DNA of 58,382 nucleotides, taken from Ruminococcus sp. (GTDB lineage: Bacteria; Bacillota; Clostridia; Oscillospirales; Acutalibacteraceae). The DNA is taken from assembly GCA_022768065.1 (NCBI GenBank), contig JALELS010000003.1, positions 1-58,382 of the forward strand, in the 5' to 3' direction. A program made the position numbers and the translations under genes. Below are positions 1 to 58,382 of the stretch, in pieces; the first letter of the stretch is position 1; every line of letters begins with the position of its first letter. The notes under the pieces were generated by a model that did not search any database, was not told the DNA's origin, and saw nothing but the letters and a program-made list of their open reading frames with translations.

Positions 1-57
1 GTATTGAACACGGTTTTGAACATTTTTACGGTATTTTCGGGTAAAAACAGAGGGCTT

Positions 58-835
58 TTAGGCTCCCTTGTGAATGGTGATTCCCCACGGTGTGGGGAAA
101 TGTCACGAAGTGACAAAGGGGACTCTCTCCGGTTAGGAGCTGTCACCGCAGGTGACTGAGGGATTATTTAGGCTCCCTTGTAAAGGGAGCTGTCACCGCA
201 GGTGACTGAGGGATTGTTCAGGCTCCCTTGAAAAGGGAGCTGTCTGCGAACGAAGTGAGTAGACTGAGGGATTATTTAGGCTCCCTTGTAAAGGGAGCTG
301 GCTACGAACGAAGTGAGTAGACTGAGGGATTAAACAATTACGCGCTTTCTATTCAAATTCCATAAACCCCCAAGAAATCCCTCCGGATTGCCTTACGGCA
401 ACCCACCTCCCTTTTCAAGGGAGGCAAAAAGCGGATTAGAAAGTCACGCGCTTTCTATTCAAATTCCATATACTCCCGCGAAATCCCTCCGGATTGCCTT
501 ACGGCAACCCCCCTCCCTTTTCAAGGGAGGCTGATTTGCTTTGCAAAAGAGGCTGTTTGGGGCAAAAGGAGAAGAGTGAACAAAGCGGCTGAAGCGAAAC
601 AAAAGCAGAGGTGCTTTTAGGCTCCCTTGTGAAGGGAGCTGGCTGTGAGCATAGCGAACAGACTGAGGGAATTATATAGGCTCCCTTGTAAAGGGAGCTG
701 GCTGCGAACGAAGTGAGTAGACTGAGGGATTAAAAGGTAATGCGCTTTCTATTCAAATTCCATATACTCCCGCGAAATCCCTCCGGATTGCCTTGCGGCA
801 ACCCACGGCGGATTGGCTTTGCAAGGAGGATGATT
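58..835. repeat. Cluster of composite palindromic repeats (left)
   Basis: Gene-free. It holds several copies of a dispersed element with two arms. One arm is the hairpin GGCTCCCTTGTAAAGGGAGC followed by a variable hairpin (GTCACCGCAGGTGAC, or a GCGAACGAAGTGAGTAGA variant) and ending TGAGGGATT; copies start near 170, 219, 277, 619 and 678. The other arm is inverted: AAATCCCTCCGGATTGCC, then GGCAACCCACCTCCC and an AAGGGAGG hairpin (near 384-425, 481-532 and 775-812). The arms are joined by a conserved spacer containing CTTTCTATTCAAATTCCATA. A third variant near 80-150 carries CCCCACGGTGTGGGG. The same family recurs near 8121-8540 and 55340-55985, so it is a genome-wide repeat and not a local duplication. 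No protein or transposase is associated with it. Confidence 0.85.
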
Positions 836-840
836 ATGGC

Positions 841-914
841 ACAAAAACAAAATGAGACTCATAAATCAGAATAAGATACAAAAACAAAATGAGATACATA
901 AAACGGAATACGCA
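841..914. repeat. Two-copy 37-bp tandem repeat
   Basis: The segment starting ACAAAAACAAAATGAGA at 841 repeats at 878 with a few substitutions (period 37 bp). It lies just past the palindromic repeat cluster and downstream of the lipoprotein gene terminator. No function is apparent. Confidence 0.6.
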
Positions 915-1021
915 CAAAAGACCGGAGGGCTTTGTCTTTATTTTTCGCAAAATAGCGGTCGGACTTCCCACATAAAATCAAGGGACGTGAAAACTCGCCT
1001 TGGGCATAAATTGCGGCAAAA

Positions 1022-1068
1022 AAACGCAAAAAAGCGGCTCCCGGGGCGTTTGCCCCGTGAACCGCTTT
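1022..1068 (-). terminator. Rho-independent terminator of the 1097-1813 gene
   Basis: Read on the minus strand, AAAGCGG pairs with CCGCTTT around an inner GGGGC/GCCCC stem, followed by a T-rich run. It lies about 30 bases after the lipoprotein stop codon. Confidence 0.85.
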
Positions 1069-1096
1069 GCAACTTGCGATGTTATTTATTCGGCTC

Positions 1097-1813
1097 TTAT
1101 TTAATTGTGAGATTTGCCCCGTACATGGCGGCTAAATCAAGGGTGCCGTCAAACGTGTTTCCGTCCTCGGTAAAGCACTGTACGTGGTAAAGACCGCCGT
1201 TGCAGACAAAATCCATGGTGAGCTGATAAGCGGAATATGTTTTCGGGTTTTTATCGTCGGCTTTTTTAACCTCTACCACATATGCGGTAGCGCCGCATTT
1301 TTCGAGAGTTACGGTGCGCTGCTCAACGGTTATGCCCGTTGCAGTATCGCCTGCCTGCGACAAAACCTGATTCCACTGAGCGGCGGTATTGTTTGCTTCC
1401 TTTTCGGCGGCGCTGTCGTCCTCGGCTTCGCCCGAATACATAACCTGCGCGTCGAGCCCCTTATATTTCTTTGAGGTGGCTATACCGGAATTGCCCACGG
1501 TCCAGCCGTCGGGATAAACCATTTTAAAGTTCTTTGTCTCGTGAAGTGCGCCGTCGGTTATCTGGCTGGGGAACGGAACGGCACCCGTTTTTATTTCGCC
1601 GTTTTCATCGGTAACCTTTTTGCCGTCCTCATCGGTGACATATATTTCAATCTCGCCGTCGTCATTGAGAACCGTATTGCCCTCTTTATCGGTAACAACC
1701 TCGTATGTGGCGTCTTTGGCGTTTATGGTCGGCTTCTTTTTTCCGCATGAGGCGAAAACAGCCGATATTACGATTAAGGAAGCGCAGATAACTGCGATTA
1801 TTTTCTTATCCAT
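1097..1813 (-). CDS. Predicted lipoprotein of unknown function
   Basis: A 238-residue protein with a typical lipoprotein signal: basic start MDKK, a hydrophobic stretch to about residue 20, and a lipobox ending at Cys23 (VFASC). After it comes an acidic, repetitive linker at about residues 38-76 in which a V-T-D-x-x-G-x motif occurs twice, as in spacers of surface lipoproteins. The rest (about 80-238) is a soluble domain I do not recognise. The start is supported by CGGAGG eight bases upstream and by a consensus promoter. It stands alone with its own terminator. It is probably anchored on the outer face of the membrane; substrate and partner are unknown. Confidence 0.85.
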   Translation of the reverse strand: MDKKIIAVICASLIVISAVFASCGKKKPTINAKDATYEVVTDKEGNTVLNDDGEIEIYVTDEDGKKVTDENGEIKTGAVPFPSQITDGALHETKNFKMVYPDGWTVGNSGIATSKKYKGLDAQVMYSGEAEDDSAAEKEANNTAAQWNQVLSQAGDTATGITVEQRTVTLEKCGATAYVVEVKKADDKNPKTYSAYQLTMDFVCNGGLYHVQCFTEDGNTFDGTLDLAAMYGANLTIK

Positions 1814-1842
1814 TTTAATTCCTCCGTTTTATACATAAACAG

Positions 1843-1871
1843 ATTATAAATTTTTTAACGCGGAATGTCAA
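1843..1871 (-). promoter_or_regulatory. Sigma-A-type promoter for the lipoprotein gene
   Basis: On the minus strand TTGACA (1866-1871) and TATAAT (1843-1848) are separated by exactly 17 bases, a perfect consensus, about 30 bases before the start codon. Confidence 0.9.
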
Positions 1872-1881
1872 CGGGGGATGT

Positions 1882-2124
1882 TAAAAATGTCCGGATCGCA
1901 AAAAAACAAAAGACAACTCGGAAACAAATCTTTGTATAAACAGTTGTTTTTATTTGGCAGAGCTTACCTTTTGCTCCGAATCAACCTCACCCTCGGAGTA
2001 CATTTGTACGCCTTCGGGCAAGCCTTAACCGCCGCAACCGCGTCGGCTAAGGTTCGGTTAATCCACTCCGAACATTTTTTCCTATCCCCCGAAAAGAGGG
2101 TGTAAAAATGTCCGGATCGCAAAA
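1882..2124. repeat. 221-bp-period unit bounded by perfect 22-bp direct repeats
   Basis: The 22 bases at 1882-1903 recur without mismatch at 2103-2124 (core ATGTCCGGATCGCAAAA). The roughly 200 bases between them hold a terminator-like hairpin (1913-1957) and sequence that folds on the minus strand, including a CCTTAGCCG/CGGCGGTTAAGG stem and a GTACAAATGTAC hairpin. I see no convincing protein: the short ORFs beginning at the two ATGTCCGGATCG copies share only their first residues. This unit fills most of the 332-base gap between the lipoprotein and acyl carrier protein genes. It may be a small RNA gene or a remnant insertion. Confidence 0.75.
1913..1957. terminator. Bidirectional terminator-like hairpin
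   Basis: ACAACT (1913-1918) pairs with AGTTGT (1942-1947), with an inner ACAAA/TTTGT pair. T runs follow on both strands. It could end transcripts coming from the acyl carrier protein operon on the minus strand. Confidence 0.6.
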
Positions 2125-2145
2125 CATTCCCCGAAAATATACCGC

Positions 2146-2379
2146 TTACTCTTCCTCTATAAATGCGACTACGTCGCCCACCGTTTTCATTTTTTCAAGC
2201 GCCTCGTCCGGCACTTCTTTTCTGAATTCGTCCTCCAAGGTCATTGCGAGGTCGATAAGGTCGAGACTGTCTGCCGACAAATCGTCACGCAGTTTTGACT
2301 CGGCGGTTATTTCATCAAGCGGAATTTCGAGCTGTTCGCTCAATATTTCACATATCGTATCGTATAACGTAAAAAGCAC
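2146..2379 (-). CDS. acpP: Acyl carrier protein
   Basis: A 77-residue acidic helical protein that carries growing fatty acyl chains on a 4'-phosphopantetheine arm. The attachment motif DSLDL is present with Ser38 as the modified serine, and length and spacing match the family. It lies 22 bases after the phosphoglucomutase-family gene and appears to be the last gene of the minus-strand run from 7966. The start is odd: the only initiation codon that gives a normal N-terminus is GTG at 2379, but that GTG is itself part of the sequence GGAGGTG that looks like the ribosome binding site. The next in-frame start (TTG, codon 13) would cut into helix 1. Fatty acid genes are not nearby, so it may be a dedicated or second ACP. 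Confidence 0.9.
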   Translation of the reverse strand: MLFTLYDTICEILSEQLEIPLDEITAESKLRDDLSADSLDLIDLAMTLEDEFRKEVPDEALEKMKTVGDVVAFIEEE

Positions 2380-2400
2380 CTCCGAACATATTTGACGCGG

Positions 2401-3909
2401 TTATAAAATCTGTTTGAGGGGAGAAATGTCAACGCCGTCGAAATCCTTTATAAATTCATAGAGCGAATTTGCGGCTTTTTTCACTCCGCCTTTTTCGGCG
2501 CTCTCGAAATTTATGGGAATTACCGGGTCGTGAACGCTCTGCCTTAAAATAAAGAAGCTCTCGGTCTTCGGGAAAATTATTTTGATTCCCTCGTGGCTGT
2601 CGGGTGCTATTGTCCAATCATCGCGCTTTGCGGCAAAATCGGAGAGCCTGCTTATAAGCTCGTTTCCCACAGCGCGGAAATCGTCCTCGGTTATTTTGAG
2701 GCGAACCTCTTTTTCCTCGGCGGGTTCTTTCAAATCCTTTATGAGGTCGGAAAGGTCCTTGCCCTGTTTTTTCATCGCGGCGGCTTTGATTATGATTTTT
2801 GTTACGAGGTATGCGCCGTCGTCGAGATAGTAGTTATCCCTGAATGCCGCGTGACCCGAAGTTTCTATGGCGAGCGGAGCGTTTATACCGTTTTTCTCAA
2901 GCCTTACCGCCTCGTCAATGACGTTTTTATAGCCGCGTTTAAAGCGCAGATGATGTCCGCCGAGCGTTTTTTCTATAAACTCGGTAAGCCCTGCCGAAGT
3001 TACGGAGTCGGTAACCACGGTGCCGCCCGGATTGTTTTCGAGCGCGATGACCGACGTCAGAGCGACAAGCGCGTTTCTGTTTATCTCTTTGCCGTCGGAG
3101 CTGACGCAGCCTCCGCGGTCAACGTCCGTGTCAAATATTACGCCGAGGTCGGCATTTGCACCGAGAGTTGCCTCACGCACGGAGTTCATTGCCGTCTCGT
3201 TTTCGGGATTCGGAATATGATTCGGGAACATACCGTCCGGCTCCAAATAGCGGCTGCCGGTTGTATCCGCTCCGAGGGGCGAGAGTACCTTTTCGGCGTA
3301 AAATCCGCCTACTCCGTTACCTGCGTCAACAACTATTTTAAGTCCCTTTAACGGTCTTTCGTAATCCTCCGCCTTTACGCCCTCGCGTATCATTTCGCAA
3401 AGGTGCTCGCAGTAGACCGACATAAAATCGACCTCCTGCAAATTCTGCTTTTCGGTTTTACTTTTGATTTCGTGCTCTTCGGCGTATTCGAGTATGCTCT
3501 TTATTTCGTCGCCCGAAAGTCCTCCGTCGGGAGTGAAAAACTTGAGGCCGTTTCTGTCCCACGGATGATGACTCGCGGTTATCTGAACCGCTCCGTCACA
3601 GCCGAGCATTTTAGTTGTCATAAACATAGCCGGGGTTGACGCGAGCGCACAGTCCTTGATTTCAAGTCCGAAGGAAGCCAGCGCGTCGATTACGTCTGCC
3701 TTTATCCGCTCCGCCGAAATTCTCGAATCATGCCCGACCGAAATTACGAGTTCTTCCTCTTTCTTACCGAGCTTTCCGGCGAGAAATACGACAAACGCTG
3801 CGGAAATTCTCTTTACCGCCTCATCGGTCAAATCGATTTTTTTCGGATCGTCGGGATTTACCGCCGTGCCTCTGACGTCGGTTCCGCTTTTAAGATGTCT
3901 GAGTTCCAT
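2401..3909 (-). CDS. Phosphoglucomutase/phosphomannomutase family protein
   Basis: A 502-residue alpha-D-phosphohexomutase that interconverts hexose 1- and 6-phosphates in the cytosol. Visible motifs in order: the N-terminal substrate region GHDSR at about residue 59, the catalytic phosphoserine loop TASHHPWDRNG with Ser113, and the metal loop DTDVDRGG at about 258. A C-terminal domain of the usual kind follows. It is a little longer than bacterial PgcA/ManB of about 450-480 residues. It sits 32 bases after the PLP-protein gene and just before the acyl carrier protein, in one minus-strand run. The sugar preference (glucose or mannose) cannot be read from the sequence. Confidence 0.9.
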   Translation of the reverse strand: MELRHLKSGTDVRGTAVNPDDPKKIDLTDEAVKRISAAFVVFLAGKLGKKEEELVISVGHDSRISAERIKADVIDALASFGLEIKDCALASTPAMFMTTKMLGCDGAVQITASHHPWDRNGLKFFTPDGGLSGDEIKSILEYAEEHEIKSKTEKQNLQEVDFMSVYCEHLCEMIREGVKAEDYERPLKGLKIVVDAGNGVGGFYAEKVLSPLGADTTGSRYLEPDGMFPNHIPNPENETAMNSVREATLGANADLGVIFDTDVDRGGCVSSDGKEINRNALVALTSVIALENNPGGTVVTDSVTSAGLTEFIEKTLGGHHLRFKRGYKNVIDEAVRLEKNGINAPLAIETSGHAAFRDNYYLDDGAYLVTKIIIKAAAMKKQGKDLSDLIKDLKEPAEEKEVRLKITEDDFRAVGNELISRLSDFAAKRDDWTIAPDSHEGIKIIFPKTESFFILRQSVHDPVIPINFESAEKGGVKKAANSLYEFIKDFDGVDISPLKQIL

Positions 3910-3941
3910 AAAATCAACCTTTCCGTAAGTAATTCCGTAAG

Positions 3942-5219
3942 TTATTCCAAAAGACCTCTTTTGATTATCTCATCTGCCGCCAGCATAACGCCGAGCTTTC
4001 CGCTGTGGAAGTTGATTCCGCCCTGCATCCAAACCGCATACGGCTCGCGAAGCGGCGCGTCCGACGACAGCTCTATGGATGAGCCGGACGTAAACGCTCC
4101 TGCGGACATTATAACCTGACTGTCGTAGCCCGGCATATCCCACGGCACGGGCGAAACGTACGAATCCACCGGCGCGCCCTTCTGCATACCCTGACAAAAG
4201 GCTATCAGTCTGTCGGCATTCCCAAGGCAAATCGCCTCTATAATATCGTGTCGCGTCTCGTCGGGACGCGGAGTCACCCTAAAGCCGAGCAAATCGAAAA
4301 GTGCCGCCGCAAATACCGCGGTCTTGAGTGCCTCGCCGGTTACGTGCGGCGAAGAAAAAAGCCCCATATAAAGACTTCTCGTTGTTCCGAGTGTTGCGCC
4401 GACCTCTCTGCCGAGTCCGGGAGTGGTCATTCTGTATGCGCAATCCTCAACAAGGTCATGCCTGCCTACTATATATCCGCCGCAGGGAGCTATGGCGCCG
4501 CCCGGATTTTTGATAAGCGAGCCTGCCGCCAAATCCGCTCCGACGTCGCACGGTTCTTTTTTCTCCGTAAATTCGCCGTAGCAGTTGTCTGTCATAACAA
4601 CCGTATCGGGGCTTAAACGGTGTGTAAGAGTCGCGATTTTTTCTATTTCGTCAACCGAAATCGAATGGCGCAGAGAATACCCGCGCGAGCGCTGGATATA
4701 GACCATCTTAATGTCTCCGCAGCCGACTCTTTTTTCTATTGCGTCGTAATCGATCTCGTCATTTTCGGTAAGCTCGATATATTCGAATTTCACGCCGAAA
4801 TCGGCGAGCGAACCGTGACCCTTGCTTTTTTTGTCCAGCCCTATTACGGGGTGTATGGTGTCGTAGGGAATTCCGGTAACGCTCAGCATGGTGTCGCCGG
4901 GTCTTAATATGCCGTAGAGCGCCGTCGCTATGGTGTGGGTTCCGCACGTCAATGTCGTAGCGCGTATGAGACCGTCCTCGGCGCCGAAAATGTCGGCGGT
5001 AAGGCGGTCGAGCTTTTCCCTGCCCTTATCGTTGTAGCCGTAACCGGTTGTGGAGTTAAAATCCGTCTCGTCAACACGGTTTTTTATAAATGCCGCAAGC
5101 ACCTTTCGCTGATTGTATTCGGTTATTTCGTCTATTTCCGAAAACTTTTTTTCGGCGAGAGTCAGCGCCTCTTTTGACGCTTTCTCGGTTCTTTCCGTGA
5201 ATTCAAAAAAATCTTTCAT
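3942..5219 (-). CDS. Methionine gamma-lyase-family (YnbB-like) PLP protein
   Basis: About 425 residues, fold type I pyridoxal phosphate enzyme of the family often named aluminium resistance or methionine gamma-lyase family (YnbB). The PLP lysine is in SLIKNPGG, after a conserved TDNCYGEF segment, and the N-terminal part carries the family-typical TGYGYND and RATTLTCGTHT segments. I place the start at ATG 5217-5219, since upstream codons have no binding site. This start overlaps the stop of the acetyltransferase gene (ATGA), indicating translational coupling. The reaction is not established for this family; Cys/Met-type beta or gamma elimination is inferred from homology only. Downstream is the phosphohexomutase gene. 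Confidence 0.85.
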   Translation of the reverse strand: MKDFFEFTERTEKASKEALTLAEKKFSEIDEITEYNQRKVLAAFIKNRVDETDFNSTTGYGYNDKGREKLDRLTADIFGAEDGLIRATTLTCGTHTIATALYGILRPGDTMLSVTGIPYDTIHPVIGLDKKSKGHGSLADFGVKFEYIELTENDEIDYDAIEKRVGCGDIKMVYIQRSRGYSLRHSISVDEIEKIATLTHRLSPDTVVMTDNCYGEFTEKKEPCDVGADLAAGSLIKNPGGAIAPCGGYIVGRHDLVEDCAYRMTTPGLGREVGATLGTTRSLYMGLFSSPHVTGEALKTAVFAAALFDLLGFRVTPRPDETRHDIIEAICLGNADRLIAFCQGMQKGAPVDSYVSPVPWDMPGYDSQVIMSAGAFTSGSSIELSSDAPLREPYAVWMQGGINFHSGKLGVMLAADEIIKRGLLE

Positions 5220-5947
5220 TTTACGTTCTTTCTTATTATGTATTCTTTTTTGCGAAATCCGCATTTTTCATACAGTTTTGCATTTTCGGGCTTACACATC
5301 AAAAAAATGCAGTCCGCCGTTTTTTTAAGCTCGCGCGAGAGCGATATTACACAGTCCGCGGCAAACCCTCTGCCGCGATAATTTTCGCTTGTCGCAACGT
5401 CGCGTATATACGCGTCTTTCCCGATTATATCGCCTATGGCAAGTGAAACCGTTTTGCCGTTTTCCCTGACGCACTTTATTTTTGTGCCGCCGCCGAACAC
5501 TCCGCGGCTCGTTTTTGACAGCCATTCGAGAAAGGCTCGGTCGTTTTCTTTCGGCTTTACGCCCGTCAGAACGGCATATTCCGAAGAAGTAATATCAAAA
5601 AGCGATTCGGAAGAGGTCGGCGTCTGCGGCAAATCCGAGAGAACCATAAAAATCCACTCGGCGCAGTCGTCGTTTTCGGAACAGATATATACGTCTCCGC
5701 CGAGAAATCCCGTAAACTCCGATAATTCTTCTTCGTCGCAGCCCTCAAAACGGCACACAAGCACATCGCCATTTTTCTTTTTTAAAACGAGCGCCGAAGC
5801 ATCTGCATTTTCGTTCGTCTGCGCCCAAACCCCGATATGATTTTCGCCGGACATCATAAATTCAATGTATTTTGCCGCAAGGCTTATTTCCCTTTTGCCC
5901 GACAAAACTGCGTCTGAATCCGTTTTTTTCTCTAAAAGCTTCAGCAC
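5216..5947 (-). CDS. GNAT-family N-acetyltransferase
   Basis: 243 residues. The C-terminal half is a GNAT fold: the acetyl-CoA pyrophosphate loop YRGRGFA lies after the DVATSENY strand, and KPENAKLYEKCGF is the typical last helix and strand. The N-terminal half (about 1-120) is acidic and shows no clear motif, so it may be a degenerate GNAT repeat or a substrate-binding domain. It starts with GTG, with GGAG eight bases upstream, and overlaps the end of the preceding M42 peptidase gene by seven bases and the next gene by four. Tight coupling suggests action on the same metabolites or peptides as its neighbours. The substrate is unknown. Confidence 0.85.
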   Translation of the reverse strand: MLKLLEKKTDSDAVLSGKREISLAAKYIEFMMSGENHIGVWAQTNENADASALVLKKKNGDVLVCRFEGCDEEELSEFTGFLGGDVYICSENDDCAEWIFMVLSDLPQTPTSSESLFDITSSEYAVLTGVKPKENDRAFLEWLSKTSRGVFGGGTKIKCVRENGKTVSLAIGDIIGKDAYIRDVATSENYRGRGFAADCVISLSRELKKTADCIFLMCKPENAKLYEKCGFRKKEYIIRKNVK

Positions 5948-6951
5948 TGCGAAAACTCCGCAAGAAGCGCCTTTACAAGCTCAAATGTGCTTTCAATATC
6001 TTCCTTTTCGGCAACCGAGCTGCCCGAATGAATGTATCTGCACGGAACCGACACGGCAAGAGTTTTTATGCCGCCTGCCGCCTTGTGTATGGCAGAGGCA
6101 TTGTTGCCGCCCGCCACAACGGTTTTGGTCTGACACTTGATGCCGTTCTTTTCGGCAATTTCAAACGCCTTTTTATAAAGCTCGCTGTCATAGACGGTTC
6201 CCCTGTCCATAAAGCTGACTACGGCGCCGCCGCCCAAACGGCAGACCTTTTTTTCATCGGGAACGCCCGAAATGTCGGCCGCCGTTGTGCCCTCTGTAAC
6301 AATTGCGAAATCGGGCGCAACCGAATAAGCCGCAGCCGCCGCTCCGCGAGTGCCTATCTCCTCTTGAACCGAAAAGCAGAAAGTCGCCGAATACGGCAAA
6401 TCGGAATTTATAAGTCTTAATAAAATTTCACAGCCGACGCGGTCGTCAATGGCCTTCGCCTTGATAAAGCCGTCGCCGAATTCGCGGTAACACGAGTCAA
6501 AATACACCGCGTCGCCGAGCGAAACGTGAGACAAGGCCTCTTCTTTTGAACTCGCGCCGATGTCGATATACATATTTTCAACCGACGGCAATTTGCCCTT
6601 TTCCTCCGCCGTGGTCTGGTGTATGGCCTTGCCGCCTATAACGCCGGGGATAAGCTCCTTGCCCACCTTTACCGCTCTGCCGAAAATAACGCGCTCGTCA
6701 ATTCCGCCGACCGTGGTGAACTTCAGGTATCCGTCATCCGTTATATAAGTTATTATGAATCCGACTTCGTCCATATGCGCGTCGAGCATAACTTTATTTT
6801 TCGGTTCGACTTTGCCCTTTTTATAAACTATAAGACTGCCGAGCGGATCGATGTGATATTCCGCGTCCGACGGCAAATGCGAAATTATATAATCTCTTAC
6901 GGCGTGCTCCCTGCCGGAAATGCCGTTTAAATTACAAAGCTCGTTAAGCAT
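5941..6951 (-). CDS. M42 family metallopeptidase
   Basis: 336 residues, a cytosolic two-metal aminopeptidase of the M42 (FrvX/PepA-like) family, normally a large tetrahedral or dodecameric complex that trims short peptides. All expected ligands are visible: His in LDAHMDEVG, the bridging Asp in AIDDRVG, the catalytic Glu pair in SVQEEIGTRG, an acidic ligand in VTEGTTAAD and the last His in CRYIHSG. The start has a strong GGAGGTGAT site and overlaps the upstream paralogue by eight bases. Two adjacent M42 genes suggest a hetero-oligomer or complementary specificities (for example acidic and neutral residues); this is inference. Confidence 0.92.
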   Translation of the reverse strand: MLNELCNLNGISGREHAVRDYIISHLPSDAEYHIDPLGSLIVYKKGKVEPKNKVMLDAHMDEVGFIITYITDDGYLKFTTVGGIDERVIFGRAVKVGKELIPGVIGGKAIHQTTAEEKGKLPSVENMYIDIGASSKEEALSHVSLGDAVYFDSCYREFGDGFIKAKAIDDRVGCEILLRLINSDLPYSATFCFSVQEEIGTRGAAAAAYSVAPDFAIVTEGTTAADISGVPDEKKVCRLGGGAVVSFMDRGTVYDSELYKKAFEIAEKNGIKCQTKTVVAGGNNASAIHKAAGGIKTLAVSVPCRYIHSGSSVAEKEDIESTFELVKALLAEFSQC

Positions 6952-7966
6952 TTAAATCACCTCCGAGAATATACGCGGCAATGAGCTTTGCGCAAAGCTC
7001 AATATCCGTAACGGACACAACCTCTATTCCGGTGTGCATATATTTTTGGGGTATTGATATGAGCGCGCTCTTAATTCCGCCGCGCTCCGTGGTCATAACG
7101 TCCAAATTCGTGCCGGTTCTGCCGCCCATAACTTCAAGCTGGTACGGAATGTCGTTTTTCTCGGCAACGCGCACAAGCTCTTCGCTGAATTCGTATGAAA
7201 GCGACGGCGAAACGCCTATCATAGGCCCGTTACCCATTATTCCGCATTCCTCCGCCTTGCTGTCCGGAGTTTTTGCAAAGCTCACGTCAACGGCAATCAG
7301 CTCGTCGGCGTCGGAATTAAATACCGCCGCTTTGGCTCCGCCCTCGCTTGTTTCTTCGCGTGAAGAAAATACGGTTGTAACTTTTTTGTGCGGTTTGCCC
7401 TTTATGAGTTCAAGCGCACAAAGCAGTACGGCAACGCCTGCTCTGTCGTCAAGTGCGCCGCAGGAGACCTTGTCGCCGCAGAGCGAGAGGAAAGAGGAAT
7501 TAACAACCGCCCTGTCGCCAGGGGAGACGAGCTTTTCCGCGGACTGCCTGTTTCTTGCGCCTATATCAATCAGTATATCGTCAAACTCCGTCGCCTTGCG
7601 CTCATTGTCTCCGCTCGCGAGGTGCGGTGGAGTGCTCGCTATAACGCCGAAAACCTCTTTCTCTCCGTAGACGGTTACCTCCTGGCCGTTTAATGTACGA
7701 CGGTCAACGCCGCCGCAGGGGGCAACGTGCAAAAACCCCTCGTCGGTGACGGAGGTAACAATAAGACCTATGCGGTCGATATGGGCGTCAAGGAGAATGT
7801 GCCCGGGGAGCGACCCCTCGATTTCGCATACGGCGGAATGAAGAACGTCCTCGTGCGTTTTACCGAACTCTGACAAAAACTTTTCGGCTGTCTTTACCGC
7901 GTCGGATTCCTTTCCGGATACGCCGACTGCCGATGTCAGCTCCTTTAATGTATTTTTAATATCCAT
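6944..7966 (-). CDS. M42 family metallopeptidase (second copy)
   Basis: 340 residues, paralogue of the next gene and first of the overlapping minus-strand run. Metal and catalytic residues are present: LDAHIDRIG, ALDDRAG, SSREETSEGG, AVDVSFAK and KYMHTG. The catalytic segment reads REETSEGG where the neighbour has QEEIGTRG, so substrate preference probably differs. The start ATG is near 7966. Upstream lies an AT-rich 29-bp tandem repeat carrying TATAAT on the minus strand, the likely place of the promoter. Family knowledge suggests peptide scavenging in the cytosol. Confidence 0.92.
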   Translation of the reverse strand: MDIKNTLKELTSAVGVSGKESDAVKTAEKFLSEFGKTHEDVLHSAVCEIEGSLPGHILLDAHIDRIGLIVTSVTDEGFLHVAPCGGVDRRTLNGQEVTVYGEKEVFGVIASTPPHLASGDNERKATEFDDILIDIGARNRQSAEKLVSPGDRAVVNSSFLSLCGDKVSCGALDDRAGVAVLLCALELIKGKPHKKVTTVFSSREETSEGGAKAAVFNSDADELIAVDVSFAKTPDSKAEECGIMGNGPMIGVSPSLSYEFSEELVRVAEKNDIPYQLEVMGGRTGTNLDVMTTERGGIKSALISIPQKYMHTGIEVVSVTDIELCAKLIAAYILGGDLNA

Positions 7967-8033
7967 TTTTCATAGCCTTTCTGACAATTTGTCTGCACGT
8001 AAAATGCTAAATGCAAATGTGATAATCCTATCG

Positions 8034-8091
8034 GAAATTTTGAATTATAATTGTCTCTCTTTGAAATTTAAAATTATAATTGCCTCTCTTT
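8034..8091. repeat. Tandem 29-bp repeat containing TATAAT
   Basis: Two adjacent 29-base copies (8034-8062 and 8063-8091) of an AT-rich unit that contains AATTATAATT and ends TCTCTCTTT. Only a few positions differ. On the minus strand each copy carries TATAAT upstream of the M42 operon. No clear -35 element is present. Confidence 0.75.
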
Positions 8092-8120
8092 ATAGGTGGA
8101 ATATGATGTAATTTTAAATT

Positions 8121-8540
8121 ACCGTGTCTCAGCCTCCCTTTTCAATGGAGCCTAAAAACACCTCTGCTTTTGTTTCGCTTCAGCCGCTTTTTTCACTCTT
8201 CTCATTTTGCTCCAAACAGCCTCTTTTGCAAAGCAAATCAGCCTCCCTTGTAAAGGGAGGTGGGTTGCCGTCAAGGCAAGCCGGAGGGATTTCTTGGGAG
8301 TATATGGAATTTGAATAGAAAGCGCATTACTTTTTAATCCCTCAGTCCGCTCGTGAACTCGCGTCCAGCTCCCTTTTCAAGGGAGCCTAATAAAACCCTC
8401 AGTCTGTTCGCTATGCTCACAGCCGGCTCCTAACCGGAGAGTGTCCCCTTTGTCACTTTGTGACATTTCCCCACACCGTGGGGAATCACCCTTTACAATG
8501 AAGCCTTTTTAGGGTTATTACCTTTTTAGGGAGCCTATTA
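8121..8540. repeat. Cluster of composite palindromic repeats (second)
   Basis: Same family as at 58-835, mostly in opposite orientation: GCCTCCCTTGTAAAGGGAGG near 8241, the spacer with GGAATTTGAATAGAAAG near 8306, AATCCCTCAGTC arms, and the CCCCACACCGTGGGG hairpin near 8471. A tail with CTCTGCTTTTGTTTCGCTTC (near 8162), then CAGCCTCTTTTGCAAAGC, is the reverse complement of 540-615. The gap 7967-8571 holds nothing else beyond the 29-bp tandem repeat. Confidence 0.85.
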
Positions 8541-8571
8541 AGGTGAACATATTAAGAGGAACAGGCGAAAA

Positions 8572-9852
8572 TCAGATTTCCGTGCCGCCGACGGGGCGAA
8601 TGTAGAGTACGTAGCACGTTCCCTCGCCGAAAATGCTCTCCATTATGCTCTTGTAATCCTTTAAAAGGTCGTTCGGGACGAAAGCCTGAATTGTGCCGGC
8701 AAATCCGCCGCCGTGAACGCGCCAAGCTCCGCGGCCCTTTAAGATACTCTCGGAAACCGCAAGCGCAAGGGAAACGGGCTGAACTGACGGCTGTTTCACC
8801 GAGAATACATTTTGATTGTATTTATATGATGATGCGCCGCTCTCCAAAATATACTTCTTGAATGTCTCGAAATCTCCGCTGCGTAAAGCGTCAACCTCTT
8901 TCAACACTCTCGCATTGTCGGCGTAAAAATGCATGGCGCGGAGTATGGCTCTGTCGCCGACCGCGGGGCGCAGCTCTCTTATTTTGGATTTGAACTCATC
9001 TTCGCTTACCTCGCGAAGAACTTTTTTGCCGAAAAATTCGGCTACGCTCTCCATCTCGGTTCGTATCGCCGCATATTCGTCGGTGAGGTCGGAATGACTG
9101 CCCTTTGTATCGACAATGCAGAGGGAATGTCCGCATTTTTCAAAATCGAAATTGACCTCTTCAATTTCGGGATTTTTCGGGTCGTTGAAATCTATTGTGA
9201 CAAATCCGCCGACGGAGCACGCCATCTGGTCCATAAGTCCGCAGGGCTTTCCGAAGTATTCGTTCTCGGCGAACTGCGCGATTTTGGCTATTGTAACCGC
9301 GTCGACTTTTCCGTCGTTGTAAAGGTAATTTACCATGGTGCCTACAAGAACTTCATATGCGGCGGAGGACGAGAGCCCCGAGCCCGCTATAACCTTGGAG
9401 GCGGTAGTCGCGTCAAAGCCGCCTATCTTGTAGCCGAGCTTTTTAAAGCCTGCGAGAACGCCGCGCACAAGCGCCGGTGAATGACCCGTTTCGTTATGAT
9501 TTACGGAGAGGTCCGAAGCGTCAACCACATCCATGGAATAGCCCTCGGATTTAACTCTTACTATGTTTTCGTCATTTTTTGACGCCGCCGCTATGGCGTC
9601 GAGGTTAATGCCCGCCGCGAGAACTCTGCCGTGGTTGTGGTCGGTATGGTTGCCGCCGACCTCGGTTCTGCCGGGGGCCGAGAAAAGGCGCACCTGCCTG
9701 TCTTTGCCGAAAAGCGCCTCAAACTCGTTTAAAAGGTTTATGTATCTGTCGTACTGCTGTTTTACCGCCTCCTCGGTGACGTAAGCCTTTTTCAGCCTTT
9801 CATCAAGAGAAGAAGAGAGAATTTCTTTTTTAAGGGTTTCGGGAGTTGCCAT
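8572..9852 (-). CDS. galK: Galactokinase family protein
   Basis: 426-residue GHMP kinase. Motif 1 is APGRTEVGGNHTDHN (about residues 59-73), the ATP loop is AGSGLSSSAAYE, the catalytic aspartate segment is CGLMDQMACSVGG, and the C-terminal glycine motif is VHGGGFAGT. Galactokinases phosphorylate galactose at C1 for the Leloir pathway. Here the usual GEHTDY of motif 1 is GNHTDH, so the glutamate that contacts the sugar in characterised enzymes is Asn68. This variant may be a separate clade with another sugar substrate. No galT or galE is adjacent, although galU is at 54047. It lies three bases downstream of the VTT protein gene, so the two are probably cotranscribed. Confidence 0.85.
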   Translation of the reverse strand: MATPETLKKEILSSSLDERLKKAYVTEEAVKQQYDRYINLLNEFEALFGKDRQVRLFSAPGRTEVGGNHTDHNHGRVLAAGINLDAIAAASKNDENIVRVKSEGYSMDVVDASDLSVNHNETGHSPALVRGVLAGFKKLGYKIGGFDATTASKVIAGSGLSSSAAYEVLVGTMVNYLYNDGKVDAVTIAKIAQFAENEYFGKPCGLMDQMACSVGGFVTIDFNDPKNPEIEEVNFDFEKCGHSLCIVDTKGSHSDLTDEYAAIRTEMESVAEFFGKKVLREVSEDEFKSKIRELRPAVGDRAILRAMHFYADNARVLKEVDALRSGDFETFKKYILESGASSYKYNQNVFSVKQPSVQPVSLALAVSESILKGRGAWRVHGGGFAGTIQAFVPNDLLKDYKSIMESIFGEGTCYVLYIRPVGGTEI

Positions 9853-9854
9853 TT

Positions 9855-10652
9855 TTATTTTTCATCCTTTCCCGCCGAAACAGCTTCGGCAGTCTTTTTG
9901 TTTTTGTTGTTGGCGACAATGTCTATAAATTTATTTACCGCGAGTATGGAAACGCCGGATATTGTAAATATAATAACTATCGGCAGCATAAACGCGAGTG
10001 AAAACGGATTGTAGACATGGCGACCTATCATGCTGTAAGAAATAATTTTGGGTGTGAAGCCCAAAAGCGACAGCAAAAGGAATTTCCAATAGTCGTATTC
10101 GAGCGCTCCGTAGAGCTGACTTATGGAATTTATCGGGAAATACGGCACCAATCTGAACAGCACCAAGATCCAGTCGGTACTCCTTTTGCCCGACTCCATC
10201 ATACGGCGGACGTTATCGTATCTCGTGAGTATCTTGTGAATGGTTCCGCCGCCGAGGTGCCTGCCCCAATAGAATTTTATGGTCAAAAGTATAGCCATTC
10301 CCACAAAATTCACAGCCACGGCAACGGGCGTCGGAAAAACCATACCTGCTATGACGCATACCGCGGTTATGGGCAGGGGTATCATCACTTTTCCTATATA
10401 TATAAGGAATATTACAAGTATTACAAGCCACTTGCTCGGAATGGACGCAACCGCCGCCTCAAACTCCGCAAGGCGCGACAAAACCTCTTCGTATGCCGAC
10501 GAGACATCGTTTATCTGCATAAGAAAGGTCAGCACTAAAAGTGCGACCGCCAAAATCAGCAGCACACAGGCTAAAATATTCAGTAGCTTTCTTCGCGTGA
10601 GTTCTCTGTCGGTCAAATCGGTTCCACCCAAAAATTTATTATCGCGGGGCAT
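9855..10652 (-). CDS. TVP38/TMEM64 (VTT-domain) membrane protein
   Basis: 265 residues with about five to six hydrophobic segments. After a charged N-terminus there is a membrane span at about 24-46, then the VTT/SNARE-associated core with P-L-P-I-T-A-V and a VNFVGMAILLTIKFYWGRHLG segment, and RLVPYFPINSISQLYG, the family signature. Members are thought to be lipid scramblases or transporters, but the role in Firmicutes is unclear. A promoter with TTGACC and TAAAAT lies immediately upstream. The start codon has no strong binding site. Confidence 0.85.
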   Translation of the reverse strand: MPRDNKFLGGTDLTDRELTRRKLLNILACVLLILAVALLVLTFLMQINDVSSAYEEVLSRLAEFEAAVASIPSKWLVILVIFLIYIGKVMIPLPITAVCVIAGMVFPTPVAVAVNFVGMAILLTIKFYWGRHLGGGTIHKILTRYDNVRRMMESGKRSTDWILVLFRLVPYFPINSISQLYGALEYDYWKFLLLSLLGFTPKIISYSMIGRHVYNPFSLAFMLPIVIIFTISGVSILAVNKFIDIVANNKNKKTAEAVSAGKDEK

Positions 10653-10670
10653 AGGGATAGATTATATATA

Positions 10671-10699
10671 ATTTTATAACATATTATTTGTAAGGTCAA
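10671..10699 (-). promoter_or_regulatory. Promoter for the VTT protein/galactokinase pair
   Basis: TTGACC (10694-10699) and TAAAAT (10671-10676) on the minus strand, 17 bases apart, just before the VTT gene. The leader would be very short. Confidence 0.55.
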
Positions 10700-10738
10700 A
10701 CAAAATATGAAAATACGAGGTAATTTTTGCCGTTTTTG

Positions 10739-10767
10739 TGTTCAAAGGTGCGAATTTGTGCTACAAT
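10739..10767 (+). promoter_or_regulatory. Probable promoter of the D-2-hydroxyacid dehydrogenase gene
   Basis: TGTTCA (10739-10744) and TACAAT (10762-10767), spacing 17. The -10 is good and the -35 weak. It lies about 75 bases before the start codon. Confidence 0.5.
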
Positions 10768-10774
10768 CACAATA

Positions 10775-10808
10775 GTGCCGCACCAAGCAGGGACTTATAG
10801 TTCGGCAC
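10775..10808 (+). other. Leader hairpin before the dehydrogenase gene
   Basis: GTGCCG (10775-10780) pairs with CGGCAC (10803-10808) across a 22-base loop, in the expected 5' untranslated region. No T run follows, so it is not a terminator. It matches no riboswitch I know. Confidence 0.4.
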
Positions 10809-10842
10809 GGGAAATTAAACTTTACCGAAAGGCGGTTTTTAT

Positions 10843-11805
10843 ATGAAGATAGTCATTCTTGACGGTAAAACGACTAATCCCGGTGATTTGAGTTGGGATT
10901 TTTTAAAGAAATACGGCGAGGTCAAGGTTTTTGACCGCACGCCGCACGAAAAAATTGCAGAGCGCACCTTTGACGCGGACATAGTTGTAACCAACAAAAC
11001 TCCGCTCGGCAAAGAGGAGATAGACAAAATGCAAAACGTGAAATTCGTCGCTCTTTTATCGACGGGCTACAACGTGGTTGACTGCGCATATCTCAAAGAA
11101 AAGGGCATACCGGTTTCAAATATACCGGCATATTCGACCATGGGCGTGGCGCAGCTCGTATTTGCATTTATTTCGGAGCTTGCCGTGGGCGTTGCCATGC
11201 ACTCTGACGCGGTAAAGAGCGGCGAATGGTCGGCGTGCCCCGACTTTTGTTTTTGGAAAAAACCGCTCACCGAGCTTTCCGGCAAAACGATAGGCATAGT
11301 CGGATTCGGAAAAATCGGCGGAGCCGTAGCCGACATAGCCGAGGCTTACAAAATGAACATTATAGCGCTGTCGGGTCACGTTACCGACCAGAGCGCGCGT
11401 AAGAATTTCAGATGGGCAAAGGACCTTGACTATCTTGCGGAAAATTCCGACATTATTACGTTCCATTGCCCCCTTACAAAAGAGACGGAGAAAACCGTAA
11501 ACGCCGAATTTTTGAAAAAGTGCAAAAAGACCGCGTTTATAATAAACACCTCTCGCGGACCGGTTGTTGACGAGCAGGCTCTTGCCGACGCGCTGAATTC
11601 GGGCGAAATAGCAGGCGCCGGAGTTGACGTGCTCTCGACCGAGCCGCCGAAAAAAGACAACCCGTTGCTCACGGCGAAAAACTGCTTTATAACTCCGCAT
11701 ATAGCGTGGGCGGCTTTTGAAACCCGCGAAAGACTTATGGGCATATTCAAGAGCAACATTGAGGCATTTATCGAGGGCAATCCGATTAACGTAGTAAATA
11801 TGTAA
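10843..11805 (+). CDS. D-2-hydroxyacid dehydrogenase
   Basis: 320-residue NAD(P)-dependent dehydrogenase of the glycerate/hydroxypyruvate reductase type. The Rossmann loop GFGKIGG is near residue 152. The three catalytic residues are Arg in NTSRGPVVDE, Glu in STEPP and His in ITPHIAW. The N-terminal half is the usual substrate domain, ending GYNVVD. The start has AAAGGCGG upstream. It is the only plus-strand gene left of dnaA, alone between divergent VTT and convergent serine-rich genes, with its own promoter and a shared terminator. The substrate is probably glycerate, hydroxypyruvate or a similar 2-keto acid; sequence alone does not decide. Confidence 0.9.
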   Translation: MKIVILDGKTTNPGDLSWDFLKKYGEVKVFDRTPHEKIAERTFDADIVVTNKTPLGKEEIDKMQNVKFVALLSTGYNVVDCAYLKEKGIPVSNIPAYSTMGVAQLVFAFISELAVGVAMHSDAVKSGEWSACPDFCFWKKPLTELSGKTIGIVGFGKIGGAVADIAEAYKMNIIALSGHVTDQSARKNFRWAKDLDYLAENSDIITFHCPLTKETEKTVNAEFLKKCKKTAFIINTSRGPVVDEQALADALNSGEIAGAGVDVLSTEPPKKDNPLLTAKNCFITPHIAWAAFETRERLMGIFKSNIEAFIEGNPINVVNM

Positions 11806-11946
11806 CGGAAAAACACACCCTGCATAAATTCGCATTTTCCCCGCAAAACGCACCGTCAAAGGGAACTTTTATAAAAATCGGAGCGCAAAGCCCTTTAATC
11901 CGTTTTAAACATTTTCTTTTTACTTATCCTTTTACTTATCAATTAA

Positions 11947-11989
11947 AAAGAGCCGTAAAAACTTTCGTTTTTACAGCTCTTTGTTTTTA
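11947..11989. terminator. Bidirectional terminator between convergent genes
   Basis: AAAGAGCCGTAAAAAC pairs with GTTTTTACAGCTCTTT (one C/A mismatch) around a TTTC loop, with T runs on both strands. It ends the dehydrogenase gene and the serine-rich gene pair. The same stem arms recur at 19247-19298. Confidence 0.92.
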
Positions 11990-12011
11990 TTCGCTTATGT
12001 AAGTGCGTTTA

Positions 12012-13001
12012 TCAATAAACGAAGTTGGTGTAAGCACCTTCAACGTGCATTGCGCCCTTACCGTTAACGCTTACTATAACCTTGATGTTAAGGTCTGTTA
12101 CGTTGCCGTCATAGGAATATTTGAATTCCTTGAGGTTGCCGTCTTCGATAACAACGGTAGCTTTGATATTGGTGTACTCGATTGTAGCGGAGTTTACGCT
12201 TGCAGCGCTTACATAGTTCTTAATCTCGGTAGAAACCTGATCCTGAGTAAGAATGTCGTTTGTAAGTCTTGACATAGCCGTGCTCTTATCCTGCTGCGGA
12301 GAGTTTGCGTTTTCAACTTCAAAGGTGTAGGTGTTGCCGTCAACCTTGAGGTTTTTAAGGTCGCCCGCCTGAAGAGAAGTAGCCTGAAGAGCATAGTTCT
12401 CGCCGTGGTAGTCAATCTGCTCGGCTGCGCTGCCGCCCTTGGTTATATCCATTTCTTTGTCGCCGATACCGATGAATCCGCCAACAACGGAGTTAAGGTC
12501 GGAATTGGAATCGATACCCTGAATGATTTTGTTAAGAGCGCTGGTAACGTTACCAACGTCAACGGGCTGTGTATACTCGGCAGTTCTCGTCCAATGATAG
12601 CCTGCTGCAACTGCCTTAGCCGTAGCTGCGTTTATAGCCTCAGCTGCCGCTGCTGCATCTACGCCTGTTGAAGCTGCTGCGCCGCTGCTGCTGTCGCCGG
12701 TCGAAGCCGATGCGCTGCTCGAAGAAGAAGCGGAAGCGGAAGAACCCGAAGACGAGCTTGATGATGAGCCCGAGGACGAACCCGATGATGAGCTTGACGA
12801 GCCTGTGGAAGAACCCGAGGAAGCTGCTGTTCCGGTTGATGCGGTCTCTTTACCTGCGGTTTTGCTTGCAAGTCCGTAAACACCTGCCGTAAGAGCAAGA
12901 GCTACTACTATTGCCCAGAAACGTACCCAGCCGTTTGAATGTCTGAGCTTTTTAGCTGCTTTCTCTTCGGGGGTAAGTTCAACTTTTTGTTTTTTAGCCA
13001 T
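12012..13001 (-). CDS. Membrane-anchored serine-rich protein, unknown function
   Basis: 329 residues. Layout: a basic cytosolic N-terminus (MAKKQKVELTPEEKAAKK), one transmembrane span at about 26-46, a serine-rich and alanine-rich linker at about 50-110 that should cross the cell wall, and an extracytoplasmic domain at about 120-329 I do not recognise. The last part ends with beta-rich segments. No Cys-lipobox and no catalytic motif are visible. Start supported by AGGGAGAG. It is 50 bases after a gene of the same architecture (13052-13990), with no terminator between, so the two are an operon. Homologous N-termini (MAKKxKVxLTPEE) suggest an old duplication or a shared assembly signal. Confidence 0.8.
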   Translation of the reverse strand: MAKKQKVELTPEEKAAKKLRHSNGWVRFWAIVVALALTAGVYGLASKTAGKETASTGTAASSGSSTGSSSSSSGSSSGSSSSSSSGSSASASSSSSASASTGDSSSGAAASTGVDAAAAAEAINAATAKAVAAGYHWTRTAEYTQPVDVGNVTSALNKIIQGIDSNSDLNSVVGGFIGIGDKEMDITKGGSAAEQIDYHGENYALQATSLQAGDLKNLKVDGNTYTFEVENANSPQQDKSTAMSRLTNDILTQDQVSTEIKNYVSAASVNSATIEYTNIKATVVIEDGNLKEFKYSYDGNVTDLNIKVIVSVNGKGAMHVEGAYTNFVY

Positions 13002-13051
13002 TGATGTCTCTCCCTTTCATTTATAAAGAAGTGATTTTATTTTTTGATTTA

Positions 13052-13990
13052 TTACTCACCGATTATGTATTCATAATCAATGTAAGCCGTACCTGAAAGT
13101 GTTGAGATAGCGACCTTAGCCGACTTGAGGTTAATGAATACCGTATAGGATTCTTTACCCGACTCAACCTTGTTTGACGCGTCGTCTATAACTACGTCAA
13201 TCTTCGGATTCTGGTAAACGAGCTCGATGTCGTTAACGGTAACGCCGGGGAAGTTTGAAACTACGTCGTCGATACCGCCGAGAACGCCGATACCGTGACC
13301 TACGGGACCCTCATGCGCCTGACCGTCTGCACCGTCGGTCTGCTCTTTAAGCTCGATATGTACGGTGGTCTTGCCGCCGTTTGTGGACATTGTAGCGCTC
13401 TTTACGTCGTCTGCCGTGAGCTGCTCAATTCCGCCCGAAAGGCCTGTTGAAGCGGTGTTTTCTTTACCGCTGTTTTTGCTGATGAGCCCCTCGGCAATGC
13501 CCATAAGGCTGTTTACAAGGTTGCTGCTGAAGTTGTAATCGCGGAGAGTCATGTTCTGATACTTCGGAACATCCTCAGAATTGAGAGCCGCGGATTTGAA
13601 CTTCTCTACAACGGCCGCTACATCCGAAGCTGCTGCGGGCGATGCTGCGTCTGCGCCCTGTGCGGTATTTCCGCCGGAAGCGTTGTCACCCGAGGCGCTG
13701 CTCTGAGAGCCGGACTGCGAAGAACCGTTGCCGTTTGCGCTTGTATCCCAATCGGATTTAGTTGCGGGTTTGGTTGTCTGAGCGCTGCTCTGTGCAGGAG
13801 CCGCCGACGCCGCGCCTAAAGTTTTGTTGCTTAATGCCATATAGGTTACGCAATAAACAAGTACTACTGCAAGCATCCATGCTATCGCTCTTTCAAAGGT
13901 TTTGCCGAATATTTTTCTCTTTTCCTTTTTGCGAGCTTTTTTAGCTTCGATCTCTTCGGGAGTTAACGTGACTTTTTCTTTTTTAGCCAT
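13052..13990 (-). CDS. Membrane-anchored protein with low-complexity linker, unknown function
   Basis: 312 residues from the ATG at 13988-13990, which has AGGGG at a proper distance; codons further upstream lack a site. Order: basic cytosolic tail (MAKKEKVTLTPEE..KKARKKEKRK), one membrane span at about 35-53, an Ala/Ser/Gly/Gln-rich linker at about 55-115, and an external domain to 312. The start and architecture resemble the following gene, although the external domains are diverged. A good promoter (TTGACA, 17 bases, TAAATT) lies upstream. I cannot assign a function; an envelope role is inferred from topology. Confidence 0.8.
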   Translation of the reverse strand: MAKKEKVTLTPEEIEAKKARKKEKRKIFGKTFERAIAWMLAVVLVYCVTYMALSNKTLGAASAAPAQSSAQTTKPATKSDWDTSANGNGSSQSGSQSSASGDNASGGNTAQGADAASPAAASDVAAVVEKFKSAALNSEDVPKYQNMTLRDYNFSSNLVNSLMGIAEGLISKNSGKENTASTGLSGGIEQLTADDVKSATMSTNGGKTTVHIELKEQTDGADGQAHEGPVGHGIGVLGGIDDVVSNFPGVTVNDIELVYQNPKIDVVIDDASNKVESGKESYTVFINLKSAKVAISTLSGTAYIDYEYIIGE

Positions 13991-14055
13991 TATTTCTAAT
14001 CCCCTTTCTGACTGTAACGAGACCATCCGTACTAAGATAGTCAAATACACCTAAT

Positions 14056-14084
14056 AATTTACCGTAAAAATACTTAAATGTCAA
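14056..14084 (-). promoter_or_regulatory. Promoter of the serine-rich gene pair
   Basis: On the minus strand TTGACA (14079-14084), 17-base spacer and TAAATT (14056-14061), about 65 bases before the start codon at 13990. Confidence 0.8.
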
Positions 14085-14310
14085 TGAAATATTTAATTTT
14101 TTACTCACAATTTCACAAAAAAGTTATATAAGACGCTCTTTGCGGCGTAAGTTTTGCCGTATTAAGACAATTTCACGCGTTTTGTTTTTTATCGCCGTGT
14201 TTTTTCGGGTTTCGGTCCGCGAGCGCCGCGCGCCGAAACGGGCGGCATTTAATTCAGGTCAAATACCGGTTTGTTTTGATTTTCGCTTTCGTAAAGCTTA
14301 AAAGCGCTCA
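14085..14310. other. Gene-free stretch with one hairpin
   Basis: Part of the 432-base gap 13991-14422. I see no ORF with a binding site. GTTTCGG at about 14209 pairs with CCGAAAC at about 14234 around a G+C-rich CGCG/CGCG core. No function is proposed. Confidence 0.5.
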
Positions 14311-14354
14311 AAAAAACGAACGGTTCGACTGCTGTGCCGATTCGTTCGTTTTTT
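14311..14354. terminator. Terminator of spoIIE
   Basis: AAAAAACGAACG (14311-14322) pairs with CGTTCGTTTTTT (14343-14354), with T runs on both strands, about 70 bases past the spoIIE stop codon. Confidence 0.85.
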
Positions 14355-14422
14355 GCGGCAGGGTTATATTGTAAGGGAGCTTATCGGGCAAAAACCGTAA
14401 AAACGGTCCGCCGAAGCCCGGA

Positions 14423-16750
14423 CTACCCCGCCTTTTTCTTTATATTCAGCGCAATCACCGTTATATCGTCGCAGCGGACATTGCCTTTTGCTTTTTTTGC
14501 GCGGCGGCTGATATTTTTCGCCTCCGCGCTCGCCCTTTTTGCGCCGCCTTTTTGCAGCTCCTCTTTTACCGCGTTGTGGGCGTATTCGTATGCGCCGTCG
14601 GACGCTATAATCACCGTGTCGCCGTTTTCAAGCTGTCCCTCGCACGACGAAAATACCGCGTCGCGCAGTATTCCGGCAGGCAGAGCCGCTTTTTTGATTT
14701 CAAGCAGTTTGCCGTTTTGCCGACGAATGACGGACGGTGCGGCTCCGGCTTTGTAAAACGCCGCCTTGCCCGTATAGAGGTCTATTTTTACTATATCGAG
14801 CGTTGCGAGAGACTCCTCGCGTGATTTTAAAAGCAGAGAGGAATTTACAAGCCTTAACGCGCTCTGAAACCCGAATCCCGCCTTAACAAGCCTTGCCATA
14901 AGTCCCGACGCCATAGCCGAATCGAGAGCCGCACGCGGACCCGTACCCATACCGTCCGAGAGAATTACAACATAATTCCCCCTGCCGTCGTAAAAGCTCT
15001 CAAAGGTATCGCCGCAGAGCTTTTCATTGTCCGCGGGAATCTGCGAAAACGCGCTTTCAACCGAATAGGCGGTCTTTTCGCACAGTTTTATGCATCTGTC
15101 GCCTTTAATAACGGGAAGTTCAAATTCCCTGTCGCACGTCTCGCCGACCGCGTCGCGCAGTTCGCCTATATTAAGGGAAGACGGCGCCGCAGAGAAGGTC
15201 ATTTCGCAGAACATTCTGCCGTTTTTATCTCTGAAGCACGAGACAAATTCAACCTTTACCGAAAACCTGTCCTCGGTATTTTCCCTTATCCGCTCCGCCG
15301 TTTTTGCGTCAAAGCTGATGTCGCCGTTAAACTCGTTTTCGAGGTCGCGCAGCATATCGCTTATGCCGCCGAATTGGTCTGCCGTGACAAGGCGCACCTC
15401 GTCGATTTTTTTATCCGCCGCCTCGGAAAAGGCGACGCCGAAAAACAGCTTTGAATATGTTTCGGCAAAAGATGTCTGCCGTATACATCTGTTTGAAAAC
15501 GGCGACGGGAGCTTATCGCGCGACATCGCACCGCTCTTTTTCAGCGTATCGTACATCTCGTCGAGTGCGTTCTTTGTGTCTCTGAAATTCTGTTCCCAGC
15601 AAAAATCATATCTGCCGCAGCCGCAGCAAACGGAATTCTGAATTTCTATCATAAGCTTTTCGCTGCCGCAATTTTCCATTTCGGAGAGTCTTTTTGAAAC
15701 GGCGCTCACGGAGCGTTCAATATCGTCCACGGCGTTTCTTGCTGCGCGTATTCTGCGCCTTACTTCATCGTTTTCGGCTGAAATATCCGCCGCAGGCTCT
15801 TCGGGCAAGAGAAAATTCTCCGCCTTCATAAACAGACTGTTCGGCAAAAACATAAACACCGCGCACGGCAAGAGAACCTCGATAAGCAAAAAGAGCTTTT
15901 CGCTGCCGCCGCCCGAAAACATATACGCGGTGAGGAACGACACAAAGAACGCAGGCGGCACGGCTCTTCTGCCGAGCCCCGAAAAAGCGCCTGCAAGAAG
16001 TCCGCCGACGGCAAACGAAGCCGAAACGGCTCCCACGTCGGAGCTTATCGCGACGAGCAAAAACGCAAGCATTCCGCTGACGGCGCCGCCCGACTCTTTA
16101 TAAACCGCGGCACAAAACAGCACGCCGAAAGCAATTATCATTCTCGCAGGGGAAACCTCAAATATCGTCACCCCCGACAGCGAACACAGCAGAAGAAAGC
16201 CTACGCCCGAAACAGCCGCCGCGTCTTTAAGAGATACACCGCGCACGGGTTTGCCGTTTTCAAAAATATATTGTGCCGTCGAAAAGAAATACGCAGCGGC
16301 AAACGCGGTTACGCCCTCGCCGAGATATAAAAGAAATGTCTCCGCGGTAAGTCCGTTTGCAAGCAGTACCGCCATTCCCGACAAAAAACACGAGAGAAAC
16401 GCTATGCACGACGGCAAAAGTCTTTTCTTTCGCACTTTTTCAAATTCTCTCATAACGCGCGAGAGAACTCCGGCGCACACGCTCGCCGCAATAAGCCGAA
16501 GCGACGAAACGCTGTCCTGAGTTAAAATATAGCCTGCCGCCGCGCCGAGACCCGACGAGAGTATGTACTTATTTTCAGCCGCCGCGCAAAACGCGACGCC
16601 GAACGGCGCCACCGCCGACAAATTGCTCGCCGAGGAAAACAGCATACCGCATACAAAATACGCTATGTGCATAAGTACGGCTTTTACGGGTTCGGGCAAA
16701 ACAAAATTCTTTCGCAAAACTGCTTGTCCGGTAAAATCGGAATTTCTCAA
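14423..16750 (-). CDS. spoIIE: Stage II sporulation protein E (PP2C-type phosphatase)
   Basis: About 775 residues. The N-terminal roughly 310 residues form about ten membrane spans, a central region with a helical linker follows, and the last roughly 175 residues are a PPM/PP2C serine phosphatase domain with DGMGTG near residue 600, GAAPS and a final RCDDITVIAL. In B. subtilis SpoIIE dephosphorylates SpoIIAA to activate sigma F in the forespore and acts at the polar septum. The central region has a cysteine-rich CCGCGRYDFCW segment. I favour the TTG start at 16748-16750, because GTGGTGATTTT precedes it exactly as it does the mnmE start; two GTG codons nearer 16762 are alternatives. A terminator follows at 14311. 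Confidence 0.93.
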   Translation of the reverse strand: MRNSDFTGQAVLRKNFVLPEPVKAVLMHIAYFVCGMLFSSASNLSAVAPFGVAFCAAAENKYILSSGLGAAAGYILTQDSVSSLRLIAASVCAGVLSRVMREFEKVRKKRLLPSCIAFLSCFLSGMAVLLANGLTAETFLLYLGEGVTAFAAAYFFSTAQYIFENGKPVRGVSLKDAAAVSGVGFLLLCSLSGVTIFEVSPARMIIAFGVLFCAAVYKESGGAVSGMLAFLLVAISSDVGAVSASFAVGGLLAGAFSGLGRRAVPPAFFVSFLTAYMFSGGGSEKLFLLIEVLLPCAVFMFLPNSLFMKAENFLLPEEPAADISAENDEVRRRIRAARNAVDDIERSVSAVSKRLSEMENCGSEKLMIEIQNSVCCGCGRYDFCWEQNFRDTKNALDEMYDTLKKSGAMSRDKLPSPFSNRCIRQTSFAETYSKLFFGVAFSEAADKKIDEVRLVTADQFGGISDMLRDLENEFNGDISFDAKTAERIRENTEDRFSVKVEFVSCFRDKNGRMFCEMTFSAAPSSLNIGELRDAVGETCDREFELPVIKGDRCIKLCEKTAYSVESAFSQIPADNEKLCGDTFESFYDGRGNYVVILSDGMGTGPRAALDSAMASGLMARLVKAGFGFQSALRLVNSSLLLKSREESLATLDIVKIDLYTGKAAFYKAGAAPSVIRRQNGKLLEIKKAALPAGILRDAVFSSCEGQLENGDTVIIASDGAYEYAHNAVKEELQKGGAKRASAEAKNISRRAKKAKGNVRCDDITVIALNIKKKAG

Positions 16751-16897
16751 AAAAATCACCACGCCTTGTTATAATCTGTTTAAAATACGCACTTTAAGAG
16801 ATTATATCCGAGGCGCGGTGAAATAACCGTCGCTAAATGGGAGCGAAAATATTTTTTTATTCGGTTTAAATATGTTTTTCTGTAACAGTCGCTCGAA

Positions 16898-17104
16898 TTA
16901 CGGCTCGACGTCAAACGGCTTCTGCGGAATTACAATGGCGCAGATAACGTAAAACAGTATTCCCGGAAAGCCTGCGGTGAACAAAGTCAGCGCCGCATAC
17001 ACGAGGCGGACTATTGTGGGGTCTACGTTTATATACTCGGCAAAACCCGCTAAAACTCCGCAAATCATTTTGTCGGTATTGCTTCTGTAAAGTTTCTTTT
17101 TCAT
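16898..17104 (-). CDS. PspC-domain small membrane protein
   Basis: 68 residues from the ATG at 17102-17104, which has AAAAGGAG eight bases upstream. It is almost entirely a PspC domain: KLYRSNTDKMICGVLAGFAE, then YINVDPTIVRLVYA and a hydrophobic span ending YVICAIVIPQ. PspC-like proteins are membrane-associated envelope-stress components. It is last of a four-gene run after PadR, DUF1700 and DUF4097 proteins, a combination common in Firmicutes, suggesting an envelope-monitoring module. Whether it is cotranscribed is not certain, as 60 bases separate it from the DUF4097 gene. Confidence 0.9.
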   Translation of the reverse strand: MKKKLYRSNTDKMICGVLAGFAEYINVDPTIVRLVYAALTLFTAGFPGILFYVICAIVIPQKPFDVEP

Positions 17105-17164
17105 AATAAACACTCCTTTTATTATTACACTTTAATATTATATTATCATTTTGCACGGTTTAAA

Positions 17165-17992
17165 TCAATCGTCGGAATTTTTTACCGATAATTCGCCGTT
17201 CTTTACGTTTACGGTGTATTCCGCCTTGTCGCCGGTGCTTCGCGCAAGCGACATAAGGTAGCTGTCGCACATTGATTGTTCATTTAGGGAGGTATCGGAC
17301 TTAATTACAAATTTGATTTTATCGGGGTCGCTCGGAACATCAAGCTCTATATCGCCGAAACTTTGGTTCACATCGAGCAGTTTTGTAAAAACGGCGGTTT
17401 CCGATATTTTTGTGTCGCCTGCCGAACTTTTGATTTTTCCCGTTTCGGCTGTGAAGTCGGATAACTCTATATCTCCCGAAATTGAATTTATCGTAAGCAT
17501 ACCGAGATTTACTCCGTCTACATTGATATCGCCGTCGTTATTTGAAACCGTTAAAAGCGAAACGGTCTTCGGCAGGTAAACCGTAAGCTCGGCTGTTCCG
17601 TACGTACTGCCGTCACTGTCCAATATGATTTTATCGTCTGACAAATCGAGTTTCGCACCGCCGCCTTTCGCTTGTTTCAAAACGCATCTTAACTCTGCGC
17701 TGTCGGAAGCCTTAATTTTAATATCGCCGTACACCGCGGAAATTTCAAGCGCCGACCCCGACGGAATCATTGACTTTTCTGTTTGCGACTCGTTTACCGT
17801 TTGTCCCTCGTCAAAATCTATATTCGGGAAACGCTCTTCGACAAACTCTTCAAACGTATCGCCCGAGGCTATGCGCCTTACCGCGTCCGCGCCGAGATAA
17901 GCGCCGAAGCAGACCGCAAGTATAAATCCGACGATAAAAATTATCGCCGCGGCTATCATACCTTTTATAAGCCCGTCTTTCTTTTTCTTCAT
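17165..17992 (-). CDS. DUF4097-family anchored beta-repeat protein
   Basis: 275 residues: basic start, one membrane span at about 10-32, an acidic stretch, then a long beta-strand-rich region (about 80-275) with repeated G-D-I motifs such as VYGDIKI, DGDINVDG, SGDIELSD, AGDTKIS and FGDIELDV, characteristic of DUF4097 beta-helix-like domains. The protein should face outward. It follows the DUF1700 gene by 13 bases and is probably in the same PadR-controlled operon. The function of the family is unknown; a sensor or scaffold role in envelope stress is inferred from context. Confidence 0.85.
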   Translation of the reverse strand: MKKKKDGLIKGMIAAAIIFIVGFILAVCFGAYLGADAVRRIASGDTFEEFVEERFPNIDFDEGQTVNESQTEKSMIPSGSALEISAVYGDIKIKASDSAELRCVLKQAKGGGAKLDLSDDKIILDSDGSTYGTAELTVYLPKTVSLLTVSNNDGDINVDGVNLGMLTINSISGDIELSDFTAETGKIKSSAGDTKISETAVFTKLLDVNQSFGDIELDVPSDPDKIKFVIKSDTSLNEQSMCDSYLMSLARSTGDKAEYTVNVKNGELSVKNSDD

Positions 17993-18005
17993 ATTTTTTG
18001 CCCCC

Positions 18006-18602
18006 TTACAAATCGGCTTTGCGCCACGACAGCTTTAAAAACCACGTCATAAAAAGGAACAGGAAAAGTCCTGCCGCAAAGAGCATAAGTCCTACGGAAA
18101 ATATGAATCCGAACGCCGCAGGCGATGCCGCTATTGCACCTGTAACCCCGGCAAAAATAACGCACACAAAAAAGCTTATCATCATGGCTATGCTTGACGG
18201 ATATGCGCCTATCGCCGCAAAAACTCCGACGAAAAACAGAATCGACCACAGCACGTGATTTCGCCGGGGGTCGCCCTTTTCCGTGCCGTAATAACCGCCG
18301 TCACGAGTGTTTGTAGCGCCCCGGGAGGCGCCGATTACATCGGAATATTTTGTTTCGTACCTCGGGTTGCCGTTTTGACCCGCGCCAAATGACACGTCGG
18401 CATTTTTCGGCTCGTCTCTGAGATACTGCGCGGCACAGCTCTTGGGGTCGCCGAGCTCCGAGCAAATCTGCTCTTCGCTTTTGCCCTCGCTCGCGCCGAC
18501 GGAAAAGTGCTCTTCAAAGTCGGCTATTATATCGTCGCGCTCATCTGCGGGTAAAACGCCGAGCAGGTTATAAAGCTGTTGTAAAAATTCGGTCTTAGTC
18601 AC
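18006..18602 (-). CDS. DUF1700 (HAAS-domain) membrane protein
   Basis: About 198 residues. The N-terminal HAAS region (about 1-70) has [20 protein letters not shown] and [20 protein letters not shown], both typical. After a polar linker come four hydrophobic segments. HAAS proteins are usually encoded next to PadR regulators and are believed to transmit a membrane signal to them. I choose GTG at 18600-18602 as start: GGAGG ends eight bases before it, while the GTG at 18611 lies inside that binding site. The reading frame overlaps the end of the padR gene, so the two are translationally coupled. Confidence 0.88.
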
Positions 18603-18915
18603 CGTTTTCACCTCCTAATAAAGTAGACACACTCTTTGTAAAATCTTTCCATTCGTTTTCCAAAAGGCGTTGTGTGTCATAGCCCTTTTGAGTCAGACGG
18701 TAGTATTTTCGCGCAGGGCCCGAGGTGGATTCGCGAAGATACACTTCAAAATACCCCTCGGCTCTGAGCCTTTTAAGAAGAGGATATATAGTGCCCTCTG
18801 AAATGTCTATCTGTTTACCGACGGTGTCCGCAAGCTCGTAGCCGTACTTGTCGCCCTGCTTTAAAAGCGACAGAACGCAAAGCTCCAAAACACCCTTTTT
18901 AAATTGTGTGTTCAT
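18595..18915 (-). CDS. PadR-family transcriptional regulator
   Basis: 106 residues, the standard short PadR length. The winged helix-turn-helix is complete: [38 protein letters not shown] and [13 protein letters not shown]. The ATG at 18913-18915 has AAGGAGAG upstream; the open frame continues far upstream, but without a binding site. The regulator probably controls its own operon (DUF1700, DUF4097, possibly PspC): the palindrome TTGCAATGCAA at 19039 overlaps the -35 region of the promoter and is a plausible operator. The ligand is unknown. Confidence 0.92.
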
Positions 18916-19020
18916 TATACTCTCCTTTCCGACGGAGTTGTGAAACGCCGATATTTTGCCGCAAAACCCGAAATACAAAAACATGCTTTTTCGGGACGGC
19001 TTTCTCGTCTTTTCGATTGC

Positions 19021-19049
19021 ATTATAACACCCACTACCTTGCAATGCAA
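19021..19049 (-). promoter_or_regulatory. padR operon promoter with overlapping palindrome
   Basis: On the minus strand TTGCAT (19044-19049), 17-base spacer and TATAAT (19021-19026). The perfect palindrome TTGCA-A-TGCAA at 19039-19049 covers the -35 element and is a candidate PadR operator. The leader to the padR start is about 100 bases. Confidence 0.7.
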
Positions 19050-19084
19050 TATACTTTGTGATATTTAATAATTTCTTAACATTT

Positions 19085-19240
19085 GCGGACAGCCGCACAA
19101 ACAGGGGGAACGGCAAAGCCGCCGCAGAATAAATCAACCGCGTGGCAATGTCGCCGCATGGCAAAGCCGATGCAGGGCGAAGCCGACATAGGATAAATCC
19201 GCCGCCTAACAAAGCCGCCGAAATACCAAGCACCGAGCGG
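19085..19240. other. Gene-free stretch with degenerate GGCAAAGCCG repeats
   Basis: The decamer GGCAAAGCCG occurs at 19112 and 19160, with near copies at 19176 (GGCGAAGCCG) and 19208 (AACAAAGCCG), interspersed with ATAAATC. It looks like a decayed short repeat. No gene is supported in 18916-19334. Confidence 0.45.
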
Positions 19241-19244
19241 CAAA

Positions 19245-19298
19245 AAAAGAGCCGTAAAACAAAGGTCAAACTTATCAACCGATGTTTTACAGCTCTTT
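19245..19298 (-). terminator. Terminator of pnp
   Basis: AAAGAGCCGTAAAAC pairs with GTTTTACAGCTCTTT across a 21-base loop. On the minus strand the stem is followed by seven T, about 35 bases past the pnp stop codon. The arms match those of the 11947 terminator. Confidence 0.88.
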
Positions 19299-19334
19299 AA
19301 AATTTTCGTGCGATGTTAAATCAGCTTTTCGTTA

Positions 19335-21539
19335 TCAGTGACGATCCGAGCGGTGCGGTCTTCTGCCGAAGTCGCGTCTGCCGCCTCTGTGCTGATTCTC
19401 TTCGGAGAGGTCGTTTTCGGGGGTAAGACCCTCAACCTCGATAAGCGCTTCGCGACGGGAGAGATTAAGTCTGCCCTGCTCGTCCTTCGGGAGAACCTTG
19501 ACGATTATTTCGTCGCCGACATTTACAACGTCCTCAACCTTTTCGGTGCGCTTAACGTCAAGCTGGCTGATGTGAACCATGCCCTCAACGCCGGGTACTA
19601 TTTCAACAAATGCGCCGAAGCTCATAAGACGGGTAACAATTCCCTTGTAAATCGCGCCGACCTCGGGGCCGTTTGCTATTGTATCGACAATGAAGATTGC
19701 TTTCTTTGCATTGTCAAGGTCAAGAGCGGAAACAAATACCTGACCCTCTTCGCTGACGTCAACCTTGCAGTCGCACTCGGCGCAGATCTTCTGAATTACC
19801 TTGCCCTGCTTGCCTATTACGTCGCCTATTCTGTCGGGGTCAATCTTTGTGGTGAGCATCTTGGGCGCCCACTTTGAAAGCTCCTTGCGCGGCTCGCTTA
19901 TAACGGGAAGCATTATTTCGTCAAGTATATAATTTCTTGCTTTATGCGTCTTTGCAAACGCCTCTTTGATTATTGCGGGAGTAAGGCCGTGAACCTTAAG
20001 GTCCATCTGAATTGCGGTTATACCCTTTTTGGTACCTGCAACCTTAAAGTCCATATCGCCGTAGAAGTCCTCAAGACCCTGAATATCAACCATGGTCATA
20101 AAGTCGCCGTAAACGCCCTCGTCACCTGTGATAAGTCCGCAGGAAATACCTGCTACGGGAGCCTTTATCGGAACGCCTGCCGCCATAAGTGCAAGTGTGC
20201 TGCCGCAGACAGAGCCCTGTGAAGTAGAGCCGTTTGATGAGAGAACCTCGGATACTACGCGGATTGCATAGGGGAATTCCTCAACCGACGGTATAACGGG
20301 AAGAAGAGCCTTTTCGGCAAGTGCGCCGTGACCGATTTCACGTCTGCCGGGACCTCTTGAGGGCTTTGTTTCGCCTACGGAATATGACGGGAAGTTGTAG
20401 TGATGGATATATCTCTTTTCCTTCTGCTCGTCAAGTCCGTCAAGCTGCTGGCAGTCGCTCATGGAGCCGAGTGTGGCAACCGAGAGAACCTGAGTCTGAC
20501 CTCTGGTGAAAAGTCCCGAGCCGTGTGCTCTTGCGAGGAGGTCGATTTCGGCGTTGAGCGGACGAATCTCGTCTATGCCTCTGCCGTCGACTCTCTTGTG
20601 CTCATCCTTGAGCCATGAGCGAACAACGTGCTTCTGAACAAGATACATAATTTCTTCAATCTTGCCCTCGTTGCCCTCAAACTTCTCGTCGAATTTCTCG
20701 TGAACAGCCTCATATATCGGTAAAAGAGCCTCGTCGCGAACGAGTTTATCGTCGGTATCAAGAGCCTTTTTAACGTCCTCTATGCAGAAGTCCTCAATCT
20801 CTTTCATTATTTCGGGATCGGGGTCGGAGGATTCGTAAGCGAATTTCGGCTTGCCTATTTCGTCTACTATGCCCTGAATGAATTTTACAATCTTTTTATT
20901 TTCCTCATGGCCTGCCATAATGCAGTCAAACATAAGGTCGTCGGAAATCTCGTTGCCGCCGGCTTCAATCATAGCCACAAGGTCGGCTGTTGAAGCAACG
21001 GTAAGATTAAGGTCGGTCTTTGCTCTCTGCTCAAGAGTGGGGTTCAAAACTATTTCGCCGTCAACAAGACCGACGTTTACGCCCGAAATGGGGCCGTCCC
21101 ACGGTATATCGGAAATTGCGATAGCGGTTGAAACGCCTATCATTGCGGCAATTTCGGGGCTGCAGTCGGGGTCAACCGACATAACGGTTGCAACTACCGA
21201 GCAGTCATTGCGGAGATCCTTCGGGAAAAGCGGACGAATGGGGCGGTCTATACATCTTGATGTGAGAATCGCCTTTTCGCTTGCTCTGCCCTCGCGGCGC
21301 TGGAATGAGCCGGGAATTCTGCCGACGGAATACATTTTTTCCTCATAATCGACTGAGAGCGGGAAGAAATCAACTCCCTCTCTCGGCTTTGCCGAAGCCG
21401 TAACGGTGCAAAGCACGTTTGTGTCGCCGTAACGAACCATTACCGACGCATTTGCAAGTCCTGCCATTTTGCCGGTCTCAACAGAGAGTTTTCTGCCGGC
21501 AAATTCGGTTTCCCAAACCTTGAAGTTTTTGAAAAACAT
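19335..21539 (-). CDS. pnp: Polyribonucleotide nucleotidyltransferase (PNPase)
   Basis: 734 residues from the ATG at 21537-21539, preceded by AGAGGTAAAAAG; the more upstream start has no site. Domains in order: RNase PH 1 (about 10-220), helical linker, RNase PH 2 with GRDEIRPL-type sequence (VDGRGIDEIRPL) and GPGRREIGHGALAEKAL, KH domain (KIDPDRIGDVIGKQGKVIQ), and S1 domain (GAIYKGIVTRLMSFGAFVEI). The tail is short and basic (RRDFGRRPHR). The enzyme degrades RNA phosphorolytically and forms trimers in the cytosol. It follows rpsO, as in many bacteria, with a strong hairpin between. Confidence 0.97.
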   Translation of the reverse strand: MFFKNFKVWETEFAGRKLSVETGKMAGLANASVMVRYGDTNVLCTVTASAKPREGVDFFPLSVDYEEKMYSVGRIPGSFQRREGRASEKAILTSRCIDRPIRPLFPKDLRNDCSVVATVMSVDPDCSPEIAAMIGVSTAIAISDIPWDGPISGVNVGLVDGEIVLNPTLEQRAKTDLNLTVASTADLVAMIEAGGNEISDDLMFDCIMAGHEENKKIVKFIQGIVDEIGKPKFAYESSDPDPEIMKEIEDFCIEDVKKALDTDDKLVRDEALLPIYEAVHEKFDEKFEGNEGKIEEIMYLVQKHVVRSWLKDEHKRVDGRGIDEIRPLNAEIDLLARAHGSGLFTRGQTQVLSVATLGSMSDCQQLDGLDEQKEKRYIHHYNFPSYSVGETKPSRGPGRREIGHGALAEKALLPVIPSVEEFPYAIRVVSEVLSSNGSTSQGSVCGSTLALMAAGVPIKAPVAGISCGLITGDEGVYGDFMTMVDIQGLEDFYGDMDFKVAGTKKGITAIQMDLKVHGLTPAIIKEAFAKTHKARNYILDEIMLPVISEPRKELSKWAPKMLTTKIDPDRIGDVIGKQGKVIQKICAECDCKVDVSEEGQVFVSALDLDNAKKAIFIVDTIANGPEVGAIYKGIVTRLMSFGAFVEIVPGVEGMVHISQLDVKRTEKVEDVVNVGDEIIVKVLPKDEQGRLNLSRREALIEVEGLTPENDLSEENQHRGGRRDFGRRPHRSDRH

Positions 21540-21707
21540 CTTTTTACCTCTTTTTCTTGAATTTCCGAGAGGCACTTCCGGTTTTAGCAATAAATGCGAC
21601 CTTTAACACGGAAAAATTAAAGATTCCATTTACCGCTAAAGCATCGGATAAACGCCCCGTCGGATTGTTTTTTATACGCCTTTTACGCCTGCCGTAAAAA
21701 GCAATTC

Positions 21708-21736
21708 AAGGCAAGCGGTAAAAAACCGCTTGCCTT
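21708..21736 (-). other. Strong hairpin between rpsO and pnp
   Basis: A perfect 12-base-pair stem, AAGGCAAGCGGT (21708-21719) with ACCGCTTGCCTT (21725-21736), just after rpsO. On the minus strand a T run comes only after eight further bases, so it may be a partial terminator or an RNase processing site as known for rpsO-pnp transcripts. Confidence 0.7.
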
Positions 21737-21746
21737 AAGTGCGAAA

Positions 21747-22010
21747 TTATTTACGAAGACCGAGCTTCTGAACGATTGCACGGTATCTTTCGATATCGGT
21801 TTTCTGAAGGTATGCGAGGAGGTTACGTCTGTGACCTACCATTTTAAGAAGACCTCTTCTTGAATGATGGTCCTTGTGATGCTCCTTGAGATGCTCGGTG
21901 AGGTCGTTGATTCTCTTGGTGAGAACAGCGATTTGAACCTCCGGTGAACCGGTGTCGCCCTCGTGAGTGGCATACTCTTTCATTATAGCCTGCTTTTCTT
22001 CTTTAGTCAT
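21747..22010 (-). CDS. rpsO: 30S ribosomal protein S15
   Basis: 87 residues, normal length. Typical sequence: [19 protein letters not shown], then [19 protein letters not shown] and [22 protein letters not shown]15 binds the central domain of 16S rRNA early in 30S assembly. The ATG at 22008-22010 fits the family start; further upstream codons are not supported. It has its own consensus promoter and is followed by pnp, the classic order. S15 autoregulation through its leader is known in several bacteria; the roughly 100-base leader here (22011-22115) has room for it, but I see no known structure. Confidence 0.97.
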
Positions 22011-22120
22011 TTTTTTCACCTCATTATGATATTTCGCTTCGGCCGTCACAGTCAGAGGACAGGTGAACACCGGAAAAACTCGGTTTACGCCAAAGACCGT
22101 GCCGTCGAAACAGCGAGAGT

Positions 22121-22149
22121 ATTATATACCGTATGCGGCGTTTTGTCAA
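22121..22149 (-). promoter_or_regulatory. Consensus promoter of rpsO-pnp
   Basis: TTGACA (22144-22149) and TATAAT (22121-22126) on the minus strand with a 17-base spacer: perfect sigma-A consensus. Confidence 0.93.
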
Positions 22150-22178
22150 TAGCGCCTTTTCACGGCAAAATAACCGAA

Positions 22179-23456
22179 TTATTTTATGACGTCCTTGCCG
22201 CCCATATACATTCTGAGCGGTTCGGGTATGCGCACCGAGCCGTCCTCATTCAGATTGTTTTCAAGGAAGGCTATGAGCATTCTCGGCGGAGCAACGACGG
22301 TGTTATTAAGAGTATGTGCAAAATAATTGCCGTTTTCGCCCTTTATTCTTATGCCGAGTCTTCTCGCCTGAGCGTCGCCGAGGTTTGAGCATGAGCCGAC
22401 TTCAAAATACTTCTTCTGACGCGGTGACCATGCTTCTACGTCAAGGCTTCTGACCTTTAAGTCGGCAAGGTCGCCGGAGCAGCACTCAAGAGTACGTACC
22501 GGAATGTCGAGCGAGCGGAAGAAATCAACCGTGTTGTTCCAGAGCTTATCGTACCACATATCGCTGTCCTCGGGCTTGCAGACTACTACCATTTCCTGCT
22601 TTTCAAACTGGTGTATGCGGTAAACGCCTCTCTCCTCTATGCCGTGTGCGCCGACCTCTTTGCGGAAGCAGGGCGAATAGCTTGTGAGGGTCTTGGGAAG
22701 CTCCGATTCGGGAGTTATCGTGTCTATAAACTTACCTATCATGGAGTGCTCCGATGTACCTATAAGGTAGAGATCCTCGCCCTCTATTTTATACATCATA
22801 TTTTCCATTTCGGAGAAGCTCATAACGCCGTTGACAACATTTCCCCTTATCATAAACGGCGGAACGTAGTAGGTAAATCCGCGGTCTATCATAAAGTCGC
22901 GGGCATATGAGAGCACCGCGGAATGAAGTCTTGCAATGTCTCCGCAGAGATAATAGAAGCCGTTGCCGCTCGTCTTTCTTGCGGAATCAAGGTCTATGCC
23001 GTGGAGCTTTTCCATAATGTCTACGTGATAGGGAATTTCAAACGGCGGAACATACGGCTCGCCGAAGCGCTGAAGCTCTACGTTTTCGCTGTCGTCCTTG
23101 CCTATCGGAACGTCGTCGCCGATGATGTTGGGTATAACCATCATTCTCTTTTTGATTTCGGCAGAGAGCGACTCCTCATCACCTTCGAGCTTTTCAAGCT
23201 CTTTTGCAAGAAGCGATACCTTTTGCTTGGTCTTTTCCGCCTCTTCGCGCAGACCCTTTGCCATAAGGCCGCCTATTTCCTTGCTTATTTTGTTCCTTGA
23301 GGCGCGAAGCTCGTCCGCCCTCTGTTTTGACTCACGGAACTTTTTGTCAAGCTCTATTACTTCGTCTACAAGTACGAGCTTTTCCTCCTGGAATTTCTTT
23401 TTGATGTTCTCTTTTACGAGATCCGGATTTTCTCTTACGAGCTTAATATCAAGCAT
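22179..23456 (-). CDS. serS: Seryl-tRNA synthetase
   Basis: 425 residues, full length. The N-terminal coiled-coil arm (about 1-110, rich in Lys, Glu and Leu) binds the long variable arm of tRNA-Ser. The class II catalytic core follows with TSEHSMIGKF, motif 2 CFRKEVGAHGIEERGVYRIH and motif 3 PPRMLIAFLENN. ATG at 23456 has GGAGG. It lies 30 bases after parB with no promoter or T-box leader visible, so it is likely the last gene of the par operon, a less usual regulation for an aminoacyl-tRNA synthetase. Confidence 0.97.
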   Translation of the reverse strand: MLDIKLVRENPDLVKENIKKKFQEEKLVLVDEVIELDKKFRESKQRADELRASRNKISKEIGGLMAKGLREEAEKTKQKVSLLAKELEKLEGDEESLSAEIKKRMMVIPNIIGDDVPIGKDDSENVELQRFGEPYVPPFEIPYHVDIMEKLHGIDLDSARKTSGNGFYYLCGDIARLHSAVLSYARDFMIDRGFTYYVPPFMIRGNVVNGVMSFSEMENMMYKIEGEDLYLIGTSEHSMIGKFIDTITPESELPKTLTSYSPCFRKEVGAHGIEERGVYRIHQFEKQEMVVVCKPEDSDMWYDKLWNNTVDFFRSLDIPVRTLECCSGDLADLKVRSLDVEAWSPRQKKYFEVGSCSNLGDAQARRLGIRIKGENGNYFAHTLNNTVVAPPRMLIAFLENNLNEDGSVRIPEPLRMYMGGKDVIK

Positions 23457-23486
23457 TTTTCTTCCTCCGAAAAATTAAAATTCAAA

Positions 23487-24350
23487 TTATTCAAGCGCTT
23501 CGAGCTGCTTTGCGAGCTTTTTGAGATCCTCTTTGCCGAAGAACTCTATCTCTATGCTGCCGCCCGAACCCTTACCGTTGTATATTCTGACCTTGCGTGC
23601 CAGAACTCCCGACAGCGCAAGCTCTGCCTCGTCGTAAAAGGTGTCGCGTTTTTTCTTTCTCTTTACCGCCGCCGTGCCGGTTTTGCCGGCTTTTTTGGCA
23701 AGGCGCTCCGTCTCGCGGACGGATATGCCGTTTTTAACTATCATATCGGCGATATTTTTCATATCGGCTTCGTTTTCGACGGACAGCAGCGCTCTCGCGT
23801 GACCCATTGAAATTTTACCGTCCTTTAAAAGGGCGCTGACGCTGTCGGGCAAATGTAAAAGCCTGAGTGAATTTGTAACCGCCGTGCGTGACTTGCCTAT
23901 GCGCTGAGCCGCCTGCTCCTGAGTAAAACCGAATGTGTCGATAAGAGTTTTAAGCCCCTCGGCCTCTTCAACCGCATTGAGATTTTCACGCTGTAAATTT
24001 TCGATAAGAGCAAATATGCTCTCTTCTTCGTCGGTCATTTCCCTGACCGTTACGGGAACTTCGGTGAGCCCCGCAAGCCTTGCCGCGCGGAAACGACGTT
24101 CACCCGCAACAAGACGGTAGCTGCCGTCGGGCATAGGTCTTACCAAAAGCGGCTGTAAAACTCCGTGTTCCCTTATGCTGTCCGCAAGCTCCGAAAGAGA
24201 TTCTTCATCGAAGGTCTTTCTCGGCTGACCGCGGTTCGGCTCAATATCGTTTATCGAAAGCGTCGCCTTATCTCCGAGCTCGTCGTCCATGGTATTTGAC
24301 TGCATAAGAGCCTCAAAGCCCTTGCCGAGCCCGCCTTTTCTGGCTGCCAT
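23487..24350 (-). CDS. parB: ParB/Spo0J chromosome partitioning protein
   Basis: 287 residues from the ATG at 24348-24350, with GGGGAGG upstream; starts MAARKGGLGKGFEAL, the family N-terminus. The CTPase/ParB domain contains PNRGQPRKTFDEE, GERRFRAARLAGL and ENLQRENLNAVEEAEGL. The helix-turn-helix region is AAQRIGKSRTAVTNSLRLL followed by ISMGHARALLSV, close to Spo0J and different from the Noc-like paralogue at 26214. The C-terminus is a short basic-to-acidic dimerisation domain. It loads on parS and spreads as a CTP-dependent clamp. It is separated from parA by a lipoprotein gene, which is unusual. Confidence 0.95.
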   Translation of the reverse strand: MAARKGGLGKGFEALMQSNTMDDELGDKATLSINDIEPNRGQPRKTFDEESLSELADSIREHGVLQPLLVRPMPDGSYRLVAGERRFRAARLAGLTEVPVTVREMTDEEESIFALIENLQRENLNAVEEAEGLKTLIDTFGFTQEQAAQRIGKSRTAVTNSLRLLHLPDSVSALLKDGKISMGHARALLSVENEADMKNIADMIVKNGISVRETERLAKKAGKTGTAAVKRKKKRDTFYDEAELALSGVLARKVRIYNGKGSGGSIEIEFFGKEDLKKLAKQLEALE

Positions 24351-24351
24351 T

Positions 24352-24969
24352 TTATTTCCTCCCCTGTTTTGAGGCGTTGTATTTTTCAACGTCCTTTTGA
24401 TTTTCGGTCTCAAAGAGACCCTTCTGCATATATGAAATTACGACGTCCTTTTCATCGTTTCTCGCGACTATTACGTAAACGTCCATATATTCCCAAATGG
24501 TTTCGCGCTTGCCTATTTCGCTCTGTATCTCAATTCCGTCGGGACCGTAGATGCCGCGGAAAATCGTGACGGCGTTCTGATATGAAATTCCGTCGGACGA
24601 AGATACCACATACTGCATTTCGACAAGCTGATTGCTCGTATTAAAGATGTAGTAAACCACCCTGTCAAGTCCGTTTTTGAACTCCTGCACCTTTACGTTC
24701 TCGGTCAAAAACATCTTATCGTTTCTGGCGTATACCTGAGCCGCCTTGCCTATGGCAAGCTGAACCTGATCGGTCGTCATACCCATCTGCACGCCGACGA
24801 AAGTGAATTTATCGGGCGAAAGAGTTATTTCTTCTTTTTGAGCCTGAGTAACGGACGCCTTTTCGCCCGTCACGCCGGACGGTTCAAAGGTACGCGTTTT
24901 TCCGCACGAAGTCAAAAAGAGCGACGCCACAAGTATGAGAGCCGATATAAATGCGATAGTTTTCCTCAT
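24352..24969 (-). CDS. Predicted lipoprotein inside the par operon
   Basis: 205 residues. Lipoprotein signal: MRKT, hydrophobic stretch, and Cys22 in FLTSCGK. The mature part has FVGVQMGMTTDQVQLAIGK, which resembles the start of the small SmpA/BamE-like fold (a G-M-T-x-x-Q-V segment), then a charged tail. Its ATG overlaps the stop of parA (TGATG) and its TAA is one base before the parB start codon, so it is translationally coupled to both. I know no lipoprotein as a standard member of parAB operons. The role is unknown; it could link the origin region to the membrane, or only be a passenger. Confidence 0.85.
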   Translation of the reverse strand: MRKTIAFISALILVASLFLTSCGKTRTFEPSGVTGEKASVTQAQKEEITLSPDKFTFVGVQMGMTTDQVQLAIGKAAQVYARNDKMFLTENVKVQEFKNGLDRVVYYIFNTSNQLVEMQYVVSSSDGISYQNAVTIFRGIYGPDGIEIQSEIGKRETIWEYMDVYVIVARNDEKDVVISYMQKGLFETENQKDVEKYNASKQGRK

Positions 24970-25742
24970 CAGTTTTCCCTCGCTTGCTTTTTAAGAAATT
25001 CCTCCGCAAAATCCGCATACGCCGCCGCTCCCTTTGAGTTCCTGTCGTAATACATCACCGGTTCGCCGAAGCTCGGAGCCTCGGAAAGCCTGACGTTTCG
25101 CGGTATGGTGGATTTATACACCTTCTGCGGAAAGAACTTTTTGACTTCCGCAACTACCTGAGACGTCAAATTCAGTCTGCCGTCGTACATTGTGAGCAAA
25201 ACGCCCTCAAGCTCTATCGACGGGTTATAAAGTCTTTTTATCTGGCGGACTGTGGACATAAGCTGCGCAAGTCCCTCAAGCGCATAGTATTCGCACTGTA
25301 TCGGCACCAAAAATGTGTCGCTTGCGCAGAGCGCGTTTATTGTTATTATGCCGAGTGACGGCGGACAATCGAGAAAAATGTAATCGTAATTCTCCCAGAC
25401 ATCGGTGAGGGCTTTTTTTAGGAGGCTCTCGCGCGAGTCCATACCTATCATTTCGACCTCGGCGCCTGCAAGGTTCATATCGGACGGCAGCAAATCGACG
25501 TTTCGGAACTTTGTTTTAACTACGACATCCGAAGCCTTTACGCCGTTTATAAGCATATCGTATGTTGAATTTTCAATGTTTCTCTTGCTTATGCCGTAGC
25601 CGCTCGTGGAGTTGCCCTGCGGATCAATATCGGCGAGCAAAACGCGTTTGCCGAGAGCGCCGACCGCGGCAGAGAGGTTGACGGCCGTGGTGGTTTTGCC
25701 TACGCCGCCCTTTTGGTTTATCACGGAAATGGTCTTTGCCAT
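24969..25742 (-). CDS. parA: ParA/Soj chromosome partitioning ATPase
   Basis: 257 residues. Deviant Walker A KGGVGKTT at residues 11-18 with the signature lysine, Walker A' LADIDPQGNSTSG, and Walker B FLDCPPSLG. ParA dimers bind DNA non-specifically and are released by ParB; in sporulating Firmicutes Soj also regulates DnaA. The ATG at 25740-25742 has GGAGTGATAAATAAGGT before it, and a promoter and two parS sites lie just upstream. First gene of parA-lipoprotein-parB-serS. Confidence 0.96.
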   Translation of the reverse strand: MAKTISVINQKGGVGKTTTAVNLSAAVGALGKRVLLADIDPQGNSTSGYGISKRNIENSTYDMLINGVKASDVVVKTKFRNVDLLPSDMNLAGAEVEMIGMDSRESLLKKALTDVWENYDYIFLDCPPSLGIITINALCASDTFLVPIQCEYYALEGLAQLMSTVRQIKRLYNPSIELEGVLLTMYDGRLNLTSQVVAEVKKFFPQKVYKSTIPRNVRLSEAPSFGEPVMYYDRNSKGAAAYADFAEEFLKKQAREN

Positions 25743-25801
25743 ACCTTATTTATCACTCCTGTTTCAGAGGCTGTTTCGGCCCCTTTTGGAATACTATTAA
25801 A

Positions 25802-25829
25802 AGTATAACACAAACATCGCCCAATTCAA
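25802..25829 (-). promoter_or_regulatory. Probable par operon promoter
   Basis: TTGAAT (25824-25829) and TATACT (25802-25807), 16-base spacer, minus strand, about 60 bases before parA. Confidence 0.6.
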
Positions 25830-25882
25830 AGAACAAATTTATTATCCGGCTCAAAATTCATTGATTTTTTTGCGGCACCAAT

Positions 25883-25898
25883 TGTTTCACGTGGAACA
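25883..25898. promoter_or_regulatory. parS site (one mismatch)
   Basis: TGTTTCACGTGGAACA, one base away from the consensus TGTTTCACGTGAAACA, between parA and noc. Confidence 0.95.
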
Positions 25899-25927
25899 TT
25901 GCTTGCTTTGTGAAAGCTCGGTTTTGA

Positions 25928-25943
25928 TGTTTCACGTGAAACA
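25928..25943. promoter_or_regulatory. parS site (perfect)
   Basis: TGTTTCACGTGAAACA, an exact match to the ParB-binding consensus, 45 bases from the first site. With the other parts of 25743-26213 (promoter and two hairpins) it fills the 470-base gap between parA and noc. Confidence 0.98.
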
Positions 25944-26082
25944 GCGGAAAAAGCGTGAATTTACGTGCGAAACGCCGCCCGATTGATTTATGACAAGCAA
26001 ATCGAAATACGTTATATAAGTAAGCTGCCGAATTCTCCGCAAAACACAGCGGGTTTTCCGTGTTCGGGCAAAAAAGACAAAG

Positions 26083-26107
26083 CAAAACGGCGACCCGAAG
26101 GCCGCCG
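26083..26107 (-). terminator. Second hairpin downstream of noc
   Basis: On the minus strand CGGCGGCC-TTCG-GGTCGCCG (26088-26107) followed by TTTTG. A probable back-up terminator after noc. Confidence 0.65.
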
Positions 26108-26153
26108 CTCTGCTTGTGGATGTGGGGTGTGAAAGAGAAGGATATGGGTATTT

Positions 26154-26194
26154 AAAATGCGGAACGGCAGGGGTAGCACCGTTCGGCGCATTTT
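26154..26194 (-). terminator. Terminator of noc
   Basis: A long stem: AAAATGCG with CGCATTTT, and GAACGG with CCGTTC inside. It starts about 20 bases past the noc stop codon; the last T of the stem serve as the T run. Confidence 0.7.
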
Positions 26195-26213
26195 ACAAAG
26201 GTTGTCAGACGGC

Positions 26214-27047
26214 TTAGCCGTCTCCGGGCAGAGAAATTCTTATTTGCTCTATTTTCGGAATACGCACGGTGTACTCTACGTATTCCTCGGTTTCGCTCTT
26301 GGCGGCGTCCGCGTCGATACCTGCCCTGCGTATCGCCTCCACCGCATGATTGAGAGTGTTTATAAACACTCTTATATCGCGTATGCCTTTTATCGGATTT
26401 TGCTTCTTTTTGCGATTCAGCATTTGCTCAATCAGGCGCTCGCTCTCCTGCACATTTAAGTGCCGGTCTGTGATAATGCCGAGCGCCCTCTCGCGCTGAA
26501 CGTCGTTTTCGAGAGACAGCAATGCTCTCGCGTGGCGTTCCGTAAGCCCGGCTTTTTCAATTTCGTATCGCATTTCTTCGGGGAGCCGCAAAAGTCTGAG
26601 CTTATTTGAAAGCGTTGACTGCGCCCTGCCGAGCTTTTTGGCCACCTCCTCCTGACTCATTGAATATTCGTCAATCAGTCTTTCTATGGCCTCCGCCTCT
26701 TCAAAGAAGTCAAGGTCGCGCCGCTGCAGATTTTCTATCAGAGATAACACGGCTGAGCTTTTAGAGTCGGCGTCTATCTCGATAGCCGGAATTTTTGTAA
26801 GTCCGACGAGCCTTGCCGCACGGAGCCTGCGCTCGCCGGCAACCAGTTCAAACTTCACGTTTTTACCGTCCGTTCTTCTGCGAACCGTCACGGGTTGAAG
26901 TATACCGTTTTGCCGTATGCTTTGCGCAAGACCCTCAAGCTCGTCGTAATCGAACCGTTTTCTCGGTTGATTCGGGTTCGGCAAAATGCTGTCCTGCGGC
27001 AGCAATAATACCTGTGCCGTAGTTTTGATTTTGTCTTTTGACTTCAA
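26214..27047 (-). CDS. noc: Noc-like nucleoid occlusion protein (ParB family)
   Basis: 277 residues from TTG 27045-27047, preceded by GGAGGTGATTTTT; the GTG at 27056 lies inside that binding site. ParB/CTPase domain: PNPNQPRKRFDYDE, GERRLRAARLVGL, ENLQRRDLDFFEEAEAI. The DNA-reading region is KKLGRAQSTLSNKLRLLRLPEE followed by LTERHARALLSL, which matches B. subtilis Noc (QST..NK.RLL, ITERHARAL) better than Spo0J. Noc binds sites across the chromosome and anchors to the membrane to block division over the nucleoid. In B. subtilis an amphipathic N-terminal helix does this; here the first residues (MKSKDKIKTTAQ) do not form an obvious one. It is next to rsmG, as in B. subtilis. Confidence 0.88.
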   Translation of the reverse strand: MKSKDKIKTTAQVLLLPQDSILPNPNQPRKRFDYDELEGLAQSIRQNGILQPVTVRRRTDGKNVKFELVAGERRLRAARLVGLTKIPAIEIDADSKSSAVLSLIENLQRRDLDFFEEAEAIERLIDEYSMSQEEVAKKLGRAQSTLSNKLRLLRLPEEMRYEIEKAGLTERHARALLSLENDVQRERALGIITDRHLNVQESERLIEQMLNRKKKQNPIKGIRDIRVFINTLNHAVEAIRRAGIDADAAKSETEEYVEYTVRIPKIEQIRISLPGDG

Positions 27048-27081
27048 AAAAATCACCTCCGCAGTGCTTGTCCTTGCTTAA

Positions 27082-27111
27082 AGAATAGCACCGCGAAGGC
27101 GTTTTTGTAAA
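27082..27111 (-). promoter_or_regulatory. Possible noc promoter
   Basis: TTTACA (27106-27111) and TATTCT (27082-27087), 18-base spacer, in the 110-base gap between rsmG and noc. Confidence 0.5.
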
Positions 27112-27157
27112 GAAAATTCGTTCGCCGAAAATCGCGTATCGGCGCGGTTAAAATTCA

Positions 27158-27871
27158 TTATCCCAAAGGATTTTTAGAAATTTTTGCCGAAGGGCGAGGA
27201 TATTTTGGCGGAGTTTGCGATATTTTTTTAATAATTATTATTCTTCTCTTTGTGTTTTCGACCAAATCAAACACATTGTCCGACTCGATTTTGCCGCCGA
27301 GAGTGCGGAGAGCGCCCGAAGACGAAGAAATTTCATCATCGGAAAATGCCGATTTCATAGAGATGAAAGAGCCGCCATTTTTAATAAAAGGTATGCAGTA
27401 TTCGCAAAGGACGGGGAGAGACGCCACTGCCCTTGCCGTTGCGAAGTCAAATTTTTCGCGGTACAGGGGGTCATTTCCCGCCTCTTCCGCGCGGCGGTGC
27501 AAAATGTGCCCGTTTAAGCCGACCTCCGAGAGGACGCTTTCGATAAAGGCAAGCTTTTTGCCCGTTCCGTCAAGAAAGGTGACGTCAAGGTCGGGTCTTG
27601 CAAGAAGTATCACAAGTCCCGGAAAGCCTGCGCCCGTGCCGACGTCAATCAGCCTTGCGCCCTCTTTGAAATCGGCATATTTAAATACGGAAAGGCAGTC
27701 GGCAAAGTGTTTTACCGTCATATCGTCCGGTTCGGTTATCGCCGTCAGATTAAACTGTTTGTTGGTTTCAAAAAGCAGTTCGGCGTAGGTATCAAATCTT
27801 TTAAAGGCGTCGTCGGTGATTTTAACGCCCATATTTTCGGTGATCTTGTAAAGCAAATCTCTGTTTAACAT
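27158..27871 (-). CDS. rsmG: 16S rRNA (guanine-N7) methyltransferase RsmG
   Basis: 237 residues. Methylates G527 of 16S rRNA in the 530 loop. The SAM-binding motif LIDVGTGAGFPGLVI is near residue 71, and the family segments FNLTAITEPDDMTVKHFADC and RAEEAGNDPLYREKFDFATARAVA are present. Its ATG overlaps the mnmG stop codon (TAATG), so the two are coupled; mnmE-mnmG-rsmG is a classical order next to the origin. The C-terminal tail is slightly longer than usual, ending in a basic stretch. Confidence 0.96.
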   Translation of the reverse strand: MLNRDLLYKITENMGVKITDDAFKRFDTYAELLFETNKQFNLTAITEPDDMTVKHFADCLSVFKYADFKEGARLIDVGTGAGFPGLVILLARPDLDVTFLDGTGKKLAFIESVLSEVGLNGHILHRRAEEAGNDPLYREKFDFATARAVASLPVLCEYCIPFIKNGGSFISMKSAFSDDEISSSSGALRTLGGKIESDNVFDLVENTKRRIIIIKKISQTPPKYPRPSAKISKNPLG

Positions 27872-29742
27872 TATTTGCCCTCCTTGGCAAGGTAAATAAG
27901 CAAAACCGATATGTCGGCAGGCGAAACACCGCTTATTCTTGAAGCCTGACCCACATTCATAGGCCGTATTTCAGAAAGCTTTTCTCTCGCCTCAAGCCGC
28001 AGTCCGTCTATCTTATTATAATCGGTTTCGGGCGGAATAACCTTTACCTCAAGTCGGCGCATTTCGTTTATCTGCGCCGTCTGCCGCACAATATAGCCCT
28101 CATATTTAAGCTCAATTTCAACCTGCTCGAATATTTCACGCGGAATATCGGGTCGATTTACGTCGAACGGGGTCAAATCGTCATATGTTATCTGCGGACG
28201 CTTTAAAAGCTCCACCTCTTTAACACCGCGCGGCAAGGGAGATGTTCCACGTGAAACAAGCATCTGTTGAAGCTCATCGGTCAGAGGAATAGAAGTATCT
28301 TCTATCCTTTTGCGCTCCTCCTTTATCATTTCCTGCTTTTTAAGGAGCCTTTGGTATTTTTCTTCGGAGACAAGTCCGATTTCGTAGCCGAGAGGCGTCA
28401 GGCGCATATCGGCGTTATCCTGCCTCAGCAAAAGTCTGTATTCCGAACGCGAGGTCATCATTCTGTACGGGTCGGAGCAGCCCTTTGTAACAAGGTCGTC
28501 TATCAGCGTGCCTATATACGATGAAGCGCGGTCAAGTATAAAAGGTTCTTTTCCCTGAGCCTTTCGCGCGGCGTTTATGCCGGCTATAAGTCCCTGCGCC
28601 GCCGCCTCCTCGTAGCCGGAAGAGCCGTTGAACTGCCCTGCGCCGAAAAGTCCGTCAAGGTCGAGAAATTCGAGCGACGGTTTGAGCGCGAGCGGATCCA
28701 CACAGTCATATTCAATAGCATAAGCGGTTCTCATAACCTCAACGTGTTCGAGACCCTTTATCGTTCTCAAAAATTTTAACTGAACCGCCTCGGGGAGCGA
28801 TGACGACATACCCTGCAAATATAATTCCTCCGTGTCGAGTCCGCACGGCTCAACAAACAGCTGATGGCGTTTTTTATCGGGGAAATGCATAATTTTGTCT
28901 TCAAAGCTCGGGCAGTAGCGCGGCCCTACGCCGTGAATTTTTCCGCTGTAAAGCGGCGAATACTGTATGTTATCGAGGATAACCTTTTTTGTTTCGTCAT
29001 TTGTATACGCTATATAACACGCGGCTTTGTTTACGGGCGGAGTGTCGGTGTCAAATGAAAACGGAGTAGTTGTTTCGTCGCCCTCCTGCTTTTCAAGCAC
29101 CGAAAAATCCACGCTGCGGCGATTTACGCGCGAGGGAGTGCCCGTTTTAAACCGTCTGAGCGGAATTTTCATATTATAAAGCGCCTTTGAAAGCTCGTTT
29201 GCCGGGAACATTCCGTCGGGGCCGCTCTCGTAAGAGACGTCGCCTATGTAAACTCTGCCGCCCAAAAAAGTACCGGTGGCAAGAACAACGCATTTTGCGC
29301 TGTAAATTGCCTCAAGTCTTGTCTTTAATCTCCAAAGACCGTCCTTGCCGCGTGCGAGATCGACTATTTCCGCCTGCTTGACGTCAAGGTTTTCCTGAAG
29401 CTCCAACACGTGCTTCATATATTTTGAATACTCTCTGCGGTCAATCTGCGCGCGCAGAGAATGAACAGCCGGACCTTTTCCGCGATTGAGCATACGCGAC
29501 TGTATCTCGTTTTTGTCGGCAGCCTTGCCCATTTCGCCACCGAGAGCGTCTATTTCTCTTACAAGATGACCTTTTGAAGTGCCGCCTATCGACGGATTGC
29601 ACGGCATATTGCCTATCCAATCGAGGTTTATGGTAAAAACTATTGTTTTTGAGCCGAGCCGAGCCGAGGCAAGACCTGCCTCAATACCGGCGTGACCGGC
29701 GCCTATAACGGCAACATCATATTCTTTTGCAAAATATTCCAT
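27871..29742 (-). CDS. mnmG: tRNA uridine modification enzyme MnmG (GidA)
   Basis: 623 residues. FAD-binding loop GAGHAG at 14-19, family segments CNPSIGGTSKGHLVREIDALGG and TGTFLGG, the cysteine in RYCPSFEDK, and the helical C-terminal domain that contacts MnmE. With MnmE it installs the carboxymethylaminomethyl group on wobble U34 of certain tRNAs. ATG has GGAG upstream, 12 bases after the mnmE stop. A parS-like site (28243-28258) is embedded in the coding sequence. Confidence 0.97.
   Translation of the reverse strand: MEYFAKEYDVAVIGAGHAGIEAGLASARLGSKTIVFTINLDWIGNMPCNPSIGGTSKGHLVREIDALGGEMGKAADKNEIQSRMLNRGKGPAVHSLRAQIDRREYSKYMKHVLELQENLDVKQAEIVDLARGKDGLWRLKTRLEAIYSAKCVVLATGTFLGGRVYIGDVSYESGPDGMFPANELSKALYNMKIPLRRFKTGTPSRVNRRSVDFSVLEKQEGDETTTPFSFDTDTPPVNKAACYIAYTNDETKKVILDNIQYSPLYSGKIHGVGPRYCPSFEDKIMHFPDKKRHQLFVEPCGLDTEELYLQGMSSSLPEAVQLKFLRTIKGLEHVEVMRTAYAIEYDCVDPLALKPSLEFLDLDGLFGAGQFNGSSGYEEAAAQGLIAGINAARKAQGKEPFILDRASSYIGTLIDDLVTKGCSDPYRMMTSRSEYRLLLRQDNADMRLTPLGYEIGLVSEEKYQRLLKKQEMIKEERKRIEDTSIPLTDELQQMLVSRGTSPLPRGVKEVELLKRPQITYDDLTPFDVNRPDIPREIFEQVEIELKYEGYIVRQTAQINEMRRLEVKVIPPETDYNKIDGLRLEAREKLSEIRPMNVGQASRISGVSPADISVLLIYLAKEGK
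28243..28258. promoter_or_regulatory. parS site inside mnmG
   Basis: TGTTCCACGTGAAACA, one mismatch to the parS consensus, on codons near the C-terminal third of mnmG, 2.3 kb from the pair at 25883-25943. Confidence 0.9.
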
Positions 29743-29754
29743 CTTTTATCTCCA

Positions 29755-31116
29755 TTATTTACCTACACAGAACTGTGAAAAAATCTCGTTTACAACGCTT
29801 TCCGTGGCTTTTTCGCCCGTCAGAATCATAAGATTTTCTATTGCGGAGTCTATGCAGACCTGAATTGCGTCCCTTGTGACGCCTGTATTTACGGCATCTT
29901 CCGCCTCGCAGAGCGCCGAATACGCTTTTTCGCAGCAGGACAGCTGTCTTTCGTTCATCAAAAGAGCCGCGGTTGTGTCGAAATCTGCCGTTCCGAGTAT
30001 TTTTTCGATTTTCTCGCGAAGAGAATCAAGCCCCGAATTTTCCTTTGCGGATATATAAACTACATTTTCGAAGTTGCGTTTTATTTCATCTTCGTCGATT
30101 TTCGGCTCCAAATCCGTCTTGTTTATAACGGCAAGCCGGTTTTTATCGGAGCACAGGTCGAAAATCTCCCTGTCCTCATCGGAGAGCTCACAGGACGAGT
30201 CAAACACGGCGATAATAAGCTTTGCCGCGGCAATCTTTTTTTTTGCGCGCTCAACGCCTATGCTCTCTACGGCGTCGTCGGTTTCGCGAAGTCCCGCCGT
30301 GTCGGCAAGGCGCAAAGTCACGTTGCCTATCGTAACGGTTTCCTCAACTATATCGCGAGTTGTACCGGCAACCGACGTGACTATGGATTTTTCGGTTCCC
30401 GTAAGCATATTCATAAGGGTTGATTTGCCGACGTTCGGTCTGCCGACTATCGCCGTTTCGGTTCCCTCGGTTATCGCCTGACCCGCGTCAAAGCGGTTTA
30501 AAAGTTCTTTAAGAGAAGCCTTTGATGAGGTAACCGCATTTGAAATGCTCTCGTCCGTGAGGTCCTCAATGTCGTCATCGGGGTAATCCACCCACGCCGC
30601 AAGAGCCGCGTTTATCTTTAAAAGAACGTCGGTAATTTTGTGAATTTCTTTGTAAAGGGCACCCTCAAGCGCCGAAAAAGCGGCTTCACCCGCCTCTTTG
30701 CCGTGAGCCGAAATAATGCCCATAACAGCCTCGGCTTTGGTAAGGTCGGTCTTTCCGTTTAAAAACGCACGCTTTGTAAACTCGCCCGGTTCTGCCGGAA
30801 TCGCACCGTTTTTGAGTGCCGCTCTTAAAACCTGTTTTGTTATATAAAGTCCGCCGTGACAGGAAATTTCCACAACGTCCTCGCCCGTGTAGCTCTTGGG
30901 CGCTCTGAATACAAGCGCAACCGCCTCGTCAATGGGTTTTCCGTCCGAAAATACCTTTCCGAACGCCGCTCTGTAGCCGCTCAGTTTTTTTAATTCGATA
31001 CCTTGTACGGTTTTGAAGATGCTATCGGCTACATTCAGGGCGTTTTCACCCGAAATTCTGACTATTCCTATGCCACCTGCGGCAAGACCTGTTGAAATAG
31101 CCGCGATTGTACTCAT
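29755..31116 (-). CDS. mnmE: tRNA modification GTPase MnmE (TrmE)
   Basis: 453 residues: N-terminal tetrahydrofolate-binding domain (1-118, ISTGLAAGGIGIVRISG), helical domain, inserted G domain with G1 GRPNVGKS (225-232), switch II DTAGLRETDD and G4 NKTD, and the C-terminal CVGK with the conserved Cys450. It partners MnmG in U34 modification. The start ATG is preceded by GTGGTGATTTT. It begins a new transcription unit after the jag terminator, with a gap that also contains a cluster of TTTTNRACA nonamers. Confidence 0.97.
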   Translation of the reverse strand: MSTIAAISTGLAAGGIGIVRISGENALNVADSIFKTVQGIELKKLSGYRAAFGKVFSDGKPIDEAVALVFRAPKSYTGEDVVEISCHGGLYITKQVLRAALKNGAIPAEPGEFTKRAFLNGKTDLTKAEAVMGIISAHGKEAGEAAFSALEGALYKEIHKITDVLLKINAALAAWVDYPDDDIEDLTDESISNAVTSSKASLKELLNRFDAGQAITEGTETAIVGRPNVGKSTLMNMLTGTEKSIVTSVAGTTRDIVEETVTIGNVTLRLADTAGLRETDDAVESIGVERAKKKIAAAKLIIAVFDSSCELSDEDREIFDLCSDKNRLAVINKTDLEPKIDEDEIKRNFENVVYISAKENSGLDSLREKIEKILGTADFDTTAALLMNERQLSCCEKAYSALCEAEDAVNTGVTRDAIQVCIDSAIENLMILTGEKATESVVNEIFSQFCVGK

Positions 31117-31219
31117 AAAATCACCACTTTTACCCGTTTTGTTCCGTATTTTACAGCTTAAATTACCGCTTAAAGCGAGAGTAAAATCCGAATTATGACC
31201 CTAAAATACGAAATATTAT

Positions 31220-31353
31220 TTTTAAACACAGCTTTTATATTTTGTAAAACAAAAGCACCGAAACATGCTGTCCGCATATCCGGTGCCCTTTAAATCTGAT
31301 TTTTTGTTTCGTTAGCGAAGTTTTCGACAAAAATGCGGTTCAAATGTCTAAAA
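31220..31353. promoter_or_regulatory. Cluster of three TTTTNRACA nonamers (candidate DnaA boxes)
   Basis: TTTTAAACA at 31220-31228 and TTTTCGACA at 31321-31329 on the plus strand, and TTTTAGACA on the minus strand at 31345-31353. The same three sequences occur between dnaA and dnaN. Fourteen bases at 31343-31356 are the exact reverse complement of 35885-35898. Function as DnaA sites is inference. Confidence 0.45.
31244..31286 (-). terminator. Terminator of the rpmH-jag operon
   Basis: GCACCG (31255-31260) with CGGTGC (31281-31286), inner ATGC/GCAT, followed on the minus strand by TTTTGTTTT. It lies about 95 bases after the jag stop. Confidence 0.85.
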
Positions 31354-31381
31354 CTCTTTCGATAATGAAGAAAAGTCGGGA

Positions 31382-32368
31382 TTATTCCTCGGTATTTTTC
31401 TTAATTTCGATTTTTCCGTAAACCGAAACGCCTGCAACGTCGTTCTTCTGTTCACGGTCCGGAGCTACCTGCGGAACATACGGCTCGCGCTTGGGTCTGC
31501 GGTCATTTCTGCCGCCGCGGCCTCTGCGATAATTTCTGTCGCCGTAGCTGCCCTTGCCGCCGTTTTCGGGAGCAATAACAACTCTGCGGTCAAGGTCCTG
31601 ACCTACCGAGAACGAAGTAGCACCCTCAACCTCTTGAACGGCAGTGTGAATAATTCTGCGCTCATAAGGATTCATCGGCTCAAGAGTTATGTTTCTGCCT
31701 GTACGAACGGCTCTTGCAGCGTCCTTTTTAGCAAGAGAAATAAGAGCACCCTTGCGCTTTTCGCGGTAATTGCCGACATTTATCGAAACGCGCTTATAGC
31801 CCGAAACACCGCGGTTTGCAACCATTCTTGCAAGGTACTGTATAGCGTCGAGAGTCTCGCCGCGTCTGCCGATTACTATACCGTAATCATCGCCGCAGTC
31901 AAGCTCAAAAACAATCTCTTCGTCGTCTGCAAAGGTTTTTACGTTGCATTCGGGAAGCCCGAGACCCTTTACGATTTCCGCTATATAAGAAGCGGTTTTT
32001 TCGTATTCGTTTGTCTCTTTTAAAGAAGCCTTTTTCTCCTCTTCGGTCTTTTCGGCTTTTTCTGCCTTTTCGACCTTACGGGTATCTTCCTTTTTGGCTT
32101 CCTTTTTTCTGTCATCGGCCTTTTTGGGAGCCGAAGCGGTTTTTTTGTACGGTTTCTTTTCGGAAACGGGTTTTTCCTTTTTCTCGGGAACGTCAACCCA
32201 AACCTTTACTTCGGCAGGTTTACCGCCGAAAATGCCGAAAGTCTTTTTCTGCGGCATCTGCAAAACTTCTATATTGTATTCGTCGTCCTCTGTAAGACCG
32301 AGCTCCAAAAGGGCGGCGGCTTTAGCGTCCTCTATGGTGGACGCGGATTTAACCGATTCTTTAATCAT
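31382..32368 (-). CDS. jag: Jag/KhpB RNA-binding protein
   Basis: 328 residues. Jag_N domain at about 1-55 (VKSASTIEDAKAAALLELGL, then KKTFGIFGGKPAEVKVWV), a long charged Lys/Glu linker at about 60-125, a KH domain with IGRRGETLDAIQYL, an R3H domain with MNPYERRIIHTAVQ, and an Arg/Gly-rich tail (GRGGRNDRRPKREP). It binds RNA with KhpA and affects division and sporulation in relatives. It follows yidC by about 20 bases, the usual order. The Arg/Gly tail is longer than in B. subtilis, so additional RNA contacts are possible. Confidence 0.94.
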   Translation of the reverse strand: MIKESVKSASTIEDAKAAALLELGLTEDDEYNIEVLQMPQKKTFGIFGGKPAEVKVWVDVPEKKEKPVSEKKPYKKTASAPKKADDRKKEAKKEDTRKVEKAEKAEKTEEEKKASLKETNEYEKTASYIAEIVKGLGLPECNVKTFADDEEIVFELDCGDDYGIVIGRRGETLDAIQYLARMVANRGVSGYKRVSINVGNYREKRKGALISLAKKDAARAVRTGRNITLEPMNPYERRIIHTAVQEVEGATSFSVGQDLDRRVVIAPENGGKGSYGDRNYRRGRGGRNDRRPKREPYVPQVAPDREQKNDVAGVSVYGKIEIKKNTEE

Positions 32369-32387
32369 ATATATACACCATTCTTTT

Positions 32388-33338
32388 TTAAGATTTCATC
32401 TCAACCATTTTTTTGATATTCGCCTCTTTAGAGCGGCGTTCAACGGTTTCTTCGACCATAAGTCTTGCAAGAACCTTCTGCGGACTGTGAGTCTGGTTGA
32501 GAACTACCATCTGAGCAAATGAAACGATGGTAGAAAGAATTACGTAAATGCCGACAACTGTCGGGAAAAGAAATGCAAAATAAATCTGCATGGCGGGCGT
32601 AAAGAGCATCATACAGCCCATTGTCGGATTTTTTGACATTTCGGGGTTCAATTTTTTCTGACGGATAAGCGAATAAATGCTCATGGCGAGCGATAAAACG
32701 CCGGTTATAATGGGTATTGCCCAATATACGTCAAAAACCTTGACGCTCGGGGTGTGCGAAAGGTCAAGACCGAAAACCGTAAATCTCTGTAAGAATAAAT
32801 CAACCTTTGATATCATCTCGGGAGTAAGACCGGCTACGGAATTGCGGATATCGTTCCAATGCTGAAGGGCATAGAGTTCTATTCTGAACGAAGCGCCCTT
32901 AGCCTCGGTCTCGGTAAGCAGAGGCATAACTGCCTCTTTAATGGAAGTGAGCACATCGCCCCTTATGTTTAAAACCATTGAGAAGGGGTGGTAGTTGACC
33001 TGGAAAAGACCGGTCATAACTATAAGCTGTATAATCATCGGCATACAGCCGCCGCCCATGGCGCTGAAGCCCTCGCGGCTATAGAGGTTTTGCGTTTCCT
33101 CCTGAATTTTCTGCTGATTGCCCTCGTATTTTTTCTGAATACGTCTGAGCTTCGGCTGAAGCCTTGCCTGCTTTGCCTGAGCCTTCTGCTGCTTTATCGA
33201 CGACGGAAGAAGGCACAGTTTTACGATAATCATAAGGCAAACTATCGAGAGAAGATAGTTGTCGGTGAGCGCGTAAAACAGGGAAATTACAAAGCCGAAA
33301 GGAATTCCGAGAATTTCGTATATTTTACTTGTGTTCAT
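32388..33338 (-). CDS. yidC: Membrane protein insertase YidC/SpoIIIJ
   Basis: 316 residues, Gram-positive short form with about five membrane segments. The first hydrophobic segment is not a lipoprotein signal. The cytoplasmic loop KQQKAQAKQARLQPKLRRIQ is typical, and GGGCMPMIIQL and NPTMGCMMLFTPAMQIYFAF are the conserved TM2 and TM4 to TM5 regions. The arginine normally in the hydrophilic groove (I-x-R-L in TM1) is Lys here (IVKLCLLP). Inserts membrane proteins alone or with SecYEG. Strong GGAGG site before the ATG. Between yidD and jag in the rpmH operon. Confidence 0.95.
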   Translation of the reverse strand: MNTSKIYEILGIPFGFVISLFYALTDNYLLSIVCLMIIVKLCLLPSSIKQQKAQAKQARLQPKLRRIQKKYEGNQQKIQEETQNLYSREGFSAMGGGCMPMIIQLIVMTGLFQVNYHPFSMVLNIRGDVLTSIKEAVMPLLTETEAKGASFRIELYALQHWNDIRNSVAGLTPEMISKVDLFLQRFTVFGLDLSHTPSVKVFDVYWAIPIITGVLSLAMSIYSLIRQKKLNPEMSKNPTMGCMMLFTPAMQIYFAFLFPTVVGIYVILSTIVSFAQMVVLNQTHSPQKVLARLMVEETVERRSKEANIKKMVEMKS

Positions 33339-33374
33339 TAAATTCCTCCGAAGGGAGTAAAAGCTTAATTAAAC

Positions 33375-33608
33375 TTAGCCCTTTTTCTTATTTCGTTTTT
33401 CCGGAACAGGGTCAATTCCTCCCGGAAACAGAGGATTGCACCTTAAAAGACGCCATACTGCGAGTAAACCGCCGCGGATAATTCCGAATCGCTCAATAGC
33501 CGTAACGGCATATTGCGAGCAGGTAGGGTAATATCTGCATCTCGGCGGAAAAAGCGGGGAGATCTTACGCTGATAAAATTTTATCATTTTAATGGCAAGT
33601 TCTTTCAT
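33375..33608 (-). CDS. yidD: Membrane protein insertion efficiency factor YidD
   Basis: 77 residues from ATG 33606-33608. Characteristic sequence: [20 protein letters not shown], then [14 protein letters not shown] and [18 protein letters not shown], with the three conserved cysteines. The start overlaps the rnpA stop (ATGA), so translation is coupled; a longer in-frame extension upstream is only rnpA read in another frame. Standard member of the rpmH-rnpA-yidD-yidC-jag operon. Confidence 0.95.
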
Positions 33609-33943
33609 TTCTTTATGGCTCCCGCTTTTAGGAGTTGTTCTGTCAAGACCTTTTGAATATCGGTACTCTTCAGGTATTTTGTTTTGCCTCGCGCAACAAA
33701 AACAAAATCCCAGTTTCCGCAAATACTTTCTTCAACAGCCGCATACGCCGCCCTTATAATTCTTTTTGAGCGGTTTCTCTGTACGGCGTTGCCGGTCTTT
33801 TTGCTTACGGTTATACCTATACGACAAATTCCCGCACGGTTTTTTAATAAATAAACAACCAGTGCAGGATCCGTATAAACTTTTCCTCTGCCGTAGAGGC
33901 GTCGGAAATCACAGTTACGATTAAGTGTTACCGTATTTTTCAA
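33605..33943 (-). CDS. rnpA: Ribonuclease P protein component
   Basis: 112 residues, normal size and very basic. Contains [12 protein letters not shown] and the RNR motif [16 protein letters not shown] that binds the P RNA. It supports 5' maturation of tRNA precursors. The start is TTG at 33941-33943, with AAAGG upstream, about 12 bases after rpmH. The C-terminus is four bases overlapped by yidD. Confidence 0.95.
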
Positions 33944-33955
33944 AATGCTTACCTT

Positions 33956-34090
33956 TTAATAAGATAACTGCTTTCTGCCCTTAGCGCGGCGTCTTGCAAG
34001 CACTTTTCTGCCGTTTTTGGTGGCCATTCTTTTTCTGAAACCGTGTTCCATCTTGCGATGGCGTTTCTTAGGCTGATAAGTTCTAAGCAT
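33956..34090 (-). CDS. rpmH: 50S ribosomal protein L34
   Basis: 44 residues, ATG at 34088-34090 and TAA at 33956-33958: [18 protein letters not shown], then [20 protein letters not shown]. This is the canonical L34 sequence. AAAGGAG lies upstream. It is the first gene of the operon that runs away from dnaA. Confidence 0.97.
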
Positions 34091-34133
34091 TATTTTTTTC
34101 GCTCCTTTACTCTGAAATAATCTGCGAGAAGTT

Positions 34134-34163
34134 ATTATATACTAAAATCCGGCTTGTTGTCAA
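34134..34163 (-). promoter_or_regulatory. Promoter of the rpmH operon
   Basis: TTGACA (34158-34163) and TATAAT (34134-34139) with an 18-base spacer on the minus strand, 44 bases before rpmH. Confidence 0.9.
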
Positions 34164-34243
34164 CTTTTTTTTAATATTATAAGGCCCTTTTGCCGCCCTT
34201 ATATATATACATTTATAAATATAGCATTTATTTTAATAAATTA

Positions 34244-34272
34244 TTGAAAAAATATTAAAAATGTGCTAATAT
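34244..34272 (+). promoter_or_regulatory. Probable dnaA promoter
   Basis: TTGAAA (34244-34249) and TAATAT (34267-34272), 17-base spacer, leaving a leader of about 150 bases to dnaA. Confidence 0.55.
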
Positions 34273-34430
34273 ACATATTGTGCGAATTATTGCCTGTAAG
34301 CGCCGTTATTTAATTTTACGGTTTTTATGTGTCAATACTTTAAAAGCACCTAAAATGTTAAAATAATCCGATTATACCGCTGTAACAGTAAATTTGATAT
34401 TTTTTTATTTTGTTTTCGGAGTGTGAAAAT

Positions 34431-35759
34431 ATGGACTCGTTTTCCGAGATATGGTCTGCGGCGTGCGATTATATGAAAAACGCGCTTAATGTCAGCGAAG
34501 TTGCGTTTAATTTGTGGATTTCGCCGCTTGTTCCCGAGAGCTTTGACGGGCAGACCGCAAAATTTACCTGCCCCACGGCATATAAAATACAGATAATTAC
34601 CGCAAGATACGATGCCACAATCAAAGAGGCTTTGACGGCTGTTATGGGCTTTGACGATATAGAGGTAATTTACCTTTATAAACCCGAAAAAACCGACGAC
34701 GACGAAAAAGAGCAAAATACCGAAAAAAATCATCTTTCTTCGCGTGACAGCTCAAGCACGTTTGAAAATTTCATAGTCGGCTCGACAAACAAATTTGCCT
34801 ATGCCACGGCTCTCAACGCAGCCGAAAATCCGGGTGAGGAATACAATCCCCTGTTTATTTACGGCAAGAGCGGACTCGGCAAAACGCATCTTTTAAAAGC
34901 CATTAAAAACCGAATGCTCGAAAAAAATCCGTCGGCAAACGTTCTTTATACCACAAGTGAAAATTTTACAAACGACCTTATTTATTATCTCGGCAAAAAA
35001 AATATGGGCGAATTTCACGACAAGTACAGAAACGTCGACGCGCTTTTAATAGACGATATTCAGTTTATAGCAAATAAAAAGAGCACCGAAGAGGAATTTT
35101 TCCACACCTTCAATGCTTTAACCGAAGTCAACAAGCAAATTGTTTTGACGTCGGATAATCCGCCCGACGAAATACCCACTCTTCAGGACAGGCTCAAAAC
35201 CCGTTTCACCTGGGGAATGATGGCGGATATTACTCCCCCCGACCTCGAAACAAGAATGGCTATCGTAAAAAGCAAGGCGGACGGCCTCGGCCTTACACTA
35301 CCCAACAACATAGTCGAATTTATAGCCGAGCAGGTAAAATACAACGTCCGTCAGCTTGAGGGAGCGGTAAACAAAATAAACGCTCTTACAAAGCTCGCCG
35401 GAAAAGAACCCACAATAGATTTGGCACGGGACGCCATAAAAGAGGTTCTCAACTTCAATCAGCCTATCTCGGTCACCATAAGCAACATTATAAACAACGT
35501 CGGAAACACTTTCGGAATATCCCCCGAAAACATAATGTCCGACAAGCGCGATAAAAACATTAAGGACGCAAGGCAGGTTTCAATGTACATAATCCGCGAA
35601 ATCACCGGAATGAAGCTTGTCGATATAGGAAACGTTTTTAACGGCAAAACACATTCCACCGTCAATCACTCTATAGAAGTAATTGAAGACAGGATGAATG
35701 AAAATCCCGTATTCAAAAAAACGGTGGAGGATATTATTAAAAACACACAGGAGTTTTAA
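34431..35759 (+). CDS. dnaA: Chromosomal replication initiator protein DnaA
   Basis: 442 residues from ATG 34431, which has CGGAG upstream. Domain I (about 1-75), a short acidic domain II (about 85-108), AAA+ domain with Walker A GKSGLGKT (145-152) and Walker B LLIDDI (205-210), and DNA-binding domain IV. DnaA opens oriC. Domain IV departs from the family: the near-invariant GRDHTT that reads the DnaA box is GKTHST (residues 405-410), so the base-contacting Asp is Thr407 and one Thr is Ser409; the arginine in DARQ is kept. This goes with the absence of standard DnaA boxes nearby. The frame is intact and the gene is the first of the plus-strand replication cluster. Confidence 0.98.
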   Translation: MDSFSEIWSAACDYMKNALNVSEVAFNLWISPLVPESFDGQTAKFTCPTAYKIQIITARYDATIKEALTAVMGFDDIEVIYLYKPEKTDDDEKEQNTEKNHLSSRDSSSTFENFIVGSTNKFAYATALNAAENPGEEYNPLFIYGKSGLGKTHLLKAIKNRMLEKNPSANVLYTTSENFTNDLIYYLGKKNMGEFHDKYRNVDALLIDDIQFIANKKSTEEEFFHTFNALTEVNKQIVLTSDNPPDEIPTLQDRLKTRFTWGMMADITPPDLETRMAIVKSKADGLGLTLPNNIVEFIAEQVKYNVRQLEGAVNKINALTKLAGKEPTIDLARDAIKEVLNFNQPISVTISNIINNVGNTFGISPENIMSDKRDKNIKDARQVSMYIIREITGMKLVDIGNVFNGKTHSTVNHSIEVIEDRMNENPVFKKTVEDIIKNTQEF

Positions 35760-35963
35760 ACAAGTTTTGATTTTCGACATACCGGTTTTGAACAGTTAAA
35801 TTTTGTCTGTTAATTGAACAACTTTTAAACATCGAAATAACAATCGCAAAGCCTTGTTTTTTTCTTTTGTATAAACGGTTTCGGGAGTTTTAGACATTTC
35901 GCCGCGCACTAATAATAATACTATTTATATATTTTATTTATTTTATTTTGAAAGGAAATCTTT
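35760..35963 (+). promoter_or_regulatory. dnaA-dnaN gap with four TTTTNRACA repeats (candidate oriC part)
   Basis: Same-strand nonamers TTTTCGACA (35771-35779), TTTTGAACA (35786-35794), TTTTAAACA (35823-35831) and TTTTAGACA (35888-35896), with a weaker AATTGAACA at 35812. The 3' end is an AT-rich tract (35910-35945). No TTATNCACA is present. This gap is where several Firmicutes have a DnaA-box cluster; identity of these sites as DnaA boxes is inferred. Confidence 0.6.
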
Positions 35964-37070
35964 ATGAAATTTGAATGCAGCACACATATCCTCTCCGATA
36001 TATGTTCAAATGTTCAGAGAGCCGTTTCTCAAAAAACATCAATACCGTCTCTTGAGGGCATTATGATTAAGGCGGAGGGAAACACGGTAACTCTCACGGG
36101 ATACGATCTTGAAGTCGGAATGATAACTTCGGCGGACGCCGACGTCAGAGAAAACGGCAGCATTATATTAAACGCCAAAATTCTCTGCGACATTCTGAGA
36201 AATCTTCCCGAGGACAGAGTTTCATTTGAAGCCGACGAAAGACTTTCCTGCAAAATAAAGAGCGGTGAGGCGGAATTTACGCTTGTGGGCACAAGCTCCG
36301 CGGAATATCCCGAATTGCCCTCGGTAAACGGCGGTTTCCCCGTTGTTATCGACAGCGAGCTTTTAAAGGATATGATAAGAAAAACCATTTTTGCGACAGC
36401 CGAAAACGACGCAAAGATAGTACATACCGGCGTCAGATTCGAGATAGGAGACAACAATATCCGCCTTGTTGCGGTTGACGGTTTCCGCCTTGCGATAAGA
36501 AACGAAAAAATCGACTATGCGGGCGACGAAAAGATATTTGTGGTTCCTAAAAAAACCCTTAACGAGGTATTAAAACTCTCTGCCGGCGAGGACGGAAAAA
36601 TATCCATGAGCATAGGCAAGAGGCACATAACCTTTAAAATAGGCGATTACGATATAGTTTCACGTCTTCTCGACGGCGAATTTTTAAATTACAAAGCCGC
36701 AATTTCGGGCAACACGACGGGAACGGTAAAGGTAAACGTCAGAAACTTCATAAACAGTATCGAGAGAACGTCTCTTATTATAACCGACAGAGCAAAAAGC
36801 CCTATCAGATGTATTTTTGATAAGGATATGATAAAAATTTCCAGCGTTACCGTTCTCGGCTCGGCAAACGACAGAGTTCCCGCCGAAATGAACGGCGAAA
36901 AGCTTGAAATGGGCTTTAACAACAAGTTTTTGCTTGGCGCTCTCAGAGTTTGCGACACCGACGAAGTGATAATAAAGCTTTCAAGCCCCGTTCACCCCAT
37001 AATAATCGTACCGACGGACGGCGACAGCTTCTTATTCTTAATTTTACCGGTAAGGCTTAAAACAGAATGA
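35964..37070 (+). CDS. dnaN: DNA polymerase III beta clamp
   Basis: 368 residues, usual length, three similar clamp domains. MKFECSTHILSDICSNVQRA, PSLEGIMIKA, TGYDLEVGM, and the C-terminal peptide-binding end VHPIIIVPTDGDSFLFLILP are characteristic. It forms the ring that tethers DNA polymerase. AAAGGAAATC precedes the ATG. Its stop overlaps the yaaA start (ATGA). Confidence 0.98.
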   Translation: MKFECSTHILSDICSNVQRAVSQKTSIPSLEGIMIKAEGNTVTLTGYDLEVGMITSADADVRENGSIILNAKILCDILRNLPEDRVSFEADERLSCKIKSGEAEFTLVGTSSAEYPELPSVNGGFPVVIDSELLKDMIRKTIFATAENDAKIVHTGVRFEIGDNNIRLVAVDGFRLAIRNEKIDYAGDEKIFVVPKKTLNEVLKLSAGEDGKISMSIGKRHITFKIGDYDIVSRLLDGEFLNYKAAISGNTTGTVKVNVRNFINSIERTSLIITDRAKSPIRCIFDKDMIKISSVTVLGSANDRVPAEMNGEKLEMGFNNKFLLGALRVCDTDEVIIKLSSPVHPIIIVPTDGDSFLFLILPVRLKTE

Positions 37071-37324
37071 AAAACGTAATTAAAATTAAGGCAAAGGTTG
37101 CCGAAAAAAAAGTAAAACAGATATTTATAGATACCGACTTTATACGCCTTGACGCGGCGCTCAAGCTTTGTGACGCCGTGGGCTCGGGAGGTATCGCAAA
37201 AATGATAATACAGGACGGCGAAGTCAGAGTAAACGGTGAAGTCTGCGTTCAAAGGGGCAAAAAGCTCCGTGACGGAGATGAATTCAGCTTTGACGGAAAA
37301 TATTACGAGGTCATAAAAAAATGA
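37067..37324 (+). CDS. yaaA: S4-domain RNA-binding protein YaaA
   Basis: 85 residues, mostly an S4 domain: FIRLDAALKLCDAVGSGGIA, then KMIIQDGEVRVNGEVCVQRG and KKLRDGDEF. Found between dnaN and recF in many Firmicutes, where it is associated with ribosome assembly. It overlaps dnaN and recF by four bases at each end (ATGA). It is slightly longer at the N-terminus than the B. subtilis protein. Confidence 0.93.
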   Translation: MKNVIKIKAKVAEKKVKQIFIDTDFIRLDAALKLCDAVGSGGIAKMIIQDGEVRVNGEVCVQRGKKLRDGDEFSFDGKYYEVIKK

Positions 37325-38412
37325 CGGTAAAAGAGCTTTCGGTCGCGGATTACAGAAACATTGAAAAAATGAATATTACCCCCTCCGAGAGCGTAAACGT
37401 CATTTACGGAGAAAACGCTCAGGGAAAAACCAATCTGCTTGAGAGCATATGGCTTTTTACCGGCTGTAAGAGCTTCCGCTCAAAAAGAGATAAGGAGCTT
37501 GTAAAATTCGGCGCGTCGTTCGCGAAAAACGAGATGAAATTTTTTGCAAAAGGGCGCGAGCAATCGGCGGTAATATATATAGATAAAAAGCGTACCGCCA
37601 TGAAAAACGGAGTAACTCTTCGTTCCCCTGCGGAGCTGATAGGCGAATTTTACGCGGTTATATTTTCTCCGTCGCATCTGTCGCTTGTAAAGGACGGGCC
37701 GGTTTTCAGAAGAAAATTTCTGGATACGGCTTTGTGCGAAATAAAGCCGTATTACGCAAAGGCGCTCGCAAAATACACACATACCCTTTTTCAGAGAAAC
37801 GCTCTTTTAAAAGACATTCAGTTTCACAGCGAGCTTTACGACACGCTTGACGCCTGGGACGAAAAGCTTTCGTCATACGGTGCGGCGGTAATATCGGAGC
37901 GAATAAAATATACCTCTCTTTTAAGCGAATTTTCCGCAAAAATATATGACGGACTGTCGGGCGGCAAAGAAAAAATGAGCGTAGAATATACCGACAACGC
38001 AAAGGTATATTCCGACGACCCGTACGAAATAAAGGATTTTCTCTTAAACAGACTCAGAGAAACACGGCGCGACGATATTTACAATAAGATAACGTCGATA
38101 GGTCCTCACAGAGACGACCTTGATATTAAAATCGACGGCTTGTCGGCGCGCAGCTTCGGCTCGCAGGGGCAGCAGCGCTCCTCGGCGCTCTCTTTAAAGC
38201 TCAGCGAATCGGAAATTATAAAAGAAATCACGGGCGAAGAGCCGGTAATACTTCTTGACGACGTTATGAGCGAGCTTGATTTAAAAAGGCAGGATTATAT
38301 CCTGAACAATATAAGCGGCAGGCAGGTTTTTATAACCTGCTGCGACCCGAATACCGTTTTGAGACTGTGCGAGGGTAAAACCTTCCACATCAAAGACGGC
38401 GGAGAAATATAA
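37321..38412 (+). CDS. recF: DNA replication and repair protein RecF
   Basis: 363 residues, SMC-like ATPase. Walker A GENAQGKT at 30-37, signature segment SFGSQGQQRSSALSLKLSE and Walker B VILLDDVMSELD. It helps load RecA at gaps on single-stranded DNA. Start overlaps yaaA and stop overlaps remB (TAATG), a tight translational chain. Confidence 0.96.
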   Translation: MTVKELSVADYRNIEKMNITPSESVNVIYGENAQGKTNLLESIWLFTGCKSFRSKRDKELVKFGASFAKNEMKFFAKGREQSAVIYIDKKRTAMKNGVTLRSPAELIGEFYAVIFSPSHLSLVKDGPVFRRKFLDTALCEIKPYYAKALAKYTHTLFQRNALLKDIQFHSELYDTLDAWDEKLSSYGAAVISERIKYTSLLSEFSAKIYDGLSGGKEKMSVEYTDNAKVYSDDPYEIKDFLLNRLRETRRDDIYNKITSIGPHRDDLDIKIDGLSARSFGSQGQQRSSALSLKLSESEIIKEITGEEPVILLDDVMSELDLKRQDYILNNISGRQVFITCCDPNTVLRLCEGKTFHIKDGGEI

Positions 38413-38657
38413 TGTATATTTTGATAAGCCAGGAAAAGACAATCACAACGGACGGAATACTCGGTATATTTGACCTTGACAACACAACCGTGAGCAAGGC
38501 TTCGCGCGAATATATAAATTACGCGGAAAAAAGCAAGGAGTGCGAAACGGTGTCATACGATTTGCCGAAATCCTTTATAGTAAAGGTAAAAGACGGACGG
38601 AGAAAAGTATATATATCACCGTTTTCAACGAGTACGATATTCAAGAGATTAAAATAG
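38412..38657 (+). CDS. remB: RemB/YaaB family (DUF370-like) regulator
   Basis: 81 residues: MYILISQEKTITTDGILGIF, DLDNTTVSKASREYINYAEK, then FIVKVKDGRRKVYISPFSTSTI. This matches the small extracellular matrix regulatory protein RemB located between recF and gyrB in B. subtilis. It overlaps recF by one base (TAATG). RemA-type proteins bind DNA; RemB function is less clear. Confidence 0.88.
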   Translation: MYILISQEKTITTDGILGIFDLDNTTVSKASREYINYAEKSKECETVSYDLPKSFIVKVKDGRRKVYISPFSTSTIFKRLK

Positions 38658-38695
38658 AAAATTCTGTAAAATTTATTCGGATTTTGTATAACTGA

Positions 38696-40681
<1,986 letters not shown>

Positions 40682-40693
40682 AAGAGGTAGAAT

Positions 40694-43309
40694 ATGAGCA
40701 CAAACAAAGATACCGGGCATCATTCGGAATACGTGCCGCTTGAGGACCAAAAAATCATAAACGTCGAGATAAACAAGGAAATGAGAAAATCCTTCCTCGA
40801 CTACTCGATGTCGGTCATAGTGTCGCGTGCGCTCCCCGATGTACGCGACGGCTTAAAGCCCGTTCACAGAAGAATTTTATATACTATGTATGAAAACGGT
40901 CTGTATCCCGAAAAGGCATACAGAAAGTGCGCCGACACGGTAGGTTCCGTGCTCGGTCGTTACCATCCGCACGGCGATGCGTCGGTATACGACGCAATGG
41001 TTCGTCTCGCACAGGATTTCTCAATGAGATACCCCCTTGTGGACGGCCACGGAAACTTCGGTTCGGTGGACGGTGACCCGCCTGCCGCTTACCGTTATAC
41101 AGAGTCGAGAATGAGCAAAATTTCTATGGAAATGCTCACAAATCTCGACAAAGATACCGTAGATATGATGAGAAACTACGACGACCGTTTAAACGAGCCG
41201 GTAGTTTTGCCGTCACGTTTCCCGAACCTTCTCGTAAACGGTTCAACCGGTATCGCCGTAGGTATGGCAACAAATATTCCGCCGCATAATATGCGCGAGG
41301 TAATCGACGGCATCTGCTGTCTTATAGATAATCCCGACGCCACTCTTGAGGAAATTATGGAGCACATAAAAGGCCCCGATTTCCCGACCGCGGGCATTAT
41401 AATGGGCAGAGCCGGCATACGCGCCGCCTATGCAACCGGCAGAGGCAAGGTAACTCTCAGAGCGCGCGCCGAAATTGTCGAAAACGAAAAGAACGGCAGA
41501 TTTAAAATTGTAGTTACGGAGCTGCCGTATCAGGTAAACAAGGCAAGACTTATCGAGAGCATAGCAGAGCTTGTCAAGGATAAGAGAATAGAGGGCATTT
41601 CCGACATCAACGACTATTCCTCCGACCGCGCAGGTATGAGAATGGAAATAGACCTTAAAAGGGACGCAAATCCTCAGGTCATTTTAAATCAGCTCTATTC
41701 GTATACTCAGCTTCAGATATCCTACGGCATAATTCAGCTTGCCATAGTTGACGGCGAGCCGAAAATCCTCACATTAAAGCAGATTCTCGAAAAATATATA
41801 GACTTCCAGAAAGAAGTCATCATAAGAAGAACCAAATTCGACCTCAAAAAAGCGCTCGAAAGAGAACATATTTTAGAGGGTCTTGCACGCGCCATAGATA
41901 TAGTTGACGAGATTATAGCAACCATTCGAGCTTGCAAGGGCGGTCAGGCAGAGGCAAAGACCGCAATAATGGAAAAATTCGGTTTTGATGACGTTCAGGC
42001 AGCCGCCATTGTCGCTTTCAGACTCGGACAGCTCGCCGGACTCGAAATTCAGAAGATTCACAACGAGATGGAGGAGCTTCAGTCAAAAATTAACTATTTC
42101 AATGAAATACTCTCCTCCGACGAAAAAGTGCTCTCGATTGTAAAAGACGAATTGTCGGCAATCGGCAACAAATTCGGCGACGACAGAAGAACCGAAATAG
42201 TAAATGTCAGCGGCGAAGTTGATATAGAGGATCTTATCCCCAACGAAAACAGCGTATTTACCCTCACAACTCTCGGTTATATCAAGCGCCAGAGTGTTGA
42301 CACCTATCAGACTCAGCACCGCGGCGGCAGAGGCGTAAAGGGTATGACAAGGCGCGAGGAGGACGTTGCCGAGACAATGTTCACCTGCTCCACGCACGAC
42401 TATATAATGTTCTTTACGTCGGAGGGCAAGGTTTACAGATTAAAGGGCTACGAAATCCCCGAGGGAAGCCGTAATTCAAAGGGTATGAATATTGTCAATA
42501 TTCTGCCGCTCGGCGCGGACGAAAAGGTCACCGCCATGATAAGAGTTCCCGAATTCGGCACCGAAAAGCTCTATCTTTGCATGCTCACCAAAAACGGTAT
42601 CATAAAGCGTACCGAGCTTGACGCATATAAGAATGTCCGCAAAAACGGCATATTCGCAATAAATCTCGACGAGGGCGACAGTCTCCGCTTTGTAAAGCTC
42701 ACCGACGGTGAAAAGCAGATACTCATCGCAACCAAAAAGGGTATGTGCATAAGCTTTGACGAAAAGGACGCACGCTGCATCGGCAGAACCGCACGCGGAG
42801 TTAAGGCGATTACGCTCTCCGAGGGCGACGAAATTGCGGGCATGTGCGTTCCCGAAGAAAACAAAAAGGTGCTCACCGTTTCCGAAACGGGCTTCGGCAG
42901 ACGTTCCGACTTTGACAATTACCGCGTTCAGTCGCGCGGCGGCAAGGGCCTTATCAACTATCATACCGAAACCTACGGCGATGTTGCGGCTGTTGCAATG
43001 GTCGGCGACGACGAAGACGTAATTATGATTTCGTCCGACGGAATTATAATAAGAATCCCGGCTAAGGACATCAGCGTTTTTGCCCGTCCGTCAAAGGGCG
43101 TCCGCGTTATGAAAACAAACGAGGGCGAAAAGGTTGTAACCCTCTCGATAACCGAGCACGAGGCAGAAGAAGCCCCTGCGGAAAGCGGTGAAGAAAACAC
43201 CGATTCGGCGGCGGAAAATGACGGTATCGGCTCCGTGGCGGAAAACACCGAAGCCGAAAATACGGACGGCTCGGACGAAAGCGACGAAAATCCGACAGAA
43301 ATCGGGTAA
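40694..43309 (+). CDS. gyrA: DNA gyrase subunit A
   Basis: 871 residues. Breakage-reunion domain with the catalytic tyrosine Y135 in [10 protein letters not shown] and the quinolone-determining region [17 protein letters not shown]. The C-terminal beta-pinwheel has the GyrA box [11 protein letters not shown], which separates it from ParC. A very acidic tail (about 820-871, rich in Glu, Asp, Asn) ends the protein. At the position of E. coli Ser83 this protein has Ala96. Binding site AAAGAGG. No classical terminator directly follows; the next transcript begins with a separate promoter. Confidence 0.97.
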
Positions 43310-43332
43310 TTCCGCAAAAAGTTATAACTTTA

Positions 43333-43362
43333 TTAACATTTCATTTACTTTTGCAATATATA
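43333..43362 (+). promoter_or_regulatory. Possible promoter of the CPBP-tadA-mrp genes
   Basis: TTAACA (43333-43338) and TATATA (43357-43362), 18 bases apart, before the structured leader. Weak -35 and AT-rich context. Confidence 0.45.
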
Positions 43363-43367
43363 ATTAT

Positions 43368-43464
43368 AAAGTAATTCGGCAGGGGACTACTGTCCGCTGC
43401 CGAAAACTTTACTGAAGCAGGAAAAACAGAACACAATACGGTTAAAAACCCATAACGCCTGCTT
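43368..43464 (+). other. Candidate structured leader RNA with two stems
   Basis: Stem 1: TTCGGCAG (43375-43382) with CTGCCGAA (43397-43404), inner GGAC/GTCC and loop TACT, outer AAAGT/ACTTT. Stem 2: AAGCAGG (43415-43421) with CCTGCTT (43458-43464), containing a small GGTT/AACC hairpin. The second stem ends 20 bases before the CPBP start codon. No T run follows. I do not recognise a known riboswitch family. Confidence 0.5.
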
Positions 43465-43484
43465 ATGAAGGGAAAAGCAAAATT

Positions 43485-44543
43485 ATGAACTATAACAACA
43501 ACGGATATTACGGCGGCAATTACCCTCCGCCCGGCGGAAACTATCCGCCGCCCCCACCGTATAATTGGCAGTATGACCCTCTCGCACAGGAGAAAAAAAG
43601 AGAAAAGAAAAATATCTCACGCGTAAGCATTGCCGTGGGTCTTGCGGTTATCGGCTTTACGCTTTTGAGCATGATAATCGGCGTGATCTTACGGGCAATA
43701 CCCGGCTTTATGACCGAATACAAGGGCAACGCGGTATTCAGCATATATTTTGACATGATTTATTCCGCGGTTATAATATGCGTGCCGTTTTTCTCGGCTT
43801 ATGCGTATTTAAAATCCAAGCACGATTTGCCGGAGGTTTTGCCGCTCGGAACAGCCAAAAACACGTCCGTATTTTTCCTGCTTGTTTTTGCCGGACTTAT
43901 GGCGTGCATAGCAGGCAGTTATGCGTCGAGCATTTTCGGAAATATTTTTAAAAATCTCTTCGGCATAGAATTTACCATGGCGGATGACGGCATAAAGCTG
44001 ACAACGGCGTCGGTAATTTTGCCGTATATCGTTAAAACCGCCGTTTTGCCTGCTCTCATAGAGGAGTTTGCGATGCGCGGCGTGGTTATGCAGTCACTGC
44101 GTAAATACGGCGACTGGTTTGCGATTATTATGTCGACATTGGTCTTTGCCCTTCTGCACGGCAATATGGTTCAAATACCGTTTGCATTCATAGCCGGTAT
44201 CGCCATAGGCTATGCCGTTACGGTAACGGGCAGTATGTGGACCGGCGTTTTAATACATTTTCTCAACAATCTCGCGTCGATAGCCATGCAGATAGGCATA
44301 GATAACTTTTCGGAAAGCACGGCTGCCGTAATCACAATGGCCATAGTTTTTGCGATAATGATAAGCGGTATTGTTTGCGCCGCGATATATTTTAAAAATT
44401 ATTCGCACGCTTACCCTCTCGCCGGGGGTGAGTGTAAAGTCCTTACACGGAACGAAAAAGCGAGAGCGTTTATAGTAACCGCCCCCATGATAATAGCAAT
44501 TTGCCTGCTTTTGTGGGAAACGGCTATGTATATTAAGTTCTGA
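43485..44543 (+). CDS. CPBP family intramembrane metalloprotease
   Basis: 352 residues. N-terminal proline/tyrosine-rich cytosolic tail (NYPPPGGNYPPPPPY) of about 40 residues, then about eight membrane spans. The CPBP (CAAX protease/bacteriocin-processing) motifs are present: EEFAMRGVV with the two glutamates, FALLHGN and VLIHFLNNLAS with the histidines. These enzymes cleave within membranes; substrate unknown. The Pro-rich tail is a possible protein-binding addition. tadA follows by one base, so the genes are cotranscribed. Confidence 0.9.
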   Translation: MNYNNNGYYGGNYPPPGGNYPPPPPYNWQYDPLAQEKKREKKNISRVSIAVGLAVIGFTLLSMIIGVILRAIPGFMTEYKGNAVFSIYFDMIYSAVIICVPFFSAYAYLKSKHDLPEVLPLGTAKNTSVFFLLVFAGLMACIAGSYASSIFGNIFKNLFGIEFTMADDGIKLTTASVILPYIVKTAVLPALIEEFAMRGVVMQSLRKYGDWFAIIMSTLVFALLHGNMVQIPFAFIAGIAIGYAVTVTGSMWTGVLIHFLNNLASIAMQIGIDNFSESTAAVITMAIVFAIMISGIVCAAIYFKNYSHAYPLAGGECKVLTRNEKARAFIVTAPMIIAICLLLWETAMYIKF

Positions 44544-44544
44544 T

Positions 44545-45012
44545 ATGGACAAAAATGATTTTATGCGCCTGGCTTTACTCGAAGCCGAAAAGGCTTTTCT
44601 TGACGGTGAAGTGCCCGTGGGAGCCGTAATAGTGAGAGACGGTGAGGTTATTTCAACAGGCAGAAACCGCCGTGAAAAAGGCAAAAACGCCCTGTGCCAT
44701 GCCGAAATCGAAGCTATTGACGGCGCTTGCCGCGCGCTTTCGGGCTGGCGGCTTCCGAGGTGCGAAATGTACGTAACGCTTGAACCCTGCCCCATGTGCG
44801 CCGGGGCGATTATAAATGCAAGGCTCGAAAAGGTCACGTTCGGCGCATACGACGAAAAAAACGGCGCGGCAGGTTCAAAAATAAATTTATTTGATGTTCC
44901 GTTTACGTTCCGTCCCGAATACGAGGGCGGCGTAATGGAGGAAGATTGCAGGAGAATTCTCTCGGACTTCTTTGCGAAGCTCCGTGAAAAAAGAAAAGAG
45001 GAAAAACAATGA
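44545..45012 (+). CDS. tadA: tRNA adenosine(34) deaminase TadA
   Basis: 155 residues. Zinc deaminase motifs His52-Ala-Glu54 and Pro-Cys82-x-x-Cys85 (EPCPMCAGAI), plus the FGAYDEKNGAAGS segment that distinguishes TadA. It converts A34 to inosine in tRNA-Arg(ACG). The stop overlaps the next gene (ATGA). Confidence 0.95.
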   Translation: MDKNDFMRLALLEAEKAFLDGEVPVGAVIVRDGEVISTGRNRREKGKNALCHAEIEAIDGACRALSGWRLPRCEMYVTLEPCPMCAGAIINARLEKVTFGAYDEKNGAAGSKINLFDVPFTFRPEYEGGVMEEDCRRILSDFFAKLREKRKEEKQ

Positions 45013-45830
45013 GCGAAGGTTGCACACATGACTGCTCAACCTGCGGCGAAAGCTGCAGCGAGAGAAAAGCGGAGGATATGAAGCTTCGTCAAAACGATTA
45101 CAGCAATATAAAAAAGGTTATAGCGGTAGTCAGCGGCAAGGGCGGCGTAGGAAAAAGCCTTGTCACATCGCTTCTTGCTTCGGCTTCACAGGCGCGCGGA
45201 TATGAGACGGCGGTTATGGACGCCGACGTTACGGGTCCGTCAATCCCCAAGGCATTCGGCATTCACGAACGCGCCATGGGCAGCGACGAGGGTATGTTCC
45301 CGGTTGAGAGCAAGAGCGGAATCAAGGTAATGAGCATAAATTTACTGCTCGAAAAAGAGGACGCACCCGTAGTTTGGCGCGGACCCGTTATTTCGGGCGT
45401 AATAAATCAGTTCTGGCAAGAGGTTCTCTGGGGCGACGTGGACTATATGTTTGTGGATATGCCCCCCGGCACGGGCGACGTTCCGCTGACGGTATTTCAG
45501 AGCCTGCCCGTTGACGGCATTATAATTGTCACAACTCCGCAGGACCTTGTCACCATGATAGTCAAAAAGGCGTACAATATGGCAAAGATGATGAATGTTC
45601 CGATAATCGGACTTGTCGAAAATATGAGCTATTTTGAGTGCCCCGACTGTAAAAAGAAATACAATATATTCGGCGAGAGCAAGATAGACGAGGTAGCAAA
45701 GGAGCTCGGCGTTCCGGTGCTCGCACGTCTGCCGATAGACCCCAAAACCGCTTCTCTTGTTGATAAGGGCGCTGTGGAGCTCTGCGACACTGAAAAAATT
45801 GCCCCCATAATAGACAAGCTGCCGAAATAA
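45009..45830 (+). CDS. Mrp/NBP35 family iron-sulfur carrier ATPase
   Basis: 273 residues. P-loop GKGGVGKS at 43-50 with the signature lysine, MDADVTGPSIPKAFG, and FVDMPPGTGDVPL. The CPDC (ECPDCKKKYNIFG) motif is the conserved metal site in this family. An additional N-terminal segment has four cysteines (C5, C9, C12, C16: CTHDCSTCGESC), as in clostridial Mrp proteins. It carries Fe-S clusters to apo-proteins. Coupled to tadA by ATGA; a terminator follows. Confidence 0.93.
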   Translation: MSEGCTHDCSTCGESCSERKAEDMKLRQNDYSNIKKVIAVVSGKGGVGKSLVTSLLASASQARGYETAVMDADVTGPSIPKAFGIHERAMGSDEGMFPVESKSGIKVMSINLLLEKEDAPVVWRGPVISGVINQFWQEVLWGDVDYMFVDMPPGTGDVPLTVFQSLPVDGIIIVTTPQDLVTMIVKKAYNMAKMMNVPIIGLVENMSYFECPDCKKKYNIFGESKIDEVAKELGVPVLARLPIDPKTASLVDKGAVELCDTEKIAPIIDKLPK

Positions 45831-45863
45831 ATTAAATAACCGTGTCCTTGAGACAACATCTAC

Positions 45864-45895
45864 AAAAACACCTACCCTCTCGGCAGGTGTTTTTT
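45864..45895 (+). terminator. Terminator of the CPBP-tadA-mrp operon
   Basis: AAAACACCT (45865-45873) pairs with AGGTGTTTT (45885-45893), followed by further T. The stem resembles the one at 56052-56100. Confidence 0.9.
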
Positions 45896-45907
45896 CAATA
45901 TTAAGTA

Positions 45908-47435
<1,528 letters not shown>

Positions 47436-47474
47436 TTCGGAATCGGCGTGAAAATAAAAAATAAGGAGTAAGAA

Positions 47475-48728
47475 ATGTACGCAGATATGATGGATACGAT
47501 AGGTTTCGTATCAAAATACGACGAAGAAGTAGGCAAGGCAATGGCTTTGGAGCTTGCCCGTCAGCAGAGAAACATTGAGCTTATCGCGAGCGAAAACATT
47601 GTTTCACCGGCAGTTATGGCGGCTATGGGCAGCGTCCTCACAAATAAATATGCCGAGGGCTATCCCGGAAAGCGTTACTACGGCGGCTGTGAATATGTCG
47701 ACATTGTCGAAAACATAGCGCGCGACAGAGCCAAAGAGCTTTTCGGTGCAAAATTCGCAAATGTTCAGCCTCATTCGGGCGCTCAGGCAAATATGGCGGT
47801 CTACTTTGCGCTTCTTACTCCCGGCGACACCGTAATGGGTATGAATCTTGCCGAGGGCGGTCACCTTACCCACGGTTCACCCGTAAATATGTCGGGCAAA
47901 TATTTTAATTTTGTACCCTACGGCGTAAACTCCGAAGGATATATAGACTACGACGAATTTGAGCAGAAGGCAATCTCCTGCAAGCCCAAGATGATTGTTG
48001 CGGGAGCCTCGGCTTATCCGCGTATTATCGACTTTAAGAGAATATCCGAAATAGCAAAAAAAGTCGGCGCATACCTTATGGTAGATATGGCGCATATAGC
48101 GGGTCTTGTGGCTGCCGGACTTCACCCGTCACCCGTTCCGTATGCGGACGTTGTCACAACAACAACCCACAAAACTCTCCGCGGACCGCGCGGCGGTATG
48201 ATACTCTGCAACGACGAAGATATAGCAAAGGCTGTAAACAAGGCTATATTCCCCGGCACTCAGGGCGGCCCGCTTATGCATATAATCGCAGGCAAGGCGG
48301 TTTGCTTCGGCGAGGCTTTAAAGCCCGAATTCAAAGAGTATCAGCAAAAGGTTCTCGATAACTGCAAGGCTCTCGCAAAGGGACTTACAAAATACGGCGT
48401 CGACATGGTTTCGGGCGGCAGCGACAATCACCTTTTGCTTCTTGACCTTCGCTCGCTTCACATAACAGGCAAAGAGCTTGAGCACAGACTTGACGAAGTT
48501 TACATCACCGCCAACAAAAACGCAATTCCCAACGACCCCGAAAAGCCGTTTGTTACGAGCGGTATCAGAGTCGGAACTCCGGCGGTCACCACACGCGGCC
48601 TTGATGAAGCCGATATGGAAAAAATCGCCGAATATATCTCTCTTTGCGCCACCGATTTTGAAAGCAAGGCAGACTATATCAGGGAGGGCGTAAACGACAT
48701 TTGCGCGCGCCATCCCCTTTACAGATGA
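47475..48728 (+). CDS. glyA: Serine hydroxymethyltransferase
   Basis: 417 residues. PLP lysine in [51 protein letters not shown] and [11 protein letters not shown] are characteristic. It converts serine to glycine with transfer of a one-carbon unit to tetrahydrofolate. AAGGAG before the ATG. Linked to guaB and purB through purine one-carbon metabolism. Confidence 0.98.
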
Positions 48729-48775
48729 TTTTTAACTAAAGCGAAGAACGGGGGGGAGGCATCAGCCGCCGAGCA

Positions 48776-49306
48776 ATGAGAGACATCATAATTGCAAGTG
48801 CAAACCGCAAATCCGCAGAGCATATAAAGAGTATTTTGCAGCGCGAATTACTCTTTGTTTCGGCGGTGTATCAGTCCGGCGCAGAGGTGCTCTCTTATGC
48901 GAGCATCAGACCGGACGCGGTAGTGGTGTGCGGCAAATTGTCGGATAATATGCCGGCTGTCTCGCTTGCGGAAACGCTGCCCCCGGGCTTCGACGTTGTG
49001 CATTTGGTCTCGTCGTCGGACGCATATCAGGGCTTCGTCAGCAATATGGTGGAGCTCACAATGCCGCTCGACAGGCTTGAATTTATTTCCGCGGTCCGAA
49101 ATCTTGTTCAGATATCGAGCGAAATAACAACGCGCAAAAAAACGCGCTCCGCCGAGGAAAACGACCTTTTGACATTGGCAAAACAGCGCCTTTGTGAAAA
49201 TTACGGAATTTCGGAGCGTGAGGCGCACAAAAAAATTCAGAAAATGAGTATGGAACAGGGCGTCCGCCTTATGGACGTCGCGAGAAAAATTCTCGAAGAA
49301 GATTAG
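48776..49306 (+). CDS. ANTAR-domain regulator with pseudo-receiver
   Basis: 176 residues. C-terminal ANTAR RNA-binding domain at about 120-172 (LTLAKQRLCENYGISEREAH, then KKIQKMSMEQGVRLMDVARKIL), which causes antitermination at dual hairpins in leader RNA in characterised members. The N-terminal half has receiver-like length and predicted strands but lacks the acidic pair near the start (IASANRKS) and the phospho-accepting Asp (PDAVVVCGKL), so it is probably not phosphorylated conventionally. GGGGGAGG before the ATG. It is 12-20 bases upstream of dapF and in one direction with glyA, so it may regulate amino-acid genes; the target is not visible. Confidence 0.88.
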   Translation: MRDIIIASANRKSAEHIKSILQRELLFVSAVYQSGAEVLSYASIRPDAVVVCGKLSDNMPAVSLAETLPPGFDVVHLVSSSDAYQGFVSNMVELTMPLDRLEFISAVRNLVQISSEITTRKKTRSAEENDLLTLAKQRLCENYGISEREAHKKIQKMSMEQGVRLMDVARKILEED

Positions 49307-49326
49307 TACAGAACGAGGTGGTTTCT

Positions 49327-50172
49327 TTGAAGTTTACAAAGATGCAGGGCGCAGGAAACGATTACATATACGTAAATTGTTTTGAAGAAAAGGTTTCCGA
49401 CCCAGAGAGCGTGGCAATAAAGGTCAGCGACAGGCATTTCGGAATAGGCTCGGACGGGCTTGTTTTAATAGAGCCGAGCGACACGGCCGATTTTAAAATG
49501 GATATTTACAACGCCGACGGTTCAAGGGCGAAAATGTGCGGCAACGCAACCAGATGCGTTGCAAAATACGTTTATGACCGCGGCCTTACAAATAAGGAAG
49601 AAATTTCGCTTGAAACGCTAAGCGGAATCAAATATATAAAGATTTTCAAGGGTGACGACGGCAAGGTAAAAAGCGCCAGAGTCGATATGGGCGCGCCCGT
49701 TCTCGCCGGCAAGGAAATCCCCACGCTGTTTGAGGGTGACAAGGTTGTGGGCAAAACACTGCACCTCGGCGGCGAATTGGGAGACAAAACCGTTACGTGC
49801 GTTTCAATGGGCAATCCGCACTGTATAACCTATGTGGACGACGTAAAAACGCTTGACCTCACCAAAATAGGTCCTGTTTTTGAAAACAACGAGATGTTCC
49901 CCGACAGGGTGAACACCGAATTTATACATATAATAAGCGAAACCGAATTTGATATGCGCGTATGGGAGCGCGGTTCGGGCGAAACACTCGCCTGCGGTAC
50001 GGGCGCCTGCGCTGCCGCCGTGGCAAGCGTGCTTAACGGCTACTGCCTCAGAAACACCGACATAAAGGTAAACCTTATAGGCGGTACGCTCTATATCAAT
50101 TGGACAAACGACGGCAATGTGCTGATGACCGGCCCCGCCGCCGAAGTCTGCACGGGCGAAATAGACGTGTAA
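49327..50172 (+). CDS. dapF: Diaminopimelate epimerase
   Basis: 281 residues from TTG 49327 (MKFTKMQGAGNDYIYV). The GTG at 49318 lies in the binding site GAGGTG, so the TTG is the better start and matches the family. Both active-site cysteines are present: MCGNATRC and ACGTGAC. It interconverts LL- and meso-diaminopimelate for lysine and peptidoglycan. dapL follows by 23 bases. Confidence 0.94.
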   Translation: MKFTKMQGAGNDYIYVNCFEEKVSDPESVAIKVSDRHFGIGSDGLVLIEPSDTADFKMDIYNADGSRAKMCGNATRCVAKYVYDRGLTNKEEISLETLSGIKYIKIFKGDDGKVKSARVDMGAPVLAGKEIPTLFEGDKVVGKTLHLGGELGDKTVTCVSMGNPHCITYVDDVKTLDLTKIGPVFENNEMFPDRVNTEFIHIISETEFDMRVWERGSGETLACGTGACAAAVASVLNGYCLRNTDIKVNLIGGTLYINWTNDGNVLMTGPAAEVCTGEIDV

Positions 50173-50195
50173 TTTAATTTGTTACGGAGGACAAA

Positions 50196-51413
50196 ATGAA
50201 TATTAACGAAAACTTCCTTAAAATCGAAAGCAGTTACCTCTTTTCAAATATCGCAAAAAAGGTAAAGGCTTATACAAAAGCCAATCCCGATAAGGAGATA
50301 ATAAGACTCGGTATCGGCGACGTCACAAGACCGCTTGCACCTGCCTGCATTGAGGCTATGCACAAGGCTGTTGACGAAATGGCTGACGAAAAGACGTTCC
50401 GCGGCTATCCGCCGGAGTACGGCTACGACTTCCTTTTGAACGCGATAAACGAAAACGACTACAAAGCGCGCGGCATCGAGCTTGACAATTCCGAAATATT
50501 CGTATCCGACGGCGCAAAGAGCGACACGGGCAACATAGGCGACATCTTTTCGCTTGACAACAAGGTTGCGATATGCGACCCGGTTTACCCCGTATATGTT
50601 GACACAAACGTAATGTCGGGTCGTTCGGGCGAGAAAAATGCCGAGGGCAAGTGGTCAAACATCTACTATATGCCCTGCACCGCCGAAAACAACTTCCTGC
50701 CGCTTATCCCGACGCAGCACGTAGATATTATATACCTTTGCTTCCCCAACAATCCCACGGGTATGCCCATTAAAAAGGAAGAGCTCAAAAAGTGGGTGGA
50801 TTATGCAAACCGCGAGGGTGCGGTTATCCTCTACGACGCGGCATACGAAGCGTTTATAACCGAGGACGACGTTCCCCATTCGATTTATGAAATAGAGGGT
50901 GCAAAGACCTGCGCCATTGAATTCAAGAGTTTTTCAAAGACCGCGGGCTTTACGGGCGTGCGCTGCGGATACACCGTAGTTCCCCACGACCTCAAATTCG
51001 GCGGAACGGAGCTCAACGGTATGTGGGCGCGCCGTCAGGCAACAAAGTTCAACGGCGTTTCATACATTACCCAAAGAGCCGCAGAGGCTGTTTATTCGGA
51101 CGAGGGCAAAAAGCAAATTCAAGAGATACTCGCATATTACCGTAAAAATGCAAAGATTATATATAACGGACTTCGCGACTGCGGCTTTACCGTTTACGGC
51201 GCCGTGGATTCTCCGTATGTATGGCTCAAAACTCCCGATAATATGAAGAGCTGGGATTTCTTTGATCTTCTTCTTGAAAAGCTGCAGGTAGTCGGCACCC
51301 CCGGCGAGGGCTTCGGCCCCGCGGGCGAGGGATATTTCCGTCTTACCGCGTTCGGAACCACCGAAAACACCGAAAAGGCGGTTGCCAGAATTAAAAATTA
51401 TTTTGCGAAGTAA
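50196..51413 (+). CDS. dapL: LL-diaminopimelate aminotransferase
   Basis: 405 residues, class I PLP aminotransferase: [22 protein letters not shown] and the PLP lysine in [17 protein letters not shown]. The enzyme transaminates tetrahydrodipicolinate directly to LL-diaminopimelate, the shortcut used by many Clostridia, chlamydiae and plants. Paired with dapF for the last two steps to meso-DAP. GGAGG before the ATG. Confidence 0.95.
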
Positions 51414-51529
51414 TTAAATTCGCTCTGTTCCGTAAAACTCCGAAAATGCCGCGCACCTCTTTTGCCCGGAGCGGGGTTTTTCGGGAAACCGTCAAAATAT
51501 ATGCATATCGAAAGGCTATGGGAATTACT

Positions 51530-52960
51530 ATGAAGGATGTTTACGAAAGTCCCCTTAATTCGCGCTATGCGAGCAAAGAGATGAAATACCTTTTCTCTCC
51601 TGATTATAAGTTCAAAACGTGGAGGCGGCTCTGGATAGCTCTCGCCGAGAGCGAAAAGGAGCTCGGTCTTAACATTACCGACGAGCAGATAGACGAGATG
51701 AAGTCCCATGCGGACGATATAAATTATGACTTTGCCGAAGCGGAGGAGAAAAAGGTTCGCCACGACGTTATGGCGCACGTTCACGCATACGGCGCGCAGT
51801 GCCCCAAGGCGGAGGGAATAATTCACCTCGGCGCAACCTCCTGCTATGTCGGCGACAATACGGACGTAATAGTTATGACCGAGGGCTTAAAGCTGCTCAG
51901 AAAAAAGCTTGTCAATTTGATAGCGAAGCTTTCGTCCTTTGCCGACGAATACAAAAATATGCCGTGCCTTGCGTTTACGCATTTCCAGCCGGCACAGCCC
52001 ACCACGGTGGGAAAACGCGCAACCCTTTGGGCGCAGGATATTTTAATGGATCTGACGGTGCTCGAATTTCAGCTTTCGCAGATGAAGCTCCTCGGTTCCA
52101 AGGGCACTACTGGAACTCAGGCAAGCTTTGTTGACCTGTTTGACGGCGACGATGAAAAAATCAAGGCTCTCGACAAAAAGATAGCCGAGAAGATGGGATT
52201 TTCGTCCTGCTTCAGCGTTTCGGGTCAGACCTATTCGAGAAAGCTTGATTCGCAGGTGCTCTTTGTGCTCAGCGGAATAGCTCAGTCGGCGTCGAAATTC
52301 TCAAACGATTTGAGACTTTTACAGCATATGAAAGAAATAGAAGAGCCGTTTGAAAAAAATCAGATAGGCTCATCGGCAATGGCTTATAAGCGCAACCCCA
52401 TGCGCAGCGAGAGAATTACGTCCCTTTCGCGCTACGTTATGGCAAACGTCATAAACCCGTCGATTACCGCGGGTACGCAGTGGCTTGAGAGAACTCTTGA
52501 CGATTCGGCAAACAGGCGCATAAGCATAGCCGAGGGATTCCTCGCGACCGACGCGATTTTGGAACTTTACATCAACATAGTCAGCGGACTTGTTGTGTAC
52601 CCCAAGATGATAGAAAAACATTTAAACGACGAGCTCCCGTTTATGGCTACGGAAAATATCCTTATGGAAGCGGTCAAAAAGGGCGGCAACCGCCAGACTC
52701 TTCACGAGGAAATACGCCGTCACTCCATGGCGGCAGGCGCAGTGGTAAAAACCGAGGGCAAGCCTAACGATTTAGCTGAAAGAATAGCCGCCGACCCCGT
52801 CTTTTCGCTTACGCTTGATGAAATCAAGGCGCAGTTAAAGCCCGAAAACTTCATCGGCAGAGCGCCGCAGCAGGTTACGGAATTTATAGAGAACGACGTA
52901 AAGCCGGTTCTCGACAAATACAAGGACCTTTTGGGAATTCAGGTTGAAATAAGGGTCTGA
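51530..52960 (+). CDS. purB: Adenylosuccinate lyase
   Basis: 476 residues from ATG 51530 ([18 protein letters not shown]); upstream ATGs have poor sites, though one at 51518 is possible. Fumarase/aspartase superfamily signature [15 protein letters not shown] is the catalytic serine loop; [12 protein letters not shown] and [16 protein letters not shown] are typical. Acts twice in purine synthesis, releasing fumarate. The gap after dapL (116 bases) has no clear promoter. Confidence 0.96.
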
Positions 52961-53004
52961 AAAAAGTGGGAGAAAGTAAAATACTTTCGCAAAGGTGAAT
53001 GTAA

Positions 53005-54006
53005 ATGGATTACAGAGGACAGCATTGCCCCATATGCGGCAAGGAGTTTTGTGACGGCGACGATATAGTTGTTTGCCCGGAGTGCGGAACACCGTACCAC
53101 AGAGAATGCTATAAGACCGCAGGGCACTGTGTAAACGAAAGCCGACACGGCGAAAACTTTGAGTGGAAGCCGGAGGAAGCGGCACGTGCAGAAGAGAAGA
53201 AACCGAATGTCGGTCAAAATGTAAACGATGACGGTCACAAGGTTGTTTTTTGCCCTGTGTGCGGCAGAGAAAATCCGGCGGAGGAGCCGAACTGCCTTAA
53301 TTGCGGAGCAAGGCTCTACAACAATCAGAACGGCGGCAAGGCGTTTATACCGCCTGTTGAGCTTCCGAATATGGATATTCAGCCGTTCGGCAAGGTAGTT
53401 AATATTTCGCCCATGGATATGCTCGGCAGAAATACCGTAGGCGACACAGCCGAATTTATAGGCGTGAACGCGCAGTCTTATATCCCCAAATTCTACAAAA
53501 TGCAGCAGGAAAAAAAGAAGCTGTCGTGGAACTGGGCGGCGTTCTTCTTTGCGCCGTATTGGTTTTTCTACCGCAAAATGCAAAATATCGGCTGCATATT
53601 TATTGCGGTTTTACTCGTTATATCGGGTGCGTGCACCACAAAGTCGGTTATGGCGGCAAGCAGCAATGTTATGCAGGTCTATGAGAATTACACAAACGGC
53701 AAAGCCTCTGCGGAGGATATGATGGCGGCGTATGAGGAGTACGAAAAGCTCCCTGCCAACATTGTTTCAAATGTCCTTGTACTGCTCGTTCACGCGGCGG
53801 CGGGACTTTGTGCCAATTATCTTTACGCCAAAAAGGCGGAAAAAAGCGTCTATGAAATACGAAAGCTCAGCCAAAATCCCGAGCAGTACCGTATTTCGCT
53901 CTTCAGGAGCGGCGGAGTTTCGTTTATGTGGCTTATGGCGTCCGTGCTTCTTTATATCGCCTGCACAAACGCGCTGTCCGTAGTTCTTGCGCGGTTTTTA
54001 ATGTAA
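53005..54006 (+). CDS. RING-like/zinc-ribbon DUF2628 membrane protein
   Basis: 333 residues. N-terminal prokaryotic RING-finger-like Cys/His segment (CPICGKEFCDGDDIVVCPEC, then CGTPYHRECYKTAGHC), then a zinc ribbon (CPVCGRENPAEEPNCLNCGA) at about 90-110, a disordered part, and a C-terminal DUF2628 region with KKLSWNWAAFFFAPYWFFYR and two to three membrane spans. The two cysteine clusters should face the cytosol. Eukaryotic RING domains act in ubiquitin transfer; a ubiquitin-like function here is not supported by anything I see. AAAGGTGA before the ATG. Role unknown; galU follows by 40 bases. Confidence 0.85.
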   Translation: MDYRGQHCPICGKEFCDGDDIVVCPECGTPYHRECYKTAGHCVNESRHGENFEWKPEEAARAEEKKPNVGQNVNDDGHKVVFCPVCGRENPAEEPNCLNCGARLYNNQNGGKAFIPPVELPNMDIQPFGKVVNISPMDMLGRNTVGDTAEFIGVNAQSYIPKFYKMQQEKKKLSWNWAAFFFAPYWFFYRKMQNIGCIFIAVLLVISGACTTKSVMAASSNVMQVYENYTNGKASAEDMMAAYEEYEKLPANIVSNVLVLLVHAAAGLCANYLYAKKAEKSVYEIRKLSQNPEQYRISLFRSGGVSFMWLMASVLLYIACTNALSVVLARFLM

Positions 54007-54046
54007 AAACAATCACATATCCAATTAAATCAGGAGATGAGATATT

Positions 54047-54919
54047 ATGAAAAAGATAACAAAAGCCGTAATTCCCGCGGCAGGTCTCGGCACAAGGGTT
54101 TTGCCGGCGTCAAAGTCGGTACCGAAAGAAATGCTCAACATTGTTGACAAGCCCGCGATACAGTATATCGTTGAAGAGGCGGCTGCGGCAGGAATCACCG
54201 ATATTCTTATAATTACAAACCGCGGCAAGGGCGCAATCGAGGACCATTTCGACCACTCGTTTGAGCTTGAAAAAAATCTTGAGGGCAACGCGGCAAAGCG
54301 CGACCTCTACGAGAGCGTGCTTGCGTGCTCCGACATCGCCGATATTTATTTTAAACGCCAGAAAGAGACAAAGGGTCTTGCGGATGCAATTTACCGCGCC
54401 AAGAGCTTTGTCGGCGACGAGCCGTTTGCAATTCTTTACGGCGATGATGTTATCGACGCAGAGTATCCCGTTACAAAACAGCTTACCGACGTCTACGAAA
54501 AGTTCGGCAACGGCGTGGTCGGTGTGCAGGAGGTTCCGCGTGAGGACGTTCCCAAATACTGCACACTCGACGTAACACCGCTTGAAAAGAATGTTATGCA
54601 GGTTCACGATATGCTTGAAAAGCCGTCGCTTTCCGAGATTATGTCGTGTTATTCGATTCTCGGCAGAGTTGTAATGCCGCCGGAAATATTCGGAATAATC
54701 GAAAACACGCCGCCGGTGAACGGTGAGGTCGGCTTTACGGCGGCTATGAATACGCTTGCGAAGCAGGGCAGACTCAACGCCGTTGACTTTGTGGGAAATC
54801 GCTTTGATATGGGCAACAAGCTCGGCATACTCAAGGCAAATTGCGAAATGGGCTTGCGTCACCCCGAGCTCAAGGACGATTTCAAGGCGTATTTAAAGGA
54901 GCTTGTTTCAAAGCTCTGA
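54047..54919 (+). CDS. galU: UTP-glucose-1-phosphate uridylyltransferase
   Basis: 290 residues. Nucleotidyltransferase start KAVIPAAGLGTRVLPASKSV, KEMLNIVDKPAIQYIVEEA, the FAILYGDDVID metal segment, and YSILGRVVMPPEIF. It makes UDP-glucose for glycolipids, wall polymers and the galactose pathway, so it is a partner to phosphohexomutase (2401) and galK (8572) although far away. AGGAG before the ATG. The transcript has a long, repeat-bearing 3' end before its terminator. Confidence 0.96.
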   Translation: MKKITKAVIPAAGLGTRVLPASKSVPKEMLNIVDKPAIQYIVEEAAAAGITDILIITNRGKGAIEDHFDHSFELEKNLEGNAAKRDLYESVLACSDIADIYFKRQKETKGLADAIYRAKSFVGDEPFAILYGDDVIDAEYPVTKQLTDVYEKFGNGVVGVQEVPREDVPKYCTLDVTPLEKNVMQVHDMLEKPSLSEIMSCYSILGRVVMPPEIFGIIENTPPVNGEVGFTAAMNTLAKQGRLNAVDFVGNRFDMGNKLGILKANCEMGLRHPELKDDFKAYLKELVSKL

Positions 54920-55072
54920 TAAAGCCCCGATAGGCTTTGAAAAGCACCGATGAAGTGCTGTGAAATGCGCTTTGACACTTCGCCCGAAAAAGCGCGGGAA
55001 AATGCAGAAAACCGCAGCTGAAATGCCGAAAACGCCGACAAGAGAAAAAATAGCAAAGACACGGCGAAAAAG
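54920..55072 (+). other. Start of the galU 3' untranslated region
   Basis: No gene. A GCGCTTT/AAAGCGC hairpin is near 54967-54995. The sequence is purine-rich like the tandem repeats that follow. It belongs to the region between galU and its terminator at 55232. Confidence 0.5.
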
Positions 55073-55224
55073 GCAGTAAAGAGCGCTGAAAAAACACAGC
55101 AAATGCACGGTAAAACGCAGTAAAGGGCGTTGAAAACACGGCAAATGCACGATAAAACGCAGTAATGAGCGTTGAGAGAACGGGCAAGGACACAGCAAAA
55201 ACGCGTTAAAGAGCGTTAAAAGAA
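55073..55224. repeat. Degenerate tandem repeat, unit 42-44 bases
   Basis: Copies begin at 55073, 55117, 55159 and 55203 (last partial), each starting GCAGTAAAG-like and containing GCGTTGAAAA and AAATGCACG. They are transcribed with galU. Apparent ORFs on the minus strand are products of the repeat. Confidence 0.75.
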
Positions 55225-55231
55225 CCGATTT

Positions 55232-55262
55232 ACAGGGCACCTTTATGGGTGCCCTGTTTTTT
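55232..55262 (+). terminator. galU terminator
   Basis: ACAGGGCACC (55232-55241) with GGTGCCCTGT (55248-55257), followed by TTTTTT. Confidence 0.93.
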
Positions 55263-55339
55263 GTGTCGTTTTTGTTTTTCCGAGTTGTGGTGTTTTTTGT
55301 TTTGTTTTTTGTAATACCGACCTTCTGAAGCAGTTTTAT

Positions 55340-55985
55340 CAGGCTCCCTTGTAAAGGGAGCTGTCACCGTAGGTGACTGAGGGATTGTTTAGTAGGCTCC
55401 CTTGTAAAGGGCGATTCCCCACGGTATGGGGAAATGTCACGAAGTGACAAAGGGGACGGGCTCCGGTTAGGAGCCGGCTGTGAGCGTAGCGAACTACCTG
55501 AGGGTTTTATCAGGCTCCCTTGTAAAGTGAGCTGTCACCGCAGGTGACTGAAGGATTAAAAGTTAAGTGCGCTCTATTCAAATTGCATACAACTTCACGA
55601 AATCCCTCCAGCTTGCCTTAACGGCAACCCACCTCCCTTTTCAAGGGAGGCAAAAAGCGGATTTAAAAGTCACACGCTTTCTATTCAAATTCCATATACC
55701 TCAAAGAAATCCCTCCGAGTTGCCTTAACGGCAACCCACCTCCCTTTACAAGGGAGGCAAAAAGCAGACTAAAAAGTCACGCACTTTCTATTCAAATTCC
55801 ATATAACCTCAAAGAAATCCCTCCGAGTTGCCTTACGGCAACCCACCTCCCTTTTCAAGGGAGGCAAAATTCCGAGTTGCCTTAACGGCAGTCCATCAAA
55901 CTTTACAAAGGCGGCTGATTTGCTTTGCAAAAGAGGCTGTTTGGAGCAAAATGGAAGGAGTGAAAAGAGGGGCTGAAACACGACC
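55340..55985. repeat. Cluster of composite palindromic repeats (right)
   Basis: Same family as at 58-835 and 8121-8540: GGCTCCCTTGTAAAGGGAGC near 55343, the CCCCACGGTATGGGG variant near 55418, and three inverted arms with AAATCCCTCCGAGTTGCC-type ends and CTATTCAAATTCCATATA spacers near 55570, 55680 and 55792. The tail GGCTGATTTGCTTTGCAAAA near 55913 matches 530-560. Short open frames here are repeat artefacts. Confidence 0.85.
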
Positions 55986-56051
55986 GCAAAGTTCAACTGC
56001 AAAGTGCCGACCGCAAAGCACAATCACAAAAACCACGACCGAAAAACTTAT

Positions 56052-56100
56052 AAAAAACACCTGCCGAGGGTTGAAAAAACCGTAAGCAGGTGTTTTGTTT
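56052..56100. terminator. Bidirectional terminator after the monooxygenase-like gene
   Basis: AAAACACCTGC (56054-56064) with GCAGGTGTTTT (56086-56096), T runs on both strands. Confidence 0.88.
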
Positions 56101-56147
56101 TATTAAATTGCCGATACGAATTGCGGCAAAAGCGAATATCCGCCCTT

Positions 56148-56471
56148 TCAGCGCAAAAATCCCTTGTCCTTTTGCGGCAACTCCTCCGAGACAAACCGTT
56201 CGGCACGCACATGCAGATCATATTTTTCTCTGAGATACGCGATTTTCTCCATCATATGCGACGAATGGTGATTGTCGATACTCTCCTGATTTTCCCAGCT
56301 GTCTATCAAAAGCACAGTCTCTTTGTGGTTCATCGGAAAAAAGTATTCATAGCGGAGATTGCCTTTTTCACGCCTTATTTCGTCGGCAGTTCCGCTTCTT
56401 TCCATCTCTTCGGCAAAGCAGCGAGCGCTGCCGTTTTTTCCTGTATAGTATAAATTTACCGTAATGCTCAT
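56148..56471 (-). CDS. Antibiotic biosynthesis monooxygenase (ABM)-fold protein
   Basis: 107 residues with the ABM dimeric alpha-beta barrel pattern: SITVNLYYTG, LRYEYFFPMN, VLLIDSWENQESIDNHHSSH. Members include quinol monooxygenases and heme-degrading enzymes; the residues that bind heme are not evident, so I call only the fold. It lies five bases after the decarboxylase-family gene and is likely cotranscribed. Start ATG near 56471. A terminator follows at 56052. Confidence 0.8.
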   Translation of the reverse strand: MSITVNLYYTGKNGSARCFAEEMERSGTADEIRREKGNLRYEYFFPMNHKETVLLIDSWENQESIDNHHSSHMMEKIAYLREKYDLHVRAERFVSEELPQKDKGFLR

Positions 56472-56475
56472 TTTC

Positions 56476-57831
56476 TCAATCCTTTACAACCCGAACGCTT
56501 TTTATGCCGTAATACTCCATAATTTCGACGGCGCTGTTGTTTATCGTTTCGCCGCTTACAACTACGGGGATAGCCGGTGGGCAGGCAACGGCAGGCGATG
56601 CGGCAACCCTGCCGACGCTGTTTTCAACAGGTATTGATTCGCTCTCGCAAAATACCGCCTGTCTTATCGAAAGTCTTTCTTTCGGGAGTTCAAACACAGG
56701 TAATGCCGTTTTCGGCGCAATCGATTTGCCGTCCGTTTTTTCGTGAGAGACGAAGGTTCTTTTGATAATTTCAAAATCCCTGTCGGAATTTTCCGGGGTT
56801 ATCATCATAACGACGAAGTCTCTGTCGCAAAACTCACATTCGGCGTTGTTTTTTCTGAGGCTTTCGGCAAGCTCAAATCCGCTTTTTCCAAAAGCCGATG
56901 TATTGACGGTTATTTTGAGCGGCTCGCCGAATAAAACGTTTTGACCGTTTTCCGCCAAGAAATTTTTTACGTCGCACACTTTTTTTACGGCGTCCGAGAG
57001 CCTTTCGCGGTAGCCGTTTTCAAGGTATCGGTTCGCGAGGTCAAGCGACTGCAATATGAGATACGACGGGCTTGTAGAGCCGAAAACAGCCATTGCCGTC
57101 TTGGCGCCCGAAGAAAAATTCTTGATTTCGTTCTTTGAAAAGTGCAAATATGCCCCTCCCGTTAAAACGGGCAGGGTTTTATGTGCCGAATCACAGCACA
57201 TATCCGCTCCGAGATCCATAGGGTGACATTTCTCACGTAAAAAGTGAAGGTACGCACCGTGGGCATTGTCGCATAACAGCGGCACGCCGAAGGAATGTGC
57301 AATTTGTGAGAGCGCGGCGATATCCGCCGTGTTGCCGAGATAATCGGGACTTGTAATGTATACTGCGGCAGGCTTTGTTTTCAGCTTCGACAGCGTTTCT
57401 TTTAAATCCTCCGCCGAAATTTTGCAGCTGCAAAGCGACATATTCTCTTTTGATGTGAGCCAGACGACGTCGGCGTCAAGCTCCGCCGAAGCGTAAACAA
57501 ACGCTCTGTGAACATTGCGTGCGGCTACAAAAATCGGTCTTTCGTTTTTATTTTCACGGTTTATCGCGGCGAGATACAGCATTGCCTTAATCGAGAGCGT
57601 TGAGCCCTCGCACGAATAAACCGTCCTTTTTGTACCGAACAGATTTGATGCGTTATTTTCGCTCTCCGAGATAACGCCGTCCGCGTCAAAAAGCGAGTCG
57701 GCGCCGCATATTTCCGTTATATCGCGCGGTTCAGCGCCCAAAAACATACTGCCCTTATGCCCCGGCATATGAAGCCGCGCACCGTTTTTTGCAATATAAG
57801 CCGAAATAAAATCGTAAATCGGCGTTTTCAC
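56476..57831 (-). CDS. Orn/Lys/Arg decarboxylase-family PLP enzyme
   Basis: 451 residues. N-terminal LHMPGHKGS, then GADSLFD, NVHRAFVYASAELDADV and the PLP lysine segment CDSAHKTLPVLTGGAYLH; C-terminal domain with AACPPAIPVVVSGETI. This short form (about 450-490 residues, YaaO/SpeA-like) acts on basic amino acids to make polyamines; substrate (arginine, lysine or ornithine) is not decided. It ends next to the ABM gene. Upstream, with only 12 bases between, is the SCIFF maturase gene, so all three may be one operon. Confidence 0.88.
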   Translation of the reverse strand: MKTPIYDFISAYIAKNGARLHMPGHKGSMFLGAEPRDITEICGADSLFDADGVISESENNASNLFGTKRTVYSCEGSTLSIKAMLYLAAINRENKNERPIFVAARNVHRAFVYASAELDADVVWLTSKENMSLCSCKISAEDLKETLSKLKTKPAAVYITSPDYLGNTADIAALSQIAHSFGVPLLCDNAHGAYLHFLREKCHPMDLGADMCCDSAHKTLPVLTGGAYLHFSKNEIKNFSSGAKTAMAVFGSTSPSYLILQSLDLANRYLENGYRERLSDAVKKVCDVKNFLAENGQNVLFGEPLKITVNTSAFGKSGFELAESLRKNNAECEFCDRDFVVMMITPENSDRDFEIIKRTFVSHEKTDGKSIAPKTALPVFELPKERLSIRQAVFCESESIPVENSVGRVAASPAVACPPAIPVVVSGETINNSAVEIMEYYGIKSVRVVKD

Positions 57832-57843
57832 AGCATCACCCGC

Positions 57844-58382
57844 TTATTTAAGGTTTTCGGCGTCCTCTGCCACCTTGAGCATAATTGCGCACTCTATTCT
57901 TTTGCGGAAGAGGTCGCAGCCGTATTCGTAAACGCCCTCGATTTTACCCGTGGCATGGTATGCGTTTGCCGCGCAGCCGCCGGAGCACCAGAGCTTTGCC
58001 CAGCAGTCGGCGCACTCTTTTCGCGCATACACGTTGCAGCGCCTGAATTCATCCTGAATTTCGGTGTTTGTCACTCCGTCCCAAATGTTGCCGAGCAGGA
58101 ATTTCTCTTCGCCTACAAACTGGTGGCACGGATACAAATCGCCCCACGGCGTTACAGCCATATATTCCGTTCCCGAACCGCAGCCGGAAATCCGCTTATA
58201 AATGCAAGGGCCGCCCGTAAGATCGATCATGTAATGGTAAAACGTAAAGGGGCGTCCTTCACGGCTTCTTTCGATCATCAGCTCACCGAGTTTTTCGTAC
58301 TGATCGAAAACAATCGGCAAATCTTCCTCGGTCAGTGCCGATGGATCGTCCTTAGCACAGACGACAGGCTCCATACTCAGCT
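57844..58382 (-). CDS. SCIFF peptide maturase (radical SAM/SPASM), C-terminal part
   Basis: Truncated at the right edge: about 178 C-terminal residues, frame open to 58382. It contains the SPASM region with auxiliary iron-sulfur cysteines: GPCIYKR, ISGCGSGTEYMAVTPWGDLY, PCHQFVG, KECADCWAKLWCSGGCAANA and YGCDLF. The wording of AVTPWGDLYPCHQF and FLLGNIWDG is that of the enzyme that forms thioether bonds in SCIFF (six cysteines in forty-five residues) peptides in Clostridia. The N-terminal radical SAM CxxxCxxC is outside the window, as is any SCIFF precursor gene. Confidence 0.8.
   Translation of the reverse strand, partial: LSMEPVVCAKDDPSALTEEDLPIVFDQYEKLGELMIERSREGRPFTFYHYMIDLTGGPCIYKRISGCGSGTEYMAVTPWGDLYPCHQFVGEEKFLLGNIWDGVTNTEIQDEFRRCNVYARKECADCWAKLWCSGGCAANAYHATGKIEGVYEYGCDLFRKRIECAIMLKVAEDAENLK

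Follow-up and report, generated by a model that had tools for sequence, protein, structure and literature searches.

In the window, a stretch of 58,382 bases that is one entire contig of an assembly totalling 1.92 Mb, the gap between dnaA and dnaN carries five plus-strand nonamers of the form TTTTNRACA, and comparison with related sequences suggests that they are most likely the DnaA boxes of this lineage. We put at roughly 0.93 the probability that they are the DnaA-binding sites of oriC, that they are read by a DnaA lacking the recognition-helix aspartate known as D433 in E. coli, that their sequence has shifted from the canonical box, and that the last of them nucleates unwinding of adjoining DnaA-trio-like repeats. 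The features concerned are the following.

34431..35759, plus strand: dnaA, 442 aa plus stop (TIGR00362 475.5 bits, PF00308, PF08299; best solved match 8btg)
35640..35675, plus strand: recognition helix codons NGKTHSTVNHSI (alignment to 8btg; domain IV alignment of 216 loci)
35649-35651, plus strand: codon of T407, which is D in B. subtilis and E. coli (E. coli D433)
35754..35762, plus strand: box 1, TTTTAAACA, overlapping the dnaA stop codon and aligned in many clade A relatives
35771..35779, plus strand: box 2, TTTTCGACA (pattern match; alignment across relatives)
35786..35794, plus strand: box 3, TTTTGAACA (pattern match; alignment across relatives)
35823..35831, plus strand: box 4, TTTTAAACA (pattern match; alignment across relatives)
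35888..35896, plus strand: box 5, TTTTAGACA, adjoining the putative unwinding element (pattern match; alignment)
35897..35908, plus strand: GC-rich spacer TTTCGCCGCGCA, 12 nt (12-13 nt in 21 of 23 filter-passing genus gaps)
35909..35929, plus strand: DnaA-trio-like repeats CTAATAATAATACTATTTATA followed by AT-rich DNA, the putative unwinding element, in the form of the C. difficile trio given in the available part of PMC7561715
35964..37070, plus strand: dnaN (TIGR00663, Pfam)

The two genes adjoin each other as in origins of the dnaA-dnaN type, rnpA/rpmH precede dnaA, and recF, gyrB and gyrA follow dnaN (these neighbours being recognised by eye). Furthermore, the cumulative GC skew along the 58 kb contig reaches its minimum in the bin from 34 to 36 kb, which is the skew switch expected of oriC. 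The preliminary description had listed four TTTTNRACA nonamers at 35771, 35786, 35823 and 35888; their positions and their strand are correct and the same-strand cluster is real, but a fifth, TTTTAAACA at 35754-35762, had been overlooked. The cluster of TTWTNCACA boxes by which oriC is commonly defined is absent from the gap of the window, which holds no such box and five TTTTNRACA instead, and neither TTATNCACA nor TTTTNCACA occurs in it. When the gap was folded as a single strand, it showed no more structure than expected (z = 1.5).

Chance clustering in AT-rich DNA is almost certainly not the explanation, even though the gap is AT-rich and TTTTNRACA is common and mildly enriched genome-wide (483 occurrences vs 378 of the reversed pattern). 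When the 222-base gap was shuffled 20,000 times with its dinucleotides preserved, the plus strand held no nonamer in 15,767 cases, one in 3,861, two in 346, three in 25, four in 1 and five in none, and the nonamers are conserved in relatives; on both grounds this explanation was rejected. The shuffle mean of about 0.23 per gap is some ten times higher than the 0.02 that had been estimated from base composition for 200 bases of one strand, so that estimate was too low, although the conclusion drawn from it is unaffected. The window was cut into 1,572 overlapping tiles of 222 bases, and four or five nonamers occur in only four of them, all over the dnaA-dnaN gap; the highest count outside it is three, at 31155-31413. 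Same-strand pairs 1-30 bases apart occur six times genome-wide (once for the reversed control) and are confined to the dnaA-dnaN gap, C8:39446 and C23:197214. Thus the density, which the preliminary description had proposed to compare with other regions, has no equal in the window, and the only two other places with close pairs in the genome are both conserved clusters, described below.

Three TTTTNRACA also lie within 134 bases at 31220-31353 of the window, downstream of jag and upstream of mnmE. A strong DnaA-binding region is reported for the jag/mnmE (trmE) gene gap of B. subtilis in the accessible text of PMC4447404, and the window cluster was considered as its counterpart. This was rejected: among 29 relative loci, of which 28 have jag and 14 of these an adjoining mnmE (up to 300 bases behind jag being scanned where mnmE was absent), a single nonamer was found, in one locus (L264), and the cluster is therefore not counted as support.

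The dnaA gene could be followed through domain IV in 34 of 36 genomes of the genus, the present one included; it is cut at its start in G005, and G008 and G013 were dropped because their dnaA matches were weak at best. Two groups make up the genus. The recognition helix carries T or Q (GKTHSTV and near forms, GKQHSTV) in the 19 genomes of clade A and reads GRNHSTV in the 15 of clade B. At least two TTTTNRACA are present in 33 of the 34 gaps, the exception being G025, whose contig stretch has no dnaN, and the alignment reveals that the box places are largely kept across the genus, with insertions in some gaps and decay of some boxes. The conservation in relatives, on which the earlier proposal had been made to depend, is therefore borne out.

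The sequence of the boxes is specific to each clade. For TTTTN[A/C/G/T]ACA, the 19 gaps of clade A yield counts of 69/3/9/3 vs a shuffle expectation of 2.9/0.5/1.3/2.2, and the 15 gaps of clade B 31/1/16/2 vs 3.2/0.8/1.1/2.0. One TTWTNCACA remains in each of 3 clade A gaps and in 1 clade B gap. The corresponding counts in the 151 gaps of loci with D433 are 155/156/7/20 vs 20.9/10.6/7.8/12.0 expected, plus 118 copies of TTATNCACA, and here position 5 is C in 118 of 162 TTTTNRACA boxes. A purine stands at position 5 in 55 of 78 clade A boxes vs 10 of 47 in clade B. Relatives with D or H at 433 also use TTTTCAACA, itself a TTTTNRACA match. The nonamers had been described as differing from the canonical box at the third position and at the C before ACA; of the two, only the latter is a new feature, with C6 lost to A or G, since TTTTCCACA is a common box in the wider order and T3 is thus ordinary. 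As T3 and A6 are both ordinary in the wider group, the change lies in C6 having been lost and G6 gained, to which clade A adds a purine at position 5.

The DnaA of the window is a full-length equivalog with ATPase and helix-turn-helix domains (TIGR00362 475.5 bits vs a cut-off of 343.9; PF00308, PF08299, PF11638), and its closest named relatives are records from Oscillospiraceae and other Clostridia at 48-49% identity. A search with an alignment as the query located 80 named loci. The canonical base-contact residues are R399, P423, D433, H434, T435 and H439, as listed in the part of PMC7561715 that could be consulted, and the 34-residue distance given there identifies R373 of the window protein as R399. 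This set is only partly preserved: R373, H408 and H413 are kept, while P423 is replaced by V397, D433 by T407 and T435 by S409, although S at 435 is also frequent in relatives with canonical boxes. At the position of E. coli L438, the window protein has N (residue 412); the 34 genus proteins divide into 18 with K and 16 with N at this position, whereas 171 of 182 proteins from outside the genus have V, I, L or M there and one has K. In E. coli, D433 and L438 make contacts at box position 7, not 6, according to the available text of PMC8235120. The bases that changed in this lineage are 5 and 6, as opposed to the published contact at 7. Asparagine-adenine and aspartate-cytosine are classical pairs, which makes a putative direct contact of residue 433 with box base 6 plausible.

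Downstream of the boxes, TTTTAGACA is followed after 12 nt by seven trinucleotides with a middle T (A on the trio strand), which corresponds to the basal unwinding system (BUS) arrangement of a DnaA box, a spacer of at most 16 bp and at least three trios, the box itself being of the altered type. A last box, 12-13 nt and then CTA/ATA-type repeats is the pattern of the genus: a strict box-spacer-trio filter is passed by 23 of 34 gaps (11 of 19 in clade A and 12 of 15 in clade B, hence 8 and 3 failures), 8 of the 23 having been accepted with a one-mismatch box, and the spacer is 12 or 13 nt in 21 of them and 16 nt in L026 and L027. For comparison, 13 bp is the commonest spacer of the BUS search program as far as described in the accessible part of PMC8287927. 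On the other side of the gene, TTWTNRACA is absent from the 450 bp upstream of dnaA in 15 of the 19 genomes of clade A; the upstream part of the usual bipartite origin thus seems empty, and it may have been lost in this clade. The same interval holds one or two TTWTNRACA in 9 of 12 testable clade B genomes, and canonical boxes lie upstream of dnaA in 61 of 92 D/H relatives.

Taken together, these features suggest a mechanism in which the DnaA of the lineage has lost its highly conserved recognition-helix aspartate (E. coli D433), here in favour of T407 and with N in place of L438, and its boxes have moved from TTWTCCACA to TTTTNRACA, in clade A mainly TTTT(A/G)AACA. DnaA would bind boxes 1-5 in one orientation, box 5 would place an ATP-DnaA filament across the GC-rich spacer onto the CTA/ATA trios, and the AT-rich DNA before dnaN would then open, in the manner of the B. 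subtilis basal unwinding system. What the sequences show directly is the place, number, order, conservation and clade-specific form of the boxes and their association with residue 433; binding by DnaA is what we infer from covariation and position.

The covariation was examined at 216 loci, where a gap with any C6 box was labelled C, one without C6 and with at least two purine-6 boxes was labelled R, and 23 remained without either label. The counts for C, R and no label are 119/14/18 for D, 12/4/3 for H, 6/19/1 for N, 3/13/1 for T, 0/2/0 for Q and 0/1/0 for S, which means that the R label applies to 35 of 44 labelled N/T/Q/S loci vs 18 of 149 of the rest, and outside the genus to 6 of 11 vs the same 18 of 149. 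Exceptions occur on both sides: the N433 loci L114, L126, L225 and L228, which are grouped on the tree, keep TTTTCCACA; the gap of the N433 genome G454 has one TTTTCCACA and that of the K433 genome G475 one TTTTACACA; and such D433 genomes as G506 and G455 carry purine-6 boxes alone in the oriC gap. Outside the genus, mutual information did not place residue 433 among the top columns of domain IV. The claim that the nonamers match the altered DnaA hence survives as an association with residue 433, but not as a rule, given the four N433 loci that keep TTTTCCACA.

A second type of site comes from the two other clusters of the genome itself, at C23:197214-197243 (L151 3715-3744) and C8:39446-39475 (L039 3447-3476), which share a layout of box, box, 3 bp and box. 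Of 39 genus genomes 35 have this layout, as do 46 of 120 in the family, the reversed control giving no match at either level; in the class, 30 of 293 genomes have it, and the control matched once. Of these 30 genomes, 25 belong to other orders, and there 47 of 56 boxes 2 and 3 have C6, so the layout reads as a cluster of DnaA boxes. Of the boxes 2 and 3 in 29 relatives with D or H at residue 433 (E. coli numbering), 41 of 72 have C6, and none of the 146 in 43 genomes with another residue does (22 with N, 14 with T, 4 with K, 2 with Q and 1 with S). A purine at position 6 without C5 is seen in all 54 boxes of the T/Q genomes, in 9 of 10 with K, in 1 of 2 with S, in 6 of 80 with N and in 7 of 72 with D/H. 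These counts by residue leave out G437, G515, G456, G008, G013, G424 and G426, and clusters classed as 'CA only' are included in the box counts and excluded from the tree test of the clusters. Since the genomes are not independent, Fisher values overstate the significance.

Of 30 genus cluster loci, 6 adjoin an 8-oxoguanine glycosylase gene and 9 an ABC permease gene, and promoter-like sequence was seen by eye behind the off-origin clusters, which could be titration sites or DnaA-controlled promoters. Behind the glycosylase-side cluster lies a short gene (L151 3908-4165, 86 aa) whose product has a hydrophobic C-terminus and matches nothing in Pfam. In G033, G026, G002, G003, G031 and G011, one copy of the cluster shares a contig with oriC, at a distance of about 20-130 kb from dnaA. 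In addition, K433 was seen in four family genomes (G462, G493, G475 and G482; loci L315, L319, L323 and L327) together with purine-6 in cluster boxes 2 and 3, and the GKKHST.KHS helix of two K433 genomes resembles the GKTHSTVKHS of clade A.

In a blind test, the class of residue 433 was called from the cluster boxes alone, before the DnaA proteins were inspected. All five genomes called as not D/H proved to be so (K, K, K, K and N), and all 13 testable genomes of the sixteen called D/H have D or H, which gives 18 of 18 testable named predictions; G437, G515 and G456 were lost because they lack domain IV (3 of 36 later loci). Taken literally, the rule also designates five further genomes as non-D/H, three classed as ambiguous (G497, G479 and G455) and the unlisted G351 and G451. 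All five have D or H, so that the literal non-D/H rule is right in 5 of 10 cases, compared with 13 of 13 when C6 is used (Fisher 0.0075). Cluster C6 is therefore a good predictor of D/H, and purine-6 alone a poorer predictor of a changed residue, since purine-6 boxes occur in D/H genomes too. In the oriC gaps of the blind-test genomes, the split between box and residue is weaker than in the clusters.

A tree of 247 DnaA proteins, built without domain IV, contains 12 changes between D/H and other residues (an earlier tree omitted 2 of 216 loci that were too short). When oriC and cluster boxes are pooled, boxes are purine-type in 53 of 56 non-D/H loci vs 35 of 171 D/H loci, and of six supported independent contrasts 4.8 agree and 0 oppose (median p 0.0625). 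The separate labels are underpowered, with 5 supported contrasts and a median p of 0.25 for oriC and 2 contrasts and a median p of 0.5 for the clusters. The association of residue 433 with the boxes is thus strong in counts and unopposed by contrasts, and the independent events are few.

How this association came about can be read in more than one way. Tentatively, and at a little short of even odds, residue 433 and box positions 5-6 would form a recognition code that has been rewritten several times within one order, in oriC and off-origin clusters alike. Under such a code, D or H would go with C6 or C5-A6, N would mostly take C5-A6/G6, and T, Q and K would take (A/G)5-(A/G)6, and whole sets of replication sites would have moved with one residue of an essential initiator. 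Nearly as probable is the alternative that the nonamers are DnaA boxes whose preference was set by other changes (L438 to N or K, the loss of P423, or domain IV as a whole) or by drift, with residue 433 merely travelling along. This would fit with the finding that residue 412 (L438) carries about as much information as residue 407 (D433) and several other domain IV columns carry as much or nearly as much, that L114, L126, L225 and L228 keep C6 despite N433, and that T/Q433 always occurs with K or N at 438 (19 of 19 clade A proteins). However, the K433 genomes differ at 438 (L in G462, I in G482, K in G475 and G493), yet their cluster boxes 2 and 3 are all purine-6 and lack C5 in 9 of 10, and the complete absence of C6 from the 146 boxes of all non-D/H genomes likewise speaks against this alternative.

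Very improbable is the binding of a different regulator, such as a promoter factor of dnaN. The nonamers do lie upstream of dnaN, and the conserved clusters elsewhere adjoin what looks by eye like promoter sequence, but the position of the nonamers and their spacing to the trios are those of DnaA boxes, few canonical boxes (the single copies in three clade A genomes and one clade B genome) remain in the genus gaps, and the off-origin cluster consists mostly of canonical DnaA boxes in other orders and varies with residue 433 of DnaA. The proposal that the nonamers are the DnaA boxes of this lineage is supported by conservation, shuffles, trios, skew and the off-origin cluster.

The origin closely resembles the Bacillus/Clostridium-type oriC2 with a BUS, with which it shares, as far as the available parts of PMC8287927 and PMC7561715 describe it, the dnaA-dnaN location, same-strand boxes, 12-13 nt between the last box and CTA-type trios, and AT-rich DNA behind them; it differs in its TTTTNRACA boxes in place of TTWTNCACA and in the apparently empty upstream half of clade A. 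Lineage-specific DnaA boxes with a TTCAC core are described for Epsilonproteobacteria in the accessible text of PMC5043019, but there C6 is kept, position 5 is T and the protein changes lie at 435 and 438-439, whereas here D433 and C6 are both lost. The tmaDnaA boxes of Thermotoga maritima, ACCTACCAC, are also lineage-specific (PMC10316083, available portion), and its DnaA, without most canonical contact residues, similarly reads a different box (PMC7561715 and PMC10316083, as far as accessible). That box is far more divergent, whereas here 8 of 9 positions fit TTWTNCACA and the change took place within one family. The off-origin clusters are comparable, at the level of clusters, to the DnaA-box clusters of B. 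subtilis and the three-box cores of E. coli DARS, which place DnaA boxes away from oriC (PMC4447404 and PMC4245941, in the parts available). Searches of an open-access library turned up no account of the loss of D433 and C6 with a series of replacement residues and boxes, and in the first of the papers listed for TTTTGAACA the string is part of primer sequences. Lineage-specific DnaA boxes as such are already known.

To conclude, a clade in which the initiator and its sites have both changed shows how an essential protein-DNA interface with many sites may be rewired, and the three-box cluster offers a readout of DnaA specificity that is independent of oriC. The natural variants (T, Q, N, S and K) are available to test the recognition rule. 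Moreover, these findings suggest that the oriC boxes of such genomes would escape standard searches.
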